This document shows positions 1-56,044 of a stretch of DNA of 56,044 nt, one piece after another; the first letter of the stretch is position 1, and every line of letters starts with the position of its first letter. Under the pieces are notes generated by a model. It was not told the DNA's origin, did not search any database, and was given only the letters and a program-made list of their open reading frames with translations. Origin of the DNA: Bacillota bacterium (GTDB lineage: Bacteria > Bacillota > Bacilli > Alicyclobacillales > SLC66). A program made the translations under genes and the position numbers. The stretch lies in the NCBI GenBank assembly GCA_021805735.1, contig JAJZEE010000008.1, forward strand, positions 1 to 56,044, written 5' to 3'.

Positions 1-9
1 GGCGCGCCC

Positions 10-489
10 TCAGCCCGAAATTACCGGATCAACCACTGTCTGTAGGGAAACAGAGTGCGTAACTCCGGTGTCTGGTTCTACCCACGATACTGTTACTGTC
101 CATGAGTGGAGCGCCAGTTTTGACGATATGGACGACTTCGCCGGAATCCAGGCTGGGCTGCCGGCAACGATAGACTCGGTATAAGCAATGCCACTTACAG
201 GGGACAGTGACTGATTCGGCGCCGGCACAGGGAATGAGGCCGCATTTTTCGAGTAGGCGTTCAGTTCGTACTGCCGAACATACTGAATTCCAGCCCTGGC
301 GTACGTGAAGGCCTGTCCCTGGTGAGCATCGGCAGCGAGCCATTGAAACACGTTCACGCCAAGCATAGAGAATGGGATGATAATGATGGCCAGGATCGTC
401 ATCGCAGCCAGGACCTCAATCAACGTGTCCCCACGCTGGTCGCAGCGCATGCGGCGACAGCATATGGGGTGAGCGCCTTTGCACATCAT
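10..489 (-). CDS. Type IV pilus minor prepilin (PilV-like)
   Basis: 159 aa. The sequence shows a class III prepilin signal: a short basic, Cys-rich leader, then Gly20 followed by Asp21-T-L-I-E25-V and about 20 hydrophobic residues. Gly-1 and Glu+5 are the residues needed for PilD cleavage and pilus assembly. The rest has no motif I recognise beyond a generic pseudopilin. The start is the ATG pair at 484-489, about 11 nt after a good AAAGGAGG; the closer ATG at 494 runs into a stop after two codons. It is last in the pilus cluster, separated from pilO by a Uma2 gene. It probably primes or decorates the fibre (inference). A cleavage-site Asp+1 instead of Phe/Met is unusual but tolerated in minor pilins. 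Confidence 0.82.
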   Translation of the reverse strand: MMCKGAHPICCRRMRCDQRGDTLIEVLAAMTILAIIIIPFSMLGVNVFQWLAADAHQGQAFTYARAGIQYVRQYELNAYSKNAASFPVPAPNQSLSPVSGIAYTESIVAGSPAWIPAKSSISSKLALHSWTVTVSWVEPDTGVTHSVSLQTVVDPVISG

Positions 490-586
490 TTCATCGCGAG
501 CCTCCTTTCGCCAAGAGCACCCCGTCAACTCCTATAAGGTCCACCAAATGTACCTACTGTCGCTAAATACTTCGCGTCCATTGGCT

Positions 587-1156
587 TCATTCTATTTTCT
601 CCCCAAAAATCAACTCCACTTCGACACTCACATCGGGCAATGCAACGCTCTGAATCGTATCGCCGCGCCCAAAGATTTGCGGTCCTTCGTAATGCTGTTC
701 TTCATCATACCGCAATACATCCACGGTTTCATTCGCCCCATCAACAATCCAATATTCCTTCACGCCGACACGCTCATACAACGCTCGTTTCGTCACCCTG
801 TCCCTGCGGGCCGTGGAAGGCGACAGGATTTCAATAATGAGTGCGGGAACGTCGATGACGCGTTCTCCGTGTCGAAATTCGCCGCACATGACAAACAAAT
901 CAGGCTGGACAACCGTCGGCGTGTCCTCCGTATCTTCAAACGTTACGTCCGTGGGAGCAACATACAGGGTGCAGGGCTTCCCGCGCAATACCGTCCATAG
1001 AAGTCCGCTAAGCTGCACCAAAATTTCTTGATGATCCATATTTGGCCCTGGCGACATCAGGTGAGCCGCGCCATCGATCAACTCCCACCGCTCGTCGCCC
1101 GTCCACGTTACATAATCGGTGTAGGTGTAACGCTTTTCGTTCATTGACCTGCTCAC
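587..1156 (-). CDS. Uma2 family (DUF820) putative endonuclease
   Basis: 189 aa. Motifs of the Uma2 family are in order: Y-T-Y-x-D-Y near the N-terminus, W-E-L-I-D-G (about 24-29), V-Q-P-D-L (about 82-86), E-I-L-S-P-S-T (about 108-114) and K-E-Y-W-I-V-D (about 132-138). The family has a PD-(D/E)XK nuclease-like fold; its cellular role is poorly known. GTG start at 1156 follows a G-rich SD (GGGGGGAG); ATG at 1144 is possible. It sits inside the pilus cluster between pilO and the minor pilin, where it has no known function, so it is probably a cargo insertion (inference). Confidence 0.85.
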   Translation of the reverse strand: MSRSMNEKRYTYTDYVTWTGDERWELIDGAAHLMSPGPNMDHQEILVQLSGLLWTVLRGKPCTLYVAPTDVTFEDTEDTPTVVQPDLFVMCGEFRHGERVIDVPALIIEILSPSTARRDRVTKRALYERVGVKEYWIVDGANETVDVLRYDEEQHYEGPQIFGRGDTIQSVALPDVSVEVELIFGEKIE

Positions 1157-1509
1157 TGCACTCCCCCCATTCGGCCTTTTTGGTCATAGCGTTCCCTGAT
1201 TAGTGCACTTCGTCAGCGTTTCGCGAGAGCGACCTCTTACTCGCCCAAGATGACCCACCCAACACTTTGTGCCTACACCCACAACCGCTTCTTGACAGCT
1301 TTACGATCAAAGTGTTCGGCATCCCATTCCTGCTCGGAATGTTTTGAATTCTGCGCCCTGCGGCGACCTCAATCGCACTCGAAGACCCGACGCATGCTCC
1401 GCCGACAAATCCAGCATACCATACCAAACGCAGATTGCGGGATGGGCTTTGGACGTGTAAAAAGGCTGCCAGGCGCGATACGAAATCATCGAGTCAGACG
1501 GATGAACCG
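1157..1509. other. 353-bp gap between pilO and the Uma2 gene, no convincing gene
   Basis: Short frames exist on both strands, but none has an SD site, hydrophobicity pattern or family motif. A minus-strand frame contains a lone CxxC followed by basic residues and then a stop; this could be the remains of a lost gene. No terminator or repeat is seen. Confidence 0.5.
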
Positions 1510-2034
1510 TTACCGGGGTTCAAAATATACGGTATAAAGAATCGACGTGGAAATCTGCGCGTTCGCAGAACCCGATAGACTGACTGATTGAACTGTCGTG
1601 AGGCGGGTCTCGTGTTCCAGTTTATAGAGGAAGTCCATAATATGCGCGCGCGTTCCATGAACGTCGAGCGTGATCGCAAATGAAGACAGCGCACCCAGGG
1701 CAGCGGATGAAGTCGCCCCAAATTGAAATGCCTGAATCGCGACGCCCGCCGTTTGCGCCAAGGCTGAAGTCCTGACGAGAATGGCCGGAATATCCGGACT
1801 CTTCGGCACAGCCCGACCCAACACCGGCAATTCCTTCTTGTTGAACGCCTGCTTTTGGCGAAGCGTCATCTGCAACGAGGCGATCTGCGACTGATTGCTC
1901 TGCAACTGCAACTGCGAGTGTGTCAACTGACTTAACGTCGGCACATTGATCGTGTACAGTCCCACCGTCGAGATCAGCAGTAAACCAATTGCAATCAGTT
2001 CGCGTTTATACCAGCGCCATCTCTCCAGCATCAA
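1510..2034 (-). CDS. pilO: Type IV pilus inner-membrane alignment protein PilO
   Basis: 174 aa, somewhat short for PilO. A short basic cytoplasmic N-terminus is followed by one membrane segment (about residues 12-30), a Gln-rich coiled-coil stretch (about 35-62), and an alpha/beta ferredoxin-like C-terminal domain with the typical H-x-x-I-M-D-F-L-Y-K-L-E-x-x-T-R-L pattern. PilO pairs with PilN to link the cytoplasmic PilM ring to the periphery of the pilus machine. The ATGA overlap with pilN (4 nt) implies translational coupling. Assignment rests on position after pilM-pilN as much as on sequence. Confidence 0.85.
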   Translation of the reverse strand: MMLERWRWYKRELIAIGLLLISTVGLYTINVPTLSQLTHSQLQLQSNQSQIASLQMTLRQKQAFNKKELPVLGRAVPKSPDIPAILVRTSALAQTAGVAIQAFQFGATSSAALGALSSFAITLDVHGTRAHIMDFLYKLEHETRLTTVQSVSLSGSANAQISTSILYTVYFEPR

Positions 2035-2675
2035 GGAGCCCCTCCCTGCAAGGCATTGCCGTTCACTGGAGCGGAAGCAGTCATCGTGAATGTCACCACA
2101 ACTCCGGGTTGACTCGCCAGGTTCGGCGATTGTGGCAGCAATCCGAGTATCTGAGCCTGTGCCAGTGCTTGTGCCTGTGTCGACTGTGCCAGCGCGATCT
2201 GTCCGCCGCCGCCCTCCGTGACCGAAGACACGACCACGTTTGTAAACGTTTTGTCGGATTGCAGTCTGCCGACAAACTGGGCCGCGACATCGTAATTGGG
2301 CACGGCAACAGTTCCCGCCATCTGTCCATTAGCAAATGACACTGTGGTCAACTGCCCGCCGACTGGCACTGTCGCTAACAGGGAACCAATGTCCTCCTCG
2401 GGCGTCGGCGCCGAGGCAGCGATGGCGCGCGCCTCCCGAAGCAACTGTTGCAACCCCGTCGTCTGTTGCGCCTGCTGTGACTTTGCAAGCAGGCTCTGCA
2501 AAGTCAACTGGGCCTCTGACTGGGCCATTTGCACGGATTTCAGGGATAAGATGTCGCTATAATAGTTGACGCCGAGATACACGCACCAGGCGGATAACAC
2601 GCCAACGATGACCGTGAACGCGATGACCCTGACGCGAACCACAGGCGGGTCAGGCGGCATGAGATTGATCTTCAC
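2031..2675 (-). CDS. pilN: Type IV pilus assembly protein PilN
   Basis: 214 aa from a GTG that overlaps the pilM stop as GTGA, giving the family-typical start M-K-I-N-L-M-P-P. An upstream in-frame ATG at 2696 would add seven residues. The cytoplasmic I-N-L-M-P motif binds PilM. It is followed by one TM helix (about residues 17-36), a coiled coil (about 45-85), a globular domain, and an Ala/Gln-rich low-complexity stretch near residues 160-175. It forms a heterodimer with PilO. The GTGA and ATGA overlaps make pilM-pilN-pilO a tightly coupled block. Confidence 0.88.
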   Translation of the reverse strand: MKINLMPPDPPVVRVRVIAFTVIVGVLSAWCVYLGVNYYSDILSLKSVQMAQSEAQLTLQSLLAKSQQAQQTTGLQQLLREARAIAASAPTPEEDIGSLLATVPVGGQLTTVSFANGQMAGTVAVPNYDVAAQFVGRLQSDKTFTNVVVSSVTEGGGGQIALAQSTQAQALAQAQILGLLPQSPNLASQPGVVVTFTMTASAPVNGNALQGGAP

Positions 2676-3724
2676 GGCGACACCCCCGACAGACATAATC
2701 CCATCGAGATATTCACCAGGTCCATACTGCGCCGTTTTACCCCGCTTGCTGTCAGTTCATCATCCGCTTCCATGGCAGCTGCAAACTCGGCTGCCGCGAC
2801 CAGCACCTGCTGTTCCAATCGTCCGCTCAAATGCGCTATGGCGTCCTCATTCAATCGAAAGCCACAGACGACATAGACCAACGGGATGGACTGTCCGCCT
2901 TGCAGCAGATTGTACTGCACGAAGTTGATCGAACGGTCGAGTTCATATCCCAGATCCACGGCGTACGCCTGATGGTCAAACGCGTCAGTAGGCTGTTCAT
3001 CCTCAACCGTATCCGTTGTAAATCGCGAGACAATATAATCGGCGGGCCGAATCGCCACGTGACGCATAAACAGGATGTCGCGACCGGCAAACACCCCAAA
3101 CTCAACACCATTTTCACGCAAAACGACAAACGCATGCAGTTCCGCTACATCGAGAGCAAACAGCGCGGCCCGCTGCGCGGACAGAAGTCCCGGTTCCACC
3201 AGAATCGGACGCAGTCCTCCCCTACGTACCAGATCAACGCGCCAGTCCACCTCAGACCGGGAAGCTGCGACGACGACGATATCCAGATCGCCGCCCGGTT
3301 CCTGCTTCATCCCGAAGGCGCCCTGGGCAACGCCAAAATCGTAAATGGGATCGTCGAAAGGAAGCGGCGCACTCGTCGCCAGTTCGGCTCGAACCGCCAG
3401 CTTCAGCTTACTTTTTGGCATCGGCGGCATGGACAGGTGGCGTAAGATCACCTGCTCTGCGGGCAGGGAAAGCGCCACCTGCCGGCCTCTCCAGCCGTGG
3501 TTCCTGACTGCGCGCTTCAACTCCTCGACGTGGTGCGACCATGCCTCGGCAACGTCATGCGCTGATGTATCGCCACCCCCAAGCGACGGCAATGGCAAGG
3601 TGACACATTGCATCAACTCATAAGAGCCGGCAACCCGTTTCAATTCACCTATGAACATTTTGTCATCGATAGCCAGCCCCAAAGGAAGGGAATGATGATC
3701 CCTTGTCAGGCTAAATGCCCTCAT
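2672..3724 (-). CDS. pilM: Type IV pilus actin-like ATPase PilM
   Basis: 350 aa from ATG 3724, which has AAGGAG eight nt upstream; longer frames would run into pilD. PilM is an actin/FtsA-fold cytoplasmic protein that binds the N-terminus of PilN and the motor ATPases. Visible elements are the early L-G-L-A-I-D-D strand (phosphate-1-like) and a central region with hydrophobic strands typical of SHS2/FtsA folds. Sequence similarity to proteobacterial PilM is low, so the call depends partly on its place before pilN and pilO. Confidence 0.85.
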   Translation of the reverse strand: MRAFSLTRDHHSLPLGLAIDDKMFIGELKRVAGSYELMQCVTLPLPSLGGGDTSAHDVAEAWSHHVEELKRAVRNHGWRGRQVALSLPAEQVILRHLSMPPMPKSKLKLAVRAELATSAPLPFDDPIYDFGVAQGAFGMKQEPGGDLDIVVVAASRSEVDWRVDLVRRGGLRPILVEPGLLSAQRAALFALDVAELHAFVVLRENGVEFGVFAGRDILFMRHVAIRPADYIVSRFTTDTVEDEQPTDAFDHQAYAVDLGYELDRSINFVQYNLLQGGQSIPLVYVVCGFRLNEDAIAHLSGRLEQQVLVAAAEFAAAMEADDELTASGVKRRSMDLVNISMGLCLSGVSP

Positions 3725-3743
3725 GCATCTATCTCCTTGCCAA

Positions 3744-4493
3744 TCACAATCGGAACAGTTGGAGGTACGCATGGATAGCGTAGTCTCCATACGACGATAC
3801 GGCAAGTGCCGCCAAGCAGATCGCCGGGCCAAACGCGACGTGCTGCTTCGGGGCCAACCGACCTGCGGCGCGCATGGACAGCCCCACCACGGTGCCGATG
3901 AAGGACGCCGCCACTAAGGTGAGAAGCGTTCCCCATACACCCACCAGCAGCCCGACGAACAAAAACAGCTTCACATCTCCATAACCCATCCCGCCGCGGC
4001 TCACCAGCGCAATCAGGTACAGTAAACAATATCCCAAAATCGCCCCGCCGATATACGACCAAACGCCCAGCGGGTGAAACCACAGGCGAAATGCGAAGAG
4101 CAGCGCGATGCCGGGAAGCAGAATCTTGTCCGGAATCCGATGATACGCGAAGTCTGCGGCTGAGAGTACTGCAAACACGCTGATCGCGAGAACGCCCACG
4201 ACAAACTCAGCCGACCAGCCAAACCGCGTCCAGAAAACCGTAACGGAAAGCGCCGTACCAAGTTCGATCAGTGGGTACAGAAACGATACCCGGGCATGGC
4301 AGGTTCTGCAGCGTCCGCGAAGGACAAGCCAGGACAGGACAGGCACAAGCTCGTACCACCGCAGACGTCGCTGGCAGGCCGTACAATGAGAGGGGGGAGC
4401 CACGATTGACTCCCCCTGCGGTACCCGCAACCCAACCACATTGAAAAAGGAACCGAAGATCAGGCCGTACAGTGCGATCAGGACTGTGTACAT
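3744..4493 (-). CDS. pilD: Prepilin leader peptidase / N-methyltransferase
   Basis: 249 aa polytopic aspartyl protease that cleaves and N-methylates prepilins. Near the N-terminus is G-S-F-F-N-V-V (methylation region), then two CxxC zinc pairs (about C37/C40 and C62/C65), the first catalytic Asp in A-A-D-F (about D114) with H-R-I-P-D after it, and the second Asp in G-M-G-Y-G-D (about D173). A-F-G-P-A follows near the end. All catalytic and zinc residues are present. Neither ATG 4493 nor GTG 4502 has a strong SD, so it is probably coupled to the pilin stop 3-12 nt upstream. In B. subtilis the equivalent comC also follows folC. Confidence 0.93.
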   Translation of the reverse strand: MYTVLIALYGLIFGSFFNVVGLRVPQGESIVAPPSHCTACQRRLRWYELVPVLSWLVLRGRCRTCHARVSFLYPLIELGTALSVTVFWTRFGWSAEFVVGVLAISVFAVLSAADFAYHRIPDKILLPGIALLFAFRLWFHPLGVWSYIGGAILGYCLLYLIALVSRGGMGYGDVKLFLFVGLLVGVWGTLLTLVAASFIGTVVGLSMRAAGRLAPKQHVAFGPAICLAALAVSSYGDYAIHAYLQLFRL

Positions 4494-4505
4494 CGGGCTC
4501 ACAGA

Positions 4506-5093
4506 TTAGTTGTCAGTAAAGGTTGCAGCACTGGCCGCTGTCGAAATCTCACCCGAGAGCGCTGCAGTAGTTGGAACTGATGCAATAGATCCTTTGCTGT
4601 CGGCACCACCAGCGGCATAAATATAGGAGGATGATCCAATCGTTAATTTCCCGCTGGTTGGAGTTAGAACCTGCCCATCGCCTGACAGCAGGATGTATCC
4701 TGTGCCACCATCGACTTGAGCATAGTAAATCGGATTACCAAAACCATCATTTTCCGGGAACGTGTTAGTCACATAGGGTCCATGTGTCTGACCATCCACG
4801 GTTTTTGAGGAGGTGAGAAGAATACTGAGACTGGTCGGATAAATGTCATACTGATTGTAGTACCGTTGCAATGCGATCTGTAACGTTCCTTCATCATTCA
4901 GTGTTGCTGTCACTTTCGCATTGTTGATGGCACTCGAGACTGCAGGAACCGCAATCGCCGAAATAATCCCCAAGATGACCACGACGGCCAGCAACTCAAT
5001 CAGCGTCACGCCTTCTTCACGCTGCTCCTGATTGAGACCCAGTTGCAGACGCTTCGGCAACTTAACCCGTATATTTTTCAATTTTGCAAACAC
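4506..5093 (-). CDS. Major type IV pilin (prepilin)
   Basis: 195 aa. A 28-residue basic leader ends in E-E-G, then V-T-L-I-E-L-L and a hydrophobic helix; Gly28, Glu33 and the A-I-A-V-P turn are all present. The Ser/Thr/Gly-rich C-terminus suits an exposed pilin head. GTG start at 5093 follows GGGGGAG by six nt. Base composition is more AT-rich than its neighbours. It has its own promoter (5297-5325), so it can be made in excess over the machinery, as expected for the fibre subunit. It could be a ComGC-like competence pseudopilin instead; the full PilM/N/O set argues for a true pilus. Confidence 0.9.
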   Translation of the reverse strand: MFAKLKNIRVKLPKRLQLGLNQEQREEGVTLIELLAVVVILGIISAIAVPAVSSAINNAKVTATLNDEGTLQIALQRYYNQYDIYPTSLSILLTSSKTVDGQTHGPYVTNTFPENDGFGNPIYYAQVDGGTGYILLSGDGQVLTPTSGKLTIGSSSYIYAAGGADSKGSIASVPTTAALSGEISTAASAATFTDN

Positions 5094-5296
5094 CTGTTAC
5101 TCCCCCAGTTGGATGATAAAGATAAGTACCCCGAAAACAGAAATAATGCGCATACAATCACTTCCGAAAGTTACTTGCTCGCAACCCTCCATTCTTCTAC
5201 ATTGTATTGCTGAATTCAGAAACGTATTAGCAAATTCAGACTCGCGTAGTAATCTTGCTGATTCATGTTGTCGTCAAGCCTACAATTTCTCTCAAT

Positions 5297-5325
5297 ATTA
5301 TACAGATAGATCCTACCGAATGCAA
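5297..5325 (-). promoter_or_regulatory. Sigma-A type promoter of the pilin gene
   Basis: On the minus strand TTGCAT (5320-5325) and TATAAT (5297-5302) are separated by 17 bp. The predicted transcript start near 5290 leaves a leader of about 195 nt before the pilin GTG. Surrounding DNA (5100-5340) is AT-rich compared with the flanking genes. Confidence 0.7.
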
Positions 5326-5386
5326 TGGATATTTTGTTGATTTCCTGACACTTTCAGGGGCGCTTCTCCGCTGCTCAAACTGCCTC

Positions 5387-6604
5387 CTACGCCCCTCCCA
5401 TATGAGAGATGAGGCTGAACGACGGCAGCAGCACCGCCGTCACAATCGTTCCCACAATCGCGGCCAGAACCAGGATCATGACGGGTTCCAACAGCGATTT
5501 GAGACGGTCGGCGTAGGTTTCCACCTCCGCCTCATAAAAGTCTGCGATTTTTTCTAGCATGAAATCCAGATTACCTGATTGCTCGCCGATTGTGATCATA
5601 TGAGCCACCAGCGGTGGAAACAATCGACTCTTGGCGATGGGAGCCGCCAGGGACTGACCGACCTGCAGGCTTGCGACGGAATCCATGAGGGTATCCGCCA
5701 CCACCGTATTGCCCACAACCTCACTCACGATTTTCAGACTCTGCACAATCGGTACGGCGCTGGCGAACAGCGAACTCATGGTGCGAGCCATCCGCGCCAC
5801 CACTGACTTTTGGACGAGGACGCCGAATATCGGAAGCCGCAGGCGCAGTCGGTCTTTGAAGCGCACCCATGCGCGGCGCCGATTCAGCGCCATATTGCCA
5901 ATGATCAGCGCGATAATGAGCGTTGATATCATCCACCAGTAATGAGAAAGGATGTTGCTCACTCCAAGCACGATGCGTGTCGGCAGCGGCAACTGCGCGT
6001 GGTAGGAGGCAAATATACCCACAAACGTAGGCACGATTTTAACCAGCATAAACACCGTAACAAATATGGACACTGTTCCGACGATCAGCGGATAGGCCAA
6101 GGCGGATTTCACTTTCTCCCGCAGATAGTAAGACTTCTCAAAGTATCTCGCCATGCGGTCGAGGACGTCGTCCAGATTGCCGGCGACTTCCCCCGCGTGC
6201 ACCATATTGACAAAAATGGTTGGAAAGATATCTGGCGTCTCCGCCACAGCGTCGGACAGTTGGCGACCTTGCGAGATGCTTTGCGCGACCTGACTCAAGG
6301 TCTTGCGCAGCGGTTTTGACTCCGCCTGTTCAGCCATAATGTGGACACTCTCAAGAATCGTCACGCCAGCCCGAATCAACGTGGCCAGTTGGCGACAGAA
6401 CACGGCAAACTCTTCGGGCGACACTTTTCTGCCGAAGTAGATCTCCCGTTTCCACCATACGTCATCGCTCTGCTGCTTGAGTTTCAGTACGTAAAGGCCC
6501 TGTTCACGCAGGAGAGAGGTCGCGGTAGCTTCATCAAACACCTTGACCATTCCGCGAAGGCGTTTACCTGACCGATTGAGCGCCTGATAGTGAAACTTTG
6601 GCAT
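5387..6604 (-). CDS. pilC: Type IV pilus platform protein PilC (T2SS F family)
   Basis: 405 aa, normal length. Two repeated T2SSF domains (about 70-190 and 270-395) with membrane helices near 170-190, 215-245 and 375-400. The N-terminal F-x-Y-x-A-x-x-x-x-G-K and A-x-x-L-L-R-E-Q-G patterns are typical. F-C-R-Q-L-A-T-L-I-R-A-G-V is the domain signature; M-V-x-A-G-E-x-A-G-N-L-D in repeat 1 is echoed by M-I-x-I-G-E-Q-S-G-N-L-D in repeat 2. It is the inner-membrane platform turned by PilB/PilT. A GGGGGTGG site precedes the ATG. Confidence 0.95.
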   Translation of the reverse strand: MPKFHYQALNRSGKRLRGMVKVFDEATATSLLREQGLYVLKLKQQSDDVWWKREIYFGRKVSPEEFAVFCRQLATLIRAGVTILESVHIMAEQAESKPLRKTLSQVAQSISQGRQLSDAVAETPDIFPTIFVNMVHAGEVAGNLDDVLDRMARYFEKSYYLREKVKSALAYPLIVGTVSIFVTVFMLVKIVPTFVGIFASYHAQLPLPTRIVLGVSNILSHYWWMISTLIIALIIGNMALNRRRAWVRFKDRLRLRLPIFGVLVQKSVVARMARTMSSLFASAVPIVQSLKIVSEVVGNTVVADTLMDSVASLQVGQSLAAPIAKSRLFPPLVAHMITIGEQSGNLDFMLEKIADFYEAEVETYADRLKSLLEPVMILVLAAIVGTIVTAVLLPSFSLISHMGGA

Positions 6605-6628
6605 ATTGCCACCCCCTGCGCGCGAGTC

Positions 6629-7675
6629 CTAGATCAGCACCGCCGCTCCCCACTCGGCCGCAAACTGCCGATACTGCGCGTCGCTGATGCGATTGGCCGC
6701 CGCCAGATCGCGCAATCCCATCTCCATCGTCTGCATGCCGTGCACCTTGCCCGTTTGCATGGCCGTTCGAATCTGATGCACCTTCTCCGAACGGATCAGA
6801 TTTGCCACAGCGGGCGTGTTTACGAGAACTTCCGCCGCCGCCACGCGCGTTCGCCCGTCTACGGTCGGCAACAGTCGCTGCGATACGATGCCCAGCAACA
6901 CACTCGCCAGTTGGATCCTCACCTGCTGTTGTTGACCGGTCGGAAATACGTCGATCATGCGGTCAATCGATTGCGGCGCGTCCGGCGTGTGCAGCGTCGC
7001 GAAGACGAGGTGGCCGGTCTCCGCCGCCGAGATGGCGGTCGCGATCGTTTCCAGGTCACGCATCTCTCCGACGAGCAACACGTCGGGATCCTGCCTGAGC
7101 GCGGCGCGCAGACCGTTTGCAAAGGACTGCGTGTCGATGCCGATCTCGCGCTGATCGATGACCGATTCGCCGTGCTTGTGCAAATACTCGATCGGGTCCT
7201 CCAGGGTGATGATATGTCGCTTCTGGGTTTGGTTGATGTACCCGATCAGTGCGGCCAGAGTGGTCGATTTGCCGCTCCCCGTTGGGCCTGTCACCAACAA
7301 CAGCCCCTGTTGCTTATCAGCAAATGACCGCACAAATTGAGGCAGCCCAAGCGACGAAAACTCAGGAATACTCGTGGGAACAATCCGCACTGCCAGACTG
7401 TAACAACCCCGTTGCCGAAACACATTCACCCGAAAGCGTGAGACGCCGGGAAGGCTGTAGGAAAGATCGATTTCGCCCCTTTGCACGAGCGTCGCCCATT
7501 GCTCGGAGGTCAGCAGGTCCTGGGCCATCTGCTGCGTATCGGCGGCGGACAGCCGTTGCGAGTCATCCGGGCAAAGCACCCCGGTAATCCGAAATATGGG
7601 AGCCGATCCCACAGTGATATGTAAGTCGGAAGCCTGTCTTTTCGCTGCCTCTTTCAACAGTTCAATGATTGTCAC
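6629..7675 (-). CDS. pilT: Pilus retraction ATPase PilT
   Basis: 348 aa from GTG 7675, which has GGGGGATGG seven nt upstream and begins near the family-typical E-L-L-K-E-A-A; the open frame extends upstream to 7843 over the pilB end, and a GTG at 7783 is an alternative. Motifs: A-S-D-L-H-I near the start, Walker A G-P-T-G-S-G-K-S-T (about 130-138), Asp box L-E-D-P-I-E-Y, Walker B with G-E-M-R-D, His box G-H-L-V-F-A-T-L-H-T, and a degenerate A-I-R-N-L-I-R-E as V-A-N-L-I-R-S-E. PilT powers pilus depolymerisation, so twitching motility or DNA uptake is plausible. Confidence 0.94.
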   Translation of the reverse strand: MTIIELLKEAAKRQASDLHITVGSAPIFRITGVLCPDDSQRLSAADTQQMAQDLLTSEQWATLVQRGEIDLSYSLPGVSRFRVNVFRQRGCYSLAVRIVPTSIPEFSSLGLPQFVRSFADKQQGLLLVTGPTGSGKSTTLAALIGYINQTQKRHIITLEDPIEYLHKHGESVIDQREIGIDTQSFANGLRAALRQDPDVLLVGEMRDLETIATAISAAETGHLVFATLHTPDAPQSIDRMIDVFPTGQQQQVRIQLASVLLGIVSQRLLPTVDGRTRVAAAEVLVNTPAVANLIRSEKVHQIRTAMQTGKVHGMQTMEMGLRDLAAANRISDAQYRQFAAEWGAAVLI

Positions 7676-7790
7676 TGCGCCATCCCCCGACTGATCTTCC
7701 AAATTGGCCGCGTGGACGGCGGCCGCTCCGACACGCGCCCGCGCGAAGATTTTATCCCGCGCCCTCCACCCGGACTTTTTCACAGGTTCC

Positions 7791-9458
7791 CTAGGAATCG
7801 CGCGAAGCGACCCGGATGACTTCCGCGAGGCTCGTCCGGCCATCGCCCGCTTTTTGCAGTCCGTCGCGCATCAGTGTTCGAAATCCCGACTGTGCCACGT
7901 GCTCGCGAATCTCATTCTCCGTAGCTCCGTGAAGAATCAACTGGCGAACGTGGTCGTCCATGCGCAATATCTCATGAATGGCGACGCGCCCTCTGTAGCC
8001 CGTGCCGCCGCACACGGAACAGCCTCTTCCTGCCGTGAAGTGACTGCCAGTGACACCATGGGCAGCCAGAAGTTCCTGCTCCACCGGCACAGGAAAGTAG
8101 GTGTGCCTGCACTCCGAACAGACCGTTCGCACAAGTCTTTGGGCGATGACCCCAATGAGCGAAGAGGCGACCAGAAATGGTTCAATTCCCATGTCCACCA
8201 GTCTGGCAATCGTGGCCACGGCGTCGTTTGTGTGCAGTGTCGACAGCACGAGATGCCCCGTCAGAGCCGCGCGAGTCGCAATCTCGGCAGTCTCCTGGTC
8301 GCGGATTTCACCCACCATGATCACGTCGGGATCCTGACGTAAAATCGAGCGAAGACCCTTGGCAAATGTGAGACCCGTGCCTACATTGACCGGCACCTGA
8401 TTGACGCCCGCCAACTGATATTCGACGGGGTCTTCAATCGCGATAACGTTCACCTCTGGCGTGCTGCGCTCACCAAGACCCGCGTACAGTGTCGACGTCT
8501 TGCCGCTGCCCGTAGGTCCGGTGATTAACAGGAGACCATTTTGCGCCGCCAGCATATTGCGAAACATCTGCAGATTATCTTTTGTGAAGCCGAGTTGATC
8601 GATCTTTTGCACGCCGATTGACTGGTCGAGAATCCTTAATACGATCTTCTCCCCGTGAACGGTTGGCAGCGTCGCCATCCGCACATCGACATCGCGACCC
8701 GAAGGACTAAACCGAAAGCGCCCGTCCTGGGGCAGACGATGTTCGGCAATATTCAGATTCGCCATGATCTTCAGGCGCGCGGAAACCACGCTTTGCATGT
8801 GCTTTGGCAGTGTCTGCTCCGTGCGCATGGTGCCGTCTATGCGCAAGCGAACGCGAAACCCATCTGCGGCAGGATCAAAGTGCACGTCACTCGCCCGCAG
8901 TTTGACACTCTGGGCAAGGATCTGGTTAACCAGCCGCACAACCGGCGAATCATCGTTCACCAGTTCAGGTTCCGCAATCTCCTGCTGATCCGCGGCGCCA
9001 GCCGCCTGAACAGCCACTTCGAGCGAACCCTTCATGGAGTAGACGCGCTCGATAAACAGACGGATCTCATCTTTGGCGGCAATGGCAGGTTCGATCTGAA
9101 AGCCGGTGGACATCCTTAGGTCGTCAATCGCATAATAATCAAGCGGATCGGCCATCGCAACGATCAGTTTGTTGCGTTCCTTACGCAGCGGCAGCACCAG
9201 GTAGCGCGAAGCCAGCGCTTCCGGCACCAGCGCCAGGATGGCGGGATCCAATTTTTGCCTGGCCAGGCTCACGTGAGGTATGCCAAGTTGAAACTCGAGC
9301 ACTTCAATCAGTTGTTTCTCGGTAATAAACCCACGGTCGATGAGGATGTCGCCCAACCGTTCCCTGGTGCGTTTCTGGATCTCAAGAGCCGCTTCCAACT
9401 GTTCGGTTGTCAATAATCCTGCTTCAAAGAGCAGATCGCCAATGCGCCTGCGCGCCAT
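7791..9458 (-). CDS. pilB: Pilus extension ATPase PilB / GspE family
   Basis: 555 aa. N-terminal MshEN-type repeats (R-x-G-D-x-L near 5-9 and again at 34-38), which in some family members bind cyclic-di-GMP, then the secretion ATPase: Walker A G-P-T-G-S-G-K-T (314-321), Asp box E-D-P-V-E-Y (342-347), Walker B with G-E-I-R-D (383-387), His box (401-410) and a tetracysteine zinc motif C447/C450/C480/C483. The zinc motif is present in PilB and absent from PilT, which separates the two. It is first in the pilus cluster, 146 bp after murC. Confidence 0.95.
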   Translation of the reverse strand: MARRRIGDLLFEAGLLTTEQLEAALEIQKRTRERLGDILIDRGFITEKQLIEVLEFQLGIPHVSLARQKLDPAILALVPEALASRYLVLPLRKERNKLIVAMADPLDYYAIDDLRMSTGFQIEPAIAAKDEIRLFIERVYSMKGSLEVAVQAAGAADQQEIAEPELVNDDSPVVRLVNQILAQSVKLRASDVHFDPAADGFRVRLRIDGTMRTEQTLPKHMQSVVSARLKIMANLNIAEHRLPQDGRFRFSPSGRDVDVRMATLPTVHGEKIVLRILDQSIGVQKIDQLGFTKDNLQMFRNMLAAQNGLLLITGPTGSGKTSTLYAGLGERSTPEVNVIAIEDPVEYQLAGVNQVPVNVGTGLTFAKGLRSILRQDPDVIMVGEIRDQETAEIATRAALTGHLVLSTLHTNDAVATIARLVDMGIEPFLVASSLIGVIAQRLVRTVCSECRHTYFPVPVEQELLAAHGVTGSHFTAGRGCSVCGGTGYRGRVAIHEILRMDDHVRQLILHGATENEIREHVAQSGFRTLMRDGLQKAGDGRTSLAEVIRVASRDS

Positions 9459-9604
9459 CCACGTGCCACCGCCCCCTGCATTCTCTGCGCACCGAGTTCA
9501 CTCTGTCGACAAGATATTCGACAAATATGGGTAAAACCCTTCCGGTCGGCATGAAGCCAGCCAATGCGCACAGCGACACAGTCCGGTTCCCCAACGACAG
9601 CTTT

Positions 9605-11002
9605 CTAGCGCGTCGACAGCCAGGCCGCGAGCTCCTTGCCTGCCTTCCAGATGTCTCCCGCACCCATCGTCATGACCAGGTCGCCTGGTCTGACATGCTC
9701 CTTCAAGTAAGAGACGACATCTTCATGGCGCGGGCAATACTTGGCCTGCGCATGGCTGTTTGCACGGATTCCCTCGACCAGTCTCGCGGCGCTTACGCCC
9801 TCGATGGGCTGTTCTCCGGCTGGCGAGTAAATGTCAGCAATGACAACATCATCGGCCTCTGCAAACGCACGGGTGAAGTCGTCGAACAAATGAAACGTCC
9901 GCGTGTAGCGCTGGGGTTGAAACACCGCCACTACGCGTTTCCCAGTCGCTTTGGCGGCGCGGATCATTGCGCTGATCTCAGTCGGATGATGAGCGTAGTC
10001 ATCGACCACCATCAGGTCGTTCCCGTCAAAGAGCACCTGAAATCGGCGTAATGCGCCCCGAAATTCCACCAATGCGCCGACGGCTGTCGCGAACGGAATC
10101 CCGATATCAAGGGCCACGCCGATGGCCGCCAGCGCATTGCCCACATTATGAGCGCCTGGAACATTCAAGGTGAGCGAACCAAGTCGTTCACCATGCCAGT
10201 ACACGTCTGACCGCGTTCCGCGACCGACAAACTCGATGTCGCGCGCAGACAGGTCCGTCGCGAGCCCCTGCACGGAATAGGTGACGACTCGACAGCGTAC
10301 GTCTGGCAGCAGTTCCTGAACGTTGCGATCATCTCCGCTTGTGATCAACACCCCATGCTCTGGAATCCGCTGGATGAAGCGACGATAGGCAGTCTTCAGG
10401 TTGTCAAAACTGCCGTCATAGTGCTCCAGATGGTCGGCTTCAATGTTCGTCACAATCGCGATGGTCGGCTCATAATTGAGAAATGATCCATCACTCTCAT
10501 CCGCTTCAGCCACCACGTATTGACCCTTCCCCGCTTTGGCGCCGGTATCAAGATTGGCGACCACACCGCCGATCAGAAACGTCGGATCAAATCCAGCGCG
10601 CTCCAGAATCCACGCCACCATCGACGTCGTCGTCGTCTTGCCGTGCGCGCCCGCCACGGCGACGCCGTGACCTTGTTTCATAAGTTCAGCCAGCATTTCC
10701 GAGCGGTGGAGCACCGGTATATGCAGAGCTCGCGCCGCCGTCAGTTCGACATTATCGGCCGCTACTGCTGTGGTGTACACGACGAAATCCGCGCCCTCGA
10801 TGTGTGTTTCATCGTGACCGACAAAGACATGGGCGCCCCGATCTGACAGCCGTCGCGTGTATTCATGCAACGCGACGTCAGAACCCGTCACCTTGTATCC
10901 CTTGTCAAGCAGAATGCTCGCGATAGCGCTCATACCCGCGCCCCCGATACCGATAAAATGGACGTGAATTGCGCCCTCTGCACTTAGCCGTTCAACTGCC
11001 AC
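9605..11002 (-). CDS. murC: UDP-N-acetylmuramate--L-alanine ligase
   Basis: 465 aa from GTG 11002, with AGAGGTG eight nt upstream; a TTG at 11035 would add 11 residues but lacks an SD. Cytoplasmic Mur ligase adding L-Ala to UDP-MurNAc. Motifs: H-F-I-G-I-G-G-A-G-M (UDP-sugar Rossmann loop), G-A-H-G-K-T-T-T-T (ATP P-loop), E-A-D-E-S-D, N-I-E-x-D-H, P-G-x-H-N-x-x-N-A and D-D-Y-A-H-H-P-T-E. The set is complete. It follows folC closely and probably shares its transcript; location before the pilus genes is not the B. subtilis position of murC. Confidence 0.96.
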   Translation of the reverse strand: MAVERLSAEGAIHVHFIGIGGAGMSAIASILLDKGYKVTGSDVALHEYTRRLSDRGAHVFVGHDETHIEGADFVVYTTAVAADNVELTAARALHIPVLHRSEMLAELMKQGHGVAVAGAHGKTTTTSMVAWILERAGFDPTFLIGGVVANLDTGAKAGKGQYVVAEADESDGSFLNYEPTIAIVTNIEADHLEHYDGSFDNLKTAYRRFIQRIPEHGVLITSGDDRNVQELLPDVRCRVVTYSVQGLATDLSARDIEFVGRGTRSDVYWHGERLGSLTLNVPGAHNVGNALAAIGVALDIGIPFATAVGALVEFRGALRRFQVLFDGNDLMVVDDYAHHPTEISAMIRAAKATGKRVVAVFQPQRYTRTFHLFDDFTRAFAEADDVVIADIYSPAGEQPIEGVSAARLVEGIRANSHAQAKYCPRHEDVVSYLKEHVRPGDLVMTMGAGDIWKAGKELAAWLSTR

Positions 11003-11038
11003 CGCTCCGTCACCTCTCGCATTTGCCTTTTTCAAAAC

Positions 11039-12364
11039 TCAGGTCCGCATCGTCCACGCCTGCCGCGCCTCACTCACTGTGGACAGCGATCCCAGCACAC
11101 ACACGCCGGCATACCCGGCGCTCATCTGAACAGCCAGCGCGCTGTCGAGCGCTTCTGCCACATCGGGAACAATCCACACAGGCACGCGTTCTGCGACCTG
11201 CGCCCGGACCTGCTGCGCGACCGAAGCGGCAGCTGCGGCGCGAACCGCGCGCGGCTGCGTGACAATCACCGCGCCGGCAAGCCCTGCGACTGCGGCTAGA
11301 ATGCCGCCGATGTCCTTGTCAGCGAAGACGCCCACGACAAACAGCCATCCCAGCGGCGCCAATGGGTGCAGCGCCGCCGCCAACGCTCGCGCGCCCGCCG
11401 GGTTGTGGGCGCCATCGAGCAGTACCATGGGGTCCCCCGACAGAACCTCCATACGCCCCGGCCAGTGAGCGCGCGCGACGCCTTCTCGCATCGCCTCTTT
11501 CACCGCAGGTCCAAAACCGCGCCGCGCCAGCAGTTCGAGCGCGCAAAGCGCAACCGCCGCGTTCTCCACTTGATGGAGTCCAAGCATCCGAGTGCGCAAA
11601 CCCAACAAATCTTGGTATACCCCAAAATAGGAAAAAGTGTGCCCCTCCAGTGATCCTGCGCCCTCGCTCGCTGCGGTAAACTCGCGCCCGAAGCGAAACA
11701 CCGCGCTGGAGGCAGCCGTTGCCGCCTCTTCAATCTCCAGCAGCGCGGCGCCTTGCGCCGCTGTCACCACAGGACGGCCTGGTTTGATGACGCCAGCCTT
11801 GTCGCGCGCGATCTGCGCCAACTGCGAGCCCAGGATCGCCGTATGATCCAAATCTACATTGGTAATGACCGATAGTTCCGGCGTCACGACATTCGTCGCG
11901 TCGTACCGACCGCCCAACCCCGTTTCCAGAACGACGACCTCGCACTGCCGGGATGCAAAGTGTAAAAACGCAATGGCAGTGGCAATTTCAAATTCGGTCG
12001 GATCCAGTTCCGTATCCCCGAGCGGGTCGGCCGCGTCTTTCACCTGACCCGCGCAGCGCCACAGGTCACTCGCGTCAATGGGCGCGCCGTTTACTGCGAT
12101 GCGCTCTGAAAATGACAGCAGGCTGGGCGACGTATAAAGCCCCACCCTAAACCCCGCCGCCTGCAGGACCGTCGCCAGATACGCGCATGTCGAGCCTTTG
12201 CCGTTGGTGCCCGCCACGTGGATGAAACGCAGGTCGCGCTCCGGCTGACCCAGCCTCTCAAGCAGCGCCGCAGTTCGTTCTAGTCCCGGTTTTATACCGA
12301 ATCTGTGTCGGGATTCAATGTACGTCAGCGCATCATTGGCGTCGCGTAATGGGCTCATGACCAT
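11039..12364 (-). CDS. folC: Folylpolyglutamate synthase / dihydrofolate synthase
   Basis: 441 aa. Mur-ligase-like enzyme that glutamylates dihydropteroate and folates. Motifs: H-V-A-G-T-N-G-K-G-S-T P-loop (about residues 49-59), S-P-S-L-x-x-F-x-E-R-I, G-L-G-G-R-Y-D-A-T-N, N-V-D-L-D-H and D-G-A-H-N-P-A-G. ATG 12364 has AGGA six nt upstream. The valS stop is 8 nt away, so valS-folC-murC are probably cotranscribed and under the valine T-box, as in B. subtilis for valS-folC. Confidence 0.96.
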   Translation of the reverse strand: MVMSPLRDANDALTYIESRHRFGIKPGLERTAALLERLGQPERDLRFIHVAGTNGKGSTCAYLATVLQAAGFRVGLYTSPSLLSFSERIAVNGAPIDASDLWRCAGQVKDAADPLGDTELDPTEFEIATAIAFLHFASRQCEVVVLETGLGGRYDATNVVTPELSVITNVDLDHTAILGSQLAQIARDKAGVIKPGRPVVTAAQGAALLEIEEAATAASSAVFRFGREFTAASEGAGSLEGHTFSYFGVYQDLLGLRTRMLGLHQVENAAVALCALELLARRGFGPAVKEAMREGVARAHWPGRMEVLSGDPMVLLDGAHNPAGARALAAALHPLAPLGWLFVVGVFADKDIGGILAAVAGLAGAVIVTQPRAVRAAAAASVAQQVRAQVAERVPVWIVPDVAEALDSALAVQMSAGYAGVCVLGSLSTVSEARQAWTMRT

Positions 12365-12372
12365 ACATCATC

Positions 12373-15060
12373 CTATTCTGCGCCTTGTCCACTTGACACT
12401 GTCGCGACACGCTTCAGTTCGTTCCTGACTTTCGCCCGCCGCGCCTCGTATCCTAACAGTTTCTCCCGCTCTTTGTCCACGACGGCTTGTGGCGCCCTGG
12501 CGACAAACGAGTCATTGGCGAGCCTGCCCACCAATCGTTCCACTTCGAAATCAAGGCGGCGCAGTTCCTCATCGAGCCGCTGGCGTTCGGCCTCGGTGTC
12601 CACCAGCCCCTCCAGAGACAGCCAGATTTCCACGTCTGTCAGAACGCTGGTCGCGCGCTCGGCAGGCGGTGCGGCGTTTTGGTCAATCACCAGTGCCGAC
12701 GGATTGCACAATCGTTCAATATAGGGCGCCGCAACCTGTAAAACGTCCTGACAAGAAGCACTTGGTCGCAGGGTGAGCGCGGCCTTTTTGCCCAGCGGTA
12801 TGTTCTGCTCCTGGCGAAGCGCGCGAATGGCGCGAATCACGTCCATGACGAGCGACATATTGGCGAACGCCCCGTCGTCAATGACCATGTCCGCCACGTC
12901 CGGCCACGCCGCCCGCATGATGGTTTCGCCGTCATGCGGAAGCGCCTGCCAAATCTCCTCCGTGACAAAGGGCATGAACGGGTGAAGCAGGCGCAGCGCC
13001 CGGTCGAGCACGAACAAGAGAGTCTGGCGCGTGGGCTCTTTGCTTCTCTCATCCGTTCCGTAGAGGGAGACCTTGGACAGCTCAATATACCAGTCACACA
13101 GATCGTTCCAGAAAAATTCATAGATTCGTTTGCCCGCTTCGGCGAACTGATAGGCCTCCAGTTCACGCGTCGCCTGCTCGACAGTCTGTGCAAGCCGGTG
13201 AACGATGTAGCGGTCAGCGAGACTCTGTTGCGCCTTGTCCGGAAGCGCGCTCTTGACACCTGGCGCCATATTCATGAGCACAAACCGAGAGGCATTCCAG
13301 ATCTTCGTCACCAGCGCCTGCGCCTGTTCCACCCGCTCGGTGTAAAACCGCATGTCCTGACCCAGCGCGGCTCCCGTCACGAGCATGAACCGGAGCGCGT
13401 CCGCGCTGTAGGAATCGATGACTTCCATCGGATCGACGCCGTTGCCAAGGCTCTTTGAAAATTTGCGGCCCTGATCGTCTCTTACCAACCCGTGCATCAA
13501 AACATCCTGAAACGGGGCCTGATCCGTAAAGGCGAGTGAGGTGAAGATCATCCGCGCAACCCAGAAGTAGATAATGTCAAACCCGGTCGACAGCACCTGC
13601 GTCGGAAAATAGCGCGCAAAGTCGCCCTCCTCGTCCGGCCAGCCCATGGTGGAAAACGGCCACAGCGCGGACGAGAACCAGGTGTCAAGCACGTCCTCGT
13701 CCTGGGTCACCGCGCCGCCGCACTGCGGGCAAACCGTCACATCTGTGCGCGACACCGTTGTTTCTCCACACAGAGCGCAATAAAAGGCTGGAATTCGATG
13801 CCCCCACCACAACTGGCGAGAGATGCACCAGTCGCGAATGTTGTCAAGCCAGTAGCCGTAGGTCTTGGCAAAACGATCCGGCACAAAGCGAACCGCGCCG
13901 CTTTCCACCACTTCCTTTGCCGGTTCAGCCAATGGTTGCATACGCACAAACCACTGCGTGCTCAGCCATGGTTCCACCACTGTGCCGCAGCGTTCGCAGT
14001 GCCCCACTGAGTGACTGTGCGCGGACTTCGTGAGAAGACCTGTCGCAGTCAGATCTTCTACGATCTTCTTGCGCGCCGCAAACCGGTCAAGCCCGGCAAA
14101 TGCGCCAGCCTGCTCATTGAGCTTGCCGTCCTGGTCCATAACGTTGATCGCCGCCAGCTTATGGCGAAACCCTACTTCAAAGTCGTTGGGGTCATGCGCC
14201 GGAGTGATTTTCACTGCGCCCGTTCCGAATTCGGGATCCACGTATTCGTCGGCAATCACCGGGATTTCGCGAGCAGTGAGCGGCAGTCGAAGGAGTTTCC
14301 CCACAACAGGCCGATACCGTTCGTCATTAGGATTGACCGCCACCGCCACATCGCCAAACATCGTCTCAGGTCGCGTCGTCGCCACTGTCAACGATCCTGA
14401 TCCGTCCACAAATGGATACGAAATGTGATACAGCGCGCCCTCTGTATCCTCGTGCTCCACCTCGATGTCTGACAGCGCCGTCTCGCACCGCGGACACCAA
14501 TTGATGATGTACTTGCCGCGATAGATGAGTTCTCTCTCATAGAGACTTACAAATACTTCGCGCACGGCGCGCGACAACCCCGGATCCATGGTAAAGCGCT
14601 CGCGCGACCAGTCGCAGGACGCGCCCAGCCGGCGAATCTGCGAACGAATCACATCCGCGTACTGCTCCTTCCACGACCACACGCGCTCCACAAAGGCCGC
14701 GCGGCCAAGTTCGTGGCGCGTCTTGCCTTCTTCTTTGGCGAGTTGCGCCTCGACGCGCGTTTGCGTCGCAATGCCGGCGTGGTCGGACCCGGGCACCCAC
14801 AACGCATCGTATCCCTGCATCCGCTTCATGCGAATCAGCAGGTCCTGAATGGTATTGTCCAGCGCGTGGCCGATGTGCAGCACACCCGTCACGTTTGGCG
14901 GGGGCATCACAATGGTGTACGGCTTTTTGGACGAATTTCTGTCGGCGGTGAAAAATCCGCGTTCTACCCACCAGTCATACAGGCGCTTTTCCATCTCCGC
15001 CGCATTGTAGGTTCCGAGTCGTTCCTGTCGATCCGTTCCTTCTTCTGCGCTGATCGTCAT
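12373..15060 (-). CDS. valS: Valyl-tRNA synthetase
   Basis: 895 aa class Ia synthetase charging tRNA-Val. HIGH motif as H-I-G-H in P-N-V-T-G-x-L-H-I-G-H, KMSKS as K-F-S-K-S, the CP1 editing domain between them, and the C-terminal ValS coiled coil (last about 70 residues, E-x-x-R-L-x-x-E-L). The start is ATG 15060, after the T-box terminator; the open frame continues upstream through the T-box but that segment encodes the structured leader, not protein. Regulation: T-box attenuation at 15105-15374. Confidence 0.97.
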   Translation of the reverse strand: MTISAEEGTDRQERLGTYNAAEMEKRLYDWWVERGFFTADRNSSKKPYTIVMPPPNVTGVLHIGHALDNTIQDLLIRMKRMQGYDALWVPGSDHAGIATQTRVEAQLAKEEGKTRHELGRAAFVERVWSWKEQYADVIRSQIRRLGASCDWSRERFTMDPGLSRAVREVFVSLYERELIYRGKYIINWCPRCETALSDIEVEHEDTEGALYHISYPFVDGSGSLTVATTRPETMFGDVAVAVNPNDERYRPVVGKLLRLPLTAREIPVIADEYVDPEFGTGAVKITPAHDPNDFEVGFRHKLAAINVMDQDGKLNEQAGAFAGLDRFAARKKIVEDLTATGLLTKSAHSHSVGHCERCGTVVEPWLSTQWFVRMQPLAEPAKEVVESGAVRFVPDRFAKTYGYWLDNIRDWCISRQLWWGHRIPAFYCALCGETTVSRTDVTVCPQCGGAVTQDEDVLDTWFSSALWPFSTMGWPDEEGDFARYFPTQVLSTGFDIIYFWVARMIFTSLAFTDQAPFQDVLMHGLVRDDQGRKFSKSLGNGVDPMEVIDSYSADALRFMLVTGAALGQDMRFYTERVEQAQALVTKIWNASRFVLMNMAPGVKSALPDKAQQSLADRYIVHRLAQTVEQATRELEAYQFAEAGKRIYEFFWNDLCDWYIELSKVSLYGTDERSKEPTRQTLLFVLDRALRLLHPFMPFVTEEIWQALPHDGETIMRAAWPDVADMVIDDGAFANMSLVMDVIRAIRALRQEQNIPLGKKAALTLRPSASCQDVLQVAAPYIERLCNPSALVIDQNAAPPAERATSVLTDVEIWLSLEGLVDTEAERQRLDEELRRLDFEVERLVGRLANDSFVARAPQAVVDKEREKLLGYEARRAKVRNELKRVATVSSGQGAE

Positions 15061-15104
15061 CGCTGGCAACCCCCATCTCTCTACGTTCCCCAAAAACAAA
15101 AAAA

Positions 15105-15374
15105 CCCCCATCCCAAGAAGGACGAAAGGCAAGCTTCCGCGGTACCACCTTACATTTTGCGCGGCTTGGCCCGAAGGCTGCGCGCAACGCTCAAAGGGCG
15201 ATACGGGAGCCACCCACGGCGAAGTCTCATGCATGGCAACGCTGCGCGTTGCGGGGTCGACGTTCCATGCGCGCCTGTCAAAGGGTTTTCAGCCATGACC
15301 CTTCTCTCTGTGAACCGCTCTCGCATGTACTCCTGCCCAGACCGTCTGTATATACTCTTTTCTTCGAGACCATT
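15105..15374 (-). promoter_or_regulatory. T-box riboswitch (valine) upstream of valS
   Basis: The T-box core AAGGTGGTACCGCGG is at 15137-15151 (minus strand). A terminator stem follows, paired between about 15105 and 15129, with G-U pairs and a seven-U run at 15098-15104. Upstream are the stem I elements: CAGAGAG, the G-C-T-G-A-A-A apical part, and the specifier context GGAAC-GTC-GACC, where GTC (15259-15261) is a Val codon. Uncharged tRNA-Val should stabilise the antiterminator and allow valS transcription. Folding was done by eye. Confidence 0.93.
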
Positions 15375-15380
15375 TACGCT

Positions 15381-15410
15381 ATTATACGGATGACGACCTA
15401 AAACTGTCAA
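15381..15410 (-). promoter_or_regulatory. Sigma-A promoter for the valS T-box transcript
   Basis: Perfect TTGACA (15405-15410) and TATAAT (15381-15386) with an 18-bp spacer on the minus strand. Transcription should begin near 15374, about 315 nt before the valS ATG, which matches a full-length T-box leader. Confidence 0.9.
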
Positions 15411-15507
15411 ACCACGCGCCTGTCATGATCTTCGGTCTCCACGTCAGAACCGGACCCGCCTGTCCTGCCCGGTTCCCCCTATAAACCGCCCACCGCTCGA
15501 CCGTCCA

Positions 15508-16032
15508 TCACTTTTTGTCCTTTCGATTGTAGCGATGGACGCGCGCGGGGCGCACCGTCTCCTGCGCATTTGCCGCCCGCATGCGAGGCCGCTTGGGAAA
15601 CCGCGTCTGCGTCTGCACCGGACTGTTGGACTTGTTCTTGTCCGCCTCATACTTCTTGCGGCGCTTCTCTGCCCAGTCCGACAGCATGACGGACAGCCAC
15701 GAAATGCCAAACACAGCGACGACATATTCGGCATAGGTCGCGATCAGCGCCTGCCACGCGGGCAAGAAGCGACTCGTTGCAAAGATCAGCATGATCGCCG
15801 CCGCGGCCAGACCACTGATCAGCCCTGTCGCAACGCCCTGCCAGATCCGCTTTGTCTTAGTCCGCGGCACCACGAAATACGGGGCCATGATCATGGGTAA
15901 GCCAATGCCCATGCTGAGGCTACCGGCCACAGGTCCACCTGTGCGCCAGCCGATGACGCCTCCGATCGCGCCCATAACCAGACCGGTATAGCCGATCACG
16001 CGAAAACGCCAGCCCGCTGGCGGCGGCGCCAT
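15508..16032 (-). CDS. Predicted four-TM membrane protein, function unknown
   Basis: 174 aa from ATG 16032 (AGGAG ten nt upstream); longer starts at 16089 and 16137 lack good SD sites. Four hydrophobic segments follow a short basic N-terminus: a Gly-rich G-x-x-G-G-V-I-G-W pair, a helix ending in A-P-Y-F-V-V, a third with L-A-A-A-A-I-M-L, and a fourth near Y-A-E-Y-V-V-A-V. The last about 50 residues are very basic (Lys/Arg clusters), probably cytoplasmic and possibly nucleic-acid or lipid binding (inference). I do not recognise the family. It lies between the YsxE-like gene and valS. Confidence 0.7.
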   Translation of the reverse strand: MAPPPAGWRFRVIGYTGLVMGAIGGVIGWRTGGPVAGSLSMGIGLPMIMAPYFVVPRTKTKRIWQGVATGLISGLAAAAIMLIFATSRFLPAWQALIATYAEYVVAVFGISWLSVMLSDWAEKRRKKYEADKNKSNSPVQTQTRFPKRPRMRAANAQETVRPARVHRYNRKDKK

Positions 16033-16326
16033 CCTCACTGGACTCCTGCTCTCCCTCTGTTCTCCCTTACCCGCCACACGCTCACCCATTTCTAGCGGCT
16101 GCCGCCCTCGCTGGCAGCATGTCCATATTGTTCCCATCCATCATACCACGAGAGCCAAATTCCACAAACGTCAGCCCATTCGATCATTCGATCCATACTG
16201 CGCACCGCACGCATGATTTTTCGGCAACTCACAATCCAGTATAGCCGCGCATATTCTGGTGTATGCCAGGTACAGGCGGCGTTCTATCCGTGAGGACGAC
16301 CGCGCGCTGGCCATGGGGGCCTCGCT

Positions 16327-16491
16327 ATGCCAAATTTCTTCTACGCTCTCGCGCGTTTCGCAAAAATCATCCTGCTCGGATGCATTTTTTTGACGATGCT
16401 CCAGATGCTGTTTTTCCCGTCCATCATCAACCTCATGATTCTGGCTGGACTCGTGATAGTGCTCGTCACGTTTTTCCTGGGCGCACCCTGA
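16327..16491 (+). CDS. Small hydrophobic membrane peptide (54 aa)
   Basis: ATG CCA AAT ... CCC TGA, 54 codons. It begins M-P-N-F-F-Y-A-L-A-R-F-A-K and then has two hydrophobic stretches (about 14-30 and 32-51) broken by F-P-S-I-I-N, so one hairpin of two TM helices or one long helix. An SD (GGGGG, eight nt upstream) precedes the ATG. It is convergent with the YsxE-like gene, which ends 19 bp away. Codon use (third-position C/G) and the clean hydrophobic pattern suggest a real gene. No family recognised; small membrane proteins of this size are common in spore formers. Confidence 0.6.
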   Translation: MPNFFYALARFAKIILLGCIFLTMLQMLFFPSIINLMILAGLVIVLVTFFLGAP

Positions 16492-16509
16492 TCATTACAG
16501 GACAATCAA

Positions 16510-17763
16510 CTACACTGAGGGACGCCACAGTCCGTTTCTGCGTTCCTGCCGCAATCGCGCCGCAGGATCGACACTCGGCGCCGTTTCAGGGAGGTCCGTG
16601 TTGGACGAACGTCGCTCCCGGCGAAATGGCGCAGGATCGTCATCCCCCTCATCACTGGGCATTGAGAACGAGCGCCCTGCCGTTTGTGCGAACGATGAGG
16701 GCAGGACCAATGCATCAGCGCCCATGTCACCATCGTCCAATAGGGGCAGCACGTCGCCAAACGCCGATTCATAGAACTGTACCCGAGCCTGATCCCATTC
16801 ACACGCTTCTTCAAAGGCATCCACAAAATCTTCTTCATCCCAGTCCCGCCGCTGTTCATAATAATATTCAAGAATGCGAAGCACGCCCGCAGGATACGCG
16901 AACAAAACTGCCAGAACGACCCGCTCCGCGTCAAACAATGGGCGTTCCTGCTGATAGGCGGCCAAAGCCTTTTCACTCACGTTGCGGTCCCAATCAAATC
17001 TGGCGGCGTATCGCTGTACATAACTCGCCAGATCGAGGACCTGCGGCGCCTCGTAGACATGGCTATGGTCCAGCACGTACACGCCTTCTCTTGCATGCAG
17101 CAGATTTTGCCGGACCACGTTGCCGTGACACAGTTCTCCCCGTTCCCAGGCCCGTTCGCACAGCGTACGATAGTTTGCCAGCGGCAAATACGCCAATGCT
17201 CGCGCGATCTGCCTGTCGATATCCTCGCGTTGCACCAGAAACAATTCATCGAGTTCAGTCGCCTGCGGACGATCCAAAGCACATTCGCGATAACTGTTCA
17301 ACTTCACCCTGGCTAACCCCCACCAATAAGCCAGGTCGGCTCGCAAGGGTTGCGCGAAAAGTCCCGGTTCCGCCGCCGCGTGCCTATGCCATGCGCCAAG
17401 AGCGCGCGCCGCCTCCACGAACTCGGCCTCATCGCCCAACTGCACCGCCCGTCCGGAAATCCGCGGCAGAACACAAACATCACCCGTTTCGCAGCGGACG
17501 TACGGATCGCCGTATTTGTTTGGCAGCATTCGGGGCACTCGCACACCCTGCCTGGCCAACCGTTCCGTCAGTTGGTGTACGGCGGCGAAATCCGGATACC
17601 CTTCGCGCATCCGTTTGATGTATACAGTTGCGCCATCCGCTGTAACGCGAATCGCATTACCCAACTGTTCGATACGCCGCGGCCTCAGCTCGTACTCATT
17701 CAGAAGCTCCGGCTCTATGCCCACAAGGTGACAGAGTTCCTGCCAGTTCGGCTCCGCTTCCAA
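16510..17763 (-). CDS. ysxE: CotS/YsxE-family spore protein (aminoglycoside phosphotransferase fold)
   Basis: 417 aa, longer than the usual 330-350. Kinase/APH-like fold: N-lobe with V-Y-I-K-R-M (candidate ATP Lys), C-lobe H-G-N-V-V-R-Q-N-L-L in place of the catalytic H-G-D-x-x-x-x-N, and V-L-D-H-S-H in place of the metal-binding D-F-D. Loss of the catalytic Asp (HGN) suggests weak or no kinase activity. The extra 70-residue tail is Asp/Ser/Arg-rich and probably disordered. TTG start with GGGAG nine nt upstream. Family members are spore coat proteins; order with spoVID and valS matches B. subtilis ysxE. Confidence 0.78.
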   Translation of the reverse strand: MEAEPNWQELCHLVGIEPELLNEYELRPRRIEQLGNAIRVTADGATVYIKRMREGYPDFAAVHQLTERLARQGVRVPRMLPNKYGDPYVRCETGDVCVLPRISGRAVQLGDEAEFVEAARALGAWHRHAAAEPGLFAQPLRADLAYWWGLARVKLNSYRECALDRPQATELDELFLVQREDIDRQIARALAYLPLANYRTLCERAWERGELCHGNVVRQNLLHAREGVYVLDHSHVYEAPQVLDLASYVQRYAARFDWDRNVSEKALAAYQQERPLFDAERVVLAVLFAYPAGVLRILEYYYEQRRDWDEEDFVDAFEEACEWDQARVQFYESAFGDVLPLLDDGDMGADALVLPSSFAQTAGRSFSMPSDEGDDDPAPFRRERRSSNTDLPETAPSVDPAARLRQERRNGLWRPSV

Positions 17764-17769
17764 GTCACA

Positions 17770-18762
17770 TCACTCCCGCCCGGCCCCGCCGTCAAGCGTC
17801 AACGCTTCGTAGAGCGCAGCACTCCAGCCAGGATGCTCCTTTTGCCGACTGCGCTGATATTCCCCGACAAGTCCTGACACGGCGAAAGGAAACGCGGCGT
17901 AAGCCATGGCGCGACGATTCCTGTCCTCCGACGGGCCCATCCGTTCCCCATAGACAGAGAGCGCCTCCGGGATCCAATCATTCATCCCTTTTACATACAG
18001 TTCGCGACAGAACGTGTACAGATCCCACTCTGAATCCGCGCGTCTGAGATCGCCAAAATCAAGAGTCGCGACACGGTTCCACCGCGTCCAGGCGAGCCTG
18101 TCTAACCCGTACGCCCCGAAGGACAGTGAGTGGTTCGACTGACCAGAACGTTCCCGAGCGTCGAGTCCCGCCGAGTCCATCAGCGACTGTGCCAGATACG
18201 CCTTGTGCTGAACTTTGTCGATATTGGCGCACAGCAGATCCGAAAACGGCGACGACGCGTTGCGGCACAGAACCCGCCCGTCATCCAGAGAAGCGAGAGC
18301 GCTGCCTATCATCTCGCTGACGCGCGCTCCCGGTTCAGGAAAGAGGTGCTGGCAAGTTACCTCAGACAGAGCCGCGTGCAAGCATCCAAGATTGTCAGCC
18401 GCGGCCGCCACATCGTCTCTGGTCCGGGACAACGCGGCGTTTTTCATGTCATCGCTCACGGTGCACACGTAGCCTCGCTCAAGCACATGAGCATCGCCGT
18501 ATATGGTGCGGATATGCCGCGGCGTCCTGCGAAATCGCGCCGCCGCGAGTTCGTCGAGCAGTTGGCCCCGTGCGGCCACCAGACGCGCGTCGCGGTCCAA
18601 CCGTAAGATCTTGGCCCCAGCGCTCGTGTTCAGGGCGCAAGACTGTGCATTGAGCCATTTCCAGTCGTACACCCGAAACGCGTAATTTGTCATCACGCCA
18701 TGGAGAATGCTGTCCTGCGCCAATCGCTCCCCTCCCACTTCATAAAGCGCCTGTACGTGCAT
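17770..18762 (-). CDS. Second CotS/YsxE-like protein, degenerate kinase fold
   Basis: 330 aa. Shares the APH-like layout with the gene downstream: A-K-I-L-R-L-D as N-lobe Lys strand, N-H-S-L-S-F-G-A-Y where H-G-D would be, and V-A-T-L-D-F-G-D-L as the metal loop, then W-D-L-Y-T-F. The D-F-G/D loop is kept but the catalytic HGD is not obvious. It lies 14 bp from spoVID and 6 bp before the next YsxE-like gene, so the three are probably one sporulation operon. A structural spore role is more likely than catalysis (inference). Start could also be the TTG at 18765. Confidence 0.7.
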   Translation of the reverse strand: MHVQALYEVGGERLAQDSILHGVMTNYAFRVYDWKWLNAQSCALNTSAGAKILRLDRDARLVAARGQLLDELAAARFRRTPRHIRTIYGDAHVLERGYVCTVSDDMKNAALSRTRDDVAAAADNLGCLHAALSEVTCQHLFPEPGARVSEMIGSALASLDDGRVLCRNASSPFSDLLCANIDKVQHKAYLAQSLMDSAGLDARERSGQSNHSLSFGAYGLDRLAWTRWNRVATLDFGDLRRADSEWDLYTFCRELYVKGMNDWIPEALSVYGERMGPSEDRNRRAMAYAAFPFAVSGLVGEYQRSRQKEHPGWSAALYEALTLDGGAGRE

Positions 18763-18776
18763 CAACTGGCCGCATT

Positions 18777-20483
18777 TCAGGAATGCATAACAGGGATATA
18801 GAGCAAAGAGCCTTCGATGGAAGCATCCATAGTCATTTCGTTCGCCCGCAACAGTTCCGCGACGCTAACGTTGTAGTAATTGGCGATGTCTTCAACTGTC
18901 TCCGTAACCTGTACGATGCGAAATTTCATCGTAAATGACGTTTCCCCAGTCGGCACGTTCATGGTCTTCCAAAACCACTCCGCGGCGGTCAACGCAACCG
19001 CTTCCTCGGGAACGGCGGCATACGACATCTGCATGGCCGCTGGATCAACAGTTTCGACGACCTCCTGATGAGTCTGTACGGACGCATGCGCCGCAATCTC
19101 GCTGGCGTCCCTATGGGTGTCCTCGACCTCTGCGGGAGGTGCTGACCGTTCGACTTCCGGCGGGATCGGTGTCGTCGATTGCGGATCGGGCGACTCCGCG
19201 CGCAGCGGATCTCCGGAAAAAGGCATCGCTGGGATCATGTCATCCATCCATTCGGCGCGCGGAGACGCGCCGGCGTCGGTATGTAATGATCCGTCGGCCA
19301 ATCCCTGCACGCTCGACCCTGGCGTGTCCGGCGTGTCCGGCGTGTTTGGCCCGCCTGGCGATTCTGCTCCGTCCAGCTGAGTGTGTTCGAAATGATAGGA
19401 CAGGTGGGGGCTTTCGTCACCTGATCCATCGCCGTCCGCAAATGTCCTTGCAGCGCTGAATTCAGGAGCGGCTTCTGGACGAGGCGGCTGTCCCGTCCGA
19501 AACGGGTGGAAACCGGATCCGGAGCGGTGTTCCGCTGCCTCTTTCGTTGCCTCTTTCGTTGCCTCTTTCGTTGCCTCTTTCGCGTTTTCGGCATCGGCAG
19601 GCGCGATTGTCTCGAAGGGAGTATGGTTGACTCCGTGCAGAGCCCGGTCTGCCCCTTGCAACTGTTGCTTCCATCCGGACTCGGACAGGGAACTCTCGAC
19701 ATCGTCAGCGTCCTCAGATGTCGCGTCGCGAGTGGACCCCGCCTCAAGGGCAGGTCGCTCCGTGTCCTGGTGATCCGAAAAGTGGCCAGTGGGCGCAAAC
19801 GTATCCCATGCAGGCGGCGTTGACGGTTCCGTCACGGAAAACGGAGCCAGTAGATCGCTGTAGTCAAATGGTTGCGATCCACCCTTATGATTCGGCTGTC
19901 CATCGTTAGATTGCGCCTCTGTAGATTGTTCGTCTGCTGGCTGTCCGTAGGCCGCAAAGGGGGATACTGGGGCGCCTGTCAACCCGTTCGGGAAGGCTGG
20001 AACCACCTCCTCCTGAGCGCCGCAATGCGCCGCATAGCCCCCATTTTGAGGCAATCCCTCCACCCGCAACACCGCGCGAATATGCAACCAGCCCGGTCCA
20101 AGCACGTCCACGGTCGCTTCGGGCACCTGCACCTGAACGCTGAACAGTCCAGCGGACTGCGCCGCCACCGGAACCGACAGATCAAATGGCATTCGGTGTT
20201 GCAGATGTTCGACATCCGCTCGCGGCGTTCCATCCGGCGGAGATCCCTGCTGATTGGCCTCCGGAGGCTGCGCGCTGGCATCCAGATAAGCCGTAAACAA
20301 AATATTTCCTTCCAGATAGAGATCGCTTCCGCGCCGTTCAAACGTGGTCACTTCCGTGTGCGCCGCAAACTCATCCACCTGTTCATTGCCACGAACTACG
20401 TCGATAAACACCTGCTGATCAATAAATAGCTCAATGGCCTGCTGATTGTCTCGATCTGTCAAAGCAATCCCTCCTACCGCCAT
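18777..20483 (-). CDS. spoVID: Stage VI sporulation protein D (spore coat morphogenesis, LysM)
   Basis: 568 aa. N-terminal beta-rich domain (about 1-180), a long acidic, Pro/Ser/Thr-rich middle that looks disordered, and a C-terminal LysM domain (about last 50 residues: F-R-I-V-Q-V ... V-E-D-I-A-N-Y-Y-N-V ... L-L-Y-I-P). SpoVID directs coat encasement around the forespore. The middle contains a fourfold K-E-A-T repeat encoded by a 12-bp unit (19535-19582) and a T-P-D repeat (about 19322-19350). ATG 20483 has GGGAG; a TTG at 20462 behind AGGAGGG is an equally good start. Position next to hemL and ysxE supports the call. Confidence 0.88.
   Translation of the reverse strand: MAVGGIALTDRDNQQAIELFIDQQVFIDVVRGNEQVDEFAAHTEVTTFERRGSDLYLEGNILFTAYLDASAQPPEANQQGSPPDGTPRADVEHLQHRMPFDLSVPVAAQSAGLFSVQVQVPEATVDVLGPGWLHIRAVLRVEGLPQNGGYAAHCGAQEEVVPAFPNGLTGAPVSPFAAYGQPADEQSTEAQSNDGQPNHKGGSQPFDYSDLLAPFSVTEPSTPPAWDTFAPTGHFSDHQDTERPALEAGSTRDATSEDADDVESSLSESGWKQQLQGADRALHGVNHTPFETIAPADAENAKEATKEATKEATKEAAEHRSGSGFHPFRTGQPPRPEAAPEFSAARTFADGDGSGDESPHLSYHFEHTQLDGAESPGGPNTPDTPDTPGSSVQGLADGSLHTDAGASPRAEWMDDMIPAMPFSGDPLRAESPDPQSTTPIPPEVERSAPPAEVEDTHRDASEIAAHASVQTHQEVVETVDPAAMQMSYAAVPEEAVALTAAEWFWKTMNVPTGETSFTMKFRIVQVTETVEDIANYYNVSVAELLRANEMTMDASIEGSLLYIPVMHS
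19535..19582 (-). repeat. In-frame 12-bp microsatellite in spoVID
   Basis: Four tandem copies of a 12-bp unit (plus-strand TTGCCTCTTTCG, first copy with one change) encode repeated K-E-A-T. A second 9-bp repeat at about 19322-19350 encodes T-P-D. Both lie in the low-complexity middle of the protein and keep frame. Confidence 0.85.
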
Positions 20484-20497
20484 ATGCTTCTCCCACA

Positions 20498-20513
20498 CCA
20501 TACGTCAGTATGG
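20498..20513. promoter_or_regulatory. Palindrome just upstream of spoVID
   Basis: CCATAC-GTCA-GTATGG, a perfect 6-bp-arm palindrome 15 bp before the spoVID ATG. It could be an operator or an mRNA hairpin near the SD. No clear sigma-E promoter was found nearby. Confidence 0.4.
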
Positions 20514-20618
20514 GCCCACTTATGACTGGGGGTCTCTCACTCTCAGCGTGGCATATTGTTGCAAATGGACAGAACGATGCCATAAGGGGGTCGAAACAGT
20601 CTTGAGGCCGCGCCGTGC

Positions 20619-22157
20619 TCAGGCGGGCGTGGAGGAAGTGCGCGCCGCGTCACCCTGTCTTTCAGCTTCCGTGGGAACGCCTGTTGGCATCAGGAGTCCG
20701 AGCGCCAAACCAATTGCCGCCGTTGCAACTACCCACCAAAACGCGTGATCGATCCCTGCAGCCAATGTGTGGGTCAACGCCCGCAACTGCGCAGCCCCGA
20801 GCCGGGCCCGCTGCGCCGGGTCAAGCAGCACATTAGTGACATCCAGTGTCTGCCCGAACTTTTGCGTATTGCCGAGTACTCTGTGCAGACTAGCGAGGCG
20901 GTTCACAATGACGCCGTTCATCACGCTGCCCAGGATGGCAACCCACAGCGTACTGCCCAGTGTACGGGCAAACATATTCGCGCCAGTCGAAACGCCGCGC
21001 TGTGCATAGGATACGACCGTTTGCACGGCGAGCAGCGATGTTGTCGTCGCGCCCCCCAGGCCAAAACCAAAAATCGTCGTAACTCCTGCCAACGCCCAGG
21101 GGTTGACGCCTGGCTTCAGCAAGAGGGCAAACAGAAGTGTGGCCGCAAGTGTAATAAAGAGGCTTACCAGACCGGTAAACCGATAGCCGCGACGAATGAT
21201 GACCGGACCGGACAGAGTAGCGGCGACAGGCCACCCGATGGACAGCGTGGCAATGATCAGGCCCGCTGCAATCGAACTGGCGCCAAGGACACCCTGAGCG
21301 AACGTGGGCGTAAACGAAGTTATGCCATACGTGATGCCTCCCGCGACAAGAGCGATCAGATTGGCTGCCGCGATGCTTCGCCGCCTCATCAGATCAAGGG
21401 GAAGAATCGGTTCTTTCGCGCGTGACTCGCGCCAGATGAACAGCGCCGCAAATACCGCGAACCCCCCAAACGACAGGTAACTTTGCGGGGAACTCCAGGC
21501 CCAGACCACGCCGCCCTGCACCAATGCGAGGATGAGCGATGACGTTCCGATCACCAGAGTGAGAGATCCCAACCAATCGATCGAGTGTTTCTTTTTCGTC
21601 AATGTCTCCTGATGGAACACCCACACGCCCATCAGGGCAAGCAATCCTATAGGTATGTTTATCTAAAAAATCCACGCCCATCCTATCGTCTGCACAATCA
21701 ATCCGCCCAGCGTCGGACCCGCCACGGAAGCGAGCGCCCAGGCGCTGCTGATATACCCCTGCACTTTAGCCCGCTCCTGCAGACTATAGATATCGCCGAC
21801 AATTGTTGACGCAACCGGTAACACGGCTCCAGCGCCGATTCCCTGAATGACGCGCGCAAGGATGAGAAAGACCATTGACTTCGACGCGCCGCACAAAAAA
21901 CTGCCTGCCAGAAATATAATGACGCCGATGGCAAACACCCGTTTGCGACCGATCACGTCCGATAGTCGCCCATAAATCGGAATCGTCGCGACCTGCGCCA
22001 GGAGAAACAGCGAAAATACCCAAGCAAAGAGCGCGAAGCCCCCGAGGTCGCCGATAATCGTCGGCATCGCGGTAGCTACAATCGTGCCCTCCATGGCCGA
22101 CAGAAACATCGCGATCAGCAGGGAACCAAGCACCAGATTGCGACGCCTCGGATCCAC
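20619..22157 (-). pseudogene. MFS multidrug efflux (DHA2/EmrB type) gene with in-frame amber stop
   Basis: About 512 codons in one continuous frame, broken by one TAG at 21663-21665. The upstream part (about 165 aa) has TM1-5 with the MFS A motif G-R-L-S-D-V-I-G-R-K-R and motif C-like G-x-x-x-G-P-x-L-G-G. It ends in W-A-W-I-F-[stop], and the same frame resumes I-N-I-P-I-G, the conserved W-I-F-x-I-N-I-P of DHA2 transporters. Only one codon is altered (probably Tyr TAT/TAC). The downstream part has TM6-14. Start is GTG 22157 (GGGGG ten nt upstream). Recent inactivation, a sequencing error or readthrough are all possible. It interrupts the hemL-spoVID order of Bacillus. Confidence 0.85.
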
Positions 22158-22272
22158 TTCCCACATTCCCCCTCTTGTCGCCCTATCCTTGTTGGTTCAC
22201 CTTCAACAGCCAGACCGCATTGCGGCAGTATACGCAATTCCGTTCAGCGTCGGTCATTCTTGGGATGGTCAA

Positions 22273-23574
22273 CTACTGAGTTTGCATCTCTGCGATCACA
22301 CTATGCATAGCCTCCACCGTATCAGCAAGATGCCGGTCAGAGTGAACTGTTGATACGAATCCGGCCTCGAGCTGAGAAGGAGCCAGGTAGACGCCGCGTT
22401 CCATCATACCGTGAAAATAAGCGCGGTAACGCGAAGCATCGGCGAGTTTCGCGGACTCATAATCGATCACAGGATGTTCCGCGAAAAAAACGCCAAACAT
22501 ACTGCCGACCGCGGCTGCCTGTACAGGAATCCCGACGCGCTGCCCGGCTTCCAGAAACGCGTTCGCAAGCGTCTTTGCGACATGTGTCAGACGGTCATAC
22601 GTACCCTCGCGCTGCAACAGCCGGATCGTGGCCAGACCGGCCGCCATCGCGAGCGGGTTTCCCGACAGGGTGCCAGCCTGATAGACGGGACCAAGCGGCG
22701 CCACCATAGCCATAATATCCCCGCGCCCCCCGTAAGCCCCTACAGGCAGCCCTCCGCCGATCACCTTGCCAAGCGTGGTCAAATCCGGCGTGATGCCGTA
22801 CAATTCCTGTGCGCCGCCGTAACTCACGCGAAACCCGGTCATCACTTCGTCAAAGATGAGCAGGGCGTCATACGCCCGCGTGATGTCGCGCACTGCCTGC
22901 AAAAATCCACCCTGGGGCAGAACCAGCCCCATATTGCCCGCGACGGGTTCAACAATCACTGCGGCAATCTGTTCCCCATACCGCTCAAACACGAGTCGGA
23001 GACTGTCAATATCGTTGTAGGGGACCGTCAACGTCAGTTCCGCCACGGCTTCCGGCACACCCGGCGAGTCCGGAAGACTCAGCGTCGCCACGCCGGATCC
23101 CGCGCGAATGAGCAGGCTGTCCGCGTGACCGTGATAACAACCGGCAAATTTGACGATTCTGGAACGGCCGGTAAATCCACGGGCCAGGCGCAACGCACTC
23201 ATAGTCGCTTCAGTGCCTGAATTGACCATTCTGACGAGTTCGATGGACGGATACGCCCGCTTGATCTCTTCCGCCAATTCTGTTTCAAGCTCTGTGGGAG
23301 CCCCGAAACTGGTGCCCAGCACCGCCTGTTTCGTCAGCGCCTCCACGACGTCGGGGTGCGCATGGCCGGCGATGAGCGGACCCCAGGAAAGAAGATAATC
23401 GATGTAATGGCGTCCGTCGATGTCAGTCAGTACGGCGCCCTGACCGCTGCGGATGAAACGCGGCGCGCCGCCCACCGCCCGAAACGCCCGAACCGGGCTG
23501 TTGACTCCGCCAGGAATCGCCTGTCTGGCGCGCAGGAACGCCTGCTCTGAAGACCTGTCCGCACTGTCGCTCAT
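22273..23574 (-). CDS. hemL: Glutamate-1-semialdehyde 2,1-aminomutase
   Basis: 433 aa PLP enzyme forming 5-aminolevulinate. Motifs: [42 protein letters not shown] and the PLP Lys in [20 protein letters not shown] with GGGAGGG nine nt upstream. Last gene of the haem operon hemA-X-C-D-B-L. Confidence 0.97.
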
Positions 23575-23597
23575 GTGGTTGCCCTCCCTGTGTGCAT

Positions 23598-24575
23598 TTA
23601 CACCGATTCGCGCAAATAACGCGCGGCATCTTTCGCAAAATACGTAATGAGCACGTCCGCGCCCGCCCGCTTCAAACCCGTGAGAAGCTCCATCACAATC
23701 GCCCGTTCATCGATCCAGCCCCGCTCTGCAGCCGCTTTGACCATGGCGTATTCACCGCTGACGTTGTAGGCGGCCAGGGGCAGGTCAAATTCCTCTCTGA
23801 TGGCCCGAATGACGTCCATGTAGGCAAGGGCCGGTTTGACCATCAATAGATCCGCGCCTTCAGACACGTCCGACCGGGCTTCGCGCAGCGCTTCCCGCAC
23901 GTTGGCGGGATCCATCTGATAAGTCCGCCTGTCGCCGAACGCGGGCGCCGAATGCGCAGCCTCTCGAAATGGACCATAAAAAGCTGACGCATATTTGACC
24001 GCATAGGACAGAATGGGAGTTTGCACGTATCCCGCGCCGTCAAGCACCGATCGGATGGCGGCAATGCGGCCGTCCATCATGTCGGAGGGCGCCACCATAT
24101 CCGCCCCGGCCTGTACGTGGGACAACGCTGTGGCGGCAATCAGTTCCAGACTCTCATCATTGACGATCTGGTCGCCCCGAACGATGCCGCAGTGTCCTGC
24201 GGGGTTGTATTGACACAGACAAACGTCCGTCGAGACCAACATATGCGGGTTTTCGGCCTTTACGACCCGGACAGCCTGCTGCACGATCCCCTCCTTGGCG
24301 TACGCCTCTGAACTCCTCTCGTCTTTCACTGCCGGGATGCCAAAAATCATCATGGCCGGAATACCGAGTTCACTGAGCGTATGCGTCTCGCGGCGCAGCT
24401 CGTCCAGACTCAGATGGTCAACTCCTGGCATGGAGAGAACGGGATGCCTGCCCTGTTCATGCGTGACAAACAGCGGATAGATAAAATCCGTAACCCGAAC
24501 GTGTGACTCGCGCACCATGTCGCGTAGCCCGGCATGGCCGCGCAGGCGACGATGGCGGTCAAAGGACGGCGCCAT
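23598..24575 (-). CDS. hemB: Delta-aminolevulinic acid dehydratase (porphobilinogen synthase)
   Basis: 325 aa from ATG 24575 (GAGGGGGAT upstream); the longer frame overlaps hemD. Condenses two 5-aminolevulinates to porphobilinogen. Zinc-type cysteine cluster D-V-C-L-C-x-Y-x-x-x-G-H-C-G; both Schiff-base lysines in [12 protein letters not shown] and [13 protein letters not shown] near the N-terminus is typical. Complete and canonical. Confidence 0.97.
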
Positions 24576-24588
24576 ATGTGTATCCCCC

Positions 24589-25368
24589 TCAAAGATTGTG
24601 ATCCAGTTTGTGAGCGCGAATATGCTGCCGCAGCGCGGCGACCAGATCATCGGTGGTCGCCGCCGCGGCCGTTACATCTGTACGGATGGCATGCTGCAAA
24701 AGCACGGCGGTTGTCTTTGGTCCGATCGACGCGACGAGCACTCCCGCAGGCAATGAAGCGCCTCCGAGCGTCTCGGCAAACGCGGTGACCGCAGAACCGC
24801 TCGCGAAGGTCAGGACATCAACTCGCCCTGCCTGCGCGTCCGCAACGAGGCGCCGCGCCTCCTCAGGCGCCCCTGTCGTACGATATCCGACTACCTCGAC
24901 GACATCGCAGTCAAGTTCTCGGAGCGCCCGAACCAGTTGTTTATCCGCCAGATTCCCCCGGACAAGCAGTATGCGTCGTTTCGCCAGCCCGGTGTCCAGC
25001 ACAATCTGCGCCAATTGGTCTGACGCGAACGAGCGCGGCGTGGCAAGCACGGTGATCCCGGCAGCTTTTGCGGCGGCAGCCGTTTGGCTGCCCACGCAGA
25101 TTGCGGGTGGACACAGTTCCCCCGTACCCGTACCCGCCGCGCGGCCCGCAAGATAGGCCCGTACACCGTTGGCGCTCGTGAACACCAGGGCGTCAACATC
25201 CTGCGCTGCGGCGCGGCGCAGCGCGTCCCCATCTGTCGGCGCGGCGATCTCGATCAGGGGGTAAAGGAGCGCGGCGCCTCCGTGAGACTCGATCAGCCTC
25301 ACAAGGTCCCGGGACTGTTCGCGCGGACGTGTCACGGCCACCGCAACCCCGCAGAGATCCACCGACAC
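24589..25368 (-). CDS. hemD: Uroporphyrinogen-III synthase
   Basis: 259 aa. Two-lobed enzyme closing hydroxymethylbilane to uroporphyrinogen III. Poorly conserved family; recognisable parts are V-A-V-T-R-P near the start, D-A-L-V-F-T-S-A-N-G-V, the inter-lobe I-L-L-V-R-G, Y-R-T (conserved Tyr), D-V-L-T-F-A-S-G-S-A-V and S-I-G-P-K-T-T. GTG 25368 lies 5 nt from the hemC stop with GGGGTGA upstream. Confidence 0.93.
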   Translation of the reverse strand: MSVDLCGVAVAVTRPREQSRDLVRLIESHGGAALLYPLIEIAAPTDGDALRRAAAQDVDALVFTSANGVRAYLAGRAAGTGTGELCPPAICVGSQTAAAAKAAGITVLATPRSFASDQLAQIVLDTGLAKRRILLVRGNLADKQLVRALRELDCDVVEVVGYRTTGAPEEARRLVADAQAGRVDVLTFASGSAVTAFAETLGGASLPAGVLVASIGPKTTAVLLQHAIRTDVTAAAATTDDLVAALRQHIRAHKLDHNL

Positions 25369-25372
25369 GCAA

Positions 25373-26389
25373 TCACCCCATTTGACCTGTCCGCAGCCCC
25401 TTCAAAATGGCGCGGCCGCCCTGTTCCAACAACTGCTCGCCCAATTCCCGACCGAGCACGGCGGCGTCCGGGCCGCGCGCGGCGGCGCGTACGATGTGAC
25501 GTCCATCCGGTGAACCGATCAGTCCGGAGAGAGAGAGACTCGCTTCATCCACGTTCTCTCGCACCAAGACTCCTTTAGTTCCCGCAATATCAACGCCGCC
25601 GCCATAGGCCGCTACGGGCGCCTGGCAGTTCCCCCCCACGGTCGCCAAAAATGCGCGTTCCGCTTCGATTTGCCATGCGGAAGCAGGGTCGTGAAGAGTC
25701 CGCAATACAGCCAACAGATCCTCATCGGCCATCCGCGCTTCCAGCGCCAGCGCCCCTTGCCCCACAGCGGGCAGCATTTCCGTCAGGGCCAGCGGCAGCG
25801 CGGTGAGAACAGGTCCCTCTTGCGGCTGCCAGCCGTCTTCAGTCCACCCCCCGCCCTCATTCCACCAACCCATACGCCGCATGCCGGCTGCCGCCAGAAC
25901 GATCGCATCCAGACTATCCAGTTTCTTGAGTCGGGAATCAATGTTTCCGCGCACCGCCGTGATCTGCAGGTCAGGTCGCGCAAACAGCAATTGCGCGGCG
26001 CGGCGCAATGAACTTGTGCCAACCACCGCGCCCTGCGGTAAAGTCGCCAGAGTATGCCCGTCGCGGCTAAGGAGAAGATCGCGCGGATCCTCCCTCAGCG
26101 GCACCGCGGCAATGGTCAGACCCGGAGCCAGCAGGGCCGGCAAATCCTTCATGCTGTGAACGGCAAAATCAATGTCCCCGCGCAAGAGAGCATCTTCAAT
26201 CTCCGATATGAAGAGCCCCTTTCCCCCAACCTGAGACAACGGAACATCCACGATGCGATCGCCTTTCGTCACAATCTCCCGCGTGTGCACACGCAAGTCC
26301 GGGTACCTGGCCAACAGGGCTCCCACAACTTGCGCCGTTTGTGTTTTTGCCAGCAGACTGCGCCTCGTTCCGACGGTGATAGATCGCAT
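25373..26389 (-). CDS. hemC: Hydroxymethylbilane synthase (porphobilinogen deaminase)
   Basis: 338 aa, longer than the usual 310. Motifs: T-R-R-S-L-L-A-x-x-Q-T, G-G-K-G-L-F, H-S-M-K-D-L-P, G-T-S-S-L-R-R, R-G-N-I-D-S-R-L and the dipyrromethane cofactor Cys in G-G-N-C-Q-A-P. Between A-G-M-R-R-M-G and L-P-A-V-G-Q-G there are about 15 extra residues rich in Trp and Gly, at the domain 1-2 boundary. All catalytic residues are kept, so activity is expected. Confidence 0.96.
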   Translation of the reverse strand: MRSITVGTRRSLLAKTQTAQVVGALLARYPDLRVHTREIVTKGDRIVDVPLSQVGGKGLFISEIEDALLRGDIDFAVHSMKDLPALLAPGLTIAAVPLREDPRDLLLSRDGHTLATLPQGAVVGTSSLRRAAQLLFARPDLQITAVRGNIDSRLKKLDSLDAIVLAAAGMRRMGWWNEGGGWTEDGWQPQEGPVLTALPLALTEMLPAVGQGALALEARMADEDLLAVLRTLHDPASAWQIEAERAFLATVGGNCQAPVAAYGGGVDIAGTKGVLVRENVDEASLSLSGLIGSPDGRHIVRAAARGPDAAVLGRELGEQLLEQGGRAILKGLRTGQMG

Positions 26390-26401
26390 GCCAAATCCTC
26401 C

Positions 26402-27235
26402 TTACCAACGATGAATTTGCGACGTGAACTGCCCAATCACAAAAAAACTCAAAACGACTGCGAGAAAACAGATCAAGTTCCACCAGGCGGCTCTAGAACC
26501 GCTCAGGCGACCTGTGCTGCGCGTGTAGAGGTAAATACCGTACATGATCGCAAGCGCGACGGCATACAGCGGCTTCGGATCCAGAATCAGGATATAACCA
26601 GACACGAGCGCATACCAGACCGACCCGAGAATCATGCCGATCAGCCACAGAGGCAATCCCACCACCGCTGACCGATAAGCGTACAGATCCAGACGCTGCA
26701 GCGGCGGCAGACGGCGAAAGGGGCCGCTTTGAAACCGCTTGGAACGCAGCGCCGAATCAGCCAGGAGATATAGGATGCTAAATATGGAGGACAGAGTAAA
26801 CGCTATGTAACTTAAGAACGCAACGCCAATGTGCAATAACAGCAGGTCTCCCTGTCCGAACGAGACGTTCAGAGGCTGCCCGTGCGCAACCGTGGCAAAT
26901 GCCACAAACAGAAACCCTAGAATATTCATGAAAAAGGTAAAATAATCAATCCGCGACAGATAGTTCACCACAATGGAAACAGCAATCAACAACCAGGAAA
27001 AGAAGATGGTGACCTGCGCCGATGAAAAGAAGGGCAGCAGATGCTCCTGGCTGATCATGACTCCCAGAAACGCGGTTTCCATGAGCCATACAACACAAAG
27101 CATCGCTACCCCAAACCGGCTAGCGATGCGGTTGTCCTTCAGATAATCGACGTAAAACAGCCCCAGACCAATTCCATAACAGAGGAGCATCGCTCCATAA
27201 AACCCAGGCGACAGAACGAACGACATCGTATTCAC
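26402..27235 (-). CDS. hemX: HemX, CcsA-family membrane protein of the haem operon
   Basis: 277 aa, about eight TM helices. Related to the cytochrome c assembly (CcsA/ResC) fold but without a clear tryptophan-rich haem loop. In B. subtilis HemX lowers the amount of HemA protein. GTG start at 27235 follows the hemA TGA directly, with ATG 27226 as the alternative; either way it is coupled to hemA. Confidence 0.9.
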   Translation of the reverse strand: MNTMSFVLSPGFYGAMLLCYGIGLGLFYVDYLKDNRIASRFGVAMLCVVWLMETAFLGVMISQEHLLPFFSSAQVTIFFSWLLIAVSIVVNYLSRIDYFTFFMNILGFLFVAFATVAHGQPLNVSFGQGDLLLLHIGVAFLSYIAFTLSSIFSILYLLADSALRSKRFQSGPFRRLPPLQRLDLYAYRSAVVGLPLWLIGMILGSVWYALVSGYILILDPKPLYAVALAIMYGIYLYTRSTGRLSGSRAAWWNLICFLAVVLSFFVIGQFTSQIHRW

Positions 27236-28675
27236 TCACAGTGCCGGAAGAACTGCCGCGGCGCTTGAAGCGGCATTCCAACTCTGCAGTTTCCCTTCTC
27301 CCTCACCGCGGGCAAAACTGCGTTCCCGCATCCCGTCCCCCGCCAAGGGCGTTCCGGACGCCACCGCTGCACGCGGATCCGCCTGCGCCGCCTCCCCGTT
27401 CGGGGGTGATGCGCCAGAGAGCGCGAAAATCCGTACAAACGCGGCGAGCGCCTCTTCTCCACCCGGTTCTGAAGCCATCTCCTTGATGCTCGCAATGGGA
27501 TCTCGCAACAGTTGATTCACAATGCTCATGGTGTGTTTTTGCAGCATCTTTCGCTGCCGGTCATCGAGTTCCGGAAGTTTATGCTCCAGACTCTGCATGA
27601 CGCCCTGCTGAATGATCAGCGCCTTGTCGCGGAGTTCCGCAATAAGGGGAACCACTTCCTGTTCCGACAGCCAAACGGCAAAAGCGTTCACTTCCTGTTC
27701 AATCATGGCCGTCACCCGCACAGATTCCTGTTTGCGATGGGACACGTTCGAAGCGACCACGTCCTGCAAATCGTCAATATCATATAGATATACATTGCCA
27801 AGTTTAGCGAGCTCCGGGTCGATATCCCGCGGCACCGCTATGTCGATGCAAAAGAGCGGCTTGCGCTTGCGGCGTTTCATCAATTCGGCCGTCGTGTCGG
27901 CAGAGAGCACATAATTCTTCGATCCCGTCGAGCTAATGACGATGTCCGCCTCTTTTAAGGCAAACGGAAGCGCGCTCATCTCAAACGCGTGACCTCCATA
28001 GGCGGCGGCCAAATGTCGGGCGCGTTCAAACGTCCTGTTGACGACGAGGATCTTTCCGACGCCCTGCGCCGCCAAATGCGTGAGAGTCAGTTCGCTCATC
28101 TTGCCCGCGCCAATCACGACTACGGTTTTGTCGCTGAGGTGATCAAACACTTTTTTCGCCAATGACACCGCTGCGTAGCTCACAGAGACGGCGCTCTGCC
28201 CGAGGCCCGTTTCAGTCTGCACGCGTTTGCCAAAGGTGACCGCGCGTCGAAAAAGCTGATTGAGCAACGACCCGGTCGTTCCGGTCGCCTGCGCAAACAG
28301 AAACGCCTGCCGAACTTGCCCGAGAATCTGCGTCTCCCCAATCACCATCGAATCCAGACCGCACACCACTCTGTGCAGATGTCGAACAACCGCCTGCCCA
28401 GTCTCTGCATAGATATGCGCGCGAAAGGCGTCGGCGGGCAGGTTCGAGACTTGCTCAAGCAACCCGTACACCGCCTTGCGGGCCATCGCCGCGTCTGTCA
28501 CAACCGCATAGACTTCCGTACGGTTGCATGTGGAAACAATAACCGTCTCCATGATGGCGGACGATTCTCGCAATCGCGCAAGGGCGTCTTCGAGCTGCGG
28601 CTCAGGAATACTGAAACACTCCCGCAACTCTACAGGGGCCGATTTGTAGTTGATGCCGACGAGCAGCATGTGCAT
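27236..28675 (-). CDS. hemA: Glutamyl-tRNA reductase
   Basis: 479 aa. First enzyme of the C5 haem path. With ATG 28675 (GGAG nine nt upstream) the catalytic Cys in S-T-C-N-R-T-E-V-Y falls at residue 50, the canonical position, which decides the start. Other motifs: G-E-T-Q-I-L-G-Q-V and the NADPH loop V-V-I-G-A-G-K-M. C-terminal dimerisation helix is followed by about 60 residues of low-complexity Ala/Gly/Ser/Glu sequence not needed by the family. Probably regulated by haem through HemX and proteolysis, as known in Bacillus. Confidence 0.96.
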   Translation of the reverse strand: MHMLLVGINYKSAPVELRECFSIPEPQLEDALARLRESSAIMETVIVSTCNRTEVYAVVTDAAMARKAVYGLLEQVSNLPADAFRAHIYAETGQAVVRHLHRVVCGLDSMVIGETQILGQVRQAFLFAQATGTTGSLLNQLFRRAVTFGKRVQTETGLGQSAVSVSYAAVSLAKKVFDHLSDKTVVVIGAGKMSELTLTHLAAQGVGKILVVNRTFERARHLAAAYGGHAFEMSALPFALKEADIVISSTGSKNYVLSADTTAELMKRRKRKPLFCIDIAVPRDIDPELAKLGNVYLYDIDDLQDVVASNVSHRKQESVRVTAMIEQEVNAFAVWLSEQEVVPLIAELRDKALIIQQGVMQSLEHKLPELDDRQRKMLQKHTMSIVNQLLRDPIASIKEMASEPGGEEALAAFVRIFALSGASPPNGEAAQADPRAAVASGTPLAGDGMRERSFARGEGEGKLQSWNAASSAAAVLPAL

Positions 28676-28832
28676 AACGTTCATCTCCAAGGAAACCTGT
28701 CACACTGGGATAGACATCCATGACGCTTCGCGTCACCAACAACCGGGAAGAAAAAGCGCCTGCGGCGATTTTCCGGGATAGAAAGATTGAGATCCGAACT
28801 GCCTTTTGTGGATAACCCGTTCCGTCGAAAGT

Positions 28833-28838
28833 ATTATA
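28833..28838 (-). promoter_or_regulatory. Extended -10 promoter for the haem operon
   Basis: TATAAT preceded by TGG (extended -10) on the minus strand; the -35 (TTTATT) is poor. The start near 28826 leaves about 150 nt of leader before hemA. In that leader a perfect TGACGC-TTC-GCGTCA hairpin lies at 28721-28735, without a U-run. Confidence 0.6.
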
Positions 28839-28958
28839 CCACCACGGAATTCGAAATAAAGCGCAATTTTCTTTGACACTTGACGCCGCATCCCTTGCCA
28901 TTCACAATGACGCCATGACAGTGTGCACCTGCGTACGAGAGCAAGGAGGCCCCCCTTC

Positions 28959-29894
28959 GTGAAACGTTACATCGCCGACGCGCTTCTCCTTGCCGTCACC
29001 TTCGTCTGGGGCGCCACATTCATATTGGTGCAGGACGCCATCAGTGTCATTCCCGTGTTCCCGTTTCTCGCCATTCGCTTTGGTCTTGCAGGGTTGCTCA
29101 TGCTTGCCGTCAGCTTCATGCATCCGGCATGGCGGCGCGCCGTAGTCTCACTCCGTTTGTGGCTGTCCGGCCTGGCCCTCGGCGTGTGGCTGTTTGCGGG
29201 TTACGCGTTTCAAACCCTGGGTCTGCTTTACACCAGCGCCGCGCAAGCCGGCTTCATCACAGGGCTTTCTGTGGTGTTAGTGCCCCTTTTTGCCATTGTG
29301 CTGCTGCGACAGAAGCCTGGCAGATCCACGTGGTTCGGTGTTGCGATCGCTACAGTCGGTTTGTTCCTGCTGTCCTATCACAAGTCGACGGGTATCAACC
29401 GTGGTGACGCGCTGGTCTTCCTATGCGCTGTTTCGTTCGCCCTGCAGATTGTCCTTGTGGGCAGATACGCGCCCAAGTTTTCTGCTCTCCCTTTGGCGTC
29501 CGTGCAAATTCTGACCGTGGGAGTTCTGTCCGCCGCGATCGCCGTCGTACACCCCGCGCCATGGCGCCAGGCCGCCCAAACGCTCATGACGCCAGTTGTT
29601 TTCAACGCCCTGTGGATCTGTATCCTGTTCGCCACGGTCATCGCCTACTTCGCGCAAACGGCGTTTCAAAAGTTTACGACTCCCACGAGAACAGCCCTGA
29701 TCTTTGCCATGGAGCCTGTATTTGCCGCCCTCACAGCCTACCTGTGGGCCGGACAAAGCTTGAGCCTGTCGGCCGTGTATGGGTGCACCCTCATCTTGCT
29801 TGGCATGCTCGTCGCTGAGATTAAAGGACCAAAGCGCGTGGTTCCCGACGCCATCGCCGTAAACGCGCTCAGTGAAAACAATCATGACGTATAG
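28959..29894 (+). CDS. EamA/DMT-family transporter
   Basis: 311 aa from GTG 28959, ten nt after AAGGAGG. Ten hydrophobic segments form two EamA repeats; the first opens with F-V-W-G-A-T-F and the second with A-L-I-F-A-M-E-P-V-F-A-A-L, both typical signatures. Family members export amino acids or metabolites; the substrate cannot be read from sequence. Divergent from hemA and convergent with engB, whose end it overlaps by 13 bp. It is an insertion relative to the B. subtilis hemA-engB junction. Confidence 0.92.
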   Translation: MKRYIADALLLAVTFVWGATFILVQDAISVIPVFPFLAIRFGLAGLLMLAVSFMHPAWRRAVVSLRLWLSGLALGVWLFAGYAFQTLGLLYTSAAQAGFITGLSVVLVPLFAIVLLRQKPGRSTWFGVAIATVGLFLLSYHKSTGINRGDALVFLCAVSFALQIVLVGRYAPKFSALPLASVQILTVGVLSAAIAVVHPAPWRQAAQTLMTPVVFNALWICILFATVIAYFAQTAFQKFTTPTRTALIFAMEPVFAALTAYLWAGQSLSLSAVYGCTLILLGMLVAEIKGPKRVVPDAIAVNALSENNHDV

Positions 29895-30466
29895 GCGGCT
29901 ATGGCGTTCCAGATCTCTTCAATCCCCAGACCCGTGTCTGCCGATGAGAGAATGATCCTGTCTGCATCCGGGAGTTCAAGGGCAGCGCGGATCACCTTGC
30001 GATGCTTTTCATGCGCGCCTCGAGAGATCTTGTCCGCCTTTGTAGCGACAATGAGACACGGACGACCGATATGAGCCAGCCAGTTATGCATCACCTCATC
30101 GTCGCGGCTCGGCGGATGTCTGATGTCGATCAGTTGCACGATCAGAGCCAGAGGCGTTCTCTCAATCAGATAACGCTCGATCATCGGCCCCCAGGCGGCC
30201 TGAACTTCTTTCGACACTTTGGCATAGCCATAGCCAGGCAAATCCACCAGATAAAACTGTTCATTGATATGATAAAAATTGATCAACTGCGTTTTCCCTG
30301 GCTGGCTCGAGATTCGAGCCAGATGCCTGCGATTCAGCAGTTTGTTGAGAAGAGACGATTTTCCGACATTTGAGCGGCCCACAAACGCGATCTCCGGCTT
30401 TCCTTCCGCCGGACACTGATCAAGCCTCACTGCGGACGTTAGAAACGCCGCTGAGCGGATGATCAC
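29882..30466 (-). CDS. engB: Ribosome biogenesis GTPase EngB/YsxC
   Basis: 194 aa. Circularly ordered G motifs: G1 G-R-S-N-V-G-K-S-S, G2 around I-S-S-x-P-G-K-T, G3 V-D-L-P-G-Y-G-Y-A, G4 T-K-A-D-K, G5 S-S-A. Needed for 50S assembly. GTG start with GGTGG upstream; 15 bp from the lonA stop, so cotranscribed with lonA as in B. subtilis. Confidence 0.96.
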   Translation of the reverse strand: MIIRSAAFLTSAVRLDQCPAEGKPEIAFVGRSNVGKSSLLNKLLNRRHLARISSQPGKTQLINFYHINEQFYLVDLPGYGYAKVSKEVQAAWGPMIERYLIERTPLALIVQLIDIRHPPSRDDEVMHNWLAHIGRPCLIVATKADKISRGAHEKHRKVIRAALELPDADRIILSSADTGLGIEEIWNAIAAYTS

Positions 30467-30481
30467 AACACCACCCGCTTT

Positions 30482-32803
30482 CTAAACCAGCGCATTGCGC
30501 AGCACGGCGTCCATGTGTTGGACAAATACAAACTCGAGGTCATGGCGCACACTCTGGGGTATGTCTTCGATGTCTTTCTGATTGTCTGCCGGCAGCAAAA
30601 TCTTGCGAATACCCGCACGGTGAGCGCTCAGACACTTTTCTTTTACTCCGCCGATCGGCAGCACGCGTCCACGCAGGGTAATTTCACCTGTCATGGCCAC
30701 TCCTCTGCTGACAGGCCGCCCTGTAAGCGCGGAAGCCAATGCCGTGGCGATCGTGATTCCGGCGGACGGGCCATCCTTGGGAATGGCGCCTTCCGGCACA
30801 TGGATATGGATGTCATGCGTCTCGGTAAAGTCCTGAGGAATCTCCAACTCGTTAGCTCGCGAACGAACGTATGAGAGAGCCGCCTGCGCCGATTCCTTCA
30901 TCACGTCACCCAACTGACCTGTTATGGTGAGTTTCCCTTTGCCCGCCACTGAAGACACTTCGATGGCCAGCGTATCGCCCCCCGCTTCCGTCCATGCCAG
31001 ACCCGTTGCTACACCCACCTGGTCTTCCGCCTCAGCCACACCGTAGCGATATCGGTATGCGCCAAGAAGCGACGCCAGGTTCTTCAGTGTGATGGTAACG
31101 CGCTTTTTTTCGCCCGCGACGATCATTTTCGCGGCTTTGCGGCACAATGCGGCAATCTGCCGCTCCAGGTTGCGAACTCCGGCTTCGCGCGTGTACTCTC
31201 TGATGACCCGCAGCATGGTCTCTTCGTTGATCACGAGTTTGTCCTTGCCGAGCCCATGCGCCTTGCGTTGTTTTGGCAGCAGGTAGTCGATGGCGATACG
31301 CAATTTCTCCAACTCCGTGTAGCCCGATACATAGATCGTCTCCATGCGGTCAAGCAGTGGCTGGGGAATACTATGGACCGTATTTGCGGTTGTAATGAAC
31401 ATCACCTTCGACAAATCATACGGCAACTCAATATAGTGGTCGCTAAAAGTATTGTTCTGCTCTGGATCCAACACTTCCAGCATCCCCGCAGCAGGATCGC
31501 CGCGAAAGTCCGAAGCCATCTTGTCGATTTCATCCAGCAAGAAGACAGGGTTCAGTCTGCCTGCTGTTTTCATGCCCTGAATAACCCGACCCGGTAAAGC
31601 GCCCACGTAGGTTCTTCGATGTCCCCGAATTTCCGCTTCATCGCGCACGCCGCCCAGAGACACGCGCACAAATGTGCGGTCCAACGCCCGTGCTACAGAC
31701 TTGGCCAGTGAGGTCTTCCCCACTCCAGGCGGGCCGACAAGGCACAGAATGGGTCCCCGGTGCTCACCGACGAGCTGTTGCACTGCCAGATATTCGATGA
31801 TACGCTCCTTGACCTTCTCAAGTCCATAATGGTCTTCATCCAGTACACCCTTCGCCCGCACAATGTCAATCGGCGCGGCCTCCGCAGGGCCCCAAGGAAG
31901 CGCGAGAAGCCAGTCCAAGTATGTGCGAACGACCGAGCCTTCCGCAGACGACTGAGGCATTTTTTCGAGGCGCTCAATCTCCTTTTCTACGCGCTCTTTG
32001 ACGGCGTCCGGCAGAATCCGGGTCTCCAGTTGCTCCCGTAGTTCCTCGACTTCCCCCAGACGCCCCTCCTTGTCGCCCAATTCCTTTTGGATCGCTTTCA
32101 TCTGCTCGCGCAGATAGTACTCTTTTTGTGTACGCTCCATTTGCTTGCGTACACGCTGACTGATTTTCTTTTCAAGCTCCAGAATCTCCCGTTCATCAGA
32201 CAGAATTTGCAGCAGTGTTTCCAGTCTCTGCGTGACGTCGACCGTTTCGAGAATGGCCTGCTTATCCTTCATTTTCAGCGACAGATTCGACGCGATGGCG
32301 TCCGCCAGACGCCCGGGATCTTCGATGTCCGCCACGGCGGCGTGAATTTCTGGACTGTGCTTCTTGGACAGCTTCAAAAATTGTTCAAACTGCTGTATCA
32401 CCGCGCGCACCAAGGCATCGACTTCGGGATCCCGGCGTTCTGTAGAATCGAGCATCGCAGCCTTTACCTCAAACCATTCGCCATCCGTCACAAACTCCAC
32501 AATCCGCGCGCGTTTTAATCCTTCAACAAGAACTCGAATCGTACCATTGGGCAATTTCATCATCTGTTTTACGCGAGCGAGCGTTCCGATCGCATAAATC
32601 TCGTCCTGACTCGGATCATCAACCTGCGTGTCTATCTGTGTCGCCAGCAAAATCAGATGGTCCTCGACCATTGCCTTTTCTAACGCGCGCACCGATTTTT
32701 CACGACCTACGTCCAAATGCAGAACCATAGCCGGATACACAAGCAAGCCGCGAAGCGGGAGTAGCGGCAATACACGCTCCGTAGTCAAATCTGCTTGACC
32801 CAT
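30482..32803 (-). CDS. lonA: ATP-dependent protease LonA
   Basis: 773 aa from ATG 32803 (GGGGGTG eight nt upstream). N-terminal substrate domain starting L-P-L-L-P-L-R-G, coiled coil, AAA+ with Walker A G-P-P-G-V-G-K-T and Walker B F-L-L-D-E-I-D-K, and a C-terminal Ser-Lys protease: Ser in D-G-P-S-A-G-I, Lys in G-G-V-K-E-K. Degrades damaged and regulatory proteins. Own promoter at 32835-32863. Confidence 0.97.
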
Positions 32804-32834
32804 TGTTGGCACCCCCACATCCTTATCACTGTGC

Positions 32835-32863
32835 ATTTTAGCGAACTTGCATTCCTTTGTCTA
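32835..32863 (-). promoter_or_regulatory. Sigma-A promoter of lonA
   Basis: TAGACA (32858-32863) and TAAAAT (32835-32840), 17-bp spacer, five of six matches in each box. The transcript would begin about 25 nt before the lonA ATG. Confidence 0.7.
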
Positions 32864-32870
32864 ACGCAAA

Positions 32871-32917
32871 GCGATGCCATGACCGTTTGCCATAGTGGCA
32901 TACCGTCATAGCATCGC
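32871..32917. repeat. Long imperfect inverted repeat between lonB and lonA
   Basis: 13-nt arms (32871-32883 and 32905-32917) pair with one mismatch. Nested inside is TGCCA-TAG-TGGCA (32888-32900). On the minus strand it ends lonB and abuts the lonA -35 box, followed by TTTGCGTT. It could terminate lonB weakly or act as an operator at the lonA promoter. Confidence 0.6.
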
Positions 32918-32935
32918 CTGTGAACGACAGGATAT

Positions 32936-34636
32936 TCAGACGCTGCCCTGGGCCACCGCCGACGTCTGCAGGGGCATGGCAGGCGCGTAGGCAGAACCGA
33001 CTGGTTCTGTAACTACATCGCGCAGCAGTGAGCAGGACAGCACGTCCTCAAGACGGGAAGCCAACACAATGTCGACGTCACTCCACCGATGCAGGCGCTC
33101 CTGATCATTGTCCGAGGGGATTATAACCTTGCGTGCGCCCGCAAGCCGAGCCGCCTCCACCTTGGCGGAAACTCCGCCAACAGGTCGAATCGAGCCGTAA
33201 ATAGAAACCTCGCCTGTCATGGCTACGGTGTTGTCGACGGGGATTCCCGTCACTGCGGAGTAGATGGCAACAGCCATGCTGACTCCGGCCGACGGACCGT
33301 CAACCGGTGTGCCGCCAGGGAAATTCACGTGTACATCGTAGTCGGAGAGATTCACGGGCAGGCAGCGACGCAACGCGGTCACGACGTTGTCGATCGAACT
33401 GCGGGCGGTGCTTCTGCGCCGCAAAACACGCCCACCGCCCCCCAACTCCTCTTCGTCAATCACTCCTGTTACGGACACCGTGCCGTGACCGGGCGCTCTG
33501 GCCACTACCGCATCAGCCTCCACCTCAAGCAGCATGCCGGATGAGGGGCCATATACGGCAAGGCCATTGACCACCCCTACTTGCGGCCGTTCCGGAACCT
33601 TGCGCTCTGGACGCGGCGCAATCTGACTGCTGTGCACCACCCACTCCGCATCCTCGCGGGTGATCTCTGTACGCCTCTCCGTCAGCGCGATGCCAGCCGC
33701 AATCTGAACAACATTGACTGCTTCCCGACCGTTTACGGCATGTCTGGTGACGACATCAACCGCCGCCGGAGTCATCGCGAAGCGAATTTTCTCAGAGGCT
33801 CGCTGTACAATGACGGCGATCTCCTCGCCATTGAGCGGACGGAAAAAGATCTCCAGACAGCGTGATCGAATGGCCGGAGGAATATCTTGCGGACTTCTCG
33901 TAGTGGCTCCAACCAGCCGGAAATCCGCCGGCAATCCATTTTGGAACATGTCGTGAATATGCAGCGGTATGTTGCTGTCATCCGGATTGTAATAGGCGCT
34001 TTCGAAAAATACCCGACGATCCTCCAGAACCTTTAAAAGTTTGTTCATCTGAATGGGATGCAACTCGCCAATTTCATCGATGAATAAGACACCGCCGTGC
34101 GCCTTGGTCACGGCGCCCTGTTTCGGTTGCGGAATGCCCAGGACGCCCATGGCGCCCGCCCCCTGATAGATCGGATCGTGTACGGATCCAATGAGAGGAT
34201 CGGCGATCCCCCGTTCATCAAATCGGGCGGTGGCGCCATCGAGTTCGCAGAAGACCGCGTTTGCCAGAAACGGCGAACCTGGCGTCCGTTTGGCCTCCTC
34301 CAGAATGACACGGGCGGCGGCCGTTTTTCCAACGCCCGGGGGTCCATAGAGGATGACGTGTTGTGGGTTGGGGCCACAGAGAGCCGCCCGCAGCGTGCGC
34401 AACCCGTCCTCCTGTCCTATGATGTCCCCGATGCACGACGGCCGAGTTCTCTCTGACAATGGTTCAGAGAGTGATACAGTTCGCATCTTGCGCAACCGTT
34501 CCAATTCTCTCGTAGATTCCTTGTCCACCGCCACCCTGTTGTGTTGCTGGGAGCGCATCATGTTGAGAAAGTAGAGACCCACAATCCCCGCAAATATGAC
34601 CTGTACAATCGCTAGCACAAGCAGGCTGGAATTCAT
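32936..34636 (-). CDS. lonB: ATP-dependent protease LonB (membrane-anchored, forespore type)
   Basis: 566 aa. N-terminal TM helix (about 5-26), AAA+ domain with Walker [10 protein letters not shown] and L-F-I-D-E-I-G-E, then Lon protease domain: Ser in D-G-P-S-A-G-V, Lys in V-S-A-K-V-E-A. Lacks the LonA substrate-binding N-domain, as usual for LonB. In B. subtilis lonB is under sigma-F. ATG 34636 has GGAGG nine nt upstream. Confidence 0.95.
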   Translation of the reverse strand: MNSSLLVLAIVQVIFAGIVGLYFLNMMRSQQHNRVAVDKESTRELERLRKMRTVSLSEPLSERTRPSCIGDIIGQEDGLRTLRAALCGPNPQHVILYGPPGVGKTAAARVILEEAKRTPGSPFLANAVFCELDGATARFDERGIADPLIGSVHDPIYQGAGAMGVLGIPQPKQGAVTKAHGGVLFIDEIGELHPIQMNKLLKVLEDRRVFFESAYYNPDDSNIPLHIHDMFQNGLPADFRLVGATTRSPQDIPPAIRSRCLEIFFRPLNGEEIAVIVQRASEKIRFAMTPAAVDVVTRHAVNGREAVNVVQIAAGIALTERRTEITREDAEWVVHSSQIAPRPERKVPERPQVGVVNGLAVYGPSSGMLLEVEADAVVARAPGHGTVSVTGVIDEEELGGGGRVLRRRSTARSSIDNVVTALRRCLPVNLSDYDVHVNFPGGTPVDGPSAGVSMAVAIYSAVTGIPVDNTVAMTGEVSIYGSIRPVGGVSAKVEAARLAGARKVIIPSDNDQERLHRWSDVDIVLASRLEDVLSCSLLRDVVTEPVGSAYAPAMPLQTSAVAQGSV

Positions 34637-34770
34637 CCGCATCCCCCTCCGAAGCTCACATGTTTTACTAAGTATGGCCAGGGTTGCGAAGAGTTAAACG
34701 ATGATTCCAAAGCGCACTGCGGTCGGCATTCTCTCGTGTAAATCCGGATCGGCCCGCCATCCGGGCGCAC

Positions 34771-34800
34771 AAAAAAAGCTGCCGAAGGTTTCTCGGCAGC
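34771..34800 (-). terminator. Rho-independent terminator
   Basis: Eight-bp perfect stem (34778-34785 with 34793-34800), seven-nt loop, then seven U on the minus strand (34771-34777). It lies between the clpX stop and lonB, so it should end the clpP-clpX transcript. Confidence 0.9.
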
Positions 34801-34849
34801 CGGAGGGCCGGGCGGTTCGTCTATTCAGAGAATGTGTGTGCTGCGCCTG

Positions 34850-34932
34850 CTCGGCCGGGATCGTATGCTGCGCCGCTGCTCAAACACGGCTGTGCCGAAC
34901 TCGCCTCGGCGCAGCATACGATCCCGGCCGAG
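34850..34932. repeat. 26-bp perfect inverted repeat with 31-nt loop
   Basis: Arms 34850-34875 and 34907-34932 are exact reverse complements over 26 bp. The loop (34876-34906) holds a small CGGC-TGT-GCCG stem. Neither end carries a U-run, so it is not a classic terminator, and no gene frame crosses it. It sits about 100 bp downstream of clpX and 50 bp before the clpX terminator. Confidence 0.95.
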
Positions 34933-35034
34933 AAGGTTACACCTCATACTGGAGGCGCGGCAATAGCATTAAAGCATTCAGGCTGAGGTCTATTGCGTAG
35001 TTTCTTCTACGCCGTTTTCTCTACTTCGTTTTCT

Positions 35035-36315
35035 CTAAGCCGTTTCTTCTTTTTTCTTCTTCTTGCGTCCATCAGTCACCGGGCCGGAATCGACGACGAG
35101 CATCGGTTCTTCTCTGTTGACGACCGTTTCTCTCGTTACGATACATCGCTTCACGTCAGAACGGGCAGGCAGTTCATACATCACCTCAAGCATAATGCCC
35201 TCGATAATGGCCCGCAAGCCCCGTGCGCCGGTGTTGCGCTTGATCGCTTCCTTTGCGATCTCGGACAGCGCTTCATCAGCGAATTCCAGTTCCACGGAAT
35301 CCATGTCAAGCAACCGTTGATACTGTTTGACAAGCGCATTCTTGGGTTCGGTCAAAATCTGTTTCAGAGCTGCCTCGTCAAGCGCCTCGAGGGTCGTAAT
35401 GACAGGCAGTCGGCCCACGAACTCCGGAATCAGACCGTACCGCAACAAATCTTCGGGGAGAACTTTAGCCAGAATTTCCGAATCCTGCACTGGCGAACGC
35501 CCCTCTTCACTCGTGCCAAAACCAATCACCTTTTTACCCAGTCTGCGTTTGATTATCGGTTCCATACCGTCAAACGCTCCGCCGCAGATAAACAGGATAT
35601 GACTGGTGTCGATCTGAATAAACTCCTGGTGGGGATGTTTGCGCCCCCCTTGTGGAGGAACACTGGCCACTGTCCCCTCAAGAATCTTCAACAGCGCCTG
35701 CTGAACACCCTCGCCTGAGACATCGCGAGTAATCGAAGGGTTTTCCGATTTACGAGCGATCTTGTCGATCTCATCGATGTAGATAATGCCCTTCTCAGCC
35801 TTCTCCACATCGTAATCCGCAGACTGAATGAGCTTAAGAAGGATGTTTTCCACATCTTCCCCCACGTACCCGGCCTCCGTCAGAGACGTGGCGTCCGCGA
35901 TAGCGAAAGGCACGTTCAAAATCCGCGCGAGCGTCTGCGCCAACAGCGTTTTTCCGGAGCCGGTCGGACCAATCAGCAGGATATTGCTCTTTGACAACTC
36001 CACATCTTCGTTTTTTGCGCTCGTGTTGATCCGTTTGTAGTGGTTGTACACGGCCACTGCAAGCGATTTTTTCGCGCGTTCCTGTCCAATCACATAGGAA
36101 TCCAGGATGTTCTTGATCTCTGTCGGTTTCGGAATGTCTTTTAGTTCAAACTCTTCATCATCGCCGAGTTCCTCCTCGACAATCTCGTTGCAGAGTTCAA
36201 TACACTCATCACAAATATACACACCTGGACCTGCCACGAGTTTGCGCACCTGATCCTGGGTTTTCCCACAAAATGAGCACTTTAGCTGCCCTTTGTCGTC
36301 ATTGAACTTAAACAT
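35035..36315 (-). CDS. clpX: ATP-dependent Clp protease ATP-binding subunit ClpX
   Basis: 426 aa. N-terminal zinc domain C-S-F-C-G-K ... [11 protein letters not shown]+ with Walker A G-P-T-G-S-G-K-T and I-Y-I-D-E-I-D-K, pore loop G-Y-V-G-E-D, and the ClpP-binding loop I-G-F-G in V-I-G-F-G-T. The C-terminus is a Lys/Glu tail. Unfoldase feeding ClpP. 13 bp after clpP, SD GAGGAGGG. Confidence 0.98.
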
Positions 36316-36328
36316 GGGTAATCCCTCC

Positions 36329-36919
36329 TCACTTAAGGTCCGGGCGCAGAATCACCTCATCAATTAAACCATAAGCCTTCGCTTCCTCAGCGCTCATCCA
36401 GTTGTCGCGATCAGTATCTTCCTCGATCTTCGCGAGCGGTTGACCTGTGCGTTCAGCATAAATGACATTCAGCTTATGACGCGTCTTCAAAATCCACTCA
36501 GCATGGATCTTAATGTCTGACGCCTGCCCCCTTACGCCTCCCAGGGGCTGATGGATCATGATCTCGCTGTTGGGAAGCGCAAATCGCTTCCCCTTGCCGC
36601 CTGCTGTCAACAACAGCGAACCCATGCTCGCGGCAAGACCCACGCACATCGTTGACACTTGCGGTTTGATGAACTGCATCGTATCAAAAATCGCCATGCC
36701 CGCGGTGATTGATCCTCCTGGGCTGTTGATATACAGGCTAATGTCCTTGTCAGCGTCTTCGGAGGCCAGAAAGAGCAGTTGGGCCACAACGGAATTTGCT
36801 ACGTAATCATCGATCGGGGTGCCGATAAAGATGATTCTGTCTTTGAGCAACCGGGAGTAAATGTCGTACGCCCGTTCGCCGCGGCTTGTCTGTTCAATAA
36901 CCATCGGAACCAAGTTCAT
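36329..36919 (-). CDS. clpP: ATP-dependent Clp protease proteolytic subunit
   Basis: 196 aa serine protease. Catalytic Ser in G-L-A-A-S-M-G-S, His in M-I-H-Q-P-L-G-G, Asp in D-T-D-R-D-N-W-M. N-terminal axial loop and [11 protein letters not shown] are typical. AGGAGGG precedes ATG. It is next to clpX, as in Clostridia and proteobacteria; in B. subtilis clpP lies elsewhere. No CtsR box seen in the 100 bp upstream. Confidence 0.98.
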
Positions 36920-36962
36920 GCACTAACCCTCCTATATCCCACGATGACGCCGATTCATAAGG

Positions 36963-36989
36963 AAAAAACAAGGCATTTCCCACATGCCT
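36963..36989 (-). terminator. Probable intrinsic terminator after tig
   Basis: AGGCAT stem with ATGCCT (36971-36976 and 36984-36989), seven-nt loop, then TG and six U (36963-36968) on the minus strand. It separates tig from clpP. Confidence 0.7.
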
Positions 36990-37019
36990 CATCATTTCCT
37001 GATCTCATTTTACACAATC

Positions 37020-38312
37020 TCACGCGTGAACGCTATGGTCGACCAAGAACTCCACGGCCTTGCGCGACAGAATTTGTGACTTGAGCCCAAGCAAGCCAGG
37101 ATCATTTTTTCTGAGCAATTCTTTGACGCTGTCAAATTCCATACGCGCGGAATCGGCGATTTTTTGTACTTCCAGATCGAGTTCAGTTTCCGAGACTTCG
37201 TTGTTCTCAGCCTTTACTACCGCTTCAATCACCAAAGCGGTCTTCACGCGTTTTTTTGCCTCATCGCGAAACTGATTGCGAATCTCTTCCATGGAGGCGC
37301 CGGTAAATTCCTGATAGGCGTCGAGCGGAATACCCTGCGATTCAAGACGCGACTCAAATTCCTTGACCTGAGCGTCAATCTCCTGGTCGATCATCGGGTC
37401 GGGAATATCCACCTCCGCAGCGGCAACCACCTTCTCCAACACTGCGGTTTCCACGTAGTGCTGATGTTCATGCGCCTTCTGATGCTCCAGATTGCGCACG
37501 AGATCCGCTTTCAGTTCTTCAAACGTCTCGAACTCACTGATGTCCATGGCGAACTCGTCATCGAGTTCGGGAAGCGCTTTGCGTTTGATGTCATGGACAT
37601 GAATTTTGAAAGTCGCTTCCTTGCCCGCCAGCGACTTGACATGATACTCTTCCGGGAATGTGATAGTGATTTCCCGGTCAAAGCCCGCCCGAATCCCGAT
37701 CAGTTGTTCTTCGAAGCCAGGAACGAATGTGCCGGAACCCAGTTCCAACTGATAATTCTCCGCCTCGCCGCCCTCAAACGTCTCTCCGTCCACGTAACCG
37801 ACAAAATCCATGACCAGAAGATCGCCCGGTTCAGCCTGGCCATCTTCGAGCACCCGCAGTTCGGCATGGCTCTTGCGCAGGTTTTCAAGCTCCTGCGCAA
37901 TGACTTCGTCTGTCACCGCAAATTCCTTGTCCTCATATGTAATGCCCTTGTAATCGCCCAGGATCACTTCCGGTTTCACGACGACCGTCGCTTTAAACAG
38001 CAGGGGTTTACCCGCTTCCATCTGGACAATGTCAATTACAGGGCGATCAACCGGATCGAGTTTTGCTTCAATCACAGCCATGGAATACGCTTCCGGCAAT
38101 AAGATGTCAAGCGCTTCCTGATACAGGGATTCCAAACCAAAACGCGCCTCAAAAATACGCCGCGGCACCTTCCCTTTGCGAAATCCCGGCACATTTACCC
38201 GCTGAACCACTTTTCTGAAAGCGCGATCCAAAGCGGACGTCACCCGTTCCTCTTCAACCTCAATCTCAAGTACGCCTACATTGGGCTCCGTCTTTTCCCA
38301 CTTCACGGCCAT
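37020..38312 (-). CDS. tig: Trigger factor (ribosome-associated chaperone, PPIase)
   Basis: 430 aa from ATG 38312 (GGAGG eight nt upstream). Ribosome-binding signature G-F-R-K-G-K-V-P near residues 42-49, FKBP-type PPIase domain (about 150-240, with D-F-V-G-Y-V-D-G), then the helical substrate-binding arms. Binds nascent chains at the exit tunnel. Downstream of tRNA-Arg, whose promoter may also serve tig. Confidence 0.97.
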   Translation of the reverse strand: MAVKWEKTEPNVGVLEIEVEEERVTSALDRAFRKVVQRVNVPGFRKGKVPRRIFEARFGLESLYQEALDILLPEAYSMAVIEAKLDPVDRPVIDIVQMEAGKPLLFKATVVVKPEVILGDYKGITYEDKEFAVTDEVIAQELENLRKSHAELRVLEDGQAEPGDLLVMDFVGYVDGETFEGGEAENYQLELGSGTFVPGFEEQLIGIRAGFDREITITFPEEYHVKSLAGKEATFKIHVHDIKRKALPELDDEFAMDISEFETFEELKADLVRNLEHQKAHEHQHYVETAVLEKVVAAAEVDIPDPMIDQEIDAQVKEFESRLESQGIPLDAYQEFTGASMEEIRNQFRDEAKKRVKTALVIEAVVKAENNEVSETELDLEVQKIADSARMEFDSVKELLRKNDPGLLGLKSQILSRKAVEFLVDHSVHA

Positions 38313-38335
38313 CAAAACGTCCTCCACTTCGTAAA

Positions 38336-38412
38336 TGGCGTCTCAGGAGGGATTCGAACCCCCGACCCACAGCTTAGAAGGCTGTTGCTCTATCCGACTG
38401 AGCTACTGAGAC
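38336..38412 (-). tRNA. tRNA-Arg (anticodon UCU)
   Basis: 77 nt with encoded CCA. Acceptor GTCTCAG pairs with CTGAGAC, D stem GCTC/GAGC, anticodon stem ACAGC/GCTGT with loop CTTCTAA (anticodon TCT, reads AGA), T arm GGGGG-TTCGAAT-CCCTC, discriminator G. All arms pair. Confidence 0.97.
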
Positions 38413-38441
38413 GCAGTGTCCACCTCATGTAAAACAGTATT

Positions 38442-38470
38442 ATTATAATGATCCGTCCATCGCGTGTAAA
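38442..38470 (-). promoter_or_regulatory. Sigma-A promoter of tRNA-Arg (and possibly tig)
   Basis: TTTACA (38465-38470) and perfect TATAAT (38442-38447) with a 17-bp spacer; start near 38435, about 23 nt before the mature tRNA. Confidence 0.88.
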
Positions 38471-38542
38471 GCCTGCCGCGAGGCGAATTGTGTGAGATGT
38501 GCGCCAAGATGTCCGCGTTCCGTTCACCCAAGCGGCAAAGAA

Positions 38543-39139
38543 TCACGACACGTTGTTGAAGCGCCGAATCAACTCGGCGAGCGCGACCGTCCGATGGCTG
38601 ACCCGCTGCTTTTCATCGAGACTCATTTGACCAAAGGTCTTTCCAGCGGGAGGAAAGTAAAACACCGGATCATACCCAAACCCGCCCGCGCCCATGGGTT
38701 CCATGGCAATCTGCCCCTCACAGTTGCCGATCGCGGTCCATTCGCCCCCCTCCGGCACGACCAGAACCACCGCCGCGACGAAACGCGCTCTGCGTTCGTA
38801 AGGAGGCACTCCTTTTAACCGTTCCAGCAACAGCGTCTGTCGATCCTCGTCGCTGGCTTCCGGTCCGGCAAATCGGGCCGAGTACAATCCAGGCGCACCG
38901 TTGAGCGCGTCGACGACCAGACCTGAATCATCCGCAAGCACAGGCGTCTGCCACTTCGCAACCGCGAAGCGAGCCTTAATCAGCGCGTTTTCAAGAAAAC
39001 TCGTTCCCGTCTCCTCGGGAGTCTCAGCGTTTGCCGGCAGCGGCTCAATGATTGCCGCCATCCCTTTGAGCGAGTGCGCAAATTCAGATAATTTCCCGGC
39101 GCTGTGCGTCGCGATCACCAGACGTTCCAGCATACGCAT
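38543..39139 (-). CDS. rdgB: dITP/XTP pyrophosphatase (HAM1 family)
   Basis: 198 aa from ATG 39139 (GGGGAG upstream). Removes non-canonical purine nucleoside triphosphates. Motifs: I-A-T-H-S-x-x-K in place of A-T-x-N-x-x-K, T-G-x-S-F-x-E-N-A-x-x-K-A, L-A-D-D-S-G-L, P-G-x-Y-S-A-R, G-F-G-Y-D-P-V-F and S-H-R. The usual Asn of the first motif is His here. Follows rph as in B. subtilis ysnA. Confidence 0.95.
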   Translation of the reverse strand: MRMLERLVIATHSAGKLSEFAHSLKGMAAIIEPLPANAETPEETGTSFLENALIKARFAVAKWQTPVLADDSGLVVDALNGAPGLYSARFAGPEASDEDRQTLLLERLKGVPPYERRARFVAAVVLVVPEGGEWTAIGNCEGQIAMEPMGAGGFGYDPVFYFPPAGKTFGQMSLDEKQRVSHRTVALAELIRRFNNVS

Positions 39140-39221
39140 TGCTCTCTCTCCCCGTGACTGAACCCCTGTGATTGAATCTCTGGAACGGAACGCCTCCCTG
39201 CCACATGAGAACCATTGCGGT

Positions 39222-39965
39222 TCACTTTGCTTGACCGATCTCCGCACCCAAGTCCGCCAGGACCTGGCGCTGCATCTCGATTAACTGTAAGATCCCCATT
39301 TCGGCCAAGTCCAGAAGCGACGAGAGTTCAGCGCGCGAAAATGTAGTCGTTTCGCCAGTACCCTGGACCTCCACCAGCTGTCCGCTTCCTGTCATCACGA
39401 CGTTCATGTCAACACTCGCCGCCGAATCCTCGCTATAGCGCAGATCCAGCAGCATCTCCTGACCCGCGATTCCCACGCTTGTCGCAGCCAGATAGTCACG
39501 CACCGGCAGTTTCGTTAACACCCCTCGCTGTCGCAGGGCGCTCAGGGCCTCCACAATGGCGACAAACGCTCCCGTAATGGCAGCCGTTCGCGTACCGCCG
39601 TCAGCCTGTATCACATCACAATCGATCCACAAGGTTTTTTCACCAAGCGCCTTCATGTCGATCACAGCTCGCAGTGCGCGACCGATCAGTCGCTGAATCT
39701 CCATTGTGCGTCCGCCGACCTTCCCTCGCGTCGACTCCCGCTGCGAGCGCTGTTCCGTGGCGCGAGGCAACATCGCGTATTCGGCCGTGATCCATCCCTG
39801 CGCCGTACCGCGCAGGAACGGCGGCACCTTGTCCTCAACGGTGGCTGTGCAGATCACACGCGTGTCACCGACACTGATGAGGGCAGAACCCTCAGCGTGT
39901 TTAATGTATCCCCGCTCAATCAACACCGGCCGCAGATCGTCAGGCCGTCGTCCGTCCATCCGCAC
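39222..39965 (-). CDS. rph: Ribonuclease PH
   Basis: 247 aa; GTG 39965 (G-rich SD seven nt upstream) or ATG 39959. Phosphorolytic 3'-end trimming of tRNA. Motifs: D-G-R-R-x-D-D-L-R-P, G-x-T-x-V-I-C-T-A-T-V, M-L-P-R-A-T, G-R[13 protein letters not shown] and [14 protein letters not shown]. Overlap with the upstream rdgB frame is removed by the chosen starts. Confidence 0.96.
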
Positions 39966-40028
39966 TCGCCATCCCCCCCACTTTCCATTAGCATGGCCCT
40001 CACGCTTGCTATTTGCCGATCTCAAGGT

Positions 40029-40859
40029 CTAAACGCCCGCCGCATCGGAACGCTCGTCGCCCTCCCAAACATCGTAGTAACCGACCTGCACGGGTTTCCC
40101 CAGCCATTTTCCGCCTATGTCGGCAAATTTGCCTACATCCCCGCTGGTCAGGAAGACATGGTTGGGTTTCGCCGCGTGAGTGCGTGTCATCTGGTTGTCC
40201 GCCAGAACAAAGCTGACGTCCCGAGCCGTTTCTTCCGCTGAGTTAATCAGGGTGACGCCCGGCCCCACCGCCTGTTGGATGATCTCCGCAAGCAGCGGAT
40301 AATGCGTGCAGCCTAGAATTAGCGTATCAATGTTCGCGCCTGAAAATTCCCGCAGCGACTCCGTGACGACAGGGAGAGCTTCGGCCGCTGCCGTGATCCC
40401 CTGTTCGACCAAAGCCACAAACAGTGGACATGCCACCGGAAAAGTTTCAATGCCGCGATGTGTCAGATGCAGCGCCCGGGGGTAGCTGTTGGAGGCGATC
40501 GTGGTTCGTGTTCCAATAATCCCCACGCGCTGATTCGTAGTCGCGGCAATGGCCGCGCGCGCCCCTGGGGCAATCACCCCGAGCACGGGAATGTCATACC
40601 GTTCCCGCGCCCATTCCAGACACACAGCGGTAGCGGTATTGCACGCGATCACAAGCATTTTCACGCCCTGCTCCACAAGAAAATCCAGGGCTCGAAACGT
40701 AAACGACGCAATTTCCGCGGCCGGTCGATCTCCATAAGGACACCGCGCCGAATCGCCGTAAAAAAGGACTTCTTCACGCGGCAACTGCCGCCAGATCTCG
40801 GAAACCACAGTGAGTCCGCCGACGCCTGAATCCATGACGCCAATCGGCTGATTGCGCAC
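40029..40859 (-). CDS. racE: Glutamate racemase
   Basis: 276 aa. Supplies D-Glu for peptidoglycan. G-V-M-D-S-G-V-G-G-L-T-V near the start, catalytic Cys pair in A-C-N-T-A-T and G-C-T-H-Y-P-L-L, and F-Y-G-D-S-A-R-C-P-Y-G. GTG start with GGGGGCG eight nt upstream. Order racE-rph-rdgB matches B. subtilis. Confidence 0.96.
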   Translation of the reverse strand: MRNQPIGVMDSGVGGLTVVSEIWRQLPREEVLFYGDSARCPYGDRPAAEIASFTFRALDFLVEQGVKMLVIACNTATAVCLEWARERYDIPVLGVIAPGARAAIAATTNQRVGIIGTRTTIASNSYPRALHLTHRGIETFPVACPLFVALVEQGITAAAEALPVVTESLREFSGANIDTLILGCTHYPLLAEIIQQAVGPGVTLINSAEETARDVSFVLADNQMTRTHAAKPNHVFLTSGDVGKFADIGGKWLGKPVQVGYYDVWEGDERSDAAGV

Positions 40860-40903
40860 AGGATCGCCCCCTCTCTAGCATACCCACACAATACGCCCAA
40901 ACA

Positions 40904-40964
40904 CAAAAAAAGCTTCAGCCGTACCTCGGGCATGCCAGGCGACAGACATCAAGAAGCTCGTGTT
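40904..40964 (-). terminator. Possible terminator between marR and racE
   Basis: AGCTTC/GAAGCT arms enclose further short pairings (GCC/GGC) and are followed on the minus strand by seven U at 40904-40910. The loop is long, so strength is uncertain. Confidence 0.45.
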
Positions 40965-41013
40965 CCCCATCCTGTTCTTGACCCCGCCGGTCGCGTGTAC
41001 GCGTTTTCGGAGG

Positions 41014-41457
41014 TCATTCATCGCCCAGATGTTGTTCCAGCATCGTCAGCGCCTGCATCAGCATATCCTGTTCTGACGAGGTGCTGTGCGAAAGGACGCG
41101 CCCAAGATACTGCCTGCGCGTCTGCAAAACCCGGCCGATCAATGCGTCGCCCTCCGCCGAGACACTCAGCCGGACCACCCGTTTATCCTCTTGATCCCGG
41201 CACCGTTCCACAAAATTGCGCCGCTCCAGACGATCAACCAAATCCGTCGTAGTGCTATAGGCCAAGCCCAACTTGGCGCTCAAATCGCCAATTGTCAGAT
41301 TGCGCCCATCACTGGCGAGAACCAGCGCATCGAACTGGGCTGGGGTGATGTCAAAATCGCCCAGGATTGCTCGTCCCTGTTTCCGCACCGTTGACGCGAC
41401 CTTACGCAGCAGTGATTCAATCCGGTACACTGCGTCGCTTGCATTATAATCTGTCAA
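41014..41457 (-). CDS. MarR-family transcriptional regulator
   Basis: 147 aa. Winged helix: helices around residues 38-50 and 55-80 with L-T-I-G-D-L-S-A-K-L-G-L-A-Y-S-T-T-T-D-L-V-D-R-L-E-R-R recognition region, and wing D-Q-E-D-K-R-V-V-R-L-S-V-S. TTG start, with an ideal GGAGG eight nt upstream. A MarR gene (ysmB) is also next to racE in B. subtilis. It diverges from the ABC-F gene, and palindromes lie at both promoters, so it may control itself and that gene (inference). Confidence 0.92.
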   Translation of the reverse strand: MTDYNASDAVYRIESLLRKVASTVRKQGRAILGDFDITPAQFDALVLASDGRNLTIGDLSAKLGLAYSTTTDLVDRLERRNFVERCRDQEDKRVVRLSVSAEGDALIGRVLQTRRQYLGRVLSHSTSSEQDMLMQALTMLEQHLGDE

Positions 41458-41574
41458 GGCTTTAACCTCCGATCATCTCCGCGAAAAAGTTTACGGCCAA
41501 GCTCCTGCCCTAATCTTATAGAAACAGTCGGGATTATGAAACCATACGAATTTGTTCCGAGTGGTTGAGAGTCC

Positions 41575-41621
41575 GTGGACAGTCCACAGGGTGAGTATAC
41601 CGCATCCGTGGGCATAGTGAA
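41575..41621 (-). promoter_or_regulatory. marR promoter with overlapping palindrome (operator candidate)
   Basis: Minus strand TTCACT (41616-41621), 16-bp spacer, TATACT (41594-41599). GTGGAC-A-GTCCAC, a perfect 6-bp-arm palindrome at 41575-41587, covers about +1 to +13, where an autorepressor would bind. The leader to the TTG is about 130 nt. Confidence 0.6.
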
Positions 41622-41725
41622 CCGATGCCGGAAGCAAATGCGCAAAAACCGCGAATACAGCGCCAAAACACCGCCGTTTTCGAGACAACGCCAATAACAG
41701 ACCGCTGTTACGCTGGTCGGGATCA

Positions 41726-41766
41726 TTGCGCCAAGCGGTAAACTATGCTAAACTGAGTCAAACTCA
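41726..41766 (+). promoter_or_regulatory. Promoter and palindrome before the ABC-F gene
   Basis: TTGCGC (41726-41731), 17-bp spacer, TAAACT (41749-41754), followed at once by TGAGT-CAA-ACTCA (41754-41766), a perfect palindrome overlapping the expected start site. It differs in sequence from the palindrome at marR. Confidence 0.5.
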
Positions 41767-41788
41767 TTTTCGGAAGGTGGCAGGAATC

Positions 41789-41827
41789 ATGCGCCAATTC
41801 GTTGTTCTCATGGTGTCGGTGAGCTAA
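41789..41827 (+). CDS. Putative 12-aa leader peptide of the ABC-F gene
   Basis: M-R-Q-F-V-V-L-M-V-S-V-S then TAA. A purine-rich GGAAGGTGGCAGGA lies just before the ATG. It ends 13 nt before the ATG at 41841, which itself has AAAGGGGGAT. Many ABC-F resistance genes are induced by ribosome stalling on such leaders; this assignment is inference. Confidence 0.4.
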   Translation: MRQFVVLMVSVS

Positions 41828-41984
41828 AAAGGGGGATTTTATGCCCTTTTTACTAACTCCTAGCACCGATGGAGAACTGCGACGGCGACGATTCCTTTTT
41901 CTATGCCCCCATGGGAATTCCTTTGGAAAAACGGCAGCGTTCCCCGTTCTGCTCTCCATCGGAACAAGAAAGGTTCTGGTGGCG

Positions 41985-43571
41985 ATGAGCATTGTGGAGA
42001 TTTCCCAGCTAAGTCATGGCTTTGGAGATCGAACGTTATGGCAGGATATTGATGTTAACCTTCTCCCCAGGGAACACGTAGCACTTATTGGCAGAAATGG
42101 CGTTGGGAAGTCGACGCTGCTGCAGATCCTGGCTGACCACATACCTCACGACAGCGGTCACATCGCGTGGACTCCAGGCGTGAAAGTCGGGTACCTGACG
42201 CAACATGCGGATCTGTCCCGCTTCTCTACGGTGCGGTCGGCGCTGCAGGAGGCGTTTGCCGACATATTTGCCAGGGAACGCTCATTGCAGAAAACGGCAG
42301 AAGATCTGGCATACGCCAAAGGCGACGAACTTGAGCGGCTGCTGGCTCGCTATGCGCGGGTTCAGGAGGAACTGGAGCATGCGGGAATCTATGAACTGGG
42401 AGCGCGCATTGACACTGTCGCCTCTGGGCTCGGCCTGCTCGAACTGGGTCTGGATCGACCAGTGGCGGATCTCAGCGGCGGCCAACGGACCAAGGTGCTG
42501 CTTGGCAAACTGCTGCTGGAACAGCCAGATGTGCTCTTACTCGATGAACCAACCAATTTCCTTGACGTTGAACATATTGCGTGGCTGACTGACTTCCTGC
42601 AAAGCTACCCGTTCGCGTTTATCGTCGTCTCACACGACGCGGATTTCGTGGCCAAGGTAGCCACCGTCATCTGGCAGCTTGAAAATGCCGCCCTCACCAG
42701 ATTCAATGGTTCCTACAAAGCATTCCTCGCTTACGCGGAACAACGAACGCTACAGCATGCAAGCGCCTATTCCAGACAGCAGGACGAGATCAAGCGCCTG
42801 GAAGACTTTGTGCAAAAAAATATTGCCAGGGCGTCAACCACCAAACGCGCTCAGAGTCGCCGCAAGCAACTGGAGAAGATTGAACGCATCCCGCCTCCGG
42901 GCGCAGTGGCGCCGCCGCATTTCACGTTTCCCCTGGCCGGCGCGCCAGCGCGCTTTGTGATCCGGGCGACGACCCTGGAAATCGGCTACTCACACTCTCT
43001 CTTGCCGCCTCTTGAATTGGAAGTGGAGCGCGGCAGCAAACTGGCTCTGATCGGTTGCAACGGAATCGGTAAATCGACCCTGTTGCGCACGCTGATCGGC
43101 GAGTTGAAACCGCTGCGCGGGCGCGTGGAATTGGGTGACAACGCACAGGTTGGCTACTTCGCGCAGGAGGCATATCGCAGTGATCAGGGAAATGCGCTGG
43201 AGGTCATCTGGAGCGCGTTCCCCCACATGACCCAGCAGGAGGTGCGGGCGGCGCTTGCCCGTTCCGGACTGAAGCGCGAGCACATCCTGCAGTCTGTTCA
43301 CCGACTCAGCGGCGGCGAACAGGCGAAAGTAAGACTCTGTCTGCTTACGCTCCAAAAACACAACGTACTGGTGCTTGATGAGCCGACAAACCATCTTGAC
43401 CACGCGGCCAGAAGCGCTTTGCAACAAGCCCTCAAAGACTTCAGGGGCACCCTGCTGATGGTGTCGCACGAGCCGGAGTTCTTCAGGCCGTTCGTCACCT
43501 CGGTGGTCGACGTGGAAGAACTCCTTGGCAAAGGCGAGGCCAGCCGGATCGTAACGCGCTCAAAGCGGTGA
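41985..43571 (+). CDS. ABC-F ATPase (ribosome-protection or translation-factor type)
   Basis: 528 aa from ATG 41985; the frame is open from an ATG at 41841 with an even better SD, which would add 48 residues unlike any ABC-F N-terminus. Two ABC domains without TM segments. Domain 1: Walker A G-R-N-G-V-G-K-S-T, signature L-S-G-G-Q-R-T-K, Walker B L-L-L-D-E-P-T-N. Domain 2: G-C-N-G-I-G-K-S-T, L-S-G-G-E-Q-A-K, V-L-V-D/L-D-E-P-T-N-H-L-D. The interdomain linker (about 240-290) is basic and contacts the ribosomal P site in this family. First D-E-P-T-N-F-L-D is slightly variant. Antibiotic protection is plausible but unproven. Confidence 0.93.
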   Translation: MSIVEISQLSHGFGDRTLWQDIDVNLLPREHVALIGRNGVGKSTLLQILADHIPHDSGHIAWTPGVKVGYLTQHADLSRFSTVRSALQEAFADIFARERSLQKTAEDLAYAKGDELERLLARYARVQEELEHAGIYELGARIDTVASGLGLLELGLDRPVADLSGGQRTKVLLGKLLLEQPDVLLLDEPTNFLDVEHIAWLTDFLQSYPFAFIVVSHDADFVAKVATVIWQLENAALTRFNGSYKAFLAYAEQRTLQHASAYSRQQDEIKRLEDFVQKNIARASTTKRAQSRRKQLEKIERIPPPGAVAPPHFTFPLAGAPARFVIRATTLEIGYSHSLLPPLELEVERGSKLALIGCNGIGKSTLLRTLIGELKPLRGRVELGDNAQVGYFAQEAYRSDQGNALEVIWSAFPHMTQQEVRAALARSGLKREHILQSVHRLSGGEQAKVRLCLLTLQKHNVLVLDEPTNHLDHAARSALQQALKDFRGTLLMVSHEPEFFRPFVTSVVDVEELLGKGEASRIVTRSKR

Positions 43572-43606
43572 CCGCCTCCGCGTGGGCTTGACTCCCTATG
43601 GCTGAG

Positions 43607-43843
43607 TCAGATCCGGACTTCATCATCGGGAAGCCCCTTTCTCTGCAAGTCCGGACCGAAGGGTTGCAACAGGTCAGTCAACAGCGCGCGGTGAGCATCC
43701 GCCAGATCCAGAATGGCAAACCGACCTTCGCGGATGGCCGTCTGCACGCGGCGGGCCTCCACGTGTGCAAGAGAGTGGTCGAGAGGCGTGATGTCGCCGC
43801 TGCGCAGAGCGTCGTCAAGTTCATCTTCGTCAAGCAGTTCCAC
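43607..43843 (-). CDS. Small acidic hypothetical protein
   Basis: 78 aa, helical and acidic, beginning E-L-L-D-E-D-E-L-D-D-A-L-R-S-G-D-I-T-P. This resembles the C-terminal helix region of DUF402 proteins, so it may be a truncated member, but the likeness is by eye. GTG start with GGAGG four nt upstream, 23 bp after the acyl-CoA ligase stop, so cotranscribed with it. Function unknown. Confidence 0.55.
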   Translation of the reverse strand: MELLDEDELDDALRSGDITPLDHSLAHVEARRVQTAIREGRFAILDLADAHRALLTDLLQPFGPDLQRKGLPDDEVRI

Positions 43844-43866
43844 CCGGCCTCCGCGTGTTTGATCAG

Positions 43867-45486
43867 TTACGCGAGTTGACCCGCGCTATGGAGTTCCCGC
43901 AGCGCCTTCTTTGAAAACTTGCCGACGCTGGTCTTCGGAATTTCCCCCACAAACACAATTTCGTCCGGAATCCACCACTTGGCCACCTTGTCTGCCAGAT
44001 ACGCCTTCACATCCGCCTCCGTGACCTTGCCGCGCGCCTCTGGGCGCAGGACAACGCACGCAAGCGGTCTTTCCTGCCATTTTATATCGGAAATGCCGAT
44101 GACCGCGGCTTCCAGCACATCTGGATGGCCCATGATCGCATTTTCGAGGTCCACGGAGGATATCCACTCTCCGCCGCTCTTGATCAGATCCCTTGTTCGA
44201 TCCACGATCTGCAGATAGCCATTTTCATCCATGGTGGCGATGTCGCCCGTGCGAAACCATCCGTCCAGAAACGCTTCCTCCGTTTTTGCAGCGCTCCTGT
44301 CGTAGGAGTCGATGATCCATGGACCTTTGAGCAAAAGTTCGCCCATCGCGCGACCGTCATGCGGCACTTCCCGGCCATCAGCGTCGATCAGCCTCATCTC
44401 AAGACCCGGCGCAAGCAACCCGCTCTTCGCGCGTTGGCGATACCGCTCAGGCCCCTTGAGATTGACCATGCCCGCCTTCGGAACAGAGATGAACGTCACC
44501 GGGGTGGTCTCCGTTTGGCCGTATCCCTGATACAGTGTCACGCCAAATTCCTCTTCGTACGCCTGAGTGAGTGAAGCTGGCAACGCGGATCCCCCCGACA
44601 GCAGGAATCGTACATGGCTAAAATCATATTTGCCTAGATTCGCCCTGAGATGCTGCAGGATACCCATCCAGATCGTCACAACGCCAACACTGTACGTAAC
44701 TTTTTCTCTGTCAAAGAGTTCGCAGAAATCGGCCACCGTCGGACGCGCGCCGGGATACACTTGTTTGGCGCCCGCCCAGGTGTCCGTGAAAGGTCGGCCC
44801 CAGGCGTTCACATGGAACATCGGCACAATCGGCATGGTGATATCCCTGTCGTCCACTGAGAGTTGACCGGTCATCATCATCAGACAGTGCAGGTACAGTC
44901 CGCGGTGCGAATAAATGACCCCCTTGGGGTCGCCGGTGGTCGCGGATGTATAACCAACGATCGCCGCAGTGTTTTCGTCAAACTCGGGAAATTCATAATC
45001 GGGCTCGGCCGCCGCCAGCAACTCTTCGTACAGATGGACATTTGGCAGCGTTGTGCTTGGCAGCGTTTTCTTGTCGGTCATTATGATATACGTCTCAACA
45101 TCGGGAAGCTGCGCGGCAATCTGTTCTATAATTGGCAGTAAGTCCTCATCGACAAAGAGCGCCCTGTCTTTCGCGTGATTGATCGAATACACCAGTTGCT
45201 CCTTAAAGAGTCGGATGTTCACCGTGTGCAGCACGCGCTGCGAACAGGGCGCCGCGAAGTACAGCTCCAGGTGGCGATGGTGGTTCCACGCAAACGATCC
45301 GACCCGATCGCCCGGTCGAATGCCTAAATCTGCAAGAGCGTTTGCCAAACGGCATACCCTGCCATACATGTCTCTGTAAGTATATCGGAACATGCCCGAG
45401 TAATCCCGCGATACGATTTCCTGCTCAGGAAAGACTGTGTACGCGCGGTACAATATCGAACGCAACAGCAGAGGGTAATTCATCAT
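43867..45486 (-). CDS. AMP-forming medium/long-chain acyl-CoA ligase
   Basis: 539 aa of the ANL family (AlkK/FadD-like). Activates fatty acids via acyl-AMP. A3 loop [11 protein letters not shown] where most members have [25 protein letters not shown] (A5); G-W-F-R-T-G-D-I-A (A7); [16 protein letters not shown] (A8); and catalytic Lys in T-S-V-G-K-F-S-K-K (A10). Start is one of the two adjacent ATGs at 45483/45486. Confidence 0.94.
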
Positions 45487-45581
45487 CGCCGTATCCACTC
45501 CCCTAACTGATCTTGCCACTTCCTTACCCTATCGCAATCCACAAGAGGCGTCAACGTGAGAACGTGATTTATAACTCGTTG

Positions 45582-45610
45582 TTGCATATTTCGCGCAATG
45601 AGCATATAGT
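45582..45610 (+). promoter_or_regulatory. Possible promoter of the NRAMP-like gene
   Basis: TTGCAT (45582-45587), 17-bp spacer, TATAGT (45605-45610). The leader is about 110 nt and contains an A/T-rich GGGAAA/TTTCC pair. No Mn or Mg riboswitch core recognised. Confidence 0.45.
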
Positions 45611-45729
45611 TAAAGCAGGTTGGCGCAAGGGAAACTTTTTTTCCTGACCGACATTTATATAGTCCATGGCAACACTGTTGTATGAAAGAAAGTTTGGGGC
45701 GATGACGTTGTCTGGTGGGGGGATCTTGG

Positions 45730-47052
45730 ATGTCGATGAACGCTCCCAATCGGGAAGAGGCCGCGCGAGCGCTGGATCGGCTACAAGTAACTCAGGCTCG
45801 GCACAAAGGCGGCCGGATGCGCCTGCTCTGGCTGTTGGTCGGGCCCGGCATTCTCGTCATGCTCGGCGAAAACGACGCTCCTTCCATGCTGTCCTATTCG
45901 GCAACCGGCTCGCAGTTTGGGATTGGATTCTTCATTCCGTTTGTCATTGTCACTTTTATGATGGCGTTCGTAGCGCAGGAGATCACCGTGCGCCTGGGTG
46001 CCGTGTCAAAGGCGGGCCACGCCGAACTCATCTATCGCCGCTTCGGTCGGTTTTGGGGCAACTTCGCCATGATCGACCTATTGCTGACCAATGTGCTGAC
46101 GCTGATCACGGAGTTCGTCGGCATTGTCGCGGGAGCCGGCTATTTTGGAATCCCCGATTACGCGGCGGTCGGCGGCGCGCTTATCGTGATGGCGCTGGCC
46201 TTTATGTCTCGCCGCTACTGGTCCTTCGAACGGATCGCGATGCTTTTGGCTCTGTGCAACCTCGTATTTGTGCCGGTGGCCCTGATGACGCATCCAAACT
46301 GGAACGCCATAGGAAAATCCCTGCTTGCCTGGGGGCCTTTGCCTGGCGGATTCGGCTCACACACGGCCATTATCCTGCTGTCTGACATTGGCGCGACGAT
46401 TACGCCGTGGATGCTGTTCTTTCAGCAAGGCGCGGTGAGCGACAAGGGCCTGTCAGTGCGCGATATTCCACAGGGGCGGATCGACACTGGCATCGGCGCC
46501 TTGCTCGCAGCCCTGGCCGCAGTGGCGTGCATCATCGCAACTTCTCCACTGTTTGTGCATCATATGAACGCCAGTCAATTTGGAGCGGCGCAATTTGCCC
46601 AGGCGCTGGCGCCCTACGTGGGCAGATTCGGCGGCGCGCTGTTTGCCTTTGGAATCCTCGAAGCAGGGCTTGTGGCCGCCATCGCCATCTCTACTTCTTC
46701 CGCCTACGCGTTTGGAGAAGTGACGCAAAGAGCACACAGCCTCAACCGATCCTTTAAAGAAGCAAAAGGCTTCTACCTCGTGCTCATCGCGATCGCCGCG
46801 ATCAGTGGAAGTGTCGTATTGATCCCAGGCTTTCCGCTCGAATTTGTGGTGCTGATTGTCAATGTGATCGCTGTTTTGACCATGCCGCCCGCCATTGGAT
46901 TTCTGTTGCTTCTCGTCAATGACCGGGAAATCATGGGCGACCACCGCAGCGGATGGTTTTTTAACAGCCTTGGTTTATTGGTCGGCGCGTTCGTCTCAGT
47001 GGCTGGATTGCTCTACGCGCTGACTGTGATTTTCCCCAGCCTGCACTTTTAG
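45730..47052 (+). CDS. NRAMP-related divalent metal transporter
   Basis: 440 aa, about 11 TM helices. GGGGGGA site eight nt before ATG 45730. TM1 reads G-P-G-I-L-V-M-L-G-E-N-D-A-P-S in place of the D-P-G-N of manganese transporters, and TM6 reads G-A-T-I-T-P-W-M-L-F-F-Q-Q instead of M-P-H. These match the NRAMP-related branch with D-D-P-S-type TM1 and S-P-Y-type TM6. Ion selectivity is therefore likely to differ from Mn/Fe; Mg is one candidate (inference). Followed by a single-TM protein in the same direction. Confidence 0.88.
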   Translation: MSMNAPNREEAARALDRLQVTQARHKGGRMRLLWLLVGPGILVMLGENDAPSMLSYSATGSQFGIGFFIPFVIVTFMMAFVAQEITVRLGAVSKAGHAELIYRRFGRFWGNFAMIDLLLTNVLTLITEFVGIVAGAGYFGIPDYAAVGGALIVMALAFMSRRYWSFERIAMLLALCNLVFVPVALMTHPNWNAIGKSLLAWGPLPGGFGSHTAIILLSDIGATITPWMLFFQQGAVSDKGLSVRDIPQGRIDTGIGALLAALAAVACIIATSPLFVHHMNASQFGAAQFAQALAPYVGRFGGALFAFGILEAGLVAAIAISTSSAYAFGEVTQRAHSLNRSFKEAKGFYLVLIAIAAISGSVVLIPGFPLEFVVLIVNVIAVLTMPPAIGFLLLLVNDREIMGDHRSGWFFNSLGLLVGAFVSVAGLLYALTVIFPSLHF

Positions 47053-47111
47053 ACGCTGACTCTGCGCAGACGCGCAACATCTCATGATTATAAATTCAGG
47101 AGGCGCAAAGG

Positions 47112-47357
47112 ATGGCGACCAATCAGATGGAACTTATGGACTCGACTGGACTCGGCAACCTCCGGTTGACTGACGTGTACGAACATCCGGTCCTGATCGA
47201 TCAAACACTAAAAGAGCACCAGGATTCGCAGGAAAGACTCCGGAGCCTCGGGCAACGCACGCTGACCCCATGGCTGACAACAGTGATATGGAGTTTGCGT
47301 GTATACGTCCTGTTCATGGTCGTCGTGGTGATCGTCAATATCGCGCAAAGAGTGTGA
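47112..47357 (+). CDS. Small single-TM protein downstream of the NRAMP-like gene
   Basis: 81 aa. Hydrophilic N-terminus (about 1-50, with H-P-V-L-I-D-Q-T-L-K-E-H) and one C-terminal TM helix (about 54-78). Strong AGGAGG eight nt before ATG, 59 bp after the transporter, no terminator between. Probably a membrane partner or regulator of the transporter; no family recognised. Confidence 0.72.
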   Translation: MATNQMELMDSTGLGNLRLTDVYEHPVLIDQTLKEHQDSQERLRSLGQRTLTPWLTTVIWSLRVYVLFMVVVVIVNIAQRV

Positions 47358-47424
47358 GCAATCCCGTGAATCACGACGGCGCGCCAGGCGCATCCTCCTC
47401 AGAGGAATCCGTTGCCGCTGCTCC

Positions 47425-48549
47425 CTACACTCGGTCAAAACGCTGTTGCTCTACTGTCCAGCGTTCCAGCCGCTCGCGACGGACGCGGGAACCCACCCCC
47501 GCCAGGGGCTCCACGGCCAGCCAGCCGGGGCGCGCAAAACGCACGGGCGGATCGATCACGTCTTCTGTAAAATAGCGCTCGCTGGGAGCCGTATCGCCCG
47601 GAAGCGTGAATCCTGACAGCGCCGTAAGAGCGATGTTGTGCAATCGGCCGATGCCCGTCTCGAGCATGCCCCCACACCACAGTTCAAGTCCCTCCGCCGC
47701 GCAAGCTTCGTGCACCCGGAGCGCTTCGCCAAACCCGCCAACGCGTCCAACTTTCAGGTTCACGATTCGGCAGGATCCCAGTTTGGCCGCCTTGTGCACA
47801 TCCTCGGCGCAACGAATACTTTCGTCAAGACAGATCGGAGTCTCCAGCGCCTCCTGCAGACAGGCGTGGTCGACAAGATCATCATGGGCGAGCGGTTGCT
47901 CGATCATCATCAAATTGAACGCGTCAAGTCGCTGCAAATGAGCCGCGTCCGCGAGGCGATAGGCGCTGTTGGCATCGGCCATCAGGGCGATATCGGGAAA
48001 TGCGTCGCGAATCGCGGCGAGCGGCTCAAGATCGTACCCCGGACGGACTTTCACCTTAACGCGGGCAAAGCCCTGCAGAAGATAGCCGCGAACTTTATGA
48101 ACCAGGGCTTCCGTCGATGCCTGCACGCCGACACTGATGCCAACGGGTATCTCGGTTCGTTGCGCGCCAAGCAGCGACGCGAGAGACGCCCCTGACTCCC
48201 GCGCAAAAGTGTCCCAGAGCGCCATCTCAATGGCCGCCTTCGCCATCCGATTGCCTCTGAAACGCTCCAATGTGGAACGAATCGACAAAAGATCAGCCAC
48301 GCTTTCAAACGATGCGTCGATGAGAGCGGGAACCATGAACTCCGCAAGCATATGCCACGCCGTACTGCTAGTCTCCTCCGTATACAGAGGCGCGCGGCCT
48401 GCCACGCACTCCGCATAGCCAACGGCGCCGCCTTCCGTCAGCACCTCCACAATGATCACGTCTTTCTCTGACTCAGTTCCGTACGATGCGACAAACGGTT
48501 CGATCATCGGCAAGCGCAGACGACGCAGAACGATACTCTGACAATTCAT
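47425..48549 (-). CDS. menC: o-Succinylbenzoate synthase / N-acylamino acid racemase family (MenC)
   Basis: 374 aa enolase superfamily. Catalytic K-x-K in V-K-V-K-V-R-P-G, metal ligands Asp in M-A-D-A-N-S-A-Y, Glu in I-E-Q-P-L and Asp in L-D-E-S, and second Lys in N-L-K-V-G-R-V-G-G. N-terminal P-F-x-x-S-Y-G-T and W-C-G-G-M-L-E-T-G-I-G-R are typical of the MenC2/NAAAR group, which catalyses OSB synthesis, racemisation or both. No men genes are nearby, so racemase function is possible. Confidence 0.88.
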   Translation of the reverse strand: MNCQSIVLRRLRLPMIEPFVASYGTESEKDVIIVEVLTEGGAVGYAECVAGRAPLYTEETSSTAWHMLAEFMVPALIDASFESVADLLSIRSTLERFRGNRMAKAAIEMALWDTFARESGASLASLLGAQRTEIPVGISVGVQASTEALVHKVRGYLLQGFARVKVKVRPGYDLEPLAAIRDAFPDIALMADANSAYRLADAAHLQRLDAFNLMMIEQPLAHDDLVDHACLQEALETPICLDESIRCAEDVHKAAKLGSCRIVNLKVGRVGGFGEALRVHEACAAEGLELWCGGMLETGIGRLHNIALTALSGFTLPGDTAPSERYFTEDVIDPPVRFARPGWLAVEPLAGVGSRVRRERLERWTVEQQRFDRV

Positions 48550-48659
48550 AATTCATGCTCTCCCTCCCATGACTGCGGCGTACCGGCGGGGTGCACAGGC
48601 CCGATACAGACCCGATGCGCAAGGTTGCGCCAGCGATAGTACTACCACCTCCTTGCGAT

Positions 48660-48687
48660 TTTATATCACAATCGCTCACGAGACCAA
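48660..48687 (-). promoter_or_regulatory. Promoter for menC
   Basis: TTGGTC (48682-48687), 16-bp spacer, TATAAA (48660-48665) on the minus strand. The leader is about 105 nt and contains an isolated AAGGAGGTGG at about 48645-48654 with no start codon behind it. Confidence 0.55.
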
Positions 48688-48765
48688 CCTCAATGCCTGA
48701 CATAGCCTGACCGACCCGTGGTTGCGAGGCAATGAAATTGCGCTTTCGGAATTAAAAAAAGTAGA

Positions 48766-48794
48766 TTGACTTTTCAGCGATAGTCTCGTACCAT
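48766..48794 (+). promoter_or_regulatory. Promoter of the LacI-type regulator and sugar operon
   Basis: TTGACT (48766-48771), 17-bp spacer, TACCAT (48789-48794). Confidence 0.6.
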
Positions 48795-48800
48795 AGTTTC

Positions 48801-48814
48801 TGAAAACGTTATCA
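48801..48814 (+). promoter_or_regulatory. cre-like / LacI-family operator
   Basis: TGAAAACGTTATCA fits the catabolite-response element consensus TGNAANCGNWWWCA at every fixed position and overlaps the expected transcript start. Either CcpA or the local LacI protein (whose family prefers such sites) could block transcription here. Confidence 0.7.
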
Positions 48815-48866
48815 TTTCCGCTTCTTCCTATGCAACCTCGCACCTCATGACGTGGAGGGATCCGAG

Positions 48867-49895
48867 ATGAAGGTCACGATCAAAACGGTCGCTGCACATG
48901 CTGGCGTATCCATCCCTACTGTGTCCCGCGTCTTAAACAGTCCTGATCTCGTTAACCCAGAGACCCGTATAAAGGTGCTTGATGCCGTAGCGGCGCTCGA
49001 TTACTATCCGAACGGACACGCAAGAGGACTTCGCCTTCAGCATGCAACCGCCGTCGGCGTCATGGTGCCGAAGCTGGACGATTTTTTCTTCAGCAGACTT
49101 TATCGGGGAATCTATGACACGGCGCTCAAGCATGGCTTGACGGTATTGCTATACGACGCCCAATCGGATCCGCAGCGAATCGTTGGCGGATTCTCCACAC
49201 TGAAGAGACAACAGAGTAGTGGAATCATTTTTTGCAGCGCCACTTTTCCAGCCCACTATTCCACCCTGACCGCACGACTCGGCATTCCCGTGGTTCTGGC
49301 TCTTACGGAAAGCGAACAGCATGACATCCCTGCGTTTAAAGTGGATGACGTGCGGGCCGCGTTCGATGCAGTCGCCTATCTGATCACACGAGGCCATCGG
49401 TCAATCGGAGTCATAGCAGGCCCGCTGCGCGATCCGGGCGCTGGACCAGAGCGCTTTCAGGGATACAAGCTCGCCCTCTCTCACTATCAACTGCCGTTTT
49501 CTGACGAACATGTAGCCTTCGGAGCATTTCGCTATGAACATGGGTACGCGGCGATGACAGAGCTGCTTCTACACCGCGCCAACACCCATATCACTGCCGT
49601 TTTTGCGGCCAGTGACGAAATGGCCATCGGCGCCATGCGCTGCATTCATGACCACGGGCTGCAAGTACCGGATGATATTTCGGTGATTGGCTATGACGAT
49701 GTCGTCCTAGCGAACATGATCACGCCAAAACTGACGACAATCGCGCAGCCCTTGGAGGAAATCGGCAGAATGGCCGTACATTCGCTCGTAGCGGCAATTT
49801 CGGAAGGCCAACTTCCCGATTCTAAAACCCATTACATGGCACACTCCCTGGTTCCCAGAGAGTCCGTGAAATCGCTGCCCTACGACACGTCGTAG
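48867..49895 (+). CDS. LacI/GalR-family transcriptional regulator
   Basis: 342 aa from ATG 48867 (GGAGGG eight nt upstream). N-terminal HTH T-I-K-T-V-A-A-H-A-G-V-S-I-P-T-V-S-R-V-L-N (residues 4-24), hinge R-G-L-R-L-Q, then a periplasmic-binding-like sugar domain ending in D-D-I-S-V-I-G-Y-D-D. It is the first gene of a plus-strand cluster with a sugar ABC transporter 55 bp downstream, so it probably controls that transporter and itself. Confidence 0.95.
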   Translation: MKVTIKTVAAHAGVSIPTVSRVLNSPDLVNPETRIKVLDAVAALDYYPNGHARGLRLQHATAVGVMVPKLDDFFFSRLYRGIYDTALKHGLTVLLYDAQSDPQRIVGGFSTLKRQQSSGIIFCSATFPAHYSTLTARLGIPVVLALTESEQHDIPAFKVDDVRAAFDAVAYLITRGHRSIGVIAGPLRDPGAGPERFQGYKLALSHYQLPFSDEHVAFGAFRYEHGYAAMTELLLHRANTHITAVFAASDEMAIGAMRCIHDHGLQVPDDISVIGYDDVVLANMITPKLTTIAQPLEEIGRMAVHSLVAAISEGQLPDSKTHYMAHSLVPRESVKSLPYDTS

Positions 49896-49950
49896 GGCAG
49901 GCGCTGAAGGTCGCCGGCACAATCCACAAACAAAGAGGGGGATTCACACA

Positions 49951-51246
49951 ATGAAAAGAACCACCATCACCGCGCTGGCGGTGTTGTCAGCGGGAGCGGT
50001 GCTGAGCGCAGGCCTGACACCGGCATTTGCATCGTCGACCAAGCGGGCCCCACAAGTTACGACAATTGTTTGGGCCTCAGGAACGATTTCCGGTAATGGC
50101 CTTAGAAAGGACATGGTCAGTCAGTTCGAGAAACTGCACCCCAACATTCATGTAACCATTACACAGGAAGCGACCAACACAGACACGACCCGCGCCCAGC
50201 TTACCACGCAAATCAGCGGTGGCGCGACAACGCCTGATGTTTTTATGGGTGATGTGATCTGGCCTGGTCAGTTCGGGTCGGAGCATCTCGCCTTGCCACT
50301 CAGCCAACACATGCCAAAATCGTTCTTTAGCCGCTTTGCGCCCGGTCTCGTGGCGGGTGCATCGTACAAAGGGGTCGTTTATGCAGCTCCCTTCTTCCAG
50401 GATTCAGGTTTCCTTTATTACCGCAAAGACCTGCTGGCCAAAGCCCATTTGCCAGTTCCCAGAACATGGCAACAACTTAAGAGTGACTCGCTCGTGCTTC
50501 AGCACAAGCACATGGTGAAATATGGGTTTGTATGGCAGGGCGCCTCCTACGAGGGCCTCACCTGTGACTGGATGGAATACCTCACAGACGCTGGCGGACA
50601 GGTGTTCAACAGCGCCGGAAAAGCCGTGATGAATTCCCCGCAGGCCGTGAAAGCCCTGACTTTCATGCGTTCTCTGATCACAAGCGGCGTCACGCCAAAG
50701 GCTGTCATTACCATGCAGGAACCGCAGGCCATGAATGCGTTCAACGATGGGCAAGCGGCATTCCTCAGAAACTGGGACTATGCCTGGACTAACTCGCAAA
50801 CCAAAGGCCAGTCCACGGTAATCGGGAAAGTCGGCGTAGTGCCTCTGCCCACTTTCGCAGGTAATGCCGGAACCGGATATGCCACCATTGGAGGCTGGGA
50901 TCTGTACGTCAATCCACACAGCAAGCATTTGCAGGCCGACCTGACTTTCATCAACTGGATGACTGGCGTTCAGGCGCAGACCATTCTCGCGACCAAAGCT
51001 TCCGAGATTCCCACCAATGCGGCCGTGCAGAGTAATCCGCGCGTTCGCAAGCTGAACCCTGTGCTCTCGATCGTCTCCAAGACACATCTGATCGCGCGTC
51101 CGAGTCAAACGCCGAAGTACGCCGCTGTTTCGCAGGCCATTTACTCCAACATCAATGCTGCATTGGCCGGACAAACGAGCATAAAACAGGCCTTGCAAAC
51201 TGCGAATAGTCAAATTTCACAAGCAATGAGTTCCTCTGGTCTGTAG
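49951..51246 (+). CDS. Sugar ABC transporter substrate-binding protein
   Basis: 431 aa, SBP cluster D (maltose/trehalose type). Signal peptide (about 1-28) ends in P-A-F-A-S-S, a type I cleavage site; there is no lipobox Cys, unusual for a Gram-positive binding protein. Family features: I-V-W-A-S-G start of the mature domain, T-T-P-D-V-F-M-G-D, Y-A-A-P-F-F-Q-D-S-G-F-L-Y-Y-R-K-D-L, and G-G-W-D-L-Y-V. SD GAGGGGGATT. Ligand probably an oligosaccharide; not determinable here. Confidence 0.92.
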   Translation: MKRTTITALAVLSAGAVLSAGLTPAFASSTKRAPQVTTIVWASGTISGNGLRKDMVSQFEKLHPNIHVTITQEATNTDTTRAQLTTQISGGATTPDVFMGDVIWPGQFGSEHLALPLSQHMPKSFFSRFAPGLVAGASYKGVVYAAPFFQDSGFLYYRKDLLAKAHLPVPRTWQQLKSDSLVLQHKHMVKYGFVWQGASYEGLTCDWMEYLTDAGGQVFNSAGKAVMNSPQAVKALTFMRSLITSGVTPKAVITMQEPQAMNAFNDGQAAFLRNWDYAWTNSQTKGQSTVIGKVGVVPLPTFAGNAGTGYATIGGWDLYVNPHSKHLQADLTFINWMTGVQAQTILATKASEIPTNAAVQSNPRVRKLNPVLSIVSKTHLIARPSQTPKYAAVSQAIYSNINAALAGQTSIKQALQTANSQISQAMSSSGL

Positions 51247-51267
51247 AGTTTCGATCCTTAAAACCAT

Positions 51268-51302
51268 ATGACAGGCAGGGCGCGGTTGACCCTGCCTGTC
51301 AT
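51268..51302 (+). repeat. Perfect 13-bp intercistronic hairpin
   Basis: Arms 51268-51280 and 51290-51302 pair over 13 bp around a nine-nt loop. No U-run follows, and the permease SD is only nine nt away. It most likely protects the upstream binding-protein mRNA from 3' decay or lets some polymerase stop, giving more binding protein than permease (inference). Confidence 0.85.
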
Positions 51303-51322
51303 CCTACGAACGGAGGGCTCGT

Positions 51323-52228
51323 ATGCGTCTAAGCAAGCTCGAACGAAAGTCTGCCATTGCCGGGTATGCGATGCTTTCCCCCGCCATGCTCGTGATCGCC
51401 CTGGTGACCATTTTTCCAATCGGATATTCCATTTGGATGAGCATGAATACCATCAATTCCACCTTCACAGGATTTCAGTTTACGTTTTCCGGCTTTACCA
51501 ACTACAATATCGTGTTTCAAAGCTCCCTGTTCTGGCAGGCGCTCTGGTTTACGACGATGTATGCGGCCGTCACGGTCATCATTGAACTCGTCTTAGGCCT
51601 CCTGGTAGCCCTGGCGCTCAATCAGCCAATTCGTGGTCGCGGACTTGCCATTGCCGTGATGCTCATTCCCTGGACGCTGATCACTGTCATTTCGGCTCAA
51701 ATGTGGGGCTACATCTACAATGGCATCTACGGGGTATTAAACTATCTCCTAATGAGTATACACATCATCAACGCGCCTTTTCTTTGGTTGGGTTCGCCTG
51801 TATCCGCTACGATTTCCATGATGATGGCAGATATATGGAAGACAACTCCGTTTGTCACGATGATTTTGCTGGCAGGTTTGCAATTGATCCCCTCCGAACT
51901 CTATGAAGCCGCCAAGATCGATGGGTCGTCGGCCTGGAACAGTTTTTGGCACGTCACGTTTCCACTCTTGCGACCGAGCCTGGGACTTGCGGCCCTGTTT
52001 CGCATCCTGCAGGCTTTCGGTTTGTTTGACCTGCCGTTCGTGTTGACTGGCGGCGGCCCGGGAACGAGCACCATGTCGATCGCCATGGTCGCCTATAAGG
52101 CCATATTTAACGACGGCGCCTTTGGTCCGGGAACGGCTGTGGCCGTGTTGACTGTCGCGCTGGTCATTTTGCTGGCGGTAGGGTCGCTGAAAGCGTTGCG
52201 TACGCAAGTGGGAGAGATCGACACATGA
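51323..52228 (+). CDS. Sugar ABC transporter permease, MalF type
   Basis: 301 aa, six TM helices. EAA loop E-L-Y-E-A-A-K-I-D-G-S-S-A-W near residue 193, with F-P-L-L-R-P-S-L after it, contacts the ATPase. GGAGGG seven nt before the ATG. Overlaps the next permease by 4 nt (ATGA). Confidence 0.95.
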   Translation: MRLSKLERKSAIAGYAMLSPAMLVIALVTIFPIGYSIWMSMNTINSTFTGFQFTFSGFTNYNIVFQSSLFWQALWFTTMYAAVTVIIELVLGLLVALALNQPIRGRGLAIAVMLIPWTLITVISAQMWGYIYNGIYGVLNYLLMSIHIINAPFLWLGSPVSATISMMMADIWKTTPFVTMILLAGLQLIPSELYEAAKIDGSSAWNSFWHVTFPLLRPSLGLAALFRILQAFGLFDLPFVLTGGGPGTSTMSIAMVAYKAIFNDGAFGPGTAVAVLTVALVILLAVGSLKALRTQVGEIDT

Positions 52229-53067
52229 AACGCAGAACTTCGAGGATCAGGATCCGCAAACTCATTGGATACATTGTACTGTTGGGCATGCTTTTGATCA
52301 TTGTGGCGCCATTTTACTGGATGGTCGCAACATCGCTGAAGGGAAATCTGTCCATCGGCAATTTTCCTCCGACCCTGTATCCCCACCATCCGACTTTTTA
52401 CCATTATCAACGCGCCTTTACAACGTACAGCTTCGGAGTATATTTCCGCAACAGCGTGATTGTGTCAGTAATTGCCACCGTGGTCGTCGTCATCCTGGCC
52501 GCGCTGGCCAGTTACGCGATCGCCAGGCTGCCCATCCGTGGAAAAGCGCCGATCATGGTCTTTTTGCTGGCAATTTCCACATTTCCGCAGGTCGCGGTCA
52601 TCTCTCCCCTGTTTTTGATCTTGCAGCGTCTCGGCTGGCTTGACAGTTATCAAGCCCTCATCATTCCTTATGTCGCCTTCAACCTGCCCTTTGCCATTTG
52701 GGTCATGCGCACGTACTTTGCTGGCATTCCCAAGGAGTTAGATGAAGCGGCCAGAGTGGACGGTGCGGGGGTTCTAACGACAGTCTTTCGGGTCATCATG
52801 CCCCTCGCAACGCCTGGTCTATTTACAGGGGGCATTTTTACATTCGTCGCTTGCTGGACAGAGTTCTTCTTTGCCCTTGTGTTTAACAGCAGTCAGAGCT
52901 TCCGCACCATTCCCGTTGGCATAGCCCTGTTTTCCGGCCAGTTCACCATTCCCTATGGCACGATCTTCGCTGGATCGACTGTCGCTGTCCTTCCCATTGT
53001 TTTGCTGGTACTGATGTTCCAAAAATGGGTTGTGGCGGGGCTCACCGCAGGAGCCGTCAAGGGCTGA
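52225..53067 (+). CDS. Sugar ABC transporter permease, MalG type
   Basis: 280 aa, six TM helices. EAA loop E-L-D-E-A-A-R-V-D-G-A near residue 172, then M-P-L-A-T-P-G-L. Coupled to the MalF-type gene. No ATPase gene follows in the window, so a shared MsmX/MalK-type ATPase encoded elsewhere is expected, as known for many Bacilli sugar importers. Confidence 0.95.
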   Translation: MKRRTSRIRIRKLIGYIVLLGMLLIIVAPFYWMVATSLKGNLSIGNFPPTLYPHHPTFYHYQRAFTTYSFGVYFRNSVIVSVIATVVVVILAALASYAIARLPIRGKAPIMVFLLAISTFPQVAVISPLFLILQRLGWLDSYQALIIPYVAFNLPFAIWVMRTYFAGIPKELDEAARVDGAGVLTTVFRVIMPLATPGLFTGGIFTFVACWTEFFFALVFNSSQSFRTIPVGIALFSGQFTIPYGTIFAGSTVAVLPIVLLVLMFQKWVVAGLTAGAVKG

Positions 53068-53115
53068 AAGATCGACCCGCTTCAAGACAAACTTCATGAC
53101 AATAAGATAATTGCA

Positions 53116-53135
53116 AGAGCGCTGGAAGGCGCTCT
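53116..53135 (+). terminator. Possible weak terminator after the sugar permeases
   Basis: AGAGCGC and GCGCTCT arms (7 bp) with a six-nt loop, followed by ATTTC, so only a short U-run. Confidence 0.4.
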
Positions 53136-53256
53136 ATTTCACGTGCAGTCGATGGTTCCAGTCCTCCACATGTGTTCCCTTGACCTGAGTGCCACGGGCG
53201 CGCTAGTGTGATAGGAAACACATAGCGATGACTTTTTGGGGGGAGACACTCATTGT

Positions 53257-54324
53257 ATGGATACTTCGATTCCGGACGTATATAACCGCGACTTGCGCCC
53301 AAAGCGCGGCGCGAGTGTGACGGCGGGGCTGGTCAGCGCCCTGGCCGTCTCGACGATCCTCTCGGGTTGCGGCGCATCATCGGCAGGCGCACACCCTGCA
53401 GCTGCGCCAATGGCCGCAACCGCGAGTCATCGCCTTTCCGGCACAGCCAGTGTTGCTTACGCAGGTTCCTTGCAACTGGTCAATGACCAGTTTGTAGCGC
53501 CAGCCTTTTCTGCAGCCACTGGTCTCTCCTATCGCGGACGCGGCGGCGGTTCCTTCGGAATGGCCCATCTGATCACGAGCGGCCAAATCAGGCCCAATGT
53601 GTTCGAGAGTATCGGCACAGCGCCGATTCGCATACTGATGCCCCGATTTACGAACTGGGCCGTAGGGTTTGCCAGCGCCCCACTCGTCATCGCCTATTCG
53701 CCAGCGAGTCCATTTGCCGCCGAGTTCAAGGCAATCGCCGCAGGCAAGCGGCCGATGAAGGATCTCTTCACCCTGATGGAGAACTCCCGGTTTCATCTCG
53801 GTCGCACCAACCCAAACACGGACCCACAGGGTCAGGCGTTTGTCATGATGCTGGCATTGGCGGACCGCTACTATCACTTGCCAAAGGGAACTGCCGCCAG
53901 AATCCTGGGAGGCGTGAACAATCCGAATCAGATTTTTGCGGAAGAAGCCATTCTGTCACGGTTGCAGGCGGGTCAGCTTGACGCCTCAAGCGCCTTTTTG
54001 CCCGAGGCGGCGCAGCGTCACCTGCCCTATATCGCCCTGCCTGCAGCCGTCAATCTCGGCGATCCAGCAGACGCGCGGACCTATGCCCAGGCAGACGTTA
54101 CCCTCAAGGGCGGCAAGAGAGCGGTTGGCGCCCCGCTTGAAATCTACATCACCAGTGTGTCGGGCGCACCGAATCAAGGCGCTGGCCAGAGATTTATTGC
54201 CTACATGCTCTCAAAGCCTGGTCGGACGCTCTACCAGCAGGAAGGATACACGTTGACAGCTCCCGTGTTTTTTGGCAATCGATCATCCATTCCACGGTCC
54301 ATACTCGCCGTGGCCAAGCAGTGA
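53257..54324 (+). CDS. WtpA/ModA-type substrate-binding lipoprotein
   Basis: 355 aa. Lipoprotein signal peptide with L-S-G-C lipobox near residue 38. Mature part has the tungstate/molybdate-binding layout: V-A-Y-A-G-S-L at the first strand, G-G-G-S-F-G, W-A-V-G-F-A-S-A-P-L-V-I-A-Y-S-P, and the strongly typical L-G-R-T-N-P-N-T-D-P-Q-G-Q-A-F. No permease or ATPase gene is next to it. It could bind another oxyanion or organic acid. ATG 53257 has GGGGGGAG 11 nt upstream; 190 bp after the sugar permease gene. Confidence 0.85.
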   Translation: MDTSIPDVYNRDLRPKRGASVTAGLVSALAVSTILSGCGASSAGAHPAAAPMAATASHRLSGTASVAYAGSLQLVNDQFVAPAFSAATGLSYRGRGGGSFGMAHLITSGQIRPNVFESIGTAPIRILMPRFTNWAVGFASAPLVIAYSPASPFAAEFKAIAAGKRPMKDLFTLMENSRFHLGRTNPNTDPQGQAFVMMLALADRYYHLPKGTAARILGGVNNPNQIFAEEAILSRLQAGQLDASSAFLPEAAQRHLPYIALPAAVNLGDPADARTYAQADVTLKGGKRAVGAPLEIYITSVSGAPNQGAGQRFIAYMLSKPGRTLYQQEGYTLTAPVFFGNRSSIPRSILAVAKQ

Positions 54325-54367
54325 GCAGGCGCTCGCCGCGCACGTGCAGTTGTGGGCGGACTTTCCA

Positions 54368-54988
54368 CTATCGCGTATCCCTTTTGTTACTGGAGTCAAA
54401 CTCCTGAGCAAATGTTCCGGCCGCTTCGGCGGTCGACCACAATGTTTGAAATAGCGCGGCAAACGACTCATTGCGCGTGTTCCACACGGCGTTGCGTTCC
54501 ATGACCTGACTCCTTGTCACTCCATGTTCCCGCCATGCTTTGCCGCCCGTATGCACATTTTGCACAAACGCCTGCATACGGTCGACGGCATGCGAAAAGT
54601 GAGCTTCCGGCGTCGCCAGTTCTTCAAACTCCCGCCACATGGCATACAGTTCTGCCTCCAGATCTGGAGGCAGAAGCGAAAATAGACGCTTCGCGGCCTC
54701 TTCTTCCCGCTGCGCCTTCCCACTCTGCCCTGCAGCATCATAGGCGAACGTATCGCCGGCGTATATCTCCACCAGGTCATGCACCAGAATCAGTTGCAAC
54801 ACGCGCTGTATGTTCACCTGTTCTCCGATCTCCCGATGCAGCAGCAATGCGAACATACACATGTGCCATGTGTGTTCCGCGTCATTCTCCCGTCGTTCTC
54901 CAGAACCGACGTACGTTCTCCGTTCCACATCCTTCAACGCGTCTATGGTCGTCAAAAAACCCAAAATACTCTCGATGCGATCATTCAT
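54368..54988 (-). CDS. HD-domain hydrolase (YfbR/5'-nucleotidase-like)
   Basis: 206 aa, helical. R-R-E-N-D-A-E-H-T-W-H supplies the first His, L-V-H-D-L-V-E-I-Y-A-G-D-T the HD pair and Glu, and S-H-A-V-D-R-M-Q the final Asp. This matches the HD_3 group of metal-dependent deoxynucleoside 5'-monophosphate phosphohydrolases. ATG 54988; SD weak. 19 bp after the SDR gene, same strand, so possibly cotranscribed. Confidence 0.9.
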   Translation of the reverse strand: MNDRIESILGFLTTIDALKDVERRTYVGSGERRENDAEHTWHMCMFALLLHREIGEQVNIQRVLQLILVHDLVEIYAGDTFAYDAAGQSGKAQREEEAAKRLFSLLPPDLEAELYAMWREFEELATPEAHFSHAVDRMQAFVQNVHTGGKAWREHGVTRSQVMERNAVWNTRNESFAALFQTLWSTAEAAGTFAQEFDSSNKRDTR

Positions 54989-55007
54989 GAAATGCAGACA
55001 CACCCTC

Positions 55008-55799
55008 TCATACCGACTTCACGAGCCCGCCGTCCACATACAGCGTTTGCCCCGTCATGTACCCATTGGCCGCGGACCCAAGAAATACGGCGACCCTCGC
55101 AAACTCATCGGGCGCTCCATACCGCCCCATGGGGATTTGGGTCTGCGCCTGACGTCTCACCTCGTCAACTGGAATGCCTCGCTGTTGCGCCGTCTGATCA
55201 TCAAGATAGGCAACACGATCCGTCGCAATACGTCCGGGAGACAGCACATTGATCAGCACGTTGTCCGTCGCGTACTGCGTCGCCAATGTCTTTGACAGTC
55301 CGACAACACCAAGGCGAAAAACGTTTGACAACAGCAGGTTCTCGATGGGCTGTTTCACGGAAGATGACGCGAATGTGACGATTCTTCCCCACCGATTGCG
55401 CACCATGTGCGGCAAAGCCTCATGGATGCAGCGCACCGTGCTCATCAGCGTGAGTTCGAACGCCTGCCGCCACTGCTCCTCGGTCACTTGGGCAAAGAGT
55501 CCGGCTGGCGGCCCCCCCGCATTATTGATCAACACATCCACTTCCCCAAATTGTTCACGCGTCCGGGAGAACAACGCGCCAATGTCGGTCATGCTGGACA
55601 TGTCCGCTCGCTGAAAATCGACATGGTGGTTTCCCGTTTCTCCAACGATTGTTTCGACAGCATTCCTTAAGTCGCTCTCGTTGCGACTGGCGAGCATCAC
55701 CTGCGCCCCTTCTAGCGCAAATGCGCGTGCGGTCGCGAAGCCCAGTCCTTTGCTCGCCGCAGTCACCAGCACGACCCGGTCTTTCATCCCGTAATCCAT
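55008..55799 (-). CDS. SDR-family oxidoreductase with atypical active site
   Basis: 263 aa Rossmann fold: T-A-A-S-K-G-L-G (cofactor loop), N-N-A-G-G, F-A-S-S-S-V-K (catalytic Ser region), P-G-R-I-A-T-D-R and the C-terminal Y-V-D-G-G. Where classical SDRs have Y-x-x-x-K it has S-N-V-F-R, so both catalytic Tyr and Lys are replaced. A subset of FabG-like SDRs has this S-N-x-x-R pattern. AAAGGGG eight nt before the ATG. Reaction unknown. Confidence 0.92.
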   Translation of the reverse strand: MDYGMKDRVVLVTAASKGLGFATARAFALEGAQVMLASRNESDLRNAVETIVGETGNHHVDFQRADMSSMTDIGALFSRTREQFGEVDVLINNAGGPPAGLFAQVTEEQWRQAFELTLMSTVRCIHEALPHMVRNRWGRIVTFASSSVKQPIENLLLSNVFRLGVVGLSKTLATQYATDNVLINVLSPGRIATDRVAYLDDQTAQQRGIPVDEVRRQAQTQIPMGRYGAPDEFARVAVFLGSAANGYMTGQTLYVDGGLVKSV

Positions 55800-56026
55800 A
55801 TCCGCAGCCCCTTTCCGATTCGGTCATTTCCAGACACGACCACGCCCCGACGCATGCGAATCCCGGTCAACGAGTGGTTGAACGAACTGCCCGCGCATTC
55901 CCCTTCCGCGGGGCGAAGCGCCAGGAGGGGGTCGAGCGGGCTATCTTTTGGTTATCGGTGATAGGTAACTTTCGTCCTCAGCATGACCTGTTCGGACTAG
56001 TCGTTTTCCCCCACCTCACACCGTGC
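55800..56026. other. Noncoding tail with short hairpins
   Basis: No gene. CCCGCG/CGCGGG arms near 55889-55915, then GGCG-AAG-CGCC, and a TATC-GGT-GATA stem near 55954-55964. Could be part of the mobile element or its target site. Confidence 0.4.
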
Positions 56027-56044
56027 GTACGACTTTCGCCATAC
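56027..56044 (-). mobile_element. Group II intron domain V-like hairpin at window edge
   Basis: Minus strand G-T-A-T-G-G-C, GAAA tetraloop, G-T-C-G-T-A-C stem, then GC and ACGGT, which resembles the 3' half of domain V (the 5' AGCC would lie outside the window). It is followed by GTGTGAGGTGGGGG. If right, the intron body and its reverse transcriptase lie beyond 56044. Its exact end cannot be fixed here. Confidence 0.45.

Follow-up and report, generated by a model that had tools for sequence, protein, structure and literature searches.

BOX elements of Streptococcus pneumoniae are modular intergenic stem-loop repeats with variable middle modules, and the repeat family treated here is likened to them, by description only, as modular intergenic stem-loops with a variable middle. 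The likeness to REP, BIME and REPIN sequences with RAYT lies in clustered, high-copy intergenic hairpin repeats that carry a short tag and are thought to be mobilised in trans; stems of the GTAG families measure 5-13 bp, with head-to-tail dimers absent or rare (PMC3733652), and some REP subclasses are atypical (PMC6006769). MITEs such as bcr1-bcr3, Correia/NEMIS and ERIC are similar in being ~70-160 nt long, non-coding and intergenic, with a strong hairpin and with filled and empty sites, and bcr copies are often transcribed within UTRs (PMC3446304). Ends of IS200/IS605 elements likewise have hairpins near both ends and insertion by a short tag, and the lagging-strand targeting described for these elements and their Y1 transposases in PMC6006769 is a strand preference that would fit. 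The inverted repeat behind clpX in a genome of the Bacillota is compared here with these systems and is regarded as probably a type A copy, decayed in part, of a hairpin-forming mobile repeat that is dispersed and non-autonomous.

The window, by which we mean the whole 56-kb stretch of DNA that was analysed (56,044 nucleotides), belongs to a genome of 3.76 Mb in 170 contigs (G000). Two 30-nt arms at 34846-34875 and 34907-34936, 97% complementary and 31 nt apart, exceed in length all others among the 16 inverted-repeat pairs listed for the window and are the sole listed pair with fewer than 400 nt between its arms. The plus strand of the window is the strand opposed to the genes at the repeat, near which lon, clpP and trigger factor genes are also found. 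The features are the following.

34907-34936, minus strand: 30-nt stem arm that comes first in the clpX sense, 97% complementary to its partner
34876-34906, minus strand: 31-nt loop with a small inner hairpin, the best-conserved part of the family, also found in two other genera
34846-34875, minus strand: partner arm of the stem, which comes second in the clpX sense
34852-34927, minus strand: match to covariance model R1, 98.9 bits, the copy being one of the model's own 32 input sequences
34821-34845, minus strand: conserved type A end that this copy retains, with the flanking CTA at 34821-34823, by alignment to other copies
34937-34976, minus strand: probable decayed other end of the unit, of uncertain extent, judged by eye against the consensus
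34777-34801, minus strand: terminator-like hairpin with a T-run on the clpX strand, outside the repeat, from the terminator scan
35035-36315, minus strand: clpX, the upstream gene (TIGR00382 equivalog, above cut-off)
32936-34642, minus strand: spore-type lonB, the downstream gene (TIGR02902 equivalog, above cut-off)
28707-28782, plus strand: type C unit of the same repeat system, between two divergent genes, 93% to the typed type C query

Inverted-repeat search and reading of the sequence bore out the perfect 26-bp stem (34850-34875/34907-34932) and 31-nt loop described in the sequence-only reading, and the repeat does lie, as that reading had it, between the clpX stop and a terminator, the terminator-like site at 34801-34777 being located beyond it on the clpX strand. 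A second terminator-like site is present on the opposite strand at 34995-35012, and shuffles yielded 0.7 such sites on average. The stem is indeed devoid of a U-run, as runs of four T adjoin it on neither strand, and it overlaps no called gene; a mechanical 99-aa ORF that spans it (34701-35000, plus strand) is not called by the coding-score gene caller. The 281-nt stretch with the repeat and the terminator has a folding z of -6.4, with 0 of 200 shuffles as good. Transcription presumably passes through the repeat, and a putative, incidental effect on the 3' end of the clpX mRNA is possible. In the relative G001 the same repeat occupies the orthologous clpX site with flanks ~96% identical, and the 18 stem pairs compared between the two genomes are all identical; it is inherited together with its flanks, neither empty nor swapped in G001. 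This orthologous copy is evidence against chance, in agreement with the earlier view that such a repeat is unlikely to be fortuitous, and, together with the family of copies described below, speaks against the assembly artefact that had been considered.

The full unit is a small, dispersed element of ~150 nt, non-coding by inspection, and on the gene strand is composed, in order, of a flanking TAG (CTA on the opposite strand), a small hairpin, a long stem (~20-30 bp) that bears a branched loop, and lastly an end resembling ...TTTTCCGGGATAG. These ends differ among copies and some copies are without one of them; a flanking CTA or CTG is frequent at both sides of the unit. Types A and B differ in stem sequence and in one base near the loop, and type C, of ~70 nt, has ends in common with A and B and two small hairpins with no long stem. 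The clpX copy is of type A and has kept the stem, the loop and one flanking CTA, its other end looking decayed. Adjacent units often form head-to-tail arrays, with one tight pair in opposite orientation (L092). A coding role was rejected: the type A gene-strand consensus gives by eye a frame of ~39 codons, in which the extra base of type B leads to a stop. Several companion sequences were also observed, namely a 22-nt hairpin that recurs (GAGATTTTGCTTCGCAAAACTC and close variants) beside A/B units at L046, L047, L049 and others, in many units coinciding with the short end hairpin or lying close to it, and is sometimes doubled in tandem; a divergent stem-loop type with a related loop at L021:863-939 and by the C units in L160, L161 and L163; and a short tandem repeat with a unit of ~21 nt following a type A copy in L019 (G000:C133).

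The search of the genome and its relatives for the arm sequence, which had been suggested earlier, yielded many copies in both. A 101-nt query from the clpX site gave 53 match rows in G000, some being reverse-strand self-matches, and 51 non-overlapping copies were counted in the 40 stretches drawn from these matches. When named genomes were scanned for an exact pattern, the 67 stretches obtained all belonged to JAJZCB ('Bacillota bacterium isolate JA1.bin52'). With a covariance model built from 32 copies, at least 81 copies were found in each of three genomes of the same genus, G000, G001 and G002 (81 of 81 scored candidates match), as well as 27 in G010 and 12 in G005, each from a further genus of the family; the remaining 54 of the 59 genomes of the order gave no match, in a search whose filters lose some weak matches. 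By DNA similarity, five of 61 genomes match, the own genome included, G021 through a weak 40-nt match only, and in genus g4 the repeat is present in one of three genomes. The type C query gave 45, 42 and 50 match rows in G000, G001 and G002, respectively, with 40 candidates scored in each, and no match in G005. A/B copies are mostly intergenic, 9 of 138 overlapping a called gene. A search of plasmids gave no match to the repeat, nor did a search of viral contigs with one 21-base pattern. Some contigs end within repeat copies, as at the L036 site in G001 (start of C94, end of C156) and at L050 (end of G000:C25), and hence the repeat may break up these assemblies and arrays may be longer than they appear.

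Sequence change in the stem is accompanied by maintenance of pairing. In an alignment of 32 sequences, which were chosen for stem formation and mutual difference and are therefore biased towards pairing, 19 of 22 stem pairs are changed on both sides, the cells with both-side changes numbering 91 as compared to 22.3 in shuffles, and slid controls giving 5 to 9 both-side-changed pairs; one divergent pick of 33 (L021) was left out before alignment, which also favours pairing. In several copies of G005 and G010 the arms do not resemble those of the genus but pair all the same around a similar loop, with L059 and L066, two of the four G005 copies first read, pairing poorly. Among 15 orthologous pairs of G000 and G001, the 270 stem pairs include 22 with a difference, and pairing is retained in 18 of the 22, G-T being allowed; these 15 remain from 23 orthologous pairs after exclusion of seven (four swapped, two half-swapped and one cut by a contig end) and the skipping of one of the other 16. 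Template switching could generate such covariation without selection. The conserved loop on changing arms makes some recognition of the folded strand conceivable, and with it the cruciform protein-binding site that the sequence-only reading had listed.

Comparison of sites among relatives revealed gain or loss as well as exchange of units. Type A sites of G000 are empty at L022 and L036 in G002 and at L047 in both G001 and G002, L047 being a complex site with remnants of other repeats, and the type C unit L176 of G000 corresponds to a clean empty site (L088) in G001. Seven more differences of approximately one C unit in length are located within arrays or beside other units, and single type C gains in arrays may reflect recombination rather than insertion. 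CTA, CTG or CTATCC borders the filled L022 (G001 copy), L036 and L176 on either side and occurs once in their empty counterparts, with CAG replacing CTG at L036; on these three sites, CTA could be either a target duplication or element-borne. Exchange is seen in four of the 23 orthologous G000/G001 pairs listed, where a copy classed A faces one classed B at the same site with alignable flanks, and some copies are hybrids, half A and half B, joined within the loop region, all of which fits recombination between copies. Plain inheritance accounts for many copies, among them the one at clpX. A second, unrelated MITE-like repeat of ~125 bp with near-perfect 16-bp terminal inverted repeats was encountered at L022:1119-1244 and L047:1690-1815 in G000; neither site has it in G001 or G002, but elsewhere G002 gives dozens of match rows. 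Separately, L035 (G000:C168) and L072 (JAJZCB) share ~1.7 kb around one copy at 100% identity, other compared sites of these two genomes being mostly ~94-97% identical, and this points to a recent exchange, to strong conservation or to faulty binning. The small nonautonomous element that the sequence-only reading had listed among its options is supported by the many dispersed copies, by the filled and empty sites and by the patchy distribution.

On the tests made here the repeat falls outside the REP/RAYT class, because there is no RAYT above cut-off in the four genomes searched, no GTAG at the hairpin foot and the order of nearly all adjacent units is head-to-tail. RAYT (NF047646) gave weak matches only and none over the cut-off in four of four genomes (G000, G001, G002 and G005), with one of 14 control genomes over the cut-off. 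The tetranucleotide GT[AG]G is absent from the hairpin foot, units instead carrying ATAG/CTAT at their ends, some bases away from the hairpins; adjacent units are nearly always head-to-tail and not inverted pairs, unlike the order given for REP and REPIN sequences, and the stem of ~20-30 bp is longer than in the GTAG families. Nor is the repeat a strict MITE, since its ends, TCCCGG... and ...AAAGT, are by inspection not inverted copies of each other, and it further differs from MITEs in the conserved loop with free arms and in the head-to-tail arrays. By inspection, the IS200 copies of G000 end differently from the repeat, and no units lie beside Y1 transposase genes at the 12 loci read (11 distinct places in four genomes, eight loci being in G000), one Y1 locus having a 17-nt match to units at E 0.02-0.04. 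Matches to Y1, a candidate mobiliser, occur in all five repeat-bearing genomes (in G010 partial only) and also in 8 of 13 repeat-less family members. A RAYT-driven REP is disfavoured by the RAYT search and the Y1 loci. A reverse transcriptase as obligate mobiliser is unlikely, as RVT_1 has no match in G001 and in G010, the latter 73% complete. Rfam returned only a tRNA match for the window, and nothing at gathering score for four loci searched at E up to 1. A literature search, mostly without subscription papers, found no recognisable description of the repeat family, which is weak evidence of novelty.

A further prominent property is orientation. Between co-directed genes, the gene-strand form lies with as against the genes in ratios of 34:2 in G000 and 49:7 in G001 by own gene calls, or 27:2 and 43:6, respectively, when one copy per array is counted, and these counts are not independent, the two genomes having many sites in common. 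Of the remaining A/B copies of G000 and G001, respectively, 5 and 13 lie between convergent genes, 3 and 7 between divergent genes and 5 and 4 where a stretch ends, while 2 and 7 overlap a called gene. Type C is less biased, 19:7 with the genes among 50 units, of which nine are mostly inside a called gene, the difference from A/B being marginal (p = 0.046), and the C unit of the window (28707-28782) is opposed to the prevailing gene direction. In 87 of 136 copies TTTT adjoins the stem base on the strand opposed to the genes, as compared to 8 of 136 on the gene strand, the clpX copy having it on neither, and hence a copy opposed to the genes would often be terminator-like in the gene's transcript, and its loss would give the bias. 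An RNA-level element, whose transcribed stem-loop would act in mRNAs (3'-end protection, processing or a loop-bound protein) and be kept and co-oriented for that purpose, would also produce an orientation bias such as the 83:9 with genes over G000 and G001, and would fit the covarying stem and conserved loop in three genera and the position of the clpX copy before a terminator-like site. However, at co-oriented tandem sites or arrays a terminator, by the scan used, follows the element in one of 74 (clpX), precedes it in four and is lacking in 69. In addition, the repeat is patchy within a genus, with units coming and going between close relatives, and no Rfam family is reached at gathering score, so that such a function is considered improbable. 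Terminators are scarce generally by the scan, occurring in 7 of 54 tandem spacers with A/B units, 1 of 16 with C and 13 of 147 without a unit, and a role of the repeats as replacement terminators was rejected, the frequency being no different (p = 0.43, A/B versus none).

The orientation of A/B copies also follows the leading direction given by third-position skew in 74 of 87 copies. This would fit a DNA-level site, for instance a protein-bound cruciform, with the repeat as a chromosomal binding site whose bias and spread are given by selection and whose loop is conserved on changing arms; skew and gene direction are, however, correlated (r = 0.81), no protein is known and the repeat is absent from most relatives, and we hold this explanation to be very unlikely. 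Copies opposed to both neighbours split 4:3 by skew direction, and among copies without two co-directed called neighbours (six with one neighbour unknown) 20 of 27 follow the leading direction. Replication strand as the sole cause of the bias was rejected on the same correlation and the 4:3 split; lagging-strand-template insertion is an alternative source of the bias that these data cannot separate from the loss of terminator-like copies. A clpX-specific regulator, despite the same copy with unchanged stem pairs at clpX in both genomes, is scarcely credible, as the same element is found at many other places and two genomes ~96% identical here are a weak test of conservation. For the same reason the purpose proposed earlier, a stabiliser of the clpX mRNA 3' end, is not upheld, this element adjoining many other genes; only position connects the repeat with clpX, to which it is not special.

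The dispersed mobile repeat is preferred because of the high copy number, the modular build, the CTA/CTG flanks, the empty sites and the arrays, and likewise because of the stem covariation, the exchange of stem types at fixed sites and the strong orientation bias. Against it stand the failure to find a mobiliser (no RAYT above cut-off in four of four genomes, no unit beside Y1 at 11 places) and the lack of terminal inverted repeats, and we read it as a REP/MITE-like repeat without the tested marks of either class. Mechanistically, an enzyme supplied in trans and reading folded single-stranded DNA, perhaps the lagging-strand template, may spread copies by insertion next to CTA, and copies whose T-tailed stem would terminate a gene's transcript would be lost; the clpX copy would then be carried passively in the 3' UTR, ahead of the terminator-like site. 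A single-strand insertion step is proposed tentatively and is on balance somewhat doubtful. Unlikely, yet worth stating, is a new non-autonomous class defined by a fixed branched loop and CTA-bounded ends, with a stem free to change as long as it is paired, a putative enzyme recognising the folded single strand and stems exchanged by recombination in the loop.

For clpX the finding is an ordinary one, and it cautions that a long perfect palindrome beside a gene need not be the regulator of that gene. Its importance is for the repeat family, which offers a well-sampled natural series of many copies in five genomes, with filled and empty sites and stem swaps, and which combines a covarying stem and a fixed loop without a recognised mobiliser, in hosts belonging to a little-known group of Bacillota. 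A loop-binding enzyme, if found, would be a direct test of spread without RAYT or terminal inverted repeats.
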